Positions 1 to 39,851 of a stretch of DNA of 39,851 bases are shown in pieces; positions within the stretch are counted from its first letter, which is position 1; each line of letters opens with the position of its first letter. Source of the stretch: Clostridia bacterium. GTDB taxonomy: Bacteria; Bacillota; Clostridia; Christensenellales; Aristaeellaceae. The notes beneath the pieces are model-generated. The model did not search any database. It was not told where the DNA came from and saw only the letters and a program-made list of their open reading frames with translations. The stretch spans positions 1 to 39,851 of the forward strand of contig JAFZPV010000010.1 of assembly GCA_017552535.1 (NCBI GenBank). The letters are read 5' to 3'. The translations under genes and the position numbers were made by a program.

Positions 1-18
1 GAAGTAATAGATCGAAAC

Positions 19-63
19 ACACAAACATCGCCCGCTGCATCTTGCAGCGGGCGATGTTTGTGT
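19..63 (-). terminator. Long perfect hairpin downstream of the sialidase gene
   Basis: Bases 19-39 and 43-63 are perfectly complementary (21 bp) around a 3-nt loop. The hairpin lies 9 nt past the stop of the minus-strand sialidase gene. The sequence after it on that strand is T-rich (TGTTTCG) but not a clean U-tract, so termination is inferred mainly from stem strength and position. Confidence 0.7.
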
Positions 64-72
64 CTGCCGTCC

Positions 73-1095
73 TTATTCTTCGGCTTCCAGCACGCTGAGC
101 ACCAGACGGCCGATCAGCCAGTTCTTCGTGTCTGTCTCCTCGCTGAAGACGTATACCCGCCTGCCGAGGGCGTACACGTCCGCATAGCCTGCCGGGCCTT
201 CGAAAAGGTACAATTGCTCCCAATTGCGGCCGTCCCGGGTATAGGAAAGGGCGAGGTTCTCCCGACGGGTTTCGCTGAAGCAGTTTGCCAGAAGCGCGCC
301 GTCCCGGAACGCACACAGACCCCCGAAGCATATGGGATCGGTGATGGAGAAGAAGGGGCTTTCGTCCAGCGTCTGCCCGCCGTCCGAGGAAAAACCGGTC
401 AGCCGCTTCCTGGCGTCCTCCTCGTTGCGGAAGGAAAACATCACGCGCCCGTCCGGAAGCGGCGCCAAAGAAGTTTCGCTGGGATTCTTTTTCTCCCCGT
501 ACTCAAAGCCGGTCTGCCAGCTTTTGCCGCCGTCGTCGGTGTATATGCAGCCGGATACGCTGGGTCTGTGCTGGCGGCGCCGGCCTTCGTCGTAGTATTC
601 GCCGTTCGCCAGCCACAATGGAGCGATCAGCCGTCCCGAAGACAGGCGCGCTCCGTGGCCGGGCCCGAAGGCGCATACGTTCCAGGAATATGAAAACCCG
701 CGCAGTACAGGGGTGAGGTCGCGTATCGCGCCCCAGCTTCTGCCCCCGTCCGCAGATTCACACATAAAGCCCTGCTCGTAGTTGCGGTTGAACAGAAGCA
801 GCACGCGCCCGCCGCCGGCGTCGATCAGCGTGGGGTTGCCCCAGGTGCGCATGCGCCCGTCGCCGGGCGTAAGGCTCTCGCCCAGGCGCAGCACTTCGCG
901 AACAGGGCTGCCTTCTTCCATGCGCAGCACCCGCACGTCGATATCGCCCCAGTCCCCGCTGTTTCCGGCCCGCGCCTCGTGACACAGAAGCACCGTGCCG
1001 TCTTCCAGGGCCAGAACGCCGGGAATGCGCGGCTCCCGGAAGCTTTTGCCAAAGGCGGTGCAAACCGTTTGGGACGCAAGAAGTCTGAGCTTCAT
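73..1095 (-). CDS. Sialidase-family (BNR/Asp-box) beta-propeller protein
   Basis: Predicted 340-residue six-bladed propeller of the sialidase superfamily. It has an RIP motif near the N-terminus (PRIPGVLALEDGT), where GH33 enzymes carry the first arginine of the substrate-binding triad. Several Asp-box repeats follow (SADGGRSW, TDDGGKSW, SSDGGQT, TRDGRNW). No signal peptide or membrane segment is visible, so a cytoplasmic enzyme acting on imported sialosides or related glycosides is inferred. The start is set at the ATG preceded by AAAGGAGG with 7 nt spacing; an upstream in-frame ATG at 1128 lacks this. It is transcribed alone from the promoter at 1117-1145. Exact substrate is unknown; exo-alpha-sialidase is the best guess, not proven. 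Confidence 0.8.
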   Translation of the reverse strand: MKLRLLASQTVCTAFGKSFREPRIPGVLALEDGTVLLCHEARAGNSGDWGDIDVRVLRMEEGSPVREVLRLGESLTPGDGRMRTWGNPTLIDAGGGRVLLLFNRNYEQGFMCESADGGRSWGAIRDLTPVLRGFSYSWNVCAFGPGHGARLSSGRLIAPLWLANGEYYDEGRRRQHRPSVSGCIYTDDGGKSWQTGFEYGEKKNPSETSLAPLPDGRVMFSFRNEEDARKRLTGFSSDGGQTLDESPFFSITDPICFGGLCAFRDGALLANCFSETRRENLALSYTRDGRNWEQLYLFEGPAGYADVYALGRRVYVFSEETDTKNWLIGRLVLSVLEAEE

Positions 1096-1116
1096 CCGAT
1101 CGCCTCCTTTGCCTGT

Positions 1117-1145
1117 ATCATAACACAAAACACGCCTGTTTCCAA
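1117..1145 (-). promoter_or_regulatory. Sigma-A promoter of the sialidase gene
   Basis: On the minus strand TTGGAA (1140-1145) is followed after 17 bp by TATGAT (1117-1122). It sits 22 nt upstream of the chosen start codon. Confidence 0.7.
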
Positions 1146-1172
1146 GCGCGCCGTCCAGAAAAAAAAGTGAAC

Positions 1173-1654
1173 CTGCCGCACAAACCGGTGCAAGGTTCGC
1201 GCCGCGAATAAACCAGTTTCAAACGTAACCAAAGCTAAACGGGGCTGTTGCAGAAGTCTGAAGAATCTACCGGGTGGCTTGGAGGGGCGCTGCCTCTCCA
1301 GTTTTAATCCGCAGGGCCGGCTTTGCCGGCCCGAGAAGCGATTTTTTGCGCCGGAAACGCAGCAAAGTGGAGACGACCAGAGCAAAGAATCGCTTCGCTG
1401 CAGTTTGAGGTTGACTAGCCCTGAGCAAGTCAGTCCCGCACCGAGTGCGAGACGCACTGATTCAAATCGAAGATTTGAAGCAGCGCGCTTTGCACCCGAA
1501 AACTCCGCAGAGGTTTAGCAAAAATAAGATACTTGTTGCTGAGACCGGATATTATCAGACATTTCGGATATGAATCAGGCAAAAGACCCCCCAAAGCCTA
1601 ACCGCCGGAAATGAAACCCCATTTCATTCCAGGCGAGGGGCTGTTCAGCAGCCC
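1173..1654 (-). repeat. Repeat family copy A, long form with a degenerate partial copy beside it
   Basis: This fills the 572-bp gap between the sialidase and iscU genes; no gene is seen. Bases 1241-1654 correspond to the element at 37543-37942: same start (GGGGCTGTTGCAGAAG), same series of hairpins, same end hairpin (GGGCTG/CAGCCC at 1638-1654). The iscU-proximal end is degenerate. Bases 1173-1240 resemble the right-hand unit of the family (compare GCACAAACCGGTG with GCACAAATCGGTG at 37830-37842), so this locus holds a partial copy joined to a full one. The end hairpin lies 13 nt past the iscU stop codon. A 15-bp stem at 1335-1349 / 1382-1396 contains one G-U wobble. Confidence 0.8.
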
Positions 1655-1667
1655 GAGGGCAACCCTT

Positions 1668-2096
1668 TCAGCGGCAGCCCTCGCAGTGCTCGCAGTCGGG
1701 GAACTGCGCGGGGTCGTACGCGATCCCGTGCCTGTCGTAATAATCCTTCAGGGCCGCCTTGATGGCCTCCTCCGCCAGGACGGAGCAGTGCAGCTTGTGG
1801 GCGGGAAGTCCGTCCAGCGCCTCCGCCACGGCCTTGTTGGTGAGCGTCATGGCTTCGGAGATGGGCTTGCCCTTGATCATTTCCGTGGCCATGGAGCTGG
1901 AGGCGATGGCGCTGCCGCAGCCGAAGGTCTCGAATTTCACGTCTATGATCGTGTCTTCGTCGATCTTCAGGTACATCTTCATGATGTCGCCGCATTTGGC
2001 GTTGCCCACTTCGCCCACGCCGTCCGCGTCCTCGATCACGCCCACGTTGCGGGGATTGCGGAAGTGATCCATCACTTTTTCACTGTATAAAGCCAT
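1668..2096 (-). CDS. iscU: Fe-S cluster assembly scaffold IscU/NifU-like
   Basis: A 142-residue U-type scaffold on which Fe-S clusters are built from iron and NifS-derived sulfur. The three conserved cluster-ligand cysteines are at about residues 35 (AKCGD), 60 (FGCGSA) and 104 (LHCSV). The start was chosen at ATG 2096, preceded by AAAGGAG; the frame stays open upstream but that part overlaps nifS and is not protein-like. It follows nifS by 11 nt in a cysK-nifS-iscU operon. An unusual feature is a C-terminal tail with three more cysteines (CEHCEGC, about residues 135-141) beyond the normal scaffold fold. The family is clear; the role of the tail is unknown. Confidence 0.95.
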   Translation of the reverse strand: MALYSEKVMDHFRNPRNVGVIEDADGVGEVGNAKCGDIMKMYLKIDEDTIIDVKFETFGCGSAIASSSMATEMIKGKPISEAMTLTNKAVAEALDGLPAHKLHCSVLAEEAIKAALKDYYDRHGIAYDPAQFPDCEHCEGCR

Positions 2097-2107
2097 ATAG
2101 CTCTCCT

Positions 2108-3298
2108 TTACAGTATGAATCGTCTCTCGCCCGCGCACAGTTCGCGCCATACGGGAGACATGCCGCGCAGCTGTCCGACCACCTCGCCCACGGAGCGGAT
2201 GATATAATCGACTTCTTCTTCGGTGGCGTCCTCGCCCAGGGTCAGACGCAGGGAACCGTGGGCCACGTCGTGTACGCGACCGATTGCCAGAAGCACGTGG
2301 CTGGGGTCCAGCGAGCCGGACGTGCACGCGCTCCCGGAGGAAGCCGCGATGCCTTTGTCGTCCAGCAGCAGCAAAAGCGATTCGCCTTCGATGCCTTCAA
2401 AGCAGAAGTTCACGTTGCCGGGCAGGCGGTGCAATCTGTCGCCGTTCAGGGCGGAATGCGGTATGGCGCTCAGGCCCTGTATCAGCCGGTCCCTGAGCGG
2501 GATCAGCCGGGCGGCGCCGGCCTCCATGTTTTCGCAGGCTTCTTCCAGCGCTTTGGCCATGCCCATCACGGAAGCCAGGTTCTCGGTGCCCGCGCGCTTG
2601 CCCCTTTCCTGCGCGCCGCCCTCGATGAGGGTGCTCAGCCGCAGGCCCTTGCGGGCGTACAGCACGCCGATGCCCTTGGGGCCGTGGAACTTGTGCGCCG
2701 AGAGGGAGAGAAGGTCGATACAGTCCCGGTTTACGTCGATCGGCAGATGCCCGGCGGCCTGGACGGCGTCGGTGTGGAACAGAACGCCTTTCTCCCGGCA
2801 TATGCGGCCGATCTCCGCGATGGGCTCCACGGTGCCGATCTCATTGTTGGCGTACATCACGCTCACCAGCGCGGTGTCCGGACGTATCGCGGAAGCGACC
2901 GATGCGGGGGACACGAGTCCCGTCACGGGTTCTACCGGCAAAAGCGTCACCTCAAAGCCGCGCTTTTTCAGCTTTTCCAGCGTATGCAGCACAGCGTGGT
3001 GCTCGATGGAAGTGGAGATCAGGTGAAGCCTGCCCTTCTTTTCGCCGATCTCCGCCGCCGTGATGAGCGCCTGGTTGTCGCTCTCGCTGCCGCCGGAGGT
3101 GAAGGTGATCTCTTCCGGACGCGCGCCCAAAAGCGCGGCGATCCGTCTTCGGGCGTCTTCCAGGGCGCTTTTGGCTTCCTGGCCCGCGCTGTGCAGGCTG
3201 GACGGGTTCGCGTACACCCGGTCCATGTACGGCAGCATGGCTTCTATGGCCTTGCGGCTCATGGCCGTAGTGGCGGCGTTGTCCGCGTAGATGTGCAT
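2108..3298 (-). CDS. nifS: Cysteine desulfurase NifS/IscS
   Basis: A PLP enzyme of 396 residues that converts cysteine to alanine and passes the persulfide sulfur to the IscU scaffold encoded next. The PLP-binding lysine is in SLSAHKFHGPKG (about residue 200). The catalytic cysteine is in the loop SGSACTSGSLDPSHVL (about residue 324), the arrangement typical of group I enzymes. The start is ATG 3298 (MHIYADNAATT), the canonical N-terminus; upstream in-frame codons overlap cysK and are rejected. It begins 13 nt after the cysK stop, so the pair is probably co-transcribed. Confidence 0.96.
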   Translation of the reverse strand: MHIYADNAATTAMSRKAIEAMLPYMDRVYANPSSLHSAGQEAKSALEDARRRIAALLGARPEEITFTSGGSESDNQALITAAEIGEKKGRLHLISTSIEHHAVLHTLEKLKKRGFEVTLLPVEPVTGLVSPASVASAIRPDTALVSVMYANNEIGTVEPIAEIGRICREKGVLFHTDAVQAAGHLPIDVNRDCIDLLSLSAHKFHGPKGIGVLYARKGLRLSTLIEGGAQERGKRAGTENLASVMGMAKALEEACENMEAGAARLIPLRDRLIQGLSAIPHSALNGDRLHRLPGNVNFCFEGIEGESLLLLLDDKGIAASSGSACTSGSLDPSHVLLAIGRVHDVAHGSLRLTLGEDATEEEVDYIIRSVGEVVGQLRGMSPVWRELCAGERRFIL

Positions 3299-3311
3299 GT
3301 TCTTTTCCTCG

Positions 3312-4250
<939 letters not shown>

Positions 4251-4294
4251 GTTTTTCTTCCTCCTGACGTTTCGGCTTGGATGGTAATGAGCGG

Positions 4295-4327
4295 ATTATA
4301 CGCCTAATTACCTACTAAGTCAATAGG
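4295..4327 (-). promoter_or_regulatory. cysK operon promoter with overlapping palindromic operator
   Basis: Minus strand: TTGACT (4318-4323), 17 bp, TATAAT (4295-4300). An inverted repeat CCTATTGACTTAGTAGG (4311-4327; arms CCTA/TAGG) covers the -35 box. Almost the same palindrome overlaps the -10 of the iscR gene, so both are likely sites for that regulator. The promoter is seen directly; operator function is inferred. Confidence 0.78.
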
Positions 4328-4356
4328 CAAATAAAACGCCGTCTGTGAATTTTGTG

Positions 4357-4378
4357 AAAAACGGAGGCGTATCCTCCG
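4357..4378 (-). terminator. Terminator of the iscR-like gene
   Basis: Minus strand: CGGAGG, loop of 5, CCTCCG, followed at once by TTTTT (4357-4361 on the plus strand as AAAAA). It lies 20 nt past the regulator's stop and before the cysK promoter, so the two units are separable. Confidence 0.8.
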
Positions 4379-4398
4379 GGCCGGGCGGTCTGGGCGTT

Positions 4399-4824
4399 TC
4401 ACTTTAGCGCTTTCTGCCCGTCTGCGGGCGGAACCAGGTCGCTTAAGCGTTTGGAGTGGAAAAAGTCCTTGACCAGCCTGTCGTATTCGATCCATACGGG
4501 CAGGGTGGGGCAGGTGGCGGCGCGGGGGCAGGGCTCGGCGTCCGAAGCCAGACAGGCCACTGCGGCCATGGAGGTCTCTGTAAGGTCCAGGATCTCGCCC
4601 AGGGTATACTCGCCGGCGGGGCGCAGAAGGCGGTAGCCGCCGCCCTTTCCGCTGGCGCCCGCCACCAGTCCGCCGCTGACCAGCTCCCGCATGATGATCT
4701 CCAGATATTTTTTGGATATGTCCTGGCGCCGGGCAATATCCTTAAGCGGTATGCGCGCGCCTTCTCCCTGTGAAGCCAGATCCGCCATCACGCGCAGCGC
4801 GTAGCGGCCTTTGGTCGAGATCAT
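4399..4824 (-). CDS. iscR: Rrf2-family transcriptional regulator, IscR type
   Basis: A 141-residue winged-helix repressor/activator. The N-terminus MISTKGRYALRVMADLA and the wing GKGGGYRLLRPAGEYTLGEI are typical Rrf2 signatures. Cysteines at about 91, 99 and 105 (spacing CX7CX5C) sit where IscR binds its [2Fe-2S] cluster, although E. coli IscR has CX5CX5C. These cysteines argue against CymR, which has no cluster, but the neighbour cysK is a CymR-like context. The start at ATG 4824 follows AGGAAAGG; codons upstream in frame lie in the promoter. It has its own promoter with a palindrome over the -10 box, suggesting autoregulation, and a terminator before cysK. Confidence 0.9.
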   Translation of the reverse strand: MISTKGRYALRVMADLASQGEGARIPLKDIARRQDISKKYLEIIMRELVSGGLVAGASGKGGGYRLLRPAGEYTLGEILDLTETSMAAVACLASDAEPCPRAATCPTLPVWIEYDRLVKDFFHSKRLSDLVPPADGQKALK

Positions 4825-4851
4825 GCCCTCATCCCTTTCCTGTCTGATTTG

Positions 4852-4883
4852 CCTATTATACAATAGGGTAAATACGAAATCAA
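4852..4883 (-). promoter_or_regulatory. iscR promoter with perfect palindromic operator
   Basis: Minus strand: TTGATT (4878-4883), 17 bp, TATAAT (4855-4860). CCTATTGTATAATAGG (4852-4867) is an inverted repeat with 6-bp perfect arms covering the -10 box. It closely resembles the palindrome in the cysK promoter, which supports autoregulation by the Rrf2 protein. Confidence 0.8.
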
Positions 4884-4943
4884 GGCCAGGAGCCACCGGT
4901 GCCGAAATTTTCCATAAACCTGTCTGAAAAGCGGCGCCGGGTG

Positions 4944-4972
4944 TTGCAATACGCCCGCGTCCATGCCATAAT
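4944..4972 (+). promoter_or_regulatory. Promoter of the second sialidase-like gene
   Basis: TTGCAA (4944-4949), 17 bp, CATAAT (4967-4972). It lies 34 nt before the start codon and is divergent from the iscR promoter, whose -35 box ends 60 bp away. Confidence 0.65.
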
Positions 4973-5006
4973 ATGTCTGAGCAAAAAATGAAGCGGAGGC
5001 GCAAGG

Positions 5007-6122
5007 ATGAAAAAGATCGGAAGGCTCGTAAAGACCGTTACCACCGGCCCGGACAACCCCCGCAACGGCGAAGGCAGCTTCATCCGCTTACGGGACGGAA
5101 GCATCATGCTGGCATACACGCGCTTCGGCGGCGAAGGGGGAGACCATGACCGGGCGCGGCTGGTGGGCATCGTTTCCCGCGACGAAGGGGAAAGCTGGAG
5201 CGAAGCAAAGGAACTGTTTTCGGACGACCGGGAGTGCCGCAACAACATGGGCGCCACGCTGGTGAGGCTCCCAAACGGCGAATTGGGCCTGTGCTACCTG
5301 CGCAAGTCGAACAGGGACGGCATCATCGACTGCATGCCCGTTTTCCGCTATTCCTCGGACGAAGGCGAAAGCTGGAGCGAAATGATCATGAGCACCCGGG
5401 AGGCGGCCTATTACTGCGGCACCAACGCCGCGCCCATCGTCACCGCCGCGGGCAAGCTGATCGTGCCCGTATCCTGGTCCGGAAACCACGTGCACCGCTA
5501 CGACCTGGAGCCGGGCGTGGTGCGCTTTTTCTGTTCCGACGATTCCGGACGCAGCTGGAAAGAAGACATGAAGCCCATCTGTTCACCGTACGGGGACAGG
5601 GCTGGTCTGCAGGAGCCGGGCCTGCTGGAGCTTCCGGACGGGACGCTCTTCTGCCATATGCGCACTGTGTACGGCTTCCAGTATCAGTCGTTTTCGGCGG
5701 ACGGGGGGCAGACATGGACCGTGCCGGAGCCGGCGTTTTTGTTCCCCTCGCCGGATTCGCCCATGCGCATCACGCGATTCGGCGTCCGGACGCTGGCCGT
5801 ATCCAACCCCGTTACCTGGTCGCCCGCGCTGGAATACACCACGCCCTGGGGCTCGCCGCCCCGCACGCCCCTCATGCTGGCGGTGAGCGATGACGGCGGC
5901 GCGTCCTTTGCCCTGCGGGCGAAAGACTACAGTCACGCGGCGGCGAAGGAGTTCAAACAAAACTGCTATCTGCTGGAAGACGATCCCGCGGACCACTACT
6001 GCTATCCCGCCATGATCGACACGAAGGACGGATACCTGATCGCCTATTACTGCGACGCGGGCGCGCACCGGGTGCTGAACGTGACCAGGATCATGAAAGT
6101 GACAAATGACGAGCTGGCGTGA
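5007..6122 (+). CDS. Sialidase-like BNR-repeat protein
   Basis: A 371-residue beta-propeller of the sialidase superfamily. Asp-box-like repeats are SRDEGESWSE, SSDEGESWSE, SDDSGRSWKE and SADGGQTWT, at roughly 60-70 residue spacing. LQEPGLLELPDGTLFCHMRT is typical of the putative-sialidase branch (exo-alpha-sialidase / glycoside hydrolase-like). There is no signal peptide, so it is probably cytoplasmic. SD GGAGG lies 7 nt before the start. It is only distantly similar to the sialidase-like protein at 73-1095 and is not a recent duplicate. It is followed after 32 nt by the M28 peptidase gene, probably in one transcript. Substrate is unknown. Confidence 0.75.
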   Translation: MKKIGRLVKTVTTGPDNPRNGEGSFIRLRDGSIMLAYTRFGGEGGDHDRARLVGIVSRDEGESWSEAKELFSDDRECRNNMGATLVRLPNGELGLCYLRKSNRDGIIDCMPVFRYSSDEGESWSEMIMSTREAAYYCGTNAAPIVTAAGKLIVPVSWSGNHVHRYDLEPGVVRFFCSDDSGRSWKEDMKPICSPYGDRAGLQEPGLLELPDGTLFCHMRTVYGFQYQSFSADGGQTWTVPEPAFLFPSPDSPMRITRFGVRTLAVSNPVTWSPALEYTTPWGSPPRTPLMLAVSDDGGASFALRAKDYSHAAAKEFKQNCYLLEDDPADHYCYPAMIDTKDGYLIAYYCDAGAHRVLNVTRIMKVTNDELA

Positions 6123-6154
6123 CGGACGCGGGCAAACACGTACCGGAGGAAACC

Positions 6155-7096
6155 ATGAAGGACTGGCTGAAAGAACTGAACGAGCGCTTTGAGGTGAGAA
6201 ACAGCCCCCGGCAGAAGGAGGCGTTCCGCGCCTATGCCCTGGAAGAAGCGAAAAGCATCGGCTGGCCCGCCCGGACGGAAGCCTGCGGCGAAAGCGCAGA
6301 TCCCGCCAAAGCGCACATGAACGTAGTGATCGGCGACCCGGCCCGCGCCCGCGCGGTCTTTACCGCCCACTACGACACGCCCCGCCGCGCGCTGATCCCA
6401 AACCTCATGCTGCCATTGAATCCCGTGCTGCGGTATCTGGTCATATTCGTGCCCATGTTCGCCATGCTGGCGCTTTCCGTATGGGCCGCGCGGGCGGTGC
6501 AGGTCCTGTCCGGGCTGGAGGGGACGGCGGGGCGTTTTTTGTACCTGGCAGTGTACGCCGCGCTGTATTTCGGCCTGTTCCTGCTTCTGTACCGCGGAAA
6601 AGCCAACCTTCACAACGCGAACGACAACACCTCCGGCACCGCCTGCGTGCTGGCGCTGGCGGAAAAGCTGAAGGGGGACGAACGGGCGGCGTTCATCCTG
6701 TTCGACAACGAGGAAAAGGGCAAAAAGGGCAGCAAAGCCTGGGCGAAAGCGCATACTGAACTTAAGAGCGGGTTGCTCTTAGTGAACCTCGACTGCGTGG
6801 GCAACGGCGAAAACTTCATCGTGAGCGCATCCCTCAAGGCCATGGAGGACGGGCGCTTTGAGGCGCTTGCCGGGGCGTTGGAAGGCCTCGGCGCGAAGGT
6901 GTATAACGCGCGCCGGGCTTCCATGAACAGCGACCAGAAGAACTTCGACCTGGGCGTGGGCGTGTGCGCGTGCCTGCACAGCCGCTTTGCGGGATACTAT
7001 ACGCCCCGCATCCACACGGGCAGGGATACCGTGGCGAACGCGGAAAACATCGCCCGGCTGTCGGACGCGCTGGCGGGATTTGTGCAGGAGCTGTAA
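6155..7096 (+). CDS. M28-family zinc metallopeptidase with two internal membrane segments
   Basis: A 313-residue aminopeptidase-like protein. The zinc ligands of family M28 can be followed: His in AHYDTP (about 72), Asp in NANDNTSGT (about 157), Glu pair in DNEEKGKKGSKAW (about 186), Asp in LVNLDCVGNG, and His in RIHTGRDTVANAE. Between the first two motifs lies an insertion of about 70 residues holding two hydrophobic helices (residues 92-117 and 128-147), so the active-site domain is anchored by a hairpin inside it. The start was chosen at ATG 6155, which has GGAGG 5 nt upstream, in preference to an in-frame GTG that overlaps the preceding stop. Peptide substrate is unknown. Confidence 0.85.
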   Translation: MKDWLKELNERFEVRNSPRQKEAFRAYALEEAKSIGWPARTEACGESADPAKAHMNVVIGDPARARAVFTAHYDTPRRALIPNLMLPLNPVLRYLVIFVPMFAMLALSVWAARAVQVLSGLEGTAGRFLYLAVYAALYFGLFLLLYRGKANLHNANDNTSGTACVLALAEKLKGDERAAFILFDNEEKGKKGSKAWAKAHTELKSGLLLVNLDCVGNGENFIVSASLKAMEDGRFEALAGALEGLGAKVYNARRASMNSDQKNFDLGVGVCACLHSRFAGYYTPRIHTGRDTVANAENIARLSDALAGFVQEL

Positions 7097-7148
7097 ACCA
7101 TAGGCACTTGTGCAAAACGTAAAATATTTCAATTTGATTACGAAAGAT

Positions 7149-7177
7149 TTGACACAGCGTCATATTTGGTGTATAAT
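7149..7177 (+). promoter_or_regulatory. Consensus sigma-A promoter
   Basis: TTGACA (7149-7154), 17 bp, TATAAT (7172-7177): a perfect match to consensus. It drives the small membrane protein gene at 7222, suggesting strong expression. Confidence 0.88.
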
Positions 7178-7221
7178 CCTCGCGTTTGACCGAAACATCC
7201 TCGCGCAAAGGAGATACCGAT

Positions 7222-7500
7222 ATGAGCAAGAAACACAAAAAAGCAGATGCGCCGGAGAGCGTATCCTTCGTCAACTGGTTCGTCACGCTGATCTTTTCCA
7301 TCATTCCGGGCGTCAACATCCTGTTCTTCATCGTGTGCATCGCGGGCGCGCGCACCCGGGCAAAGCGCAACTTCGCCGTTGCGGCGCTGGTGCTGGCGCT
7401 GCTTTTGGGCATCGCGCTGTCTGTGCTCCTGTTTGTGTTCACGGACAACCTGGTGGATTTTTTGAACGGCGTGCTGGAAAAGACCCAGACCTTGGCCTGA
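7222..7500 (+). CDS. Small two-helix membrane protein
   Basis: A 92-residue protein with a lysine-rich N-terminus (MSKKHKKAD) and two hydrophobic helices (about 20-43 and 52-74) separated by a short positively charged loop (ARTRAKRN). This suggests a hairpin with both ends in the cytoplasm. The start ATG has AAAGGAG 8 nt upstream. It stands alone between a consensus promoter and a strong terminator, so it is a monocistronic, probably abundant product. No family is recognised and no function is proposed. Confidence 0.8.
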   Translation: MSKKHKKADAPESVSFVNWFVTLIFSIIPGVNILFFIVCIAGARTRAKRNFAVAALVLALLLGIALSVLLFVFTDNLVDFLNGVLEKTQTLA

Positions 7501-7520
7501 CGCAGGGCTGCAATCTGATC

Positions 7521-7561
7521 AAAAGCGCTCCGGAGGGGATGATCCCCGCCGGGGCGCTTTT
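7521..7561 (+). terminator. Rho-independent terminator after the small membrane protein
   Basis: AAAAGCGCTCCGG (7521-7533) pairs with the region ending GCGCTTTT (7554-7561), giving a long GC-rich stem with an inner GGGG/CCCC arm and a T-run. It lies 20 nt past the stop. Confidence 0.88.
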
Positions 7562-7564
7562 GTC

Positions 7565-7593
7565 TTGCCAAACCCGCCCGGCGGTGGTACAAT
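7565..7593 (+). promoter_or_regulatory. Promoter of the isomerase / nucleoside hydrolase pair
   Basis: TTGCCA (7565-7570), 17 bp, TACAAT (7588-7593), starting 4 nt after the preceding terminator and 31 nt before the next start codon. Confidence 0.72.
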
Positions 7594-7624
7594 TCATACA
7601 GAATAATGCTTTGGAGGTGCTCTT

Positions 7625-8545
7625 ATGCGGGTTGGGGTAAGCACGGCATCCCTGTTTGACATTCTGGGCGTGGAAGGCGCGTTTCAGATGCTCAGCGAGG
7701 TGGGCCTGGACTGTGTGGATTTCGGCTTCGATCACGACGTGCCCATGTGGAAGGTGAACCGCGGCGAAAAGGACAATATCTTTGCCCAAAGCGCTGACGC
7801 TCTGGTGGAGCACTACAGCGCCCATAAAAAGGCGGCGGACAGATACGGCGTGAGCATCCACCAGGCCCACGCGCCGTTCCCGTCCTGGTTCAACGGCAAT
7901 CCGGATGCCAACGAGTTCGCCCTTTCGGCCATCAAAAAGTGCTTTCCCATCCTGAAGATGATGGACTGCCATTATCTCATCGTGCACCCGGCCATGAACA
8001 TCACCCAGCCCCGGGCGCTGCCTGAGGAAGAGATGAACGTCAACATCGAGCTGTATTCCGCCCTCATCGAAGACGCCCGGAAATACGATGTGGTGGTGTG
8101 CCTGGAAAATATGTTCACCGTGAACAGGCGCAAGGTCTGGCAGGCCGTATGCACCGATCCCCACGAGGCGGCCATGTATGTGGACAGGCTCAATGAGATC
8201 GCGGGCGAAAAGCGCTTCGCCTTCTGCTATGACACGGGCCACGGCCTGCTGGCGGGCCACGATCCCCTGATCGCCCTGGAGGTGATGGGCAGCCGGGTGG
8301 AGACGCTGCACGTGCACGACAACGACGGCTGGGACGACCAGCACACCCAGCCCTATTCGGGCCGTCTGGACTGGGAGCGCCTCCTGGAGGGGCTGAAAAT
8401 GATCGGCTACAAGGGCGCCATGACCATGGAGATCGGCACGCTGTGCTCCATCTATCCTGCCGAGCTCCTGAAGGATGCCTACCGCCTGGCCGCGGCGGAG
8501 GGCAGATACTTTGCCCGCAGGCTCACGGAGGGGGAAAACGCATGA
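7625..8545 (+). CDS. Sugar phosphate isomerase/epimerase (xylose isomerase-like TIM barrel)
   Basis: A 306-residue TIM barrel of the AP-endonuclease-2 / xylose isomerase-like superfamily. Metal-site motifs are Glu in VVCLENMF, Asp and His in CYDTGHGLLAGHD, His and Asp in LHVHDNDG, and a C-terminal Glu in MTMEIGT. SD GGAGGTG lies 6 nt before the ATG. Its stop overlaps the start of the next gene by 4 nt (ATGA), so the pair is translationally coupled. The reaction is probably isomerisation or epimerisation of a sugar or sugar acid; the exact substrate cannot be read from sequence. Coupling to a nucleoside hydrolase-like gene suggests catabolism of a ribosyl or related glycoside. Confidence 0.85.
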   Translation: MRVGVSTASLFDILGVEGAFQMLSEVGLDCVDFGFDHDVPMWKVNRGEKDNIFAQSADALVEHYSAHKKAADRYGVSIHQAHAPFPSWFNGNPDANEFALSAIKKCFPILKMMDCHYLIVHPAMNITQPRALPEEEMNVNIELYSALIEDARKYDVVVCLENMFTVNRRKVWQAVCTDPHEAAMYVDRLNEIAGEKRFAFCYDTGHGLLAGHDPLIALEVMGSRVETLHVHDNDGWDDQHTQPYSGRLDWERLLEGLKMIGYKGAMTMEIGTLCSIYPAELLKDAYRLAAAEGRYFARRLTEGENA

Positions 8546-9459
8546 TCTACGATAAATACCTCTTCCGCGTGCCGAGCGAAAAGCAGGTGCGCGTGATCAC
8601 GGACACAGACGCCAAAAACGAGGCGGACGACCAGTTCTGCGTGGTGCAGACGCTGCTTTCGCCAAAGCTGGACAACGTGGGCTTTATCGGCGCCCATTTC
8701 GGCAGGCGCGTGCCCGACAGCATGGAGCGCAGCTGCCGCGAGCTGGAAACGATATTCGACCTCATGGGCTTTGACAAAACCGGCATGATCTTCAGGGGCG
8801 CGCCCCACGCCCTCGAATCCGAAAGCGAGCCGGTGGACTCCGAAGGCGCGCGCCTCATCATACGCGAGGCCATGAAGGACGATCCCCGGCCCCTGTACGT
8901 GACCTTCCTGGGGCCGCTCACGGATCTTGCCTCGGCGCTTCTGATGGAGCCCCGCATCGCTTCCCGGCTCACCGCGATATGGATCGGCGGCGCGCCGTAT
9001 CCCAACGGCGGCATCGAGTTCAACATGGGCAACGACATATGCGCCGCCAACGTGGTGTTCCGCTCCAAGGCGGCCCTGTGGCAGGTGCCCAAGAACGTGT
9101 ACGAGATGATGGCTGTTTCGCTGGCGGAGCTGGAATACCGCGTGCGCCCCTGCGGCCGGATAGGCGAATACCTGTGCCGTCAGCTGGACGAGCACGCCCA
9201 CGAGCCCGGTCCCCGCAAAAGCGACTTCCGCACGGGGGAGAGCTGGGTACTGGGTGACAGTCCTGCCGTGGGCCTGATCCTGTACGAGCACCGCTTCGAG
9301 TTCGACTGGGTGCAGGCGCCTCTGGTCACCCGGGACGCGGCGTACGTGCCGGACGTGCGCAACCGCCCCATCCGCGTCTACCGGCACATCGACAGCCGCC
9401 TGATCCTGGAAGACATGTACGCCAAACTCGCCCTGTTCGCCGAAAGGCAGAAGGCCTGA
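8542..9459 (+). CDS. Nucleoside hydrolase-superfamily protein
   Basis: A 305-residue protein. The N-terminal ITDTDAKNEADDQF corresponds to the calcium-binding aspartate cluster (DTDxGxDD) of inosine/uridine-preferring nucleoside hydrolases, and YVTFLGPLTDLASAL and IWIGGAPYPNGGIEFNMGNDICAANVVF match the later active-site strands. The consensus glycine of the first motif is replaced (KNEADD), which points to a divergent branch with possibly different glycosidic substrates. The start is ATG 8542, overlapping the upstream isomerase stop by 4 nt; an alternative in-frame upstream start lies inside that gene. It is cytoplasmic. Confidence 0.82.
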   Translation: MIYDKYLFRVPSEKQVRVITDTDAKNEADDQFCVVQTLLSPKLDNVGFIGAHFGRRVPDSMERSCRELETIFDLMGFDKTGMIFRGAPHALESESEPVDSEGARLIIREAMKDDPRPLYVTFLGPLTDLASALLMEPRIASRLTAIWIGGAPYPNGGIEFNMGNDICAANVVFRSKAALWQVPKNVYEMMAVSLAELEYRVRPCGRIGEYLCRQLDEHAHEPGPRKSDFRTGESWVLGDSPAVGLILYEHRFEFDWVQAPLVTRDAAYVPDVRNRPIRVYRHIDSRLILEDMYAKLALFAERQKA

Positions 9460-9502
9460 CGCTTGAGGAGCAAGATCTGAGCGGCGGGCGAAAACGGCGG
9501 GG

Positions 9503-9531
9503 TTTACAAATCCGTCCGGGCGTGGTATAAT
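9503..9531 (+). promoter_or_regulatory. Promoter placed for a leaderless transcript
   Basis: TTTACA (9503-9508), 17 bp, TATAAT (9526-9531). The -10 box ends 6 nt before the ATG at 9538, so transcription should start at or within a base or two of the start codon. No SD sequence is present. Confidence 0.75.
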
Positions 9532-9537
9532 GAGAGC

Positions 9538-10356
9538 ATGAAAAAAATTGCCATTTTGCTTCTGTGCCTCTGCCTGCTGGTATCCCCGGCGGCGGGCGCG
9601 GAGCTTCATGCGTATCTGCCCGAGTGGGCTGACGGAGCCCTGATGGTTCCGGAAGGCGTAGTGTCGATAGAACACAACGCTTTTGAAGACCTGACGGTGA
9701 GCGGCGTGGTGCTGCCCGGCAGTCTTGAAAGCGTGGGTGCCAACGCCTTTGCGGGCTGTGATAACCTCCAGCGCATCTGCGTGCTCTCCCGCGATGTCTC
9801 CTTTGGCCCAAACGCCCTTGGCGCGGCGGGGGAAAACAAAGAGATCTGGGGCTTCCTCGGCTCCACCGCCCAGGCGTACGCCGAGCAGTACGGCTATACC
9901 TTCGAGTGCCTGTATACCTATGACGAAGAGCTCCTCTCCTACGCGGCTACCAAGCTGGGCACCAAGTACGTGCGCGGGTCCTGGGACTGCGTGCTGTTCG
10001 TCAGGCACTGCTATCTCCACGTTCTGGGCATTCGACTTCCGGACAGCTGCATCGGCATGCAGAACCTGTCGGCGAGCTATCTGGTGGCGCAGCAGCATCT
10101 GAACGTGAGGCGCATCACGGACATCACCAAGCTTCAGCCCGGCGACATCCTGTGCTGGAAAAACGACGAGGTGAGCTACTGCACCCACGTGGGCATGTAC
10201 GTGGGCGAGGGGGATTACAACGGGCACCATTATAATTCCGGCATCTTCATCGAGAATTCCCAGGGCGCGGGCAAGGTGCGCTACAACTACATCCCCTCCT
10301 CCGGCTCCAGTTACTACTACCGCAACTTCATCTGCGCCTGGCGCGTGCTTCCGTAA
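9538..10356 (+). CDS. Secreted protein with BspA-type leucine-rich repeat and NlpC/P60 domain
   Basis: A 272-residue exported protein. A signal peptide (MKKIAILLLCLCLLVSPAAGA) is followed by about three BspA/LRR_5 repeats (residues 40-105, e.g. VSIEHNAFEDL, ESVGANAFAGC). A C-terminal NlpC/P60-like papain-fold domain has the catalytic Cys in SWDCVLFVRHCY and the His in THVGMYVGEG. This suggests cell-wall peptide hydrolysis, the LRR serving as a binding module. It appears leaderless (see promoter entry). metA begins 5 nt after its stop. The domain order LRR then NlpC/P60 is clear from the sequence; the substrate bond is inferred. Confidence 0.82.
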   Translation: MKKIAILLLCLCLLVSPAAGAELHAYLPEWADGALMVPEGVVSIEHNAFEDLTVSGVVLPGSLESVGANAFAGCDNLQRICVLSRDVSFGPNALGAAGENKEIWGFLGSTAQAYAEQYGYTFECLYTYDEELLSYAATKLGTKYVRGSWDCVLFVRHCYLHVLGIRLPDSCIGMQNLSASYLVAQQHLNVRRITDITKLQPGDILCWKNDEVSYCTHVGMYVGEGDYNGHHYNSGIFIENSQGAGKVRYNYIPSSGSSYYYRNFICAWRVLP

Positions 10357-10361
10357 AAGAT

Positions 10362-11285
10362 ATGCCTGTAAAAGTTCCAAACAAACTGCCCGCCGTGGCG
10401 GCGCTGCGGCTGGAAAACGTATTCGTGATGACCGACGAACGCGCGGCGAGCCAGGATATAAGGCCCCTGCGCGTGGCGGTCATCAATCTTATGCCCACCA
10501 AGGAAGCTACCGAGACCCAGCTTCTGCGCCTGCTCGGAAACACGCCTTTGCAGGTGGAAGTGTACTTTCTGCACATGGGCAGCCACGAAAGCAAGAATAC
10601 GGACCGCCAGCACCTGGACATGTTCTACATCACCTTTGACGACGTGCTCAGCCAGGGCCTGCGCTTTGACGCCATGGTGGTCACCGGCGCACCGGTGGAA
10701 AAGATCGACTACGAGGACGTGGATTACTGGGGCGAGCTTACGCGGCTGATGTGCTGGGCGGACAAAAACGTGTTTTCCACCATGTACATCTGCTGGGCGG
10801 CGCTGGCGGGCCTGAAGTGGCACTACGGCATCGAAAAGCAGGTGCTGGACAAAAAGATCGTAGGCGTGTTCCCCCACAGGGTGATGGACGCGCGCCATCC
10901 TCTGGTGAGATGTTTTGACGACGTGTTCTACGCGCCCCACTCCCGCTACGGCACGGTGCGCCGCGAGGACGTGTACGCCGCCCGGGGCCTGCGCGTGCTG
11001 GCGGATAGCGAAGAAGCCGGCGTGTACCTGATGTGCTCCATAGACGGTCGGCAGGTGTACGTGACCGGCCATTGTGAATACGACCGCGACACGCTTTTGC
11101 ACGAATACACCCGCGATATCGGCAAGGGCATCACCGACGCCTTTCCCGTGAATTATTTCCCGGACGACGATCCCTCAAAAACGCCCAGGATGCTCTGGCG
11201 CGGCCACGCGGGGCTTTTGTGGGCCAACTGGCTCAACTACATGGTGTACCAGAACACGCCCTACGATCTGGGCGAGCTCAGATGA
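10362..11285 (+). CDS. metA: Homoserine O-acyltransferase MetA (predicted acetyl-specific)
   Basis: A 307-residue enzyme that activates homoserine in methionine synthesis. The catalytic Cys is in YICWAALAGL (about residue 144), and the His and Glu are in VTGHCEYDRDT. At the position that sets acyl-CoA choice, the motif reads TGAPVE with Glu, as in the acetyl-CoA-using enzyme of Bacillus cereus; E. coli, which uses succinyl-CoA, has Gly there. O-acetylation is therefore predicted (established rule, applied by inference). Its SD is weak (TAAAAGAT) and the gene starts 5 nt after the NlpC stop, so reinitiation is likely. Its last codon overlaps the next start (ATGA). Confidence 0.94.
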   Translation: MPVKVPNKLPAVAALRLENVFVMTDERAASQDIRPLRVAVINLMPTKEATETQLLRLLGNTPLQVEVYFLHMGSHESKNTDRQHLDMFYITFDDVLSQGLRFDAMVVTGAPVEKIDYEDVDYWGELTRLMCWADKNVFSTMYICWAALAGLKWHYGIEKQVLDKKIVGVFPHRVMDARHPLVRCFDDVFYAPHSRYGTVRREDVYAARGLRVLADSEEAGVYLMCSIDGRQVYVTGHCEYDRDTLLHEYTRDIGKGITDAFPVNYFPDDDPSKTPRMLWRGHAGLLWANWLNYMVYQNTPYDLGELR

Positions 11286-12478
11286 AGCGGCTTTTGTGCA
11301 TCGCCCTGATCCTGGCGTCTTTCTTCGCGGCGCGGGCGGACAGGGGCGTGCCGGAGATGAAAACGGTATACGAACCCCGCACGGTGACGATCCGCTGTGC
11401 GGGCGATTTCGTTATGCACATGGCCCTGGTGGCGTCTGGGCAGCGGGCGGGCACGAAGTCCCAGCCCAGCTTTGCCCACATGCTGTCGGAGGTAAAGGGC
11501 TATCTTTCGGAGGCGGACTTTACCGTCACCAACGTGGACGGCGTGATGGGAGACAAGGCCTTCGTGGCAAAATATGGTTATTCCGGCTATCCCGCCTTCA
11601 GCACCCCGGCGGAGCTGATAGATGACCTTAGGGACTGCGGCGTGGACATGCTGACCCTCGCCAACAACCACGCGCTGGACCTGTGGTACGACGGGCTCAA
11701 GTCCACCGTGGGCAGCGTGGAGGCGGCGGGGCTGATGAGCGTGGGCGGCTACCGCACGCTGGAGGAAAAGCTCACGCCCCGGGTAGCCGACATAGGCGGC
11801 ATACGCTTCGGCTTTCTGAATTATACCGACGGCTTGAACCAGATGGACAAGCGCGCCGCGCTGGACAAAGCCGCGCTGGAGTACGGCGTGGACTTCTGGG
11901 AAAGGGCGGACCTGAAGGCGGATATCAGGCGGCTTAAGGACGCCGGCGCGGAGATCATCGTGTGCTTCATGCACTGGGGCATCGAATACCGGGTAGAGCC
12001 GTGTGCGAGCCAGAAGCAGAACGCAAAGATCCTGGCCGACGCGGGCGTGGACGTGATCATCGGCGGCCATCCGCACTACGTGGAGCGGGCGGAATATATC
12101 CCGACCGTGGACGAAAACGGCCAGAGCAAGCAGGTGCTGTGCCTGTACTCCCTGGGCAACTTCCTTACAGGCCAGCGGGGAGAAAGGCGCGATTCGGGCA
12201 TCATCTTCGATTTTACGGTGACCCGGGACGAGGAAGGGCGCATCACGGTGAGCGATCCGGTGTACCGCACCGTTTGGGTGTGGTGCATGCGCCGCGGCGA
12301 CGGGAACGACTACCGGGTGCTCTTTACCGACCGGGACGCCCAGCGGCCTAAGGGCATGAGCGACGCGGACTGGAAGCGCATGCGCGAGAGCGCTTTGGAG
12401 ATCAAGCAGGTGATGGACGCCGGCTGCGCCCGGCCTGCCCTGGAGCCTGAGCCCGAGGTGGAAGCGCCGTCGCGCTGA
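11282..12478 (+). CDS. CapA-family exported metallophosphatase-fold protein
   Basis: 398 residues with an N-terminal signal sequence (MKRLLCIALILASFFAARA). The CapA/PgsA fold (poly-gamma-glutamate synthesis, PF09587) is shown by CAGDFVMHM, NVDGVM, TLANNHALDLWYDG, FLNYTDG, CFMHWGIEY, IGGHPHYVE and YSLGNFLTGQ. These carry the metal-binding Asp, Asn and His residues of calcineurin-like enzymes. CapA homologues are linked to anchoring or processing of polyglutamate and other surface polymers. The start overlaps the metA stop by 4 nt. No capB or capC lies nearby, so a role other than polyglutamate synthesis is possible. Confidence 0.88.
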   Translation: MKRLLCIALILASFFAARADRGVPEMKTVYEPRTVTIRCAGDFVMHMALVASGQRAGTKSQPSFAHMLSEVKGYLSEADFTVTNVDGVMGDKAFVAKYGYSGYPAFSTPAELIDDLRDCGVDMLTLANNHALDLWYDGLKSTVGSVEAAGLMSVGGYRTLEEKLTPRVADIGGIRFGFLNYTDGLNQMDKRAALDKAALEYGVDFWERADLKADIRRLKDAGAEIIVCFMHWGIEYRVEPCASQKQNAKILADAGVDVIIGGHPHYVERAEYIPTVDENGQSKQVLCLYSLGNFLTGQRGERRDSGIIFDFTVTRDEEGRITVSDPVYRTVWVWCMRRGDGNDYRVLFTDRDAQRPKGMSDADWKRMRESALEIKQVMDAGCARPALEPEPEVEAPSR

Positions 12479-12506
12479 ACATGATACGGTTTTTGGAGGA
12501 AACGAT

Positions 12507-13706
12507 ATGAATAAACGGATCGTCTGCATACTGCTTTCGCTCATGCTTCTGCTGGCGTCTGCCCTTGGCGAAGGCGAAGACGACGTAAAAAAGCTTCAGG
12601 AAAAATACGAAGCCGGCACGGCCTTTGCTTTGGCCCAGACCATATGCCGCGTGGGCACGGACGAGCTGAGCAAGTGGGCCTGCGACCGGGCGGTCAAGCG
12701 CCCCAGCGCGGCGTGGGAGAGGATCAGCAAGTTCGATTCCGGCTGGTTCAGCGACATCCGCTCCAGCACCTATCTGGACATGCGCAGCGAAAACTGGAAG
12801 CAGACGGACGAGACCCACTTTGAGTGCGACGTGTACGGCGTGAACCGCATCGTGTTCGCCATCGAGAACAAAACGGTTGACTTTCCCATCGGCTACCACC
12901 TGTGCTTCGTGCGCACGGACGCCTACCATGACACTTGGCTGGTGGAGGACTTTTCCAACCTGCTCATCCAGGCGGAAAAAGAAAAAGCCGAGCGCCTGAG
13001 TGCGGTCGATCCGGGCATACGCGTGGAGTGCGTCACAGGCAAAAGCTTTCGGGGATACATGATGATCGTGGAAGACCCGTCCCGCCTGTTCGTGGGCACC
13101 ACGGACAGCTTCGATTCCTCCCGGGGCGGCTGGCGCGTGAACGAGCTGGCCAAAAAGTACGGCGCGCTGGTGACCATCAACGGCGGCGCGTTCGAGGATT
13201 CCGGCAAGAACAAAAACGGCGCAAAGCCCGCCGGCTACGTGGTGAGCCAGGGCGAGGTGAAGAGCTACAACGCCTACAACAACACCGGCTGCAACGTGGT
13301 GATGGGCTTTGACGCAAACAACAAACTGCACGTGGGCCGCTTTACAAACGACCAGCTGTTTTTGATGAAGTTAAGGGACGCCCTGGCCTTCCATCCCGCG
13401 CTGATCGTGGACGGAAAGGCCGTGACGGTAAGCGAGAAGAACGCCGAATACACGGCGCGCACTGCCATCGGCCAGGACAAGGACGGCCGTGTGCTGCTTT
13501 TGGTGTGCCAGGGCCGCCAGCCGGACTGCCTGGGGGCCAGCTACGCCGACCTGCAGGAAGTGATGGCTTCCTACGGCGCGGTGAACGCTGGCAACCTGGA
13601 CGGAGGCAACTCCTCCGCCATGTTCTTTAACGGCGAGAGCGTATACAGCGCCTACCCCCTGGACGTGTCCCGGCGCATGCCGGCGGCGTTCATGGTGAGG
13701 CCCTGA
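12507..13706 (+). CDS. Exported phosphodiester glycosidase (NAGPA-like) domain protein
   Basis: 399 residues: a signal peptide (MNKRIVCILLSLMLLLASALG), an N-terminal region of about 150 residues of no recognised family, then a NAGPA/DUF2233 domain. Diagnostic motifs are VTINGGAFEDSGKNKNG, AGYVVSQGEV, HPALIVDGKA and the C-terminal NLDGGNSSAMFFNG. Family members remove sugars held in phosphodiester linkage. In Gram-positive bacteria they are often envelope enzymes that may act on teichoic acids or exopolysaccharides. SD GGAGGAAAC, 28 nt after capA; same operon. Confidence 0.88.
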   Translation: MNKRIVCILLSLMLLLASALGEGEDDVKKLQEKYEAGTAFALAQTICRVGTDELSKWACDRAVKRPSAAWERISKFDSGWFSDIRSSTYLDMRSENWKQTDETHFECDVYGVNRIVFAIENKTVDFPIGYHLCFVRTDAYHDTWLVEDFSNLLIQAEKEKAERLSAVDPGIRVECVTGKSFRGYMMIVEDPSRLFVGTTDSFDSSRGGWRVNELAKKYGALVTINGGAFEDSGKNKNGAKPAGYVVSQGEVKSYNAYNNTGCNVVMGFDANNKLHVGRFTNDQLFLMKLRDALAFHPALIVDGKAVTVSEKNAEYTARTAIGQDKDGRVLLLVCQGRQPDCLGASYADLQEVMASYGAVNAGNLDGGNSSAMFFNGESVYSAYPLDVSRRMPAAFMVRP

Positions 13707-13732
13707 AAGATCCAAACACGGGAGGAACGGCC

Positions 13733-14368
13733 ATGAAGGTGATCCTGGTGAACGGCAGCCCGAACGCGAACGGCTGCACCTATACGGCGCTCAAGATCAT
13801 CGCCCGGCGCCTTGAGCAAAACGGGGTGGAGGCGAAGATCTTCCAGACCGGCAAAAAGCCCCTGAGCGGCTGCCTGGGCTGCGGCTACTGCCGCCGGGCG
13901 GGCAAGTGCGTGCACGACGACGTGGTGAACGAAGTGGCTTTGGAGATGGACACGGCGGACGGTCTCATCATCGGCAGCGCCGTGCACTACGCCTCTGCCA
14001 CGGGCTCAGCCACCTCGTTTATGGACAGGCTGTTTTTCTCCTCCCCCAACAAACGCTTCCGCATGAAGTTCGGCGCGGCTGTGGTGTCCTGCCGCCGGGG
14101 CGGCGCCACGGCAGCGTTTGACCAGCTGAACAAGTATTTCACCATCAGCCAGATGCCCGTGGTGTCCAGCTGCTACTGGAACATGGTGCACGGCTTTACG
14201 CCCGAGGATGTGTACGCCGACAAGGAAGGCGTGCGCACCATGCAGGTGCTGGCGGACAACATGGCTTACCTCATCAAAGCCAAGCAGGCCGCCGGCCTGC
14301 CCCTGCCCGAGCTGCCGCCCGCGGCGGTCACCAATTTCGTCCGCCCGGATCTGCTGGACGAGGGCTGA
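13733..14368 (+). CDS. Iron-sulfur flavoprotein / NADPH-dependent FMN reductase family
   Basis: A 211-residue flavodoxin-fold protein beginning MKVILVNGSPNANGCTYTAL (FMN phosphate loop). A compact cysteine motif CLGCGYCRRAGKC (CX2CX2CX5C, about residues 48-59) matches the cluster motif of Methanosarcina iron-sulfur flavoproteins, followed by the DD of this family. GSAVHYASATGSATSFMDRLF is the second FMN contact. It probably shuttles electrons in anaerobic redox metabolism; the partner is unknown. It is last in the envelope/metA operon, with SD GGAGG, and ends at a bidirectional terminator. Confidence 0.88.
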   Translation: MKVILVNGSPNANGCTYTALKIIARRLEQNGVEAKIFQTGKKPLSGCLGCGYCRRAGKCVHDDVVNEVALEMDTADGLIIGSAVHYASATGSATSFMDRLFFSSPNKRFRMKFGAAVVSCRRGGATAAFDQLNKYFTISQMPVVSSCYWNMVHGFTPEDVYADKEGVRTMQVLADNMAYLIKAKQAAGLPLPELPPAAVTNFVRPDLLDEG

Positions 14369-14379
14369 AACTCTTTCAC

Positions 14380-14424
14380 AAACAAGCCCGCCCCGAAGAA
14401 TGTACTTCGGGGCGGGCCTGTTTG
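14380..14424. terminator. Bidirectional terminator between convergent genes
   Basis: Arms around GCCCGCCCCGAAG (14386-14398) and CTTCGGGGCGGGC (14405-14417) with a 6-nt loop, flanked by AACA and TGTTTG. It can end both the flavoprotein operon and metG, which converge here. Confidence 0.85.
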
Positions 14425-14436
14425 TCCCGGGATGCC

Positions 14437-16416
14437 TTAGCCTATTTCACTACCCGGTTTGATATCGCCGCCGTCCACGGTGAGGAGCTTCAGGTTTCCG
14501 TTTCCGTCGTCCGCGCACAGCAGCATGCCCTCGGAGAGGATGCCCTTCATCTTGCGCGGGGGCAGGTTCTTAACCAGCACCACGGTCTTGCCGGGCATGT
14601 CCTCCGGTGCGTACCATCTGGCGATGCCGCTGAGCACCGTGCGGGTCTCGCCGGAGCCGATGTCCAGGGTGGACTTGAGCAGCTTGTCGCTGCCTTCCAC
14701 CTTTTCGCAGGACAGGATCTTCGCCGCCACGAGCTTGGTTTTGAAAAACTCGTCCGCGGTCACAAAGCCTTCCGGCGCCTCTTTTTTGGCTTCGGGCTTG
14801 GGTTCCGGCTTCTTTTCCGGGGCGGGGGCGGGCGCCTTTTCGGCAGAAAGCGCTTCCAGCTCCTTCCTGATGTCCACGCGGGGGAAGAGGGCTTCGCCCT
14901 TTTTCACCGCCGTGCCCGCCGGCAGGCGGCCAAAATGCTGCACGCTCTCCCAGGTGGTGAGGCTCTCGTCCTGAATGCCCAGCTGCGCGAAGATGCGCCC
15001 GGGCGTGGAGGGCATCACCGGACCGATGTGCACAGCCACGGCGCGCACGCCTTCGGCCAGCACGTACATGACGGTCCTCAGCCGGGGCAGGCCTTCCTCG
15101 CTCTTGCCCAGCACCCAGGGCTGGGTCAGGTCGATGTAGCGGTTGAGCTCGCCCACGAACTTCCATATCTCACCCAGCGCCAGGGAGAACTGCAGCTCGT
15201 TCATGTGCTTTTCCACGATGGCGGGCAGGGCTTCGAACATATCAATCACGTGCCTGTCCGTTTCGTCGTATTCGCCGGGCTGGGGCACGAGGCCGCCGAA
15301 GTATTTTTCGATCATCGCCACCGTGCGGCTCACCAGGTTGCCCAGGTCGTTGGCCAGGTCGGCGTTCGTGCGTGTGAGGAAAGACTCGTTGGTGTAGTTG
15401 CCGTCCGCGCCGAAGGGCATTTCGCGCATGAGGTAATATCTCAGGGCATCCACGCCGTAGCGTGCCACGATGGGCTGGGGATACACCACGTTGCCCTTGG
15501 ATTTGCTCATGCGGTCCGCGCCGAAGAGCAGCCAGCCGTGGCCGAACACCTGCTTGGGCAGAGGCAGATCAAGCGCGTGCAGCATGATGGGCCAGTAGAT
15601 GGTGTGGAAGCGCACGATCTCCTTGCCCACCAGATGCACGTCGGCGGGCCAGTATTTGCGGTACAGCTCGTCGTGGTCGGTGCCGTAGCCCAGGGCAGTG
15701 ATGTAGTTGGAGAGGGCGTCGATCCACACGTACACGGTGTGCTTGGGATCAAAGTCCACGGGCACGCCCCACTTTACGCTGGTGCGGCTCACGCACAGGT
15801 CCTGCAGACCAGGCTTCAGGAAGTTGTTGATCATTTCATTGGCGCGGGAGGGCGGCTGGATGAAATCCGGATGGGTCTCGATATAGTCGATCATCCAGTC
15901 CTGATACTTGCTCATGCGGAAGAAATAGCTTTCCTCCTTCATGGGCTGGCAGGGGCGGCCGCAGTCCGGGCACACCTTCTGGCCGTCCTTGTCCACCAGC
16001 TGGGTGGAGGTCCAGAAGGATTCGCAGGGCGTGCAGTACATGCCCTCGTATTCGGCCTTGTAGATATCACCCTGTTCATAGAACCGGCGGAAGATCTGCT
16101 GCACGATACGGACGTGGCGGTCCTCCGTGGTGCGGATGAAGTCGTCGTATTCGATGTTCATCAGCTTCCACAGGTCCTTGGTCTCCGCCACGATCTTGTC
16201 GACATATTCAATGGGGGACACGCCCGCCTCGGCGGCTTTCTTTTCGATCTTCTGGCCGTGCTCGTCGGTGCCGGTGAGGAAGTAGGTATCGTACCCCTGC
16301 ATTTTTTTGAACCGGGTCATGGCGTCGGCGGCCACGGTGGTATAGGTGTGGCCGATGGTCATGTTGCCGGAGGGATAGTATATGGGCGTGGTGATATAGA
16401 ATTTGGGTTTGTCCAT
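14437..16416 (-). CDS. metG: Methionyl-tRNA synthetase
   Basis: A 659-residue class I synthetase that charges tRNA-Met. The HIGH-type motif is TIGHTYT (about residues 20-26), the zinc knuckle CTPC...CPDC lies near residues 128-148, and KMSKS is read as DRMSKSKG (about residue 304). A linker rich in Pro/Ala/Lys/Glu (about 535-555) leads to a C-terminal EMAP/Trbp111 tRNA-binding domain (LPPRKMKGILSEGMLL) used for dimerisation and tRNA affinity. It has an SD (AAGGAG) and a consensus promoter (16450-16478). The short leader has no room for a T-box, so control by uncharged tRNA is not indicated. Confidence 0.98.
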   Translation of the reverse strand: MDKPKFYITTPIYYPSGNMTIGHTYTTVAADAMTRFKKMQGYDTYFLTGTDEHGQKIEKKAAEAGVSPIEYVDKIVAETKDLWKLMNIEYDDFIRTTEDRHVRIVQQIFRRFYEQGDIYKAEYEGMYCTPCESFWTSTQLVDKDGQKVCPDCGRPCQPMKEESYFFRMSKYQDWMIDYIETHPDFIQPPSRANEMINNFLKPGLQDLCVSRTSVKWGVPVDFDPKHTVYVWIDALSNYITALGYGTDHDELYRKYWPADVHLVGKEIVRFHTIYWPIMLHALDLPLPKQVFGHGWLLFGADRMSKSKGNVVYPQPIVARYGVDALRYYLMREMPFGADGNYTNESFLTRTNADLANDLGNLVSRTVAMIEKYFGGLVPQPGEYDETDRHVIDMFEALPAIVEKHMNELQFSLALGEIWKFVGELNRYIDLTQPWVLGKSEEGLPRLRTVMYVLAEGVRAVAVHIGPVMPSTPGRIFAQLGIQDESLTTWESVQHFGRLPAGTAVKKGEALFPRVDIRKELEALSAEKAPAPAPEKKPEPKPEAKKEAPEGFVTADEFFKTKLVAAKILSCEKVEGSDKLLKSTLDIGSGETRTVLSGIARWYAPEDMPGKTVVLVKNLPPRKMKGILSEGMLLCADDGNGNLKLLTVDGGDIKPGSEIG

Positions 16417-16449
16417 TTCGCATCACTCCTTGCGCATAGATTGCACTTC

Positions 16450-16478
16450 ATTATAAAAACGCCGCCGCCCATTGTCAA
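16450..16478 (-). promoter_or_regulatory. Consensus promoter of metG
   Basis: Minus strand: TTGACA (16473-16478), 17 bp, TATAAT (16450-16455), a perfect consensus match. It lies 33 nt before the metG start. Confidence 0.88.
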
Positions 16479-16576
16479 GCCTGCGCGTGTAAACGAAAGC
16501 GCTGACCCGGATAAATGCTGCCCAAACCGGTCCGGAATCTGTATCGATCGCAAAAAGCGCCGGATGAAAAGCAAAA

Positions 16577-16610
16577 TTGATCCGGAGGGGCCGAAGCCGC
16601 TCCGGATCAA
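16577..16610 (-). terminator. Terminator downstream of the NlpC/P60 lipoprotein gene
   Basis: TTGATCCGGA (16577-16586) pairs with TCCGGATCAA (16601-16610). On the minus strand the stem is followed by TTTTGCTTTT. The rest of the 238-bp gap between metG and this gene holds the metG promoter and nothing else recognised. Confidence 0.85.
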
Positions 16611-16654
16611 GCGATTGGCTGGTTTATGTGCCGGACATCTGTGACCGCATCGGA

Positions 16655-17448
16655 TTATTTATCCAGGTACCGGCGGCCCCAAAGCAGGGTCTTGGCGTAG
16701 AAGCCGCCGTCCAGATAACTCACCAGCACGGCGCCCGCCACGGGGGAGCAGTGGGCGAAATAGCCCTTGCCGATGTAGATGCCCATGTGATCCGCGATGT
16801 CCATGTCGTTGTCGGTAGCGAAGAAGACCACGTCGCCCTTCTGCAGGTCCTTGCGGGCGACGAACTCCTGCTCGCCCTGATGGCCCGCCACGGCCACGTT
16901 GCTGTTTACCACGTAGCCCATTTCGCCCATGCAGGTCTGAACAAAGGAGACGTTGTTGAAGGTGGTCTCATTGTTGGCATAAAGGCTGTAACGGCAGCCC
17001 ACCTTGCACAGGATGGTATATGCCAGAAAATCCTTGTATTCCTGAAGGCCCATGTTGCTGGACAGGTACTTCTGCTGCGAGATCACGGCCTTGGGGATCT
17101 CCGTGGAGGAGGTGGTCTTGCGGTAGTACACCTTCAGCTCGGGGTCGATCTCATAGGGCAGGATCTGCTCGCTGCTGACGGAAATCTTTTTGACGTATCC
17201 CTCGAACTCGCCCAGGTAGTCCCGCACATAATAGCAGTTCCCCTTGGAGCCGAGCTTGATCAGCGGATAACCGGGGTACACCGTGACCACATACTCGGTC
17301 TCGGAGGCGGTGGTGTACAGGCGCGCCTTCACTTTGGCGTACACCAGGCTGTCGTCCGGGGACAGGAAGCCTTCCGCGAAACGCCCTGGCAGGCGAGCAG
17401 AAGGATCATCAGCCAGATCAGTATATATTTTACGGGGTTTCGCATCAT
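16655..17448 (-). pseudogene. NlpC/P60-domain lipoprotein gene with an apparent frameshift and no catalytic cysteine
   Basis: Two reading frames together give one sensible protein. The first frame (from ATG 17448, SD AAAGGAG) encodes a lipoprotein signal ending in the lipobox LLAC. The second frame, open from about 17386 to 16655, gives an SH3-like segment and an NlpC/P60 domain (HMGIYIGKGYFAH). The frames join at a GGG run (17384-17386, minus strand); one extra G would make CQGRFAEGFLSPDD, a smooth fusion. Independently, the usual FDCSGFVQ motif reads FNNVSFVQ, so the nucleophile is Asn. Either a decaying gene, a non-catalytic wall-binding protein with a sequencing error, or phase variation. 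No internal stop disrupts the long frame. Confidence 0.7.
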
Positions 17449-17751
17449 TCGTACATCATCTCCTTTGCCGTCTGTGCCATATGAACCGTGTAAAATCGGG
17501 TTATATTTATCCAAACTAAAACAGATAATACAATTTAGCCAGAAATGTATGGCAAATTCAAGGGCATAGTATTACGACACAATCAACTAATTATGTAGTA
17601 TTTGCGACATATGTTGCAAAATTATGAACGCGCGTGCGCAGATGGCGCATCGGGACCGGTTCCCGCCCCGAATCGTCCTGCAGGCTTGATTTTTAATGTT
17701 GGATATGATACTATCCGATCATCCCGTATTATACAATAAGGAGGAAAAAAG
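17449..17751. other. AT-rich intergenic region between divergent genes
   Basis: This gap is clearly richer in A and T than the window, especially 17490-17630. It holds the promoter at 17686-17714 for the amino acid transporter. A possible minus-strand promoter for the NlpC gene lies near 17490-17520 (TTGTAT, about 17 bp, ATAAAT), which is weak. No gene or repeat was recognised. Confidence 0.5.
17686..17714 (+). promoter_or_regulatory. Promoter of the amino acid ABC transporter operon
   Basis: TTGATT (17686-17691), 17 bp, TACTAT (17709-17714), 37 nt before the start codon of the binding protein. A second TA-rich box (TATTAT, 17727-17732) could also act as -10. Confidence 0.6.
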
Positions 17752-18540
17752 ATGAAAAAGCTGCTTGTTTTATGTCTGTCGCTGGCGCTTGTTTTTTGTT
17801 TTGTGTGCGCGCAGGCGGAAGACGACCTGCTGAGCCGCATTCGTGAGCGCGGTTACATCGTTGTCGCCACCGAAGGCACCTGGGCGCCTTGGACGTATCA
17901 CGACGAGAGCGGGGAACTGACGGGCCTGGATATCGAGATCGCCAGGCTCATCGCCGAGGGCCTGGGCGTGGAGGCCCGCTTCGAAGAGCCCGTGTGGGAC
18001 GCGATCCTGCCCGGCGTGGATTCCGGACGTTACGACATCGCCTGCAACGGCGTGGGCTACACTGAGAAGCGCGCGGAAAGCTATTATTTCTCCACTCCCT
18101 ACGTGTACACCCAGAAGGTGCTGGTAGTGAGCAAAGACAACGAGGACATCAAGACCGTGGAAGACCTGAAGGGCAAGACCACCGCCAACTCCTCCTCCAG
18201 CACCTACGCGGCGCTGGCTGAGGCCTACGGCGCCACCGTGGAGCCCGTGGACACGCTGGGAGAGACCGTGACGCTTCTGCGCCAGGGCCGGGTGGACGCC
18301 ACCATCAACGCCAGGGTCTCCATAGAGGATTATCTTAGGCAGCAGCCCGACGCGCCCATCAAGATCGTGCAGGTGCTGCCGGGCGACCCCGTAGCGTATC
18401 CCTTCAGCATGAGCGAAAAGGTGAACGCCGCTTCCCTTGTGGAAGCCGTAAACGAGATCCTGGAGCAGGCCCGTCAGGACGGCAGGCTCGCGGCCATATC
18501 TGTCAAGTACTTTGGCGTGGATCTGACGGTGCCTGAATAA
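17752..18540 (+). CDS. Polar amino acid ABC transporter substrate-binding protein (family 3)
   Basis: 262 residues with a signal sequence (MKKLLVLCLSLALVFCFVCAQA) and a periplasmic-binding-protein type 2 fold of the cystine/glutamine/polar amino acid family. Motifs are GYIVVATEGTWAPWTYHDES, LTGLDIEIARLIAEGLG, WDAILPGVDSGRYDIACNGVGYTEKRAE, and the second-lobe GKTTANSSSSTY. No good lipobox is seen (CFVC does not fit), so membrane attachment is uncertain; cleavage after AQA is equally plausible. SD AAGGAGG. Its permease and ATPase lie downstream past a hairpin and an M20 peptidase gene. Likely ligands are cystine or another polar amino acid. Confidence 0.9.
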   Translation: MKKLLVLCLSLALVFCFVCAQAEDDLLSRIRERGYIVVATEGTWAPWTYHDESGELTGLDIEIARLIAEGLGVEARFEEPVWDAILPGVDSGRYDIACNGVGYTEKRAESYYFSTPYVYTQKVLVVSKDNEDIKTVEDLKGKTTANSSSSTYAALAEAYGATVEPVDTLGETVTLLRQGRVDATINARVSIEDYLRQQPDAPIKIVQVLPGDPVAYPFSMSEKVNAASLVEAVNEILEQARQDGRLAAISVKYFGVDLTVPE

Positions 18541-18563
18541 GGCCCGCAGCCAGCCGCAAGCCC

Positions 18564-18590
18564 GGAGGGGTCAAGGCCCCTCCGCCTTTT
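18564..18590 (+). terminator. Partial terminator inside the transporter operon
   Basis: GGAGGGG (18564-18570) pairs with CCCCTCC (18577-18583), followed by GCCTTTT. Located between the binding protein and the peptidase gene. Such hairpins often allow more binding protein than permease to be made; here that is inferred. Confidence 0.72.
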
Positions 18591-18607
18591 ATCCTAAGCC
18601 GGTACAT

Positions 18608-20011
18608 GTGAAAACGACGATGAAAAACGCGGACTGTTTTATAAACGAAAAGGACTATCCGGACCTGAAATATGACCGGGCGGTACGAAACCTGCAGAGC
18701 GCGATCCGCTTCCGGACGGTGAACCATCTGGACACCGGCCTTACGGACTACAGCCAGTTTGACGCGCTGCACGCGTTCCTCCGTTCATCCTATCCGCTTC
18801 TGGCTTTAAACGCCCGCTGGGAAAAGATCGGTCACAGCCTGCTGATCTGTCTGAACGGCAGCGACGAAACGCTTTTGCCTGCCCTGTTCATGGCGCACCA
18901 GGACGTGGTGCCCGTGGTGGAGGGCACGGAAAAAAACTGGGTGCACGGGCCGTTTTCCGGCGACCTGGAAGACGGATTCATCTGGGGCCGCGGCGCCATG
19001 GACATCAAGCAGATGCTGATCGCCGAAATGGAGAGCGCGGAATACCTGCTCTCCAAGGGGTGCCTGCCCCGCCGGGGGATATACTTTGCCTTCGGCGAGG
19101 ACGAGGAGACCTGCTCCCGGGGCGCCATGGCCATCGTTGAAAGGCTGGAAAAGGAAGGCGTCCGGTTCGAATACGTGCTGGACGAAGGCGCGGGAGACGT
19201 GACGGACGCCGAAGACTGGGGCGCACCGGGCACGCACATCTGCACCGTGGGCATGTACGAAAAGGGTTACGCCGACCTGAAGATCAGCGCTTCCTCCCGG
19301 GGCGGGCACAGCTCCAACCCGTTTTACGGCACGTCCCTGGGCGCGCTGGCGGACGCTATCCACACAATTACCCACTCCATGCCGCCGGCCCGGATGTCCG
19401 ATTCGCTGTGCGCGTCGCTGAAGCTGCTGGCGCCCTCAATCACCCAAAGCCCCATGCGGGAATGGGCGCGCGACATTGGCAGCCACGAAAACGAGATCCT
19501 ACAATGGTTTTCCGGGCGGGAGAGCCTGTATCACCTGGTGAAAACCACCGCGGCGCCCACGATGATCTCACCGGGAGCGCCTGCCGGCAACGTGATGCCC
19601 CAGGATATGTGGGCGGTGATCAACTTCCGCCTGATCCCTTCCGACACGCCGGAGAGGTTGATGGAGCGGTTTTCCGCCGCTGCGGGCAAAAGCGTATCGC
19701 TGTCCTGGCAGCAGCAGATCTCAGCTTCCGTGCCGTCCGACCTGAACAGTTACGGCTACGGCGAGCTCGTAGGGACATTGGAGCATTATTTTGACGGCCT
19801 CAGATTCATTCCCGCCCAGAACAAAGGCGCCACCGACGCCAGGCACTACGAAGGCCTGAGCCGCTGCGTGATGCGCTTCGGTCCCTTCCTGGAGGAGGAA
19901 GACATTTCCCGCGAGGGCATACACGGCACGAACGAGCGCATCTCCGTGAGGGCATTTGCGCAGGGCGTGCGGGTGCTGACCCGCCTTATGGAACGGACCT
20001 GCTTTATTTGA
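18608..20011 (+). CDS. M20-family metallopeptidase (CPS1/PM20D1-like)
   Basis: 467 residues. Zinc-site motifs of M20 enzymes: His and Asp in MAHQDVVPV, Asp in WGRGAMDIK, paired Glu in GEDEETCSRGA, and Asp/Glu in VLDEGAGDV; the dimerisation domain includes SSRGGHSSNP. The sequence GPFSGDLEDGFIWGRGAMD is typical of the Gly-X carboxypeptidase / PM20D1 branch, which hydrolyses or makes N-acyl amino acids and dipeptides. The start is uncertain: GTG 18608 or ATG 18620, neither with a clear SD. It sits between the binding protein and the permease of one transporter, which suggests that it processes the imported dipeptide or acyl amino acid. Confidence 0.88.
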   Translation: MKTTMKNADCFINEKDYPDLKYDRAVRNLQSAIRFRTVNHLDTGLTDYSQFDALHAFLRSSYPLLALNARWEKIGHSLLICLNGSDETLLPALFMAHQDVVPVVEGTEKNWVHGPFSGDLEDGFIWGRGAMDIKQMLIAEMESAEYLLSKGCLPRRGIYFAFGEDEETCSRGAMAIVERLEKEGVRFEYVLDEGAGDVTDAEDWGAPGTHICTVGMYEKGYADLKISASSRGGHSSNPFYGTSLGALADAIHTITHSMPPARMSDSLCASLKLLAPSITQSPMREWARDIGSHENEILQWFSGRESLYHLVKTTAAPTMISPGAPAGNVMPQDMWAVINFRLIPSDTPERLMERFSAAAGKSVSLSWQQQISASVPSDLNSYGYGELVGTLEHYFDGLRFIPAQNKGATDARHYEGLSRCVMRFGPFLEEEDISREGIHGTNERISVRAFAQGVRVLTRLMERTCFI

Positions 20012-20024
20012 AGGAACACGATAC

Positions 20025-20699
20025 ATGAACGAAAGACTCTGGGAGATCCTGCTGGACTCCTTCCCGAAGCTGCTGACAGCCTGCGTCAGGGAAACGCTGC
20101 CCCTGACTGCCATGTCCTTTGCGCTGGCGCTGGTCATCTCGGTGATCGTGGCGCTGATCCAGTACGCCAACATCAAGGTGCTCCGTCAGATCTGCCGCTT
20201 TTATATCTGGGTGATCCGCGGCACGCCCCTTCTGGTGCAGCTGTATCTGGTATATTTCGGACTTCCCGATATCGGCGTACGCTTCGACAAGCATGTGGCC
20301 GCAGTGCTGGTGTTCGGCTTCAACGAAGGCGCGTACATGGCGGAGACCATGCGCGGCGCGCTGGAGAGCGTGTCCCGGGGCCAGGTGGAGGCGGGCTACT
20401 GCGTGGGGCTTTCCTACGTGCAGATCATGTGGCACGTGGTGCTGCCCCAGGCGTTCCGCACGGCGTTTCCGGCACTGTCCAATTCGCTGATCGCCATGCT
20501 CAAGGGCACGAGCCTGGCGGCGAACATCGCGGTGACCGAGATGTTCAAGCAGGCGCAGATCATCAGCGGGCGCGTATACGAATACATGGGCCTGTACTGC
20601 GAGGTGGCGCTGATCTACCTGGCGTTCTGCACGGTGCTCACCTGGCTGCAGCACATCATGGAAAAGAAGCTGGCTTCCTACGGAGGTGAGCGCAAATGA
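20025..20699 (+). CDS. Amino acid ABC transporter permease
   Basis: 224 residues with about five membrane helices, of the HisM/GlnP (polar amino acid) type. The EAA-loop contact with the ATPase is visible as EAGYCVGLSYVQIMWHVVLPQAFRTAFPALSNSLIAMLKGTSL. IRGTPLLVQLYLVYFGLP is the family signature for amino acid permeases. A weak SD (AAGGAA) lies 13 nt after the M20 peptidase stop. It overlaps the ATPase start by 4 nt (ATGA). A single permease gene implies a homodimer. Confidence 0.94.
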   Translation: MNERLWEILLDSFPKLLTACVRETLPLTAMSFALALVISVIVALIQYANIKVLRQICRFYIWVIRGTPLLVQLYLVYFGLPDIGVRFDKHVAAVLVFGFNEGAYMAETMRGALESVSRGQVEAGYCVGLSYVQIMWHVVLPQAFRTAFPALSNSLIAMLKGTSLAANIAVTEMFKQAQIISGRVYEYMGLYCEVALIYLAFCTVLTWLQHIMEKKLASYGGERK

Positions 20700-21442
20700 T
20701 GCTCAGGGCTGAAAAGGTAACCAAGCGCTTCGGCGAAAGCCAGGTGCTCAAGGGCATATCCCTGGAAGTGAACAAGGGCGACGTGGTGGCCATCCTCGGC
20801 CCCAGCGGCTCGGGCAAGACCACTTTTCTGCGCTGCCTGAACTTTCTGGAAAAGGCGGACGGGGGAAGGCTGATCTTTGACGGCAAGGCGTACGACCTGG
20901 CTTCAGCCACGCGCAGGGACGTCGCTTCGGTCAGGCGCAAAACGGCCTTCGTGTTTCAGAGCTACAACCTGTTCCTCAACAAGACCGTGCTGGAAAACGT
21001 GACCCTGGGTCTCACTGCGGCCATGGGCAAAAAGAAGGGCGAAGCCCGCGACATCGCCGTGGAAGCCCTCGCCCGCGTGGGCATGGCGGAAAAGCTCGGC
21101 AGCTATCCCAGCCAGCTTTCCGGCGGGCAGCAGCAGCGGGTGGCCATCGCCAGGGGCCTTGCCACGAATCCCGAGATCGTGTACTTTGACGAGCCCACCA
21201 GCGCCCTGGACCCGGAACTGATCGGCGAGGTGCTGGCGGTCATGCGCAGGCTCGCCCAGGAGGGCATGACGATGCTGGTGGTGACCCACGAGATGGACTT
21301 TGCCAGAAACGTTTCCAACAAGGTGCTCTTTATGGAAAACGGCGCCGAGATTGAATGCGGCTCCTCGCGGGAATTTTTCGACCATCCCCGCCAGGAGCGC
21401 TCCCGCGCCTTTATACGCACTATACTGGAAGCGAGAAAGTAA
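20696..21442 (+). CDS. Amino acid ABC transporter ATP-binding protein
   Basis: 248 residues, GlnQ/HisP type. Walker A is GPSGSGKTT, the Q-loop is FVFQSYNLFLNKTVLENV, the signature is LSGGQQQRVAIARGLA, Walker B is EIVYFDEPTSALDPE and the switch His is in VVTHEMDFA. All catalytic residues are intact. SD GGAGGTGAG lies inside the end of the permease gene, and the start overlaps its stop by 4 nt; the start could be either of two adjacent ATG codons. A short copy of the repeat family begins 7 nt after the stop. Confidence 0.96.
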   Translation: MMLRAEKVTKRFGESQVLKGISLEVNKGDVVAILGPSGSGKTTFLRCLNFLEKADGGRLIFDGKAYDLASATRRDVASVRRKTAFVFQSYNLFLNKTVLENVTLGLTAAMGKKKGEARDIAVEALARVGMAEKLGSYPSQLSGGQQQRVAIARGLATNPEIVYFDEPTSALDPELIGEVLAVMRRLAQEGMTMLVVTHEMDFARNVSNKVLFMENGAEIECGSSREFFDHPRQERSRAFIRTILEARK

Positions 21443-21449
21443 TTTGGCT

Positions 21450-21590
21450 GGGGCTGCTGAACATCCCCTCGCTGGAAATGAAATAAGATTTCATTTCCTG
21501 CGGTTTCGTTTTGGATACATTTGAAACGATTTATCCGAAACGTCTATATTTCATCAACTTGTGCAACAGCCTCGATGGGCTGTTTAGAAG
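21450..21590 (+). repeat. Repeat family copy C, short form
   Basis: This contains only the terminal unit of the family: GGGGCTGCTG (21450-21459), the GGAAATGAAA / TTTCATTTCC hairpin, then GTTTTGGATACATTTGAAA, TTTATCCGAAACGT and CTTGTGCAACAG (to 21569). The ends GGGGCTGCTG and CAACAGCCTC form short imperfect terminal inverted repeats. A remnant GGGCTGTTTAGAAG (21577-21590) resembles the far end of the long copies. It starts 7 nt past the ATPase stop and fills most of the 174-bp gap to the convergent esterase gene. Confidence 0.8.
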
Positions 21591-21616
21591 TTTCTTGGCT
21601 GCAGAGGCGGATGGAA

Positions 21617-22270
21617 TCATGCCTCCAGCAGTCCCGTTGTTTCCAGCCACTTCAGGGCGAGCGCCCCGTGGCCCGCTTCGGTGGGGTGCACGCCGTCCCA
21701 TACCCAGTAGGCAGGCTCGCGCTTTTCGCAGAGCCGGTCGAACATCTCCTGGGTGGGCACGAACACCGTGCCGAAGTCTTCGGACACGCGCCGGACGGCA
21801 GACTGGAGCGCGCGCATCAGGCTGAGCTTTTCAGCCCATTCTTCGCGCTTGTCCGCGGGCGGCAGCATGAACGGCTCGATCAGCACCAGGCGGGTGTCCG
21901 GCTTTTCTTCCAGCGCCTCTTCCAGAAGCAGGCGAAGGATCTTTTCAAACCGCTTTTCCCGGCTGCCGCCGCCGTTTTCAACGGCCTGCCACACGTCGTT
22001 CACGCCCACAAGCAAACTGACGAGGTCCGGCCTGTGCACCAGCGCGTCCGGGCGCCAGCGTCCGTACACCTTGGCAATGGTATCGCCGGACACGCCGCGG
22101 TTGATGAAGCGGTACTTTTTTTTCGGGAACTTCGCGCCCAGCAGCGCCGCGATCACGTAGGGATAGGCGTGGCCGATCTGGTGGTTCAGGTCCCAGCGGG
22201 TGCTTTCGTCCTTGTAGCGGTTGCCGTCGGTGATGGAATCGCCCTGGAAGAGGATCGTATAATCGTTCAT
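21617..22270 (-). CDS. SGNH/GDSL-family esterase
   Basis: 217 residues with all four conserved blocks: GDSITDG (nucleophile Ser), GVSGDT (Gly), VGVNDVW (Asn) and DGVHPTEAGH (Asp-His dyad). There is no signal peptide, so it is cytoplasmic. It probably removes acyl groups, often acetyl from sugars in this branch of Clostridia. SD AAAGGAA. It is last in a lacZ - methyltransferase - esterase run (26 nt gap), so a role in deacetylating imported oligosaccharides that LacZ also handles is a reasonable but unproven inference. Confidence 0.9.
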   Translation of the reverse strand: MNDYTILFQGDSITDGNRYKDESTRWDLNHQIGHAYPYVIAALLGAKFPKKKYRFINRGVSGDTIAKVYGRWRPDALVHRPDLVSLLVGVNDVWQAVENGGGSREKRFEKILRLLLEEALEEKPDTRLVLIEPFMLPPADKREEWAEKLSLMRALQSAVRRVSEDFGTVFVPTQEMFDRLCEKREPAYWVWDGVHPTEAGHGALALKWLETTGLLEA

Positions 22271-22296
22271 ACTGTTCCTTTCGCTGCGCGGAATAT

Positions 22297-23151
22297 TCAG
22301 GCTTCCCAGCGGCCGGAGGCGCCGCAGGGCAGCACGCCGCCGCTTGAAACGGGCAGCACCACTTCGCCTGCGTCGATGCGGCCGCCGAAGCGCTTGCCCA
22401 CGGTGAGCCGCAGGATGTTGGAAAGCACTGCCGGCTGCAGGCCTGTGGTGTAGCTGTTGATCAGCACGAACAGGGGGGCGTTACCGATCACCTGCGCGCA
22501 CTTCTCCACCAGGCTGTACAATTCGTCTTCCAGCTTCCAGATCTCGCCTTTGGGGCCGCGCCCGTAGGAGGGCGGGTCCATCACCACAGCGTCGTAGAAG
22601 TTGCCCCGGCGGGTCTCCCGTTCCACGAACTTTACGGCGTCATCCACGATCCAGCGGACTTTGTCCTCGGGCAGGCCGCATTTGGCGCGGTTTTCGCCCG
22701 CCCACTGCACCATGCCCTTGGCGGCGTCCACGTGGGTCACGTGGGCGCCGGCGGCTATGCAGGCGCAGGTGGCCCCGCCGGTGTAGCCGAACAGGTTCAG
22801 CACCTTCGCTCCGCCGCGCTTCTGTATGAGGGTGCGCATCCAGTCCCAGTTTACGGCCTGCTCCGGAAACAGGCCGGTGTGCTTGAAGTTGGTGGGGTGC
22901 ACGATGAAGCTGAGGTCTCCGTAGCGCACCGTCCATTTTTCGGGCAGCCGGCGCACGAACTCCCACTCGCCGCCGCCCTTGGGGGAGCGGTGGTATTTCG
23001 CGTCCGCTTTTGACCAGGCGCTGTCCTCCTGCCTGGGCCAGATCACCTGGGGATCGGGGCGGGAAAGGATCACCTTTCCCCACCTCTCCAGCTTCATGCC
23101 GTCCCCGGTATCCAGCACCTCGTAGTCTTCCCACTTGTCGGCTGCGTACAT
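22297..23151 (-). CDS. Class I SAM-dependent methyltransferase, RlmI-like
   Basis: 284 residues. The SAM-binding loop is VLNLFGYTGGATCACIAAGAHVTHVDAAKGMVQWAGEN (in part) and the catalytic motif is VMDPPSYGRGPKGE, both like the 23S rRNA cytosine-C5 methyltransferase RlmI and relatives. The N-terminal PUA RNA-binding domain of RlmI is not present, so target recognition may differ. SD AAGGAG overlaps the lacZ stop codon; the gap is 10 nt. Being between lacZ and an esterase gene is probably a chance operon arrangement. Confidence 0.85.
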   Translation of the reverse strand: MYAADKWEDYEVLDTGDGMKLERWGKVILSRPDPQVIWPRQEDSAWSKADAKYHRSPKGGGEWEFVRRLPEKWTVRYGDLSFIVHPTNFKHTGLFPEQAVNWDWMRTLIQKRGGAKVLNLFGYTGGATCACIAAGAHVTHVDAAKGMVQWAGENRAKCGLPEDKVRWIVDDAVKFVERETRRGNFYDAVVMDPPSYGRGPKGEIWKLEDELYSLVEKCAQVIGNAPLFVLINSYTTGLQPAVLSNILRLTVGKRFGGRIDAGEVVLPVSSGGVLPCGASGRWEA

Positions 23152-23161
23152 GGGTTTCTCC

Positions 23162-26316
<3,155 letters not shown>

Positions 26317-26341
26317 TGACAAACGTAAAAAACAGGCAGGC

Positions 26342-26364
26342 AATTAAAACAGACTTTGGTCTGT
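26342..26364 (-). terminator. Terminator of the ABC exporter - marR operon
   Basis: Minus strand: ACAGAC (26359-26364), loop CAAA, GTCTGT (26349-26354), followed by TTTTAATT. It lies 17 nt past the marR stop and upstream of the lacZ promoter. Confidence 0.78.
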
Positions 26365-26380
26365 AATATAGCAAACTTTC

Positions 26381-26863
26381 TTATTTTCCCGCCAGGTCGC
26401 CGTACTGTTTCTGCCAGGAGTCGTTCAGGGCTTCCAGCAGGGAAAGCAGCTGCTCTTTCTGCTCGGGGGACAGGTCAATAAACATCTGCGCGTGGCGCTC
26501 CATGCGCCTTTGGTAGGCGGCGCGGGCCTCCTTCTGCCCCTCTTCCGTAAGCTCGATCAGCGCGGTGCGCCGGTCGCTGGGGCTTTCAAGCCGCTGGATG
26601 AGGCCTGCGCTCTCCAGTCCCTGCAGGGCGTCGCTCATGGTGGCGGGCTGGATCTCCAGGTGCTCGGTCAAAGCTTTCTGGGCAACGGGCCCGGTGCGCC
26701 CCAGGGCGATCAGCACGCTGGGGCGGCTGGCCCGGCCTTCGTACAGGGCGCGCATCGTGCGGTGGATGTCCAGAAAGTTCATGATCAGCTTTTCGTTCAC
26801 GCCGGATGCCGCGTAGCGGGCCCGTCGCTCGTCGCCGCCGAAGAGTTTTTTTCGCTTGGTCAT
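26381..26863 (-). CDS. MarR-family transcriptional regulator
   Basis: 160 residues, winged helix-turn-helix. The recognition region is LTEHLEIQPATMSDALQGLESAGLIQRLESPSDRRTALIELTEEG (in part): the DRR wing motif is diagnostic. Helices before and after form the dimer domain. It begins 7 nt after the second ABC gene and ends the operon. It most likely represses the exporter operon by binding the 15-bp-arm palindrome over the promoter at 30473-30506 and releases on ligand binding; that link is inferred. The position at the end of the operon gives negative feedback. Confidence 0.93.
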   Translation of the reverse strand: MTKRKKLFGGDERRARYAASGVNEKLIMNFLDIHRTMRALYEGRASRPSVLIALGRTGPVAQKALTEHLEIQPATMSDALQGLESAGLIQRLESPSDRRTALIELTEEGQKEARAAYQRRMERHAQMFIDLSPEQKEQLLSLLEALNDSWQKQYGDLAGK

Positions 26864-26870
26864 ACGCGCC

Positions 26871-28640
26871 TCACTCGAACTGGCTTCTGTACAGCCGGTA
26901 GTAAAAGCCCTTTTTCTCCATCAGGCTGCGGTGCGTGCCCTGCTCCACCACGTCGCCCTTATCCAGCACCAGGATGAGGTCTGCGTTCTGGATGGTGGAC
27001 AGGCGGTGGGCGATCACAAAGCAGGTCTTGCCCTGCATCAGCCTGCGCATGGCGGACTGTATCTCCCGCTCGGTGGAGGTATCCACGTTGGAGGTGGCTT
27101 CGTCCAAAATCAGCATGCGCGCGTCATACAGCATGGCGCGGGCGATGGTGAGCAGCTGCTTCTGCCCCTTGGAGATGTTGCCGCCGTCTTCGCTGATCAC
27201 GGTGTCGTAGCCCTGGGGCAGGCGCATGATGAAGGGGTGGATGTGGGCCGCCTTCGCCGCGGCCACCACCTCGTCCATGGTGGCGCCGTCCTTGCCGTAG
27301 GCGATGTTTTCGAATATCGTGCCGCGGAACACCCAGGTATCCTGCAGCACCATGGCGTAGGATTTGCGCAGGCTCCGGCGGGTGAGGTCCCTGACGTCCG
27401 TGCCGTCCACCCGCACGCTGCCCCTGTCCACGTCGTAGAAGCGCATCAGCAGGTTGATGATGGTGGTCTTGCCTGCGCCCGTGGGGCCCACGATGGCGAT
27501 CAGCCGGCCCGCGTCCGCCCGCATGCTCAGGTCGTGGATGATGGTCTTGCCGGGCTCGTAGCCAAAGCCAACGTGCTCAAGCTCCACGTTTCCCCGCACC
27601 TCGTCGAGCGCTTTCGCGCCCGGCCGGTCGGTGAGCTCCTCCGTTTCGTCCAGCAGGGCGAACACGCGCTCAGACGCCGCCAGGGCCGAGAACAGCTCGT
27701 TCACGATGTTGGCGATCTCGTTGATGGGGCCGGAGAACTTGCGGCTGTACAGCACGAAGGAGGATATGGCGCCAAGGCCGATGTGCCCGCCCATATACAG
27801 GATCGAGCCCAGCAGGGTGATCAGCGACAGCGTGATGTTGTTGATGGTACCCATGGTGGGGCCGATGGTCACGCCGTAGCGGTCCGCGTCGTAGTACGCC
27901 TCGGCGGCGTTGGAGTTGATGGTGTCGAACTTCTCTTCCACGCGCTTTTCGTAGGCGTAGGCCTGTATGGTCTTCTGGCCGGAGAGCATTTCCTCCACAA
28001 AACCGTTCATGATGCCGTAGTTTTTGCTGCGCTTCACAAAGCGCGGCTGGGTGATCTTGCGCATCCTGGAGGTGTAGATGATGGCCGTGGGCACGCTGAA
28101 CAGCACCACTGCCGACAGCGGCAGCGAGATCGACACCATCATGAACACCGAGCCCGCCACGGTGACCACGCTGGTCAGGATGGAGGTGACGTCCGTGCTC
28201 ATGCAGGTGGAGATCACGTCGATATCGTAGGAAACGCGGCTGATGATGTCGCCCGCCTGGTTGCGGTCGAAATAGCCCACGGGCAGGCGCATCAGCTTGT
28301 CGAACACGTCCTGCCGCATGTGCTTGGCCATGCGCTTGGACACGTTCATCATGATGGCGTGGATGGATATGGTGAGCAGGGAAGAGCACGCGTAGCAGAA
28401 AAGCATGCGCATGGCGTAGTAGCGCACCCTTTCAAAGTTCACCATGCCCTTGCCGGCGGCGGCCTCGTTGATGGCAGAGCCCGCCAGGTTCGGGCCCCAG
28501 AGGGAGAGCACGTTGGAGGTCACGCACAGCGCGGCTACCAGAAGGATCAGCCAGCGGAAGGGGCCGAGGTAGGCGACCATGCGCCTGAGCGCTCCTTTGG
28601 AATCCTTGGGCTTGGTCATAATGGAATCCCTGCGCGCCAT
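26871..28640 (-). CDS. ABC exporter half-transporter (subunit with the degenerate signature)
   Basis: 589 residues: six-helix exporter domain (about 25-320), then NBD. Walker A is GPTGAGKTT, Walker B with catalytic Glu is MLILDEATSNVDT, and the switch His is in VIAHRLSTIQ. The signature reads ISKGQKQ instead of LSGGQ. The partner gene just upstream has the complementary defects, so the two form a heterodimer with one working and one degenerate ATP site, like TM287/288 or BmrCD. SD GGAGGTGG; the start directly abuts the partner's stop codon. Likely multidrug, lipid or peptide export. Confidence 0.94.
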   Translation of the reverse strand: MARRDSIMTKPKDSKGALRRMVAYLGPFRWLILLVAALCVTSNVLSLWGPNLAGSAINEAAAGKGMVNFERVRYYAMRMLFCYACSSLLTISIHAIMMNVSKRMAKHMRQDVFDKLMRLPVGYFDRNQAGDIISRVSYDIDVISTCMSTDVTSILTSVVTVAGSVFMMVSISLPLSAVVLFSVPTAIIYTSRMRKITQPRFVKRSKNYGIMNGFVEEMLSGQKTIQAYAYEKRVEEKFDTINSNAAEAYYDADRYGVTIGPTMGTINNITLSLITLLGSILYMGGHIGLGAISSFVLYSRKFSGPINEIANIVNELFSALAASERVFALLDETEELTDRPGAKALDEVRGNVELEHVGFGYEPGKTIIHDLSMRADAGRLIAIVGPTGAGKTTIINLLMRFYDVDRGSVRVDGTDVRDLTRRSLRKSYAMVLQDTWVFRGTIFENIAYGKDGATMDEVVAAAKAAHIHPFIMRLPQGYDTVISEDGGNISKGQKQLLTIARAMLYDARMLILDEATSNVDTSTEREIQSAMRRLMQGKTCFVIAHRLSTIQNADLILVLDKGDVVEQGTHRSLMEKKGFYYRLYRSQFE

Positions 28641-30407
28641 TTACTCCACCTCCCCCATCTGCGTTTCGTGAATCTGCCGGTACATGGGGCAGGAGGCCAG
28701 AAGTTCCTCGTGGGTGCCGCAGCCGATCATGCGGCCCTCGTCCAGCACGATGATCCTGTCCAGGGACATGATGGAAGACACGCGCTGGGCGATCACGATG
28801 GTGGTGGCCGCGGTGTGGCGCTCGCGTATGGCCTTTCGCAGGTTCGCGTCCGTGCGGTAGTCCAGGGCGGAGGAGGAGTCGTCCAGCACTAGGATCTCCG
28901 GCTGCGCCGCCAGCGCCCGGGCGATCAGCATGCGCTGCTTCTGCCCGCCGGAGAAATTGGCGCCGTGTATCACGGCCCTGTGCTGATAGGCGTCGTCGTA
29001 GCTTTCCACGAATTCCTGGGCCATGGCGTCCCGGGCGGCCAGGCGCACGGCCTCCTCGCTTAAGTCGCGGCCGAAGGAGATGTTTTCAAATATGGAATCG
29101 GCGAAGATCACGTCGTTCTGAAACACCACGCCGAACTTGCGGTGCAGCTCGTCCGCGCTGTAGGTGCGCACGTCCCTTCCGTCCACGAATACGTGGCCCT
29201 CCTGGGGATCGTAAAACCGCATCAGCAGGTTGATTATGCTGGTCTTGCCGGAGCCCGTGGCTCCGATGATGCCCAGCGTACCCCCGCGGGGAATGGCAAA
29301 ATCGATGTCCTCCAGGCACTTCTGCCGCTTGGAACCCGCAAAGGAGCGCTTTTCGTCCCGGGCGGCTTCGGCGTGGCTGTCATAGGAGAAGCACACGTGG
29401 TCGAAAATCACAAAGCCCTCGCGCCCGGTGTGCGCGGCCTCAGCGTCCGGGATGGGGGAAAGGGTCTGTTCCTGATCCACAGCCTGGGCGATGCGCTTGG
29501 CGGAGGCGTTGGCCTTGGAAAGCATCATAAATATGCGGTTTAGGCCCATCACGCCCATGAGGATCATGTTGAAATAGGTGAGAAACGCCAGGATCACGCC
29601 CGGCTGGGTCACGCCGTTGTTTACGCGCCTTGCGCCCACCAGCACCACCAGCGTGAGGCCCAGGTTCAAAAACAGCGTCACCACCGGCCCCGGCAGCGCC
29701 ATGATCATGCCGGCTTTGATGTCCCGGCGGGCGGTCTCGCTGTTGGCCTGGAAAAACCGCTTCGTTTCCTTTTCCTCGCGGGACAGCGCCTTCACCACTC
29801 GTATGCCCGTGATGTTCTCCCGCATTACCCGCACGATGTCGTCCATGCCGCGCTGCACCCGGTCGTACAGCGGTATGCCCTTCATGGAGATGAACACCAC
29901 CAGCGCGATCATCACCGGCGCCATGATGCACAGTATCGAGGCCAGGCCAGTGTCCATCGTGAGGGTAATGGCAATGCCGCCCACCAGCATGATGGGCGCG
30001 CGGATGCCCATGGTCTGCATGCTCTGCACGAAGGACTGCACGTTGTACGAGTCCGAGGTCATGCGGGAAATCAGCGAGGGCAGGCCCACCTCGTCCATCT
30101 GGCTGCCGGAAAGGTTCAGCGCTGAATGGAACAGGTCGCGCCGTATCTCGTAGGCGCTCTCCTTGGCGGTCTTTACGCTCAGGCGGTTGGCGTTCACGTT
30201 GAGATAGCGCACCAAAAGCGCCAGAAGGATCATCGCGATGCCCCACACGATCACAAGAGATATCTTTTTGGTGGGTACCACGTTGTCCAGCAGGTGCTCC
30301 ATCACATAGGGGATCAACAGCTCCAGCGCCGTGCCCGCGAGCTTGATGCCCATCACGCCTCCGATGCGCCTGAGATATTTCTGCAGATACTTCCATAAGA
30401 ATCTCAT
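28641..30407 (-). CDS. ABC exporter half-transporter (subunit with degenerate Walker B and switch)
   Basis: 588 residues from ATG 30407; a GTG at 30428 is an alternative start, and neither has a strong SD. Six-helix transmembrane domain, then NBD with Walker A GATGSGKTS, an intact signature FSGGQKQRMLIARALA, but Walker B ends LDDSSSALD (Asp for catalytic Glu) and the switch is IAQRVSS (Gln for His). An extra charged segment of about 30 residues (around 335-365, EAARDEKRSFAGSKRQK) lies in the early NBD. First gene of the exporter-marR operon. Together with the next gene it forms an asymmetric heterodimer. Confidence 0.93.
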   Translation of the reverse strand: MRFLWKYLQKYLRRIGGVMGIKLAGTALELLIPYVMEHLLDNVVPTKKISLVIVWGIAMILLALLVRYLNVNANRLSVKTAKESAYEIRRDLFHSALNLSGSQMDEVGLPSLISRMTSDSYNVQSFVQSMQTMGIRAPIMLVGGIAITLTMDTGLASILCIMAPVMIALVVFISMKGIPLYDRVQRGMDDIVRVMRENITGIRVVKALSREEKETKRFFQANSETARRDIKAGMIMALPGPVVTLFLNLGLTLVVLVGARRVNNGVTQPGVILAFLTYFNMILMGVMGLNRIFMMLSKANASAKRIAQAVDQEQTLSPIPDAEAAHTGREGFVIFDHVCFSYDSHAEAARDEKRSFAGSKRQKCLEDIDFAIPRGGTLGIIGATGSGKTSIINLLMRFYDPQEGHVFVDGRDVRTYSADELHRKFGVVFQNDVIFADSIFENISFGRDLSEEAVRLAARDAMAQEFVESYDDAYQHRAVIHGANFSGGQKQRMLIARALAAQPEILVLDDSSSALDYRTDANLRKAIRERHTAATTIVIAQRVSSIMSLDRIIVLDEGRMIGCGTHEELLASCPMYRQIHETQMGEVE

Positions 30408-30457
30408 ACCGTCCGGTTCGCCCGTCACCCCGCTTTCAACTGTATCGTTTGATCCGA

Positions 30458-30506
30458 ATACTACGCCGGAAAAATAAAAATGTCAAGGTGGCTTGACATT
30501 TTTATT
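30458..30506 (-). promoter_or_regulatory. Promoter of the exporter-marR operon with a 34-bp perfect palindromic operator
   Basis: Minus strand: TTGACA (30481-30486), 17 bp, TAGTAT (30458-30463). An inverted repeat with perfect 15-bp arms (AATAAAAATGTCAAG, 30473-30487; partner 30492-30506; 4-bp centre GTGG) covers the -35 box and the spacer edge. MarR repressors bind such palindromes. The alternative, a hairpin in RNA, is less likely because it overlaps the promoter. Confidence 0.85.
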
Positions 30507-30555
30507 GGAATGTTTACAGGGGAGACAAGGGTTTATAAACGCGGTGATGGTCATG

Positions 30556-30582
30556 AAAAAACCGCTCCGCTCGATGAAGCGG
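30556..30582 (-). terminator. Terminator of the 55-residue membrane protein gene
   Basis: Minus strand: CCGCT (30578-30582) pairs with AGCGG (30562-30566 or 30567-30571), then TTTTTT (30556-30561 as AAAAAA). It is 69 nt past the stop of the small gene. No gene is supported in 30507-30650. Confidence 0.62.
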
Positions 30583-30650
30583 AAATGGCTTTTGCGCATC
30601 GGTTATTGGGAAAAACCTGCTTTTCAGCTTGGCTTGTTCCTTTCCAGCCT

Positions 30651-30818
30651 TCAGTATTTGATGGCGTAGTAGATCACGTACACCCAGCCCAGGATGCCGT
30701 GAAGGATGGCCCAGCCGATGGAGTGCCAGCTTACGTAGCTGATCACCATCGCCAGCGCACAGCCGAAGGATATGCCGGTTTCCGCGGTCCTGGTAACGGT
30801 CTTTTTCTCGCTGCTCAT
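30651..30818 (-). CDS. Small membrane protein, 55 residues
   Basis: The start ATG has GAGAGG 7 nt upstream; the frame continues further upstream but into non-coding AT-rich sequence. After a charged N-terminus (MSSEKKTVTRTAE) come two hydrophobic segments (about 15-31 and 35-53), separated by SWHSIG and ending in YAIKY. No known family recognised. Small proteins of this shape with GWAILHGILGWVYVIYY are common in Firmicutes and of unknown role. It is transcribed alone. Confidence 0.7.
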   Translation of the reverse strand: MSSEKKTVTRTAETGISFGCALAMVISYVSWHSIGWAILHGILGWVYVIYYAIKY

Positions 30819-30944
30819 GCTGTACCTCTCCAAGTGTAGTTTTGATAACAGTATACCCGTCCCGCGGGGAAAGTCAATTCCATTTTTCATGATTTATTTT
30901 TGGTCTTCAGCATTCATTGCATTGTGCCCCGCCGGGGGATGAGA

Positions 30945-30979
30945 AATGAAGAATGAAGAGTGAAAAGTGAAGAGTGAAG
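30945..30979. repeat. Short tandem repeat, five 7-bp units
   Basis: Five consecutive heptamers of consensus A(A/G)TGAA(G/A), without spacers, between the small membrane gene and the tRNA terminator. The unit length is a multiple of neither helix turn nor codon. It is not in a gene. Confidence 0.8.
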
Positions 30980-30983
30980 AATA

Positions 30984-31021
30984 CAAAACGAGAACCCCGC
31001 CGCTTGGCGGCAGGATTCTCG
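30984..31021 (-). terminator. Terminator of the tRNA cluster
   Basis: Minus strand: a stem of about 15 bp with two mismatches (arms CGAGAATCCTGCCGC and GCGGCGGGGTTCTCG) with a 3-nt loop and a following TTTTG. It is 7 nt past the tRNA-Lys 3' end. Confidence 0.85.
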
Positions 31022-31027
31022 CTTTGA

Positions 31028-31100
31028 TGACTCATCGGGGATTCGAACCCCGGACACCCTGATTAAAAGTCAGGTGCTCTACCGACTGAGCTAATGAATC
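31028..31100 (-). tRNA. tRNA-Lys (anticodon TTT)
   Basis: 73-nt cloverleaf. Acceptor arms GATTCAT and ATGAGTC pair throughout (one G-U). The anticodon arm is CCTGA-CTTTTAA-TCAGG, giving TTT, and the T arm carries GGTTCGAATCC. The discriminator is A. The 3' CCA is not encoded; the next bases are TCA. Last gene of the four-tRNA cluster. Confidence 0.95.
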
Positions 31101-31112
31101 GCATAAAAATAC

Positions 31113-31185
31113 CTGGGGTGGCTGGGCTCGAACCAGCGAATCCGGGAGTCAAAGCCCCGTGCCTTAACCGCTTGGCTACACCCCA
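31113..31185 (-). tRNA. tRNA-Gln (anticodon TTG)
   Basis: 73 nt. Acceptor TGGGGTG / CACCCCA; anticodon arm CGGGG-CTTTGAC-TCCCG with anticodon TTG; T arm GCTGGTTCGAGCCCAGC. The discriminator is G. CCA is not encoded (next bases GTA). Confidence 0.95.
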
Positions 31186-31199
31186 GCGTGAACAGGAAG

Positions 31200-31274
31200 G
31201 GTGAATGGTGGGTCTCGAACCCACGACCTCCAGGGCCACAACCTGGCACTCTAACCAACTGAGCTACATCCACC
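31200..31274 (-). tRNA. tRNA-His (anticodon GTG)
   Basis: 75 nt including an encoded extra 5' G, the G-1 of bacterial tRNA-His, opposite discriminator C. Acceptor GTGGATG / CATTCAC; anticodon arm CCAGG-TTGTGGC-CCTGG with anticodon GTG. CCA is not encoded (next bases CTT). Confidence 0.95.
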
Positions 31275-31278
31275 ACAA

Positions 31279-31352
<74 letters not shown>

Positions 31353-31399
31353 AAACTTCCGCGTTACCGGAAAGCGAATTCCTCCGCTGACAAGATAAC

Positions 31400-31428
31400 A
31401 TTATACCACCGCCCGGTGCGCGTGTCCA
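31400..31428 (-). promoter_or_regulatory. Promoter of the tRNA cluster
   Basis: Minus strand: TGGACA (31423-31428), 17 bp, TATAAT (31400-31405). All four tRNA genes read from it. Confidence 0.78.
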
Positions 31429-31490
31429 TAGGACGGGCGCGATTTGACTAAAATTTTACCTGCCGGGGCCTCCGGAGGGCGGCTTTGCGC

Positions 31491-31520
31491 TTGAACAGCG
31501 CTCGCAAGGCATGATACAAT
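31491..31520 (+). promoter_or_regulatory. Promoter of the CCA-adding enzyme gene
   Basis: TTGAAC (31491-31496), 18 bp, TACAAT (31515-31520), 33 nt before the start codon and divergent from the tRNA promoter. Confidence 0.62.
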
Positions 31521-31552
31521 CGGAGCGGAAATAAGCGCATACGGAGAATAGC

Positions 31553-32896
31553 ATGAGGATACCTCAGGACGTTCAATATATCATTTCCCGCCTGCGGGCC
31601 GGGGGACACGAGGCATATGCCGTGGGCGGCTGCGTGCGGGACGCACTTCTGGGCCGCGAGCCCAACGACTGGGACGTGACCACCAGCGCCCTGCCGGAGG
31701 AGATGAAGGCCTCCTTTGAGGGGCACCGTCTGATCGAGACGGGGCTCAAGCACGGCACGCTCACCGTGATGCTGGGCGGCAAAGGTTACGAGGTGACCAC
31801 CTACCGTGTGGACGGAGAGTATTCCGACCACCGGCGGCCGGACTCCGTGCAGTTCGTAAAACAGCTTGCTTTGGACCTGGCGCGCCGGGACTTTACGGTG
31901 AACGCCATGGCCACCTGCGACGGAGAAGAGATCGTGGATCTGTTCGGCGGACGGGAAGACCTGGCCCGCGGCGTGATCCGCTGCGTGGGCAGGCCGGAGG
32001 AGCGCTTTGAGGAAGACGCGCTGCGCATCCTGCGGGCGCTGCGCTTCGCCTCGGCGTACGATTTTGAGATCGAGGAGAGCACGGCTCGGGCCGCGCTCGA
32101 TAGAAGGGACACGCTTTCAAATGTGTCGGAGGAGCGTATATTCACCGAGCTCAAAAAGCTTCTGTGCGGTCCCGGCGCGGAGAGGATACTTTTGGCGTTC
32201 CCGCAGATTATATTTACGGTACTGCCGGAGCTTGAGCCCATGTACCGGTTTCCCCAGAACAATCCGCATCACGCCTACGACGTGTGGACGCACACGGCCA
32301 AGACCGTGGGATACGCCCCGGCGGACCCGATATACCGCCTGACGATGCTGTTTCACGATTCGGGCAAACCCCGGGCACATACCGTGGGCGTGGACGGATA
32401 CGACCACTTCAAGCTCCACCAGCTCTACAGCGCGGAGATCGCCGAAAGCTGCCTGCGCCGCTTAAAGAGCGACACCCACACCCTGCGGCGGGTGCTGGAA
32501 ATGATACGGGAGCACGACCTGCGCATCCCCGCCACCGAGCACGCGGTGAAAAAGCAGATGATCCGCCTGGGCAGCGAGGCTTTTATGCGCCTTTTTCCCG
32601 TGTTCCGCGCGGACCTTCTGGCGCAGAATCCGTCGATGCGGGCGGAAAAAGCGGCCCAGGTTGACGCGCTGGAGGCGATCGCCCAAAAGCTGCTAAGGGA
32701 AAACGCCTGCCTGAGCGTCGGCCAGCTGGCTGTGGACGGAAACGACCTAAAGGCCGCGGGCATCAAAGGCCGCGCGGTGGGGGAGGCGCTCAAGACCCTT
32801 TTGCAGGACGTGGCGCTGGGCGGCCTGCCCAACGAAAAGACCGCCCTGCTGAAGCGCGCGCTTCAGCAAGGCGGCACAGAAAACGCCGGCAGCTGA
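31553..32896 (+). CDS. cca: CCA-adding tRNA nucleotidyltransferase with HD domain
   Basis: 447 residues. The class II nucleotidyltransferase head has GGCVRDALLGREPNDWDVTT (carboxylate pair DWD), RRDFTVNAMA and ERFEEDALRILRALRFA. An HD domain follows (LFHDSGKP ... AESCLRR ... REHD), as in the larger Firmicute enzymes. It adds or repairs the 3' CCA of tRNA. None of the four tRNAs encoded next to it (divergent) has an encoded CCA, so the enzyme is needed for their maturation, not only repair. SD CGGAGA. It may be a CCA-adding or an A-adding enzyme; these cannot be told apart here. Confidence 0.94.
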   Translation: MRIPQDVQYIISRLRAGGHEAYAVGGCVRDALLGREPNDWDVTTSALPEEMKASFEGHRLIETGLKHGTLTVMLGGKGYEVTTYRVDGEYSDHRRPDSVQFVKQLALDLARRDFTVNAMATCDGEEIVDLFGGREDLARGVIRCVGRPEERFEEDALRILRALRFASAYDFEIEESTARAALDRRDTLSNVSEERIFTELKKLLCGPGAERILLAFPQIIFTVLPELEPMYRFPQNNPHHAYDVWTHTAKTVGYAPADPIYRLTMLFHDSGKPRAHTVGVDGYDHFKLHQLYSAEIAESCLRRLKSDTHTLRRVLEMIREHDLRIPATEHAVKKQMIRLGSEAFMRLFPVFRADLLAQNPSMRAEKAAQVDALEAIAQKLLRENACLSVGQLAVDGNDLKAAGIKGRAVGEALKTLLQDVALGGLPNEKTALLKRALQQGGTENAGS

Positions 32897-32897
32897 A

Positions 32898-33050
32898 TTC
32901 TATGAGCAGCCCCACTTAGCTTCAATCCGCAGGGCCGGCAAAAAAAGCCTTCCCCTGGAGGGGAAGGTGGCTGAACAAAGCGAGGCCGGATGAGGTGGAG
33001 ATGCGGGCAAAGAACCGCTTGATCGCACTTCTTTCGCCCATTTCATTTCA
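32898..33050. repeat. Composite intergenic repeat including a palindrome that serves as terminator
   Basis: The left part (32902-32939, GAGCAGCCCC then TTCAATCCGCAGGGCCGGC) is a fragment of the same family as 1241-1654 and 37543-37942. It is followed by a second type of repeat: CCTTCCCC-TGGA-GGGGAAGG (32948-32967), then GGTGGCTG and GAGGCCGGATGAGGTGG. Read on the minus strand, the palindrome is followed by CTTTTTTTGCC, so it makes a good terminator for the alpha/beta hydrolase gene at 33060. Repeats of this second type resemble palindromes scattered in gut Clostridia (from memory, unverified). Confidence 0.7.
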
Positions 33051-33059
33051 TGCGCATGG

Positions 33060-33980
33060 CTACAGCCAGGCGATCAGCCGGTTCAGCTCGTCGGTCAGGG
33101 GCTTTTCGGCGCCGGGCTCGTTCTGGATCTCGTGGCGCATGGAGGCGTAGCTTCGGTGCTCGGCACGAGCCAGGCCCACGCTTTTCAGGAATTTTTCGCC
33201 CTCTGCGGCGCCTTTTTCGCCCTCCGCGCAGGGGTCGTCCGCGCCCACGGCGATGAATACGGGACACATGCCGCTCACCCTGTCCCAGCCCTTTTTGTCG
33301 TAGGCTTCATCCATGATGTCCAGCACGGCCAGGTAGTTTTCCACCGTGCCCAGATAGCCGCAAAGCGGGTCCTCTTCGTACCTGCGCACCGCGTCGGGAT
33401 CGCTGGAAAGCCAGGAGAAGGGGGAAGCTTCGCCCTTGAAGCGCGCGGCGTAATTGTCGTTCATCAGCTTGCGCACGCCTTCGTCGCGGAAACGGGCGCC
33501 CTTCACGCGTTTTTTGAACTTGAGATAGGTGCGGCCCACGCCCAGCGCCTTGTTGTCGGCGGGCAGGGCGTTTAAGATGGCGCCGTTCACGTCTCGGCTG
33601 AAGCGCTTCATATACGCCATGGCGCACAGGGCGCCCAGGCTGTGGCCGTACAGGAAGGTCTTTTTGCCGGGATAGCGGCGGATCATTTCCTCGCCCAGTG
33701 CGCGCATATCCTGCAGGATGCCGCCCGCGCCCGCGCCGTAAGTGTAGCCCAGGTCCTCTTCGCTTTTGATGCTTTTGCCGTTGCCGCGCTGGTCGTTCAT
33801 GGCACAGGCAAAGCCGTGCTCGGCAAAAAAGCGCATCACGGGCAGAAAGCGCTCCTTGTGCTCCATGAGGCCGTGGGCCATGAGCACCACCGCGCGGGGC
33901 GGCTGCTCCGGTTCCACCACGAGGCAGCTGATGGGAAGCTGGTCCACTGGGGACGGGATAAAAAACTCAGTTTCTTTCAT
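33060..33980 (-). CDS. Alpha/beta hydrolase (lysophospholipase / S33-like)
   Basis: 306 residues from ATG 33980, SD AGAGGTG; a GTG at 33989 is in frame but lies on the SD. Family Hydrolase_4: oxyanion HGLMEHKER, RGNGKS, nucleophile elbow GHSLGA, acid Asp in VGADDP and His in SMRHEIQNE. These fit monoacylglycerol lipase / lysophospholipase-type enzymes acting in the cytoplasm; the true substrate is unknown. It reads divergently from the beta-lactamase-fold gene with only 25 nt between start codons, and the two SDs lie on opposite strands over the palindrome CCTCTGAGG. Confidence 0.9.
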   Translation of the reverse strand: MKETEFFIPSPVDQLPISCLVVEPEQPPRAVVLMAHGLMEHKERFLPVMRFFAEHGFACAMNDQRGNGKSIKSEEDLGYTYGAGAGGILQDMRALGEEMIRRYPGKKTFLYGHSLGALCAMAYMKRFSRDVNGAILNALPADNKALGVGRTYLKFKKRVKGARFRDEGVRKLMNDNYAARFKGEASPFSWLSSDPDAVRRYEEDPLCGYLGTVENYLAVLDIMDEAYDKKGWDRVSGMCPVFIAVGADDPCAEGEKGAAEGEKFLKSVGLARAEHRSYASMRHEIQNEPGAEKPLTDELNRLIAWL

Positions 33981-34005
33981 ATCTTTCACCTCTGAGGAGT
34001 TTATG

Positions 34006-34761
34006 ATGCTTTACAAAGATCTGCTTTCAGGGCTCGGCGCCCTGCCGGGAAACCTGAGCGTGTGGCTGGAGGACGTGTCTTCCGGCCAGACCGTGTGCCA
34101 TCGCCCGGACGAAGACCATATCGCCGCCAGCGTGATTAAGCTGGCCGTGCTTCTGACCGCCTTCGAGGCGTTTGAAACGGGCGCGCTGGACCCCGGCCAG
34201 CTGTACAGCGTGAAACCGGAAGACAAGGTGCCTTCCTGCGGCGCGCTCACCTACCTGCACGACGGGCTCATGGTCACCCACGCGGACCTGGCGGTTCTGA
34301 TGATCATCCTGTCGGACAACACCGCCACCAACATCCTGGCGGACATCCTCGGCATCGGGTATGTGAACGGGGTGCTGGAAAGATACGGCCTGTCCGGGAT
34401 GTGCCTGCGGCGCAAGATGTTCGACGGGGAAGCCGCCGCGCGGGGCCTTGAAAATACCGTTACCGCCCGCGCCTGCGCTGTGTTCTTTCGCCGCCTGCTG
34501 AAGGGAGAACTGGTCAGCCCCGATGCGTCCCGCAAGATGCTGTCGATACTGTCGGACCAGCGGCTGAACGGCAAGATCCCCTTCTATCTGCACGGGCAGG
34601 GGATACGCGTGGCCCACAAGACCGGGGAGGACGACGGCGTGAGCCACGACGCGGGCGTCATCTTTTCGGACCGCCCCGTGATCGCGGTGTTCCTGGGCAA
34701 CGATACGGACGTGCCGGCGTTCGAACGGTACATGCAGGATACGGCGCGCCTGCTCGCTTAA
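34006..34761 (+). CDS. Serine beta-lactamase-fold hydrolase (class A-like), cytoplasmic
   Basis: 251 residues. Class A motifs are all present: SVIK (Ser42, Lys45), SDN (103-105), Glu in the omega loop (FDGEAAARG, about 142) and KTG (205-207). There is no signal peptide or lipobox, and the conserved part starts within 20 residues of the N-terminus, so export is not expected. An exported penicillinase is therefore unlikely; a cytoplasmic peptidase or esterase of this fold is more likely. The start could be ATG 34003 or 34006; 34006 has the better distance (6 nt) to GAGGAG. Divergent from the alpha/beta hydrolase gene. Confidence 0.88.
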   Translation: MLYKDLLSGLGALPGNLSVWLEDVSSGQTVCHRPDEDHIAASVIKLAVLLTAFEAFETGALDPGQLYSVKPEDKVPSCGALTYLHDGLMVTHADLAVLMIILSDNTATNILADILGIGYVNGVLERYGLSGMCLRRKMFDGEAAARGLENTVTARACAVFFRRLLKGELVSPDASRKMLSILSDQRLNGKIPFYLHGQGIRVAHKTGEDDGVSHDAGVIFSDRPVIAVFLGNDTDVPAFERYMQDTARLLA

Positions 34762-34814
34762 CCTTCTTCCCGTATATTTTACACCGGCGTCACGATAAAT
34801 GCAATACGAGGGTG

Positions 34815-34909
34815 TATAATCCGCTCATGGCGGCATCGAAACCGAGCCGCACAGGTGTCCTGACTTGATTTCGTAGGGTATCCCAAGGGAACCCGAGCGG
34901 AGGTGCAAC
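34815..34909 (+). promoter_or_regulatory. Promoter and structured leader of the ECF S component / coaX operon
   Basis: TATAAT at 34815-34820 with no good -35. The leader holds three consecutive hairpins: GCGGC-A-TCG / CGA-GCCGC with a bulged A (34830-34850), CAGG/CCTG (34852-34862) and GGGT.TCCC / GGGA.ACCC (34876-34894). CCGCTC (34821-34826) and GAGCGG (34895-34900) could close the set into a junction, but the first arm is at or before the predicted start of transcription. A riboswitch is possible but not established. Confidence 0.4.
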
Positions 34910-35533
34910 ATGAAAAAACTGTCTACCCGTGAACTCGTACTTCTTTCCGTACTGATCGCCCTGATCATCTTTCTGTGCTTCATCACTTCGGTGGTGCCCA
35001 TGCCCAGCGGGCTCAACATCACCTTCAGCCTGATCCCCCTGGCGCTGGCTGCCATCGCCCTGGGACCCGTGGGCGGCGCGATCGCCGGCGGCGTGTTCGG
35101 CCTGGTGAGCTTTCTGCAGTGCTTCGGACTGATCGGCACCAGCGGCATGGGCGTGGCCCTTTTCAACGAAGCCAGGACCTTCAAGACCGTGGCGCTCCTG
35201 TTCGTGCAGCGCGTCTTTCCCCGGCTGATCGACGGCGTGGCGCTTGCCTACGTTTTCAGGGCTGTCAAAAAGCACGCGCCCATCTCCCTGGCCTTCTCGG
35301 TAACGGGCGTATGCGCCGCGCTCATCAACACGCTTTTGTTCATGGCCGCGCTGGTATGGCTGTTCGGCTCCTATGAGTACATGCAGGGCAAGGTCGCGGG
35401 CCGGGCGTTTTTCGTCTACCTGGTCGCTTCCGTGGGCATCAACGGCCTGGTGGAGCTTATCGTTACGCCCATACTGGTGAGCTCCATCGGCTACGCGCTG
35501 TACAAGGCAAAATACATCGACATCGATTCGTAA
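34910..35533 (+). CDS. ECF transporter S component, probably for pantothenate
   Basis: 207 residues with about six membrane helices, of the ECF S-component family (PF12822-like; N-terminus STRELVLLSVLIALI). The segments SGLNITFSLIPLALAAIALGPVGGAIAGGVFGL (in part) and RVFPRLIDGVALAYVFRAVK are characteristic of S components, which bind vitamins and dock on a shared EcfA/A'/T module. That module is not in this window. The gene lies 12 nt before coaX, so pantothenate is the likely ligand (PanT-like). SD GGAGGTG. Confidence 0.85.
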   Translation: MKKLSTRELVLLSVLIALIIFLCFITSVVPMPSGLNITFSLIPLALAAIALGPVGGAIAGGVFGLVSFLQCFGLIGTSGMGVALFNEARTFKTVALLFVQRVFPRLIDGVALAYVFRAVKKHAPISLAFSVTGVCAALINTLLFMAALVWLFGSYEYMQGKVAGRAFFVYLVASVGINGLVELIVTPILVSSIGYALYKAKYIDIDS

Positions 35534-35545
35534 CGGAGAAAACAC

Positions 35546-36310
35546 ATGATCCTCACCCTCGACATCGGCAACACCAATATCAAGACCGCGCTGTTTGACG
35601 GTGCGGAACTGATCAAGTACTGGCGCATATCCACCAGCCGCACCATGACCAGCGACGAATACGGCATGGTGCTGGTGAACCTGTTCCGCTACAACGGGCT
35701 GGACACCCGGCAGGTGGAGGGCATCGTGGTGAGCTCCGTGGTGCCCACGGTGAACTTCACCATCGAGCACATGTGCCAGACCTACTTCGGCATGCCGCCG
35801 ATGCTGGTGGCTCCGGGCATCAAAACAGGCATCCACATCAGGTACGACAATCCCAAAGAGCTGGGCAGCGACCGTATCGCCAACGCCGTGGCCTGCTGGG
35901 AACTGTACGGCGGCCCGTGCATCTTTATCGATTTCGGCACCGCCACGAGCTTTGGCGTGGTGAGCGCGGACGGAGAATTTCTGGGCGGCGCCATCGTGCC
36001 CGGCTTAAAAGTCACAGCGGACGCCATCGTGGACCGCACCGCCAAGCTGCCCCGCTTCGAGCTCATCAAGCCCGCCAGCGTGATCGGCAAAAACACCGTG
36101 ACCAACCTGCAGAGCGGTATCCTGTACGGCCATATCGGCATGGTGAAGTACCTGATCCACCGCATGAAGGAGGAGATCGGCGGAGACTGCAAGGTGGTGG
36201 CCACCGGCGGCATGGCGCTGCTGGTAAAGGATGACGCGCCGGAGATCGACGTGCTGGACGGCCTGCTGACCCTGAAGGGCCTGCGCCTGATCTACGCCAA
36301 AAACAAATAA
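35546..36310 (+). CDS. coaX: Type III pantothenate kinase
   Basis: 254 residues, ASKHA fold. The ATP-binding N-terminus MILTLDIGNTNIKTALFDG, VSSVVPT, GSDRIANAVAC, catalytic Asp in FIDFGTATSF and the late GGAIVPGL and TGGMALL motifs are all typical of CoaX. It phosphorylates pantothenate, the first step to CoA; type III kinases need a monovalent cation and are insensitive to CoA feedback. SD GGAGAAA. Followed at once by a strong terminator. Confidence 0.96.
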   Translation: MILTLDIGNTNIKTALFDGAELIKYWRISTSRTMTSDEYGMVLVNLFRYNGLDTRQVEGIVVSSVVPTVNFTIEHMCQTYFGMPPMLVAPGIKTGIHIRYDNPKELGSDRIANAVACWELYGGPCIFIDFGTATSFGVVSADGEFLGGAIVPGLKVTADAIVDRTAKLPRFELIKPASVIGKNTVTNLQSGILYGHIGMVKYLIHRMKEEIGGDCKVVATGGMALLVKDDAPEIDVLDGLLTLKGLRLIYAKNK

Positions 36311-36312
36311 GC

Positions 36313-36361
36313 AAAAGCAGTGCCGGAGACGTCCGCTTGGGATGCCTCCGGCACTGCTTTT
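36313..36361. terminator. Strong bidirectional terminator between convergent genes
   Basis: AAAAGCAGTGCCGGAG (36313-36328) is perfectly complementary to 36346-36361: a 16-bp stem with A and T runs at both ends. It lies 3 nt after the coaX stop and 20 nt from the stop of the convergent secreted-protein gene. Confidence 0.92.
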
Positions 36362-36381
36362 GTCTTCAGGACCGTTCAGGC

Positions 36382-36993
36382 TCACACGATGGAGAAGGTG
36401 CTCATCACCGTCTGCGCGGTTTCCAGCGTGGTGCCGAAGAAGGTGAACAGGTACATCTGCGCGCCGGACACCAGGTAATACTGATAGAAATCCGTGTTTT
36501 TGTAGGTCATGCCGATGTACAGGATGTCCGTGACGGACTTAAAGCTGTAAGCGCCGCAGCCTTCCTTGAAGCTCAGGCCGCTGTAGGCGTTTTTGAGCTC
36601 CGCCTGGATCTGCTCCATATCGTTTACCAGCGTTTCGTTGCTCACGCCGTCGGAGGAGCCGTAGCTCACCGTGACGCCCGCGCCGTCCGCCGACCGGCAG
36701 ATCAGCACGGCGTTGTCCTCTGTAAAGGAGCGGAAGATGCCGTATACGTCCGCGTCCTCCATGATCTCGGCAGCCTCGGTGAGGTTGGCGGCGGTGCTGC
36801 CGGGGCCCAGGATGGCCCATTCGGCAGGCACGCCCAGATAGAATTTGACGTAAGGATCGATATAACCGTGCATCAGGATCTGGCCTTCCTCCAGCTCCGG
36901 GATCTCGTCGACAGGGGTCTCGTTTTCCTCCTCCGCCCATGCCGGCAGCACCAGCAGCAAAAGGGCCAGAAGGATCGATATCAGTTTTTTCAT
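36382..36993 (-). CDS. Secreted protein of unknown function
   Basis: 203 residues. A signal peptide (MKKLISILLALLLLVLPAWA) is followed by an acidic stretch (EEENETPVDEIPELEE) and a globular part. The latter contains FYLGVPAEWAILGPGS and FYQYYLVSGAQMYLFTFF, like small lipid-exposed or beta-rich exported proteins of Clostridia. No catalytic motif was recognised. SD GGAGGAC; its own promoter (37048-37076). Confidence 0.8.
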   Translation of the reverse strand: MKKLISILLALLLLVLPAWAEEENETPVDEIPELEEGQILMHGYIDPYVKFYLGVPAEWAILGPGSTAANLTEAAEIMEDADVYGIFRSFTEDNAVLICRSADGAGVTVSYGSSDGVSNETLVNDMEQIQAELKNAYSGLSFKEGCGAYSFKSVTDILYIGMTYKNTDFYQYYLVSGAQMYLFTFFGTTLETAQTVMSTFSIV

Positions 36994-37047
36994 ATTTGTC
37001 CTCCGGATGCGCTTGCCGCCCGGAAGCGGTGCGCGTGATTTATGGGA

Positions 37048-37076
37048 ATTGTACCAAATTCCGGGCGCATAGTCAA
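37048..37076 (-). promoter_or_regulatory. Promoter of the secreted-protein gene
   Basis: Minus strand: TTGACT (37071-37076), 17 bp, TACAAT (37048-37053), 54 nt before the start codon. The rest of 37077-37187 is AT-rich and holds nothing recognised. Confidence 0.78.
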
Positions 37077-37187
37077 CAATTTGCTTGTTAGTTGTTGTTT
37101 ACAGTTTCAAATTATTGCTTATACGTTATGCTGTGGTTAACTTAAGCTTAATATCAAAATAAGATTGCAAATTCCGGTTTTCCTGCC

Positions 37188-37215
37188 TTGAAACTTAATA
37201 TATCATGGATATGAT
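37188..37215 (+). promoter_or_regulatory. Promoter of the HPr-like gene
   Basis: TTGAAA (37188-37193), 16 bp, TATGAT (37210-37215), 45 nt before the start codon. It is embedded in AT-rich DNA. Confidence 0.58.
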
Positions 37216-37260
37216 TATATCACAAGTACGCGCCAAGGCGCTCCGAAAGGGAATATGGGA

Positions 37261-37491
37261 ATGAAAGTCGTAAACATCAAGCTGAGCCTGCTCGAAAACG
37301 CCAAGCTGTTCGCGGATATCGCCAGCCGCTATCCCTTCGACGTCGATCTGCGCGTGGGCCGCTACGTCGTGGACGGTAAGAGCGTTCTGGGCGTATGCTC
37401 GCTGGATATGTCCAAGCCGATCACCGTGGAGATCTACGATGACAACTGCGATGCGCTGCTGGAGGAGATCAAACCTTTCATCATCCGCTGA
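37261..37491 (+). CDS. HPr-family protein lacking the phosphorylated histidine
   Basis: 76 residues. The second half fits HPr: DGKSVLGVCSLDM corresponds to the KSIMGVMSL strand/helix holding the regulatory Ser46, and ALLEEIKPF to the last helix. In the first half, where HPr has GLHARPA with His15, the sequence is KLSLLENAKLF, with no histidine in that region. It therefore cannot pass phosphate as a PTS carrier; a regulatory or Crh-like role is possible (Crh likewise lacks His15 but keeps Ser46). The start at ATG 37261 has AAAGGG 9 nt upstream; ATG 37255 is an alternative. No PTS genes nearby. Confidence 0.78.
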   Translation: MKVVNIKLSLLENAKLFADIASRYPFDVDLRVGRYVVDGKSVLGVCSLDMSKPITVEIYDDNCDALLEEIKPFIIR

Positions 37492-37508
37492 AACAGAGTA
37501 AAAACGAT

Positions 37509-37541
37509 CCCGCCGGGCTGAATGCCCGGCGGGGTTGTTTT
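37509..37541 (+). terminator. Terminator of the HPr-like gene
   Basis: CCCGCCGGGC (37509-37518), loop TGAAT, GCCCGGCGGG (37524-37533), then GTTGTTTTT. Perfect 10-bp stem. Confidence 0.93.
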
Positions 37542-37542
37542 T

Positions 37543-37942
37543 GGGGCTGTTGCAGAAGCCTGAAAAATAAGTCGGGTGGCTTGGAGGGGGTTACCCCTCC
37601 AATTTCAACCCGCAGGGCCAGCTTTGCCGGCCCGAGGAGGAAAAATCACGAAGGGCAGCTTGCCGCCCGAGAGTGATTTTTCTGTCTTTGCAGTTTGAGG
37701 TTGACTTGCCCATGGCAAGTCAATCCCGCACAAAGTGCGGGACGCACTGGTTCAAATCAAAGATTTGAAGCAGCGCGCCTTTCGCCCGGAAATGCCCGCA
37801 GGCATTTCAGAAAAAACTGAAAACCTGTTGCACAAATCGGTGAATATTTACGTTTCGGAAAAACAAGATTCAAATGTATCCAAAACTAAACGCTGGAAAT
37901 GAAATTCATTTCATTTCCAGCGAGAGGCTGCTCAGCAGCCCC
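37543..37942 (-). repeat. Repeat family copy D, best-preserved complete long form (400 bp)
   Basis: Ends are GGGGCTGTTG and CAGCAGCCCC, short inverted repeats. Inside is a chain of hairpins in order: GGAGGGG/CCCCTCC, GGGCC.GC/GC.GGCCC, GAAAAATCAC/GTGATTTTTC (37640-37649 / 37673-37682, enclosing GGGC.GC/GC.GCCC), GACTTGCC/GGCAAGTC, TCCCGCAC/GTGCGGGA, TTCAAATC/GATTTGAA, GAAATGCC/GGCATTTC, GGAAATGAAA/TTTCATTTCC, and GGCTGCT/AGCAGCC. Its last base is 1 nt from the rubredoxin stop codon. No gene is supported inside. Confidence 0.88.
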
Positions 37943-37943
37943 T

Positions 37944-38099
37944 TCAGGCTTCGGTAAACGCGTCCTTTCCCAGTCCGCATACGGGGCAGACCCAGTCCTC
38001 GGGGATGTCTTCAAACGCGGTACCGGGCGCGATGCCGCCCTCGGGATCGCCGACTTCGGGATCGTACACGTAGCCGCAGGGGCACTCGAACTTCTTCAT
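37944..38099 (-). CDS. Rubredoxin with a shortened first knuckle
   Basis: 51 residues, electron carrier with an Fe(Cys)4 centre. The second knuckle is normal (WVCPVCG, Cys38 and Cys41), and [20 protein letters not shown] is the family signature. The first knuckle reads ECPCGY, a CXC (Cys6, Cys8) in place of the usual CXXC, one residue short. The reading frame is otherwise intact, so it is a 3-nt difference and not a frameshift. SD AAAGGAA at the chosen start; the frame extends further upstream into the promoter. It may have altered geometry or redox potential. Confidence 0.92.
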
Positions 38100-38143
38100 G
38101 ATGCTTGCTTCCTTTCGTGTATTTGGCATTTTGCCGCAGTGAA

Positions 38144-38173
38144 AGTGTACCACACCGCGGCGGGGAAAGTCAA
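38144..38173 (-). promoter_or_regulatory. Promoter of the rubredoxin gene
   Basis: Minus strand: TTGACT (38168-38173), 18 bp, TACACT (38144-38149), 44 nt before the start codon. Confidence 0.72.
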
Positions 38174-38228
38174 GGAGAAAACCTTTCGGTTTTGAAAGGC
38201 AGCCCTTTTCGTCTTAACGTCAGGCCGG

Positions 38229-38258
38229 TTGACAGCTTTGAAAGAAAACGGGTACAAT
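38229..38258 (+). promoter_or_regulatory. Promoter of the ion transporter gene
   Basis: TTGACA (38229-38234), 18 bp, TACAAT (38253-38258). The leader to the start codon is about 70 nt; no known riboswitch was recognised in it. Confidence 0.78.
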
Positions 38259-38335
38259 TAGATGCGCGCGGCATGCCTGTGGCTTGCACGCACCGGCCTG
38301 AAGGGTCGAACACCGTGTGTACGGAGGTTAGTGGG

Positions 38336-39610
38336 ATGGACCGTATGATCTGGGCGCTGGCGCTGTTCATCGTGATGTACGTGCTGCTGCTGGTGTTTTC
38401 CCAAAAGCGCTGGATCATCGCGCTTTGCGCCGCTTTCGTATTCGTCGTCTCCGGCCTCATGCCGCTGGGCGGCGTGCTGAAAGCCGTAAACTGGAACGTT
38501 CTGATGATGCTCACCGGCACCATGGTGCTGGTGGAGCTGTTCATACAGAGCAAAATGCCCCTGCGCATGGCGGAGGGGATACTGCGGGCCACGCCCAACG
38601 TGTGCTGGGCCATCGTGGCGCTGAGCCTGTTTTCCGGCATCATATCCGCCTTTGTGGACAACGTGGCCACGGTGCTGATGGTGGCTCCGGTAGGCCTCGC
38701 CGTAGCCAAAAAGATCAAAACCAATCCCGTGCCCGTGTTCATCGCCATCGCCGTTTCGTCCAACCTCCAGGGCGCCGCCACGCTGGTGGGGGATACCACC
38801 TCCATCCTGCTGGGCGGACACCTGGGCATGAGTTTCAACGATTTTATCTGGTTCCGAGGGCGTCCGGGCATCATCTTCTCGGTGGAGCTGGGCGCACTGC
38901 TCACGATCCCGGTGCTTCTGTGGCTGTTCCGCCGGGAGAAGGCCGCCGTGGACAGCGAACACCTTACCCCTGTGAGCGACTACGCGCCCACCTGGCTGAT
39001 GCTGGGCGTGATCGCGCTTCTGATCGCTGCCTCCCAGTTCAAAAACAAGCCGGAACTCACCAACGGCTACATCTGCTGCGGCCTGGCGCTGATCGGCATC
39101 GTATACGAGCTTTTGCGGGGCCGTATGAAGGGCCGGTGGTTAAGCTTAGCCGAAGCCATAGACTGGAAGACGCTTTTGCTGCTCACGGGCCTGTTCATCG
39201 TGATATCGGGCCTCACCGAGGCGGGCGTCATCGACGCCGTAGCGGGCTTGTTCGTGAAGATCGGCGGCGGGAGCGCGTTTTGGATGTATGTGCTGATCGT
39301 TGCGGTCTCCGTGGCGCTGAGCGCTTTTATCGACAACATTCCCTATGTGGCCACCATGCTGCCGGTGGTGGGCTCCATCGCGTCTTTGATGAACGCGGAC
39401 CCCTGCCTGTACGCTTTCGGGCTTCTGATCGGGGCGACGCTGGGCGGCAACATCACGCCCATCGGCGCTTCCGCCAACATCGCGGGCATCGGCATCCTGC
39501 AGAAAGAGGGCTACCAGGTGTCCACGCGGGATTTCACCCGCATCGGCATACCCTTTACCCTCATCGCGGCTTTTTCCGGCGCGGCGCTCAACTGGCTGAT
39601 ATGGGGATGA
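38336..39610 (+). CDS. Ion transporter (IT) superfamily protein, ArsB/NhaD/CitM-like
   Basis: 424 residues, about 11-12 membrane helices in two halves. Each half has a re-entrant motif: FVDNVATVLMVAPVGLA in the first and FIDNIPYVATMLPVVG plus GGNITPIGASANIAGIG in the second. The last is the signature shared by ArsB, NhaD and CitMHS carriers (compare ATPIGASAN). The substrate may be arsenite, Na+/H+ or a carboxylate; sequence alone does not decide, and no arsR or arsC is nearby. The start was chosen at ATG 38336 with SD GGAGG 9 nt upstream; longer in-frame extensions overlap the promoter. Confidence 0.86.
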   Translation: MDRMIWALALFIVMYVLLLVFSQKRWIIALCAAFVFVVSGLMPLGGVLKAVNWNVLMMLTGTMVLVELFIQSKMPLRMAEGILRATPNVCWAIVALSLFSGIISAFVDNVATVLMVAPVGLAVAKKIKTNPVPVFIAIAVSSNLQGAATLVGDTTSILLGGHLGMSFNDFIWFRGRPGIIFSVELGALLTIPVLLWLFRREKAAVDSEHLTPVSDYAPTWLMLGVIALLIAASQFKNKPELTNGYICCGLALIGIVYELLRGRMKGRWLSLAEAIDWKTLLLLTGLFIVISGLTEAGVIDAVAGLFVKIGGGSAFWMYVLIVAVSVALSAFIDNIPYVATMLPVVGSIASLMNADPCLYAFGLLIGATLGGNITPIGASANIAGIGILQKEGYQVSTRDFTRIGIPFTLIAAFSGAALNWLIWG

Positions 39611-39614
39611 AGGC

Positions 39615-39851
39615 GGGCTGTTGCACAGCCCCTCGTTGGAAATGAAAAAAGATTTCATTTCCAACGGTTTAGTTTTGGACACATTTGAACCGTTTTATCC
39701 GAAACGTCAATCATTCACCAGCTTGTGCAACAGGTTTTCAGTTTTTTCTGAAATGCCTGCGGGCATTTCCGGGCGAAAAAACTGCAATGAAGCGATTCTT
39801 TGCTCTCGGCGGGCAAGCTCGCCTTCGCAAAAATCGCTCCTCGAGCCGGCA
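39615..39851 (+). repeat. Repeat family copy E, long form cut by the window end
   Basis: It starts 4 nt after the transporter stop with the end hairpin GGGCTGT/ACAGCCC (39615-39631), then GGAAATGAAA/TTTCATTTCC, TTTAGTTTTGGACACATTTGAA, TTTATCCGAAACGT and CTTGTGCAACAG, followed by the inner module with GAAATGCC/GGCATTTC and a stem near 39789-39839. It is in the same order as the reverse complement of 37543-37942. The left part is beyond the window. Confidence 0.85.

What the first reader, a model, noticed from the sequence alone, without database searches (positions are those of the whole stretch)
37543..37942. A multi-hairpin repeat family placed immediately after stop codons, always in the same orientation
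Seen directly: four copies (1173-1654, 21450-21590, 37543-37942, 39615 onward). The same end (the GGGCTG hairpin followed by the GGAAATGAAA hairpin) lies 13, 7, 1 and 4 nt after the stop codons of iscU, an ABC ATPase, rubredoxin and an ion transporter, and each copy is read in that gene's direction. Two of these genes are on each strand. Random insertion would not favour one end and one orientation relative to transcription. The long form is a chain of about nine hairpins and could be a 3' UTR element affecting termination, RNA stability or export from the transcript. The GGGGCTG(T/C)TG ends are MITE-like and recall IS ends containing CTGTTGCA (family knowledge, e.g. IS26). Inference: an undescribed element that either targets gene ends or serves as their 3' processing signal.
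Basis: partly seen in the sequence, partly recalled or inferred. Interest (0 to 1): 0.78.

Follow-up and report, generated by a model that had tools for sequence, protein, structure and literature searches.

The report
Mobile hairpin repeats behind stop codons
Short mobile DNA repeats that fold into chains of hairpins sit just behind the stop codons of many unrelated genes in gut-type Clostridia, usually pointing the way the gene is read, and share a core whose paired positions have changed together across several genera.

Summary
The window's four copies start 13, 7, 1 and 4 nt after stop codons. The assembly has 63 matches, at least 55 copies. Of 49 with a usable 5' end, 38 follow a same-sense gene and 27 start within 15 nt of its stop; random intergenic points give 39% and 5.6%. 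A second genome (60 of 80 copies examined) shows the bias too: co-directional gene pairs 39 sense versus 9 antisense.

Long copies share a three-hairpin core: 43 of 47 base pairs change on both sides across 99 sequences. Rfam has no match. It occurs in 29 of 60 genomes of the family.

Copies are mobile: few orthologous sites in sister species hold the core. In eight loci from four other genomes the element lies between two copies of a host hairpin; here A-rich and T-rich flanks suggest a terminator stem-loop was replaced. Both outcomes fit the model published for IS1272 (PMC5678879, passages). The mobilising enzyme was not found; sense bias and the conserved core remain unexplained.

The parts
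37543..37942 (-). Complete long-form element; 5' end faces the rubredoxin stop codon, 3' end faces a predicted convergent gene
   Evidence: fold z -12.8
37926..37942 (-). H1, 5'-terminal hairpin GGGGCTGCTGAGCAGCC; its 5' arm also pairs with the 3' end in the predicted RNA fold
37891..37922 (-). H2, 14-bp hairpin followed by TTTAGTTTTG; scored terminator-like (2 such sites in the region, shuffles mean 1.3)
37599..37824 (-). Conserved core (model R1 match), holding H3, H4 and H5
   Evidence: 142.7 bits; covariation
37701..37779 (-). Three extra hairpins (H3b, H3c, H3d) of the long form, inserted inside the outer stem of H3
37640..37682 (-). H4
37615..37633 (-). H5 (GGGCCGGC AAA GCTGGCCC), between TCCTCG and TGCGG
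   Evidence: conserved columns
37581..37602 (-). H6
37543..37554 (-). 3' terminal inverted repeat TGCAACAGCCCC (reads GGGGCTGTTGCA on the + strand)
1241..1655 (-). Second complete long-form element, 13 nt after the stop of an IscU/NifU_N gene
   Evidence: core match 1298-1532
21450..21584 (+). Short form: H1, H2, linker hairpin and a final AACAGCC..GGCTGTT hairpin; no core
39615..39851 (+). Element cut off by the contig end, 4 nt after the stop of a CitMHS-type transporter
   Evidence: partial core match 39734-39851
37944..38099 (-). Rubredoxin gene upstream of the element
   Evidence: Pfam PF00301

Best explanation
These are copies of a family of short, non-autonomous, palindrome-rich mobile repeats. 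They insert at the stem-loop that lies behind a stop codon (as a rule the gene's intrinsic terminator), either replacing that stem-loop or ending up between two copies of it, mostly with one fixed end towards the stop codon. Afterwards the element's own hairpins (H1/H2 with a T-rich tract, and the two ends pairing with each other) take over the 3' end of the upstream gene. Shown: multi-copy family, mobility, stop-codon proximity, sense bias, covarying core, doubled host hairpins in several other genomes. Inferred: the stem-loop-replacing insertion step, the terminator role, and that orientation is set partly by selection. Unknown: the enzyme that moves them and what the conserved core does.
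For: Copies: 63 merged matches in this genome, at least 55 copies if 8 contig-end matches are halves of others. Placement: 38, 27 and 33 of 49; 46 of 60 copies downstream of a same-sense gene; ++ 39 versus -- 9, p = 1.5e-5. Mobility: in 60 post-stop regions of orthologous genes from six sister species (13 sites) R1 found the core in 4 loci at E <= 0.01, strongly in 2 (L291, L323), L291 in the opposite orientation. Target: of 101 core matches scanned, 8 loci (from four genomes) have the element between two copies of a hairpin (L215 31/31 nt, L190 30/31, L197 25/25, L214 28/28, L186, L200, L201, L205); L054 shows the same by eye. Flanks here: A is 52% of the last 6 nt in 35 left flanks and T 49% of the first 6 nt in 30 right flanks against 20% background; a run of four T in 9 of 30 right flanks versus 3.7% of random 10-mers (ends set by motif, some right ends misplaced, left flanks include stop-codon bases). 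Published precedent (passages read): IS1272 and TnSha1 remove all or part of target hairpins, several of them confirmed terminators (PMC4923244), and the model of PMC5678879 also foresees duplication of the stem-loop on both sides. An intact IS1182-type IS in a relative (L258) has ends CAGCCTGTCAAAAAAGG and lies between two copies of ACTGCCCAAGGGCAGT; some elements of other Clostridia end in similar CAGACTGTCAAAAAA-like repeats (by eye).
Against: No IS1182-type transposase in any of the 7 genomes of the genus (PF05598, PF13751), and presence of PF05598 does not track the element in 36 genomes of the family (4 of 17 with, 7 of 19 without; p = 0.48); several of these genomes are incomplete. The genome's ends resemble an IS1182-type end only over a few bases (GGGGCTGT; L272). 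Targeting a palindrome does not predict a strong orientation bias; TnSha1 was found in both orientations at one target. No doubled hairpins were recognised around 60 copies of the second genome. No empty site from the same species was available, so replacement was never seen directly. R1 tests only for the core, so a core-less copy at an orthologous site would be missed.
Confidence: 0.5

Rival explanations
1. A functional 3'-UTR element: the hairpin chain is transcribed with the upstream gene and acts on termination, RNA decay or translation, as REP sequences within 15 nt of a stop codon do in E. coli; placement and sense orientation are kept by selection after more random insertion.
For: Tight, sense-biased placement; some copies without H1 (C7, C9:7821, C15:21064, C16:5403, C27:32144) still begin with H2 1-5 nt behind the stop; strong covariation with conserved unpaired bases; the core also occurs in viral contigs; REP precedent PMC12306157 (passages).
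Against: Few of the sites tested are occupied in sister species. G-U pairs are not generally enriched: 113 G-U versus 79 A-C versus 244 other mismatch cells, and 60 of the 113 lie in two columns, so the pairing does not clearly belong to RNA of one strand. H2 is not followed by a good T-run in every species.
Confidence: 0.3
2. REP-like elements moved as folded single-stranded DNA by a Y1 (RAYT/IS200-type) transposase.
For: Extragenic, hairpin-based, near stop codons; hairpin sequences differ between genomes; strong DNA hairpins; G000 has one Y1 transposase.
Against: That transposase lies between its own CCACCGGC-type hairpins nested inside one element copy, so it reads as a separate IS200-like insertion. 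PF01797 does not track the element (6 of 17 with, 3 of 19 without, p = 0.26). Orientation follows the gene on both strands within one contig. The elements have terminal inverted repeats.
Confidence: 0.08
3. Insertion coupled to transcription or to RNA (for example a cDNA intermediate), which would give sense orientation in the ribosome-free stretch behind a stop codon.
For: Sense bias at co-directional genes, significant in the second genome (39 versus 9) and in the mixed set (41 versus 17), same direction but not significant here (13 versus 6).
Against: About a fifth to a quarter of copies are not sense to the upstream gene (11 of 49; 14 of 60); doubled hairpins are an outcome foreseen by a published DNA transposition model. 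No reverse transcriptase was looked for.
Confidence: 0.05

Closest known systems
IS1272 / IS1182-family insertion by replacement of stem-loops (PMC5678879 abstract and passages, PMC4923244 passages)
   Same: Hairpins, often transcription terminators, as targets; no short target duplication where the hairpin is replaced; the model also foresees doubled stem-loops, as in L215, L197 and others; similar ends in some Clostridia
   Different: These elements carry no transposase, hold a conserved multi-hairpin core, and show strong sense bias; no IS1182-type transposase was found in the genus
REP/BIME sequences of E. coli (PMC12306157, passages read)
   Same: Extragenic palindromic repeats, many copies per genome, some just behind stop codons
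   Different: About 140-410 bp chain with terminal inverted repeats, against REPs of a few tens of bases (REP size recalled); about 11% of E. coli REPs in that paper (446 of 4,072) lie within 15 nt of a stop, against 27 of 49 here
MITEs in general (recalled)
   Same: Short, non-coding, terminal inverted repeats, many copies
   Different: Internal core kept by compensatory changes across genera that have different ends
MIRU repeats of mycobacteria (recalled; search listing only)
   Same: Inserted between genes, oriented with transcription (recalled)
   Different: MIRUs encode small frames and sit at overlapping stop/start codons (recalled); no sequence comparison was made

Membership tests
IS1182-family non-autonomous derivative | Terminal inverted repeats matching a resident IS1182-type IS | tested here: not met
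   No PF05598 or PF13751 hit in 7 genomes of the genus. 19 of 20 exact GGGGCTGTTGCA sites lie in or within 100 nt of listed copies and no autonomous pair was recognised; one-mismatch sites were not each followed. Similar ends exist in relatives (L258, L272).
IS1182-family non-autonomous derivative | Insertion at hairpins/terminators with stem-loop replacement or duplication | tested here: inconclusive
   Doubled hairpins in 8 loci of four genomes and A/T-rich flanks; no same-species empty site; none doubled was recognised in 60 copies of a second genome
REP/RAYT system | Cognate Y1 transposase of the RAYT type in the same genomes | tested here: not met
   PF01797 in 6 of 17 element-bearing family genomes; the G000 copy is a nested IS200-like insertion
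Rfam RNA families | Match above the gathering score | tested here: not met
   Window: four tRNAs only; 491 bases at E <= 10: 12 hits, all far below gathering; 20 loci from other hosts: one tRNA
Structured RNA in general | Compensatory base changes in helices | tested here: met
   29 of 47 pairs on A1; 43 of 47 on A2, 1007 cells versus 282 shuffled, slid at most 211 (A2 is fitted to the model)
Structured RNA in general | G-U tolerated over A-C (one strand read as RNA) | tested here: inconclusive
   113 G-U versus 79 A-C cells; excess confined to two columns
Structured RNA in general | The element is transcribed | not testable with these tools
   no RNA data

The most novel reading that the evidence does not exclude
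The core is an undescribed class of folded nucleic acid (RNA, or single-stranded DNA) that spreads through Clostridia in dozens of copies per genome inside changing mobile ends, and lodges behind stop codons in sense orientation because the folded sense strand itself is what works there: it becomes the gene's new 3' end or brings about its own insertion at gene ends.
Probability: 0.25. Interest if true: 0.85.

Novelty: new variant of a known kind. Interest (0 to 1): 0.62.

Why it matters
If right, mobile repeats have rewritten the 3' ends of dozens of genes in these genomes, so gene ends here are partly a product of transposition. The core would be a large multi-copy structured family absent from Rfam, and it gives a clean case for asking whether sense bias behind stop codons comes from the insertion step or from selection. 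It also occurs, weakly scored, in a named strain (Anaerotignum neopropionicum DSM-3847, 6 matches, best E 1.2e-7), where it could be tested.

Tried and rejected
Rfam at gathering and permissive thresholds: nothing. Autonomous parent by its ends in the own genome: none recognised. IS1182-type and Y1 transposases as trackers of the element: no association (PF13751 also 0 of 7 in the genus). Terminal repeats around PF05598 hits: of 19 loci only L258 and L272 were informative. Phage records for the viral-contig form: no match for one 241-base query. Replication-strand orientation as the cause: in the window all four elements, and in contig C15 6 of 7, follow the adjacent gene on both strands. Wobble test for RNA versus DNA: inconclusive. 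Class-wide search: 3 of 391 genomes including the own one, so the modelled form is centred on one family. Paper searches listed nothing that I recognised as this repeat; only titles and abstract starts were seen, and they cover only the open-licence library and those terms.

Weak points: gene calls come from my own codon-usage script, not a published gene finder. The genome-contig loci (80 listed of 103 stretches) were chosen by a pattern that fixes TCCTCG, GCAAAGC and CTGCGGA, so conservation at those columns is partly by selection. (++ 41, -- 17; 65 of 90 with a same-sense upstream gene) mixes several loci of the same genomes and overlaps slightly. Searches scored 40 candidates each, so copies were missed (C23:21609 and the copy in L432 are not among the 63), while 8 matches with only a 3' part at contig ends may be halves of 8 others. 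In one search, three of 60 copies (L361, L369, L385) have masked upstream sequence.

Full report
What is there. The window holds four copies of one repeat: 1241-1655 (-), 21450-21584 (+), 37543-37942 (-) and 39615 to the contig end (+). They begin 13, 7, 1 and 4 nt after the stops of an IscU/NifU_N protein, an ABC ATPase, rubredoxin and a CitMHS-type transporter. The complete copy at 37543-37942 is a chain of hairpins with inverted ends (GGGGCTGYTG type). Read 5' to 3' on the minus strand: H1, H2, a linker that also folds, H3 (split in this long form by three extra hairpins), H4, H5, H6 and the 3' end, which is complementary to the 5' end. Its folding energy is 12.8 standard deviations below dinucleotide shuffles as RNA and 8.7 as DNA. 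The copy at 21450 lacks the core; the other three have it, the last one cut.

How many and where. Three searches of the own genome (2.39 Mb, 77% complete) gave 63 merged matches. Eight of them are 3' parts at contig ends that may belong to eight 5' parts at other contig ends, so the listed matches stand for at least 55 copies. Others were missed, since each search scored 40 candidates: one more appears (C23) and one, interrupted by an IS200-like element. I fetched 59 stretches around copies and called genes with a codon-usage script. Of 63 matches, 49 had a usable 5' end. 38 of 49 follow a gene of the same sense, 27 of 49 start within 15 nt of its stop and 33 of 49 within 30 nt; random points in 112 element-free intergenic regions of the same stretches give 38.6%, 5.6% and 10.2%. 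Not all copies agree: 11 of 49 do not point away from an upstream stop, and between co-directional genes the split here is 13 sense to 6 antisense, not significant alone.

A second genome. Christensenella sp. UBA4379 (L193, handle G486; its matches have the same contig coordinates as those of G012 of the own family) has 80 core matches. I fetched 60 of the 80, from the top of the list. 46 of 60 lie downstream of a same-sense gene; between co-directional genes 39 are sense and 9 antisense (p = 1.5e-5). In 34 of 60 the core begins within 70 nt of a same-sense stop, and the leading hairpin often begins within a few bases of it (by eye). The ends of these elements differ from those in the window, so the placement goes with the family rather than with one set of ends. 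In 97 further core matches, partly pattern-selected and not all from different genomes, 65 of 90 with an upstream gene were same-sense, ++ 41 versus -- 17 (p = 0.002).

The core. H3-H4-H5 and the bases between them could be aligned across genera. In 29 sequences, 29 of 47 base pairs show changes on both sides, 183 cells against 61 in shuffles and at most 42 when the partners are slid. A covariance model (R1) collected 104 matches, 99 distinct: 91.7% of cells paired, 43 of 47 pairs with double changes, 1007 cells against 282 shuffled and at most 211 slid (this alignment was fitted to the model). Unpaired bases such as TGCGGA after H5 and two A of its loop are at least 90% conserved, with the caution that many loci were fished with a pattern that fixes them. 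G-U pairs are not generally enriched over A-C or other mismatches, except in two columns, so covariation shows kept palindromes but does not settle whether the working form is RNA or DNA. Rfam has nothing but tRNAs for the window and for 20 loci of other hosts.

Distribution. R1 matches 30 of 100 genomes including the own one: 29 of 60 in the own family and 1 of 40 in other families of the order; class-wide, 3 of 391 including the own genome. Genome-wide, the last-named genome has 6 R1 matches, the Defluviitaleaceae genome 29 and a Lachnospiraceae genome 14.

Mobility and target. For 13 insertion sites I fetched 60 post-stop regions of the orthologous genes in six sister species. R1 found the core in four at E <= 0.01: strongly in L291, where it has the opposite orientation, and in L323, weakly in L320 and L328. 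So most of the sites tested are not shared, although one (C54:27913) has an element in G000, G002 (L323) and, with H2 visible behind the stop, G006 (L320). In eight loci from four other genomes the element lies between two copies of a hairpin that looks like the local terminator, and L054 shows the same by eye. In this genome I saw no doubled hairpin. Instead the left flank is A-rich and the right flank T-rich (52% A, 49% T against 20%), as expected if a terminator stem-loop was replaced. Several sister genomes have a plain terminator-like hairpin at the corresponding place (L286, L287, L311, L329, read by eye). PMC5678879 (abstract and passages) and PMC4923244 (passages) report this kind of insertion for IS1272 and TnSha1 of the IS1182 family, and the model figure of the former includes both replacement and duplication of the stem-loop. 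An IS1182-type IS in a relative, L258, is itself flanked by a doubled palindrome.

What does not fit. No IS1182-type transposase was found in seven genomes of the genus by two Pfam families, and neither PF05598 nor Y1 transposases track the element in 36 family genomes. Hairpin targeting alone does not predict sense bias. It also does not explain why the core is kept across genera with different ends, or why some copies that lack H1 still start with H2 right behind the stop. E. coli REPs within 15 nt of a stop codon act on translation (PMC12306157, passages), so a role at the 3' end remains possible.

Verdict. The best-supported account is a family of non-autonomous palindromic mobile repeats that land on, and take over, terminator stem-loops behind stop codons. 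The enzyme, the cause of the sense bias and the function of the core are open.

Noticed in passing
L432 (own genome, contig C6): An IS200-like element with a Y1 transposase and its own CCACCGGC hairpins is nested in the linker of another copy of the repeat, whose H2 end again appears by eye to lie close behind a gene end.
   Followed up: partly
L258:1265-2804: IS1182-type insertion sequence (449-aa frame) flanked on both sides by the palindrome ACTGCCCAAGGGCAGT.
   Followed up: partly
L249, L254, L158, L250, L251: One to three core copies per contig, in a form without the usual ends, in viral contigs (L158 is a genome contig with near-identical sequence), reading with the neighbouring predicted genes.
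   Followed up: no
L382, L392: In the second genome the end repeat of some elements contains TAA, and the predicted stop codon of the upstream frame lies inside it.
   Followed up: no
window 1173-1240: A fragment that looks like the linker of another copy, directly downstream of the copy at 1241-1655.
   Followed up: no
H4 across copies: H4 exists in clearly different sequence versions (AGCGATT..AATCGCT and AGAAAAATCAC..GTGATTTTTCT) that swap as whole stems between copies of one genome.
   Followed up: no
L160, L208, L218: The H3 region is expanded by roughly 100 nt of further hairpins compared with other copies.
   Followed up: no
contig ends of C5, C10, C20, C22, C24, C28, C30, C33, C34, C38, C43, C47, C53, C54, C59, C61 and the window: Many contigs of the assembly stop inside or at copies of the repeat.
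   Followed up: no
window 31028-31352: Cluster of four tRNA genes on the minus strand.
   Followed up: no
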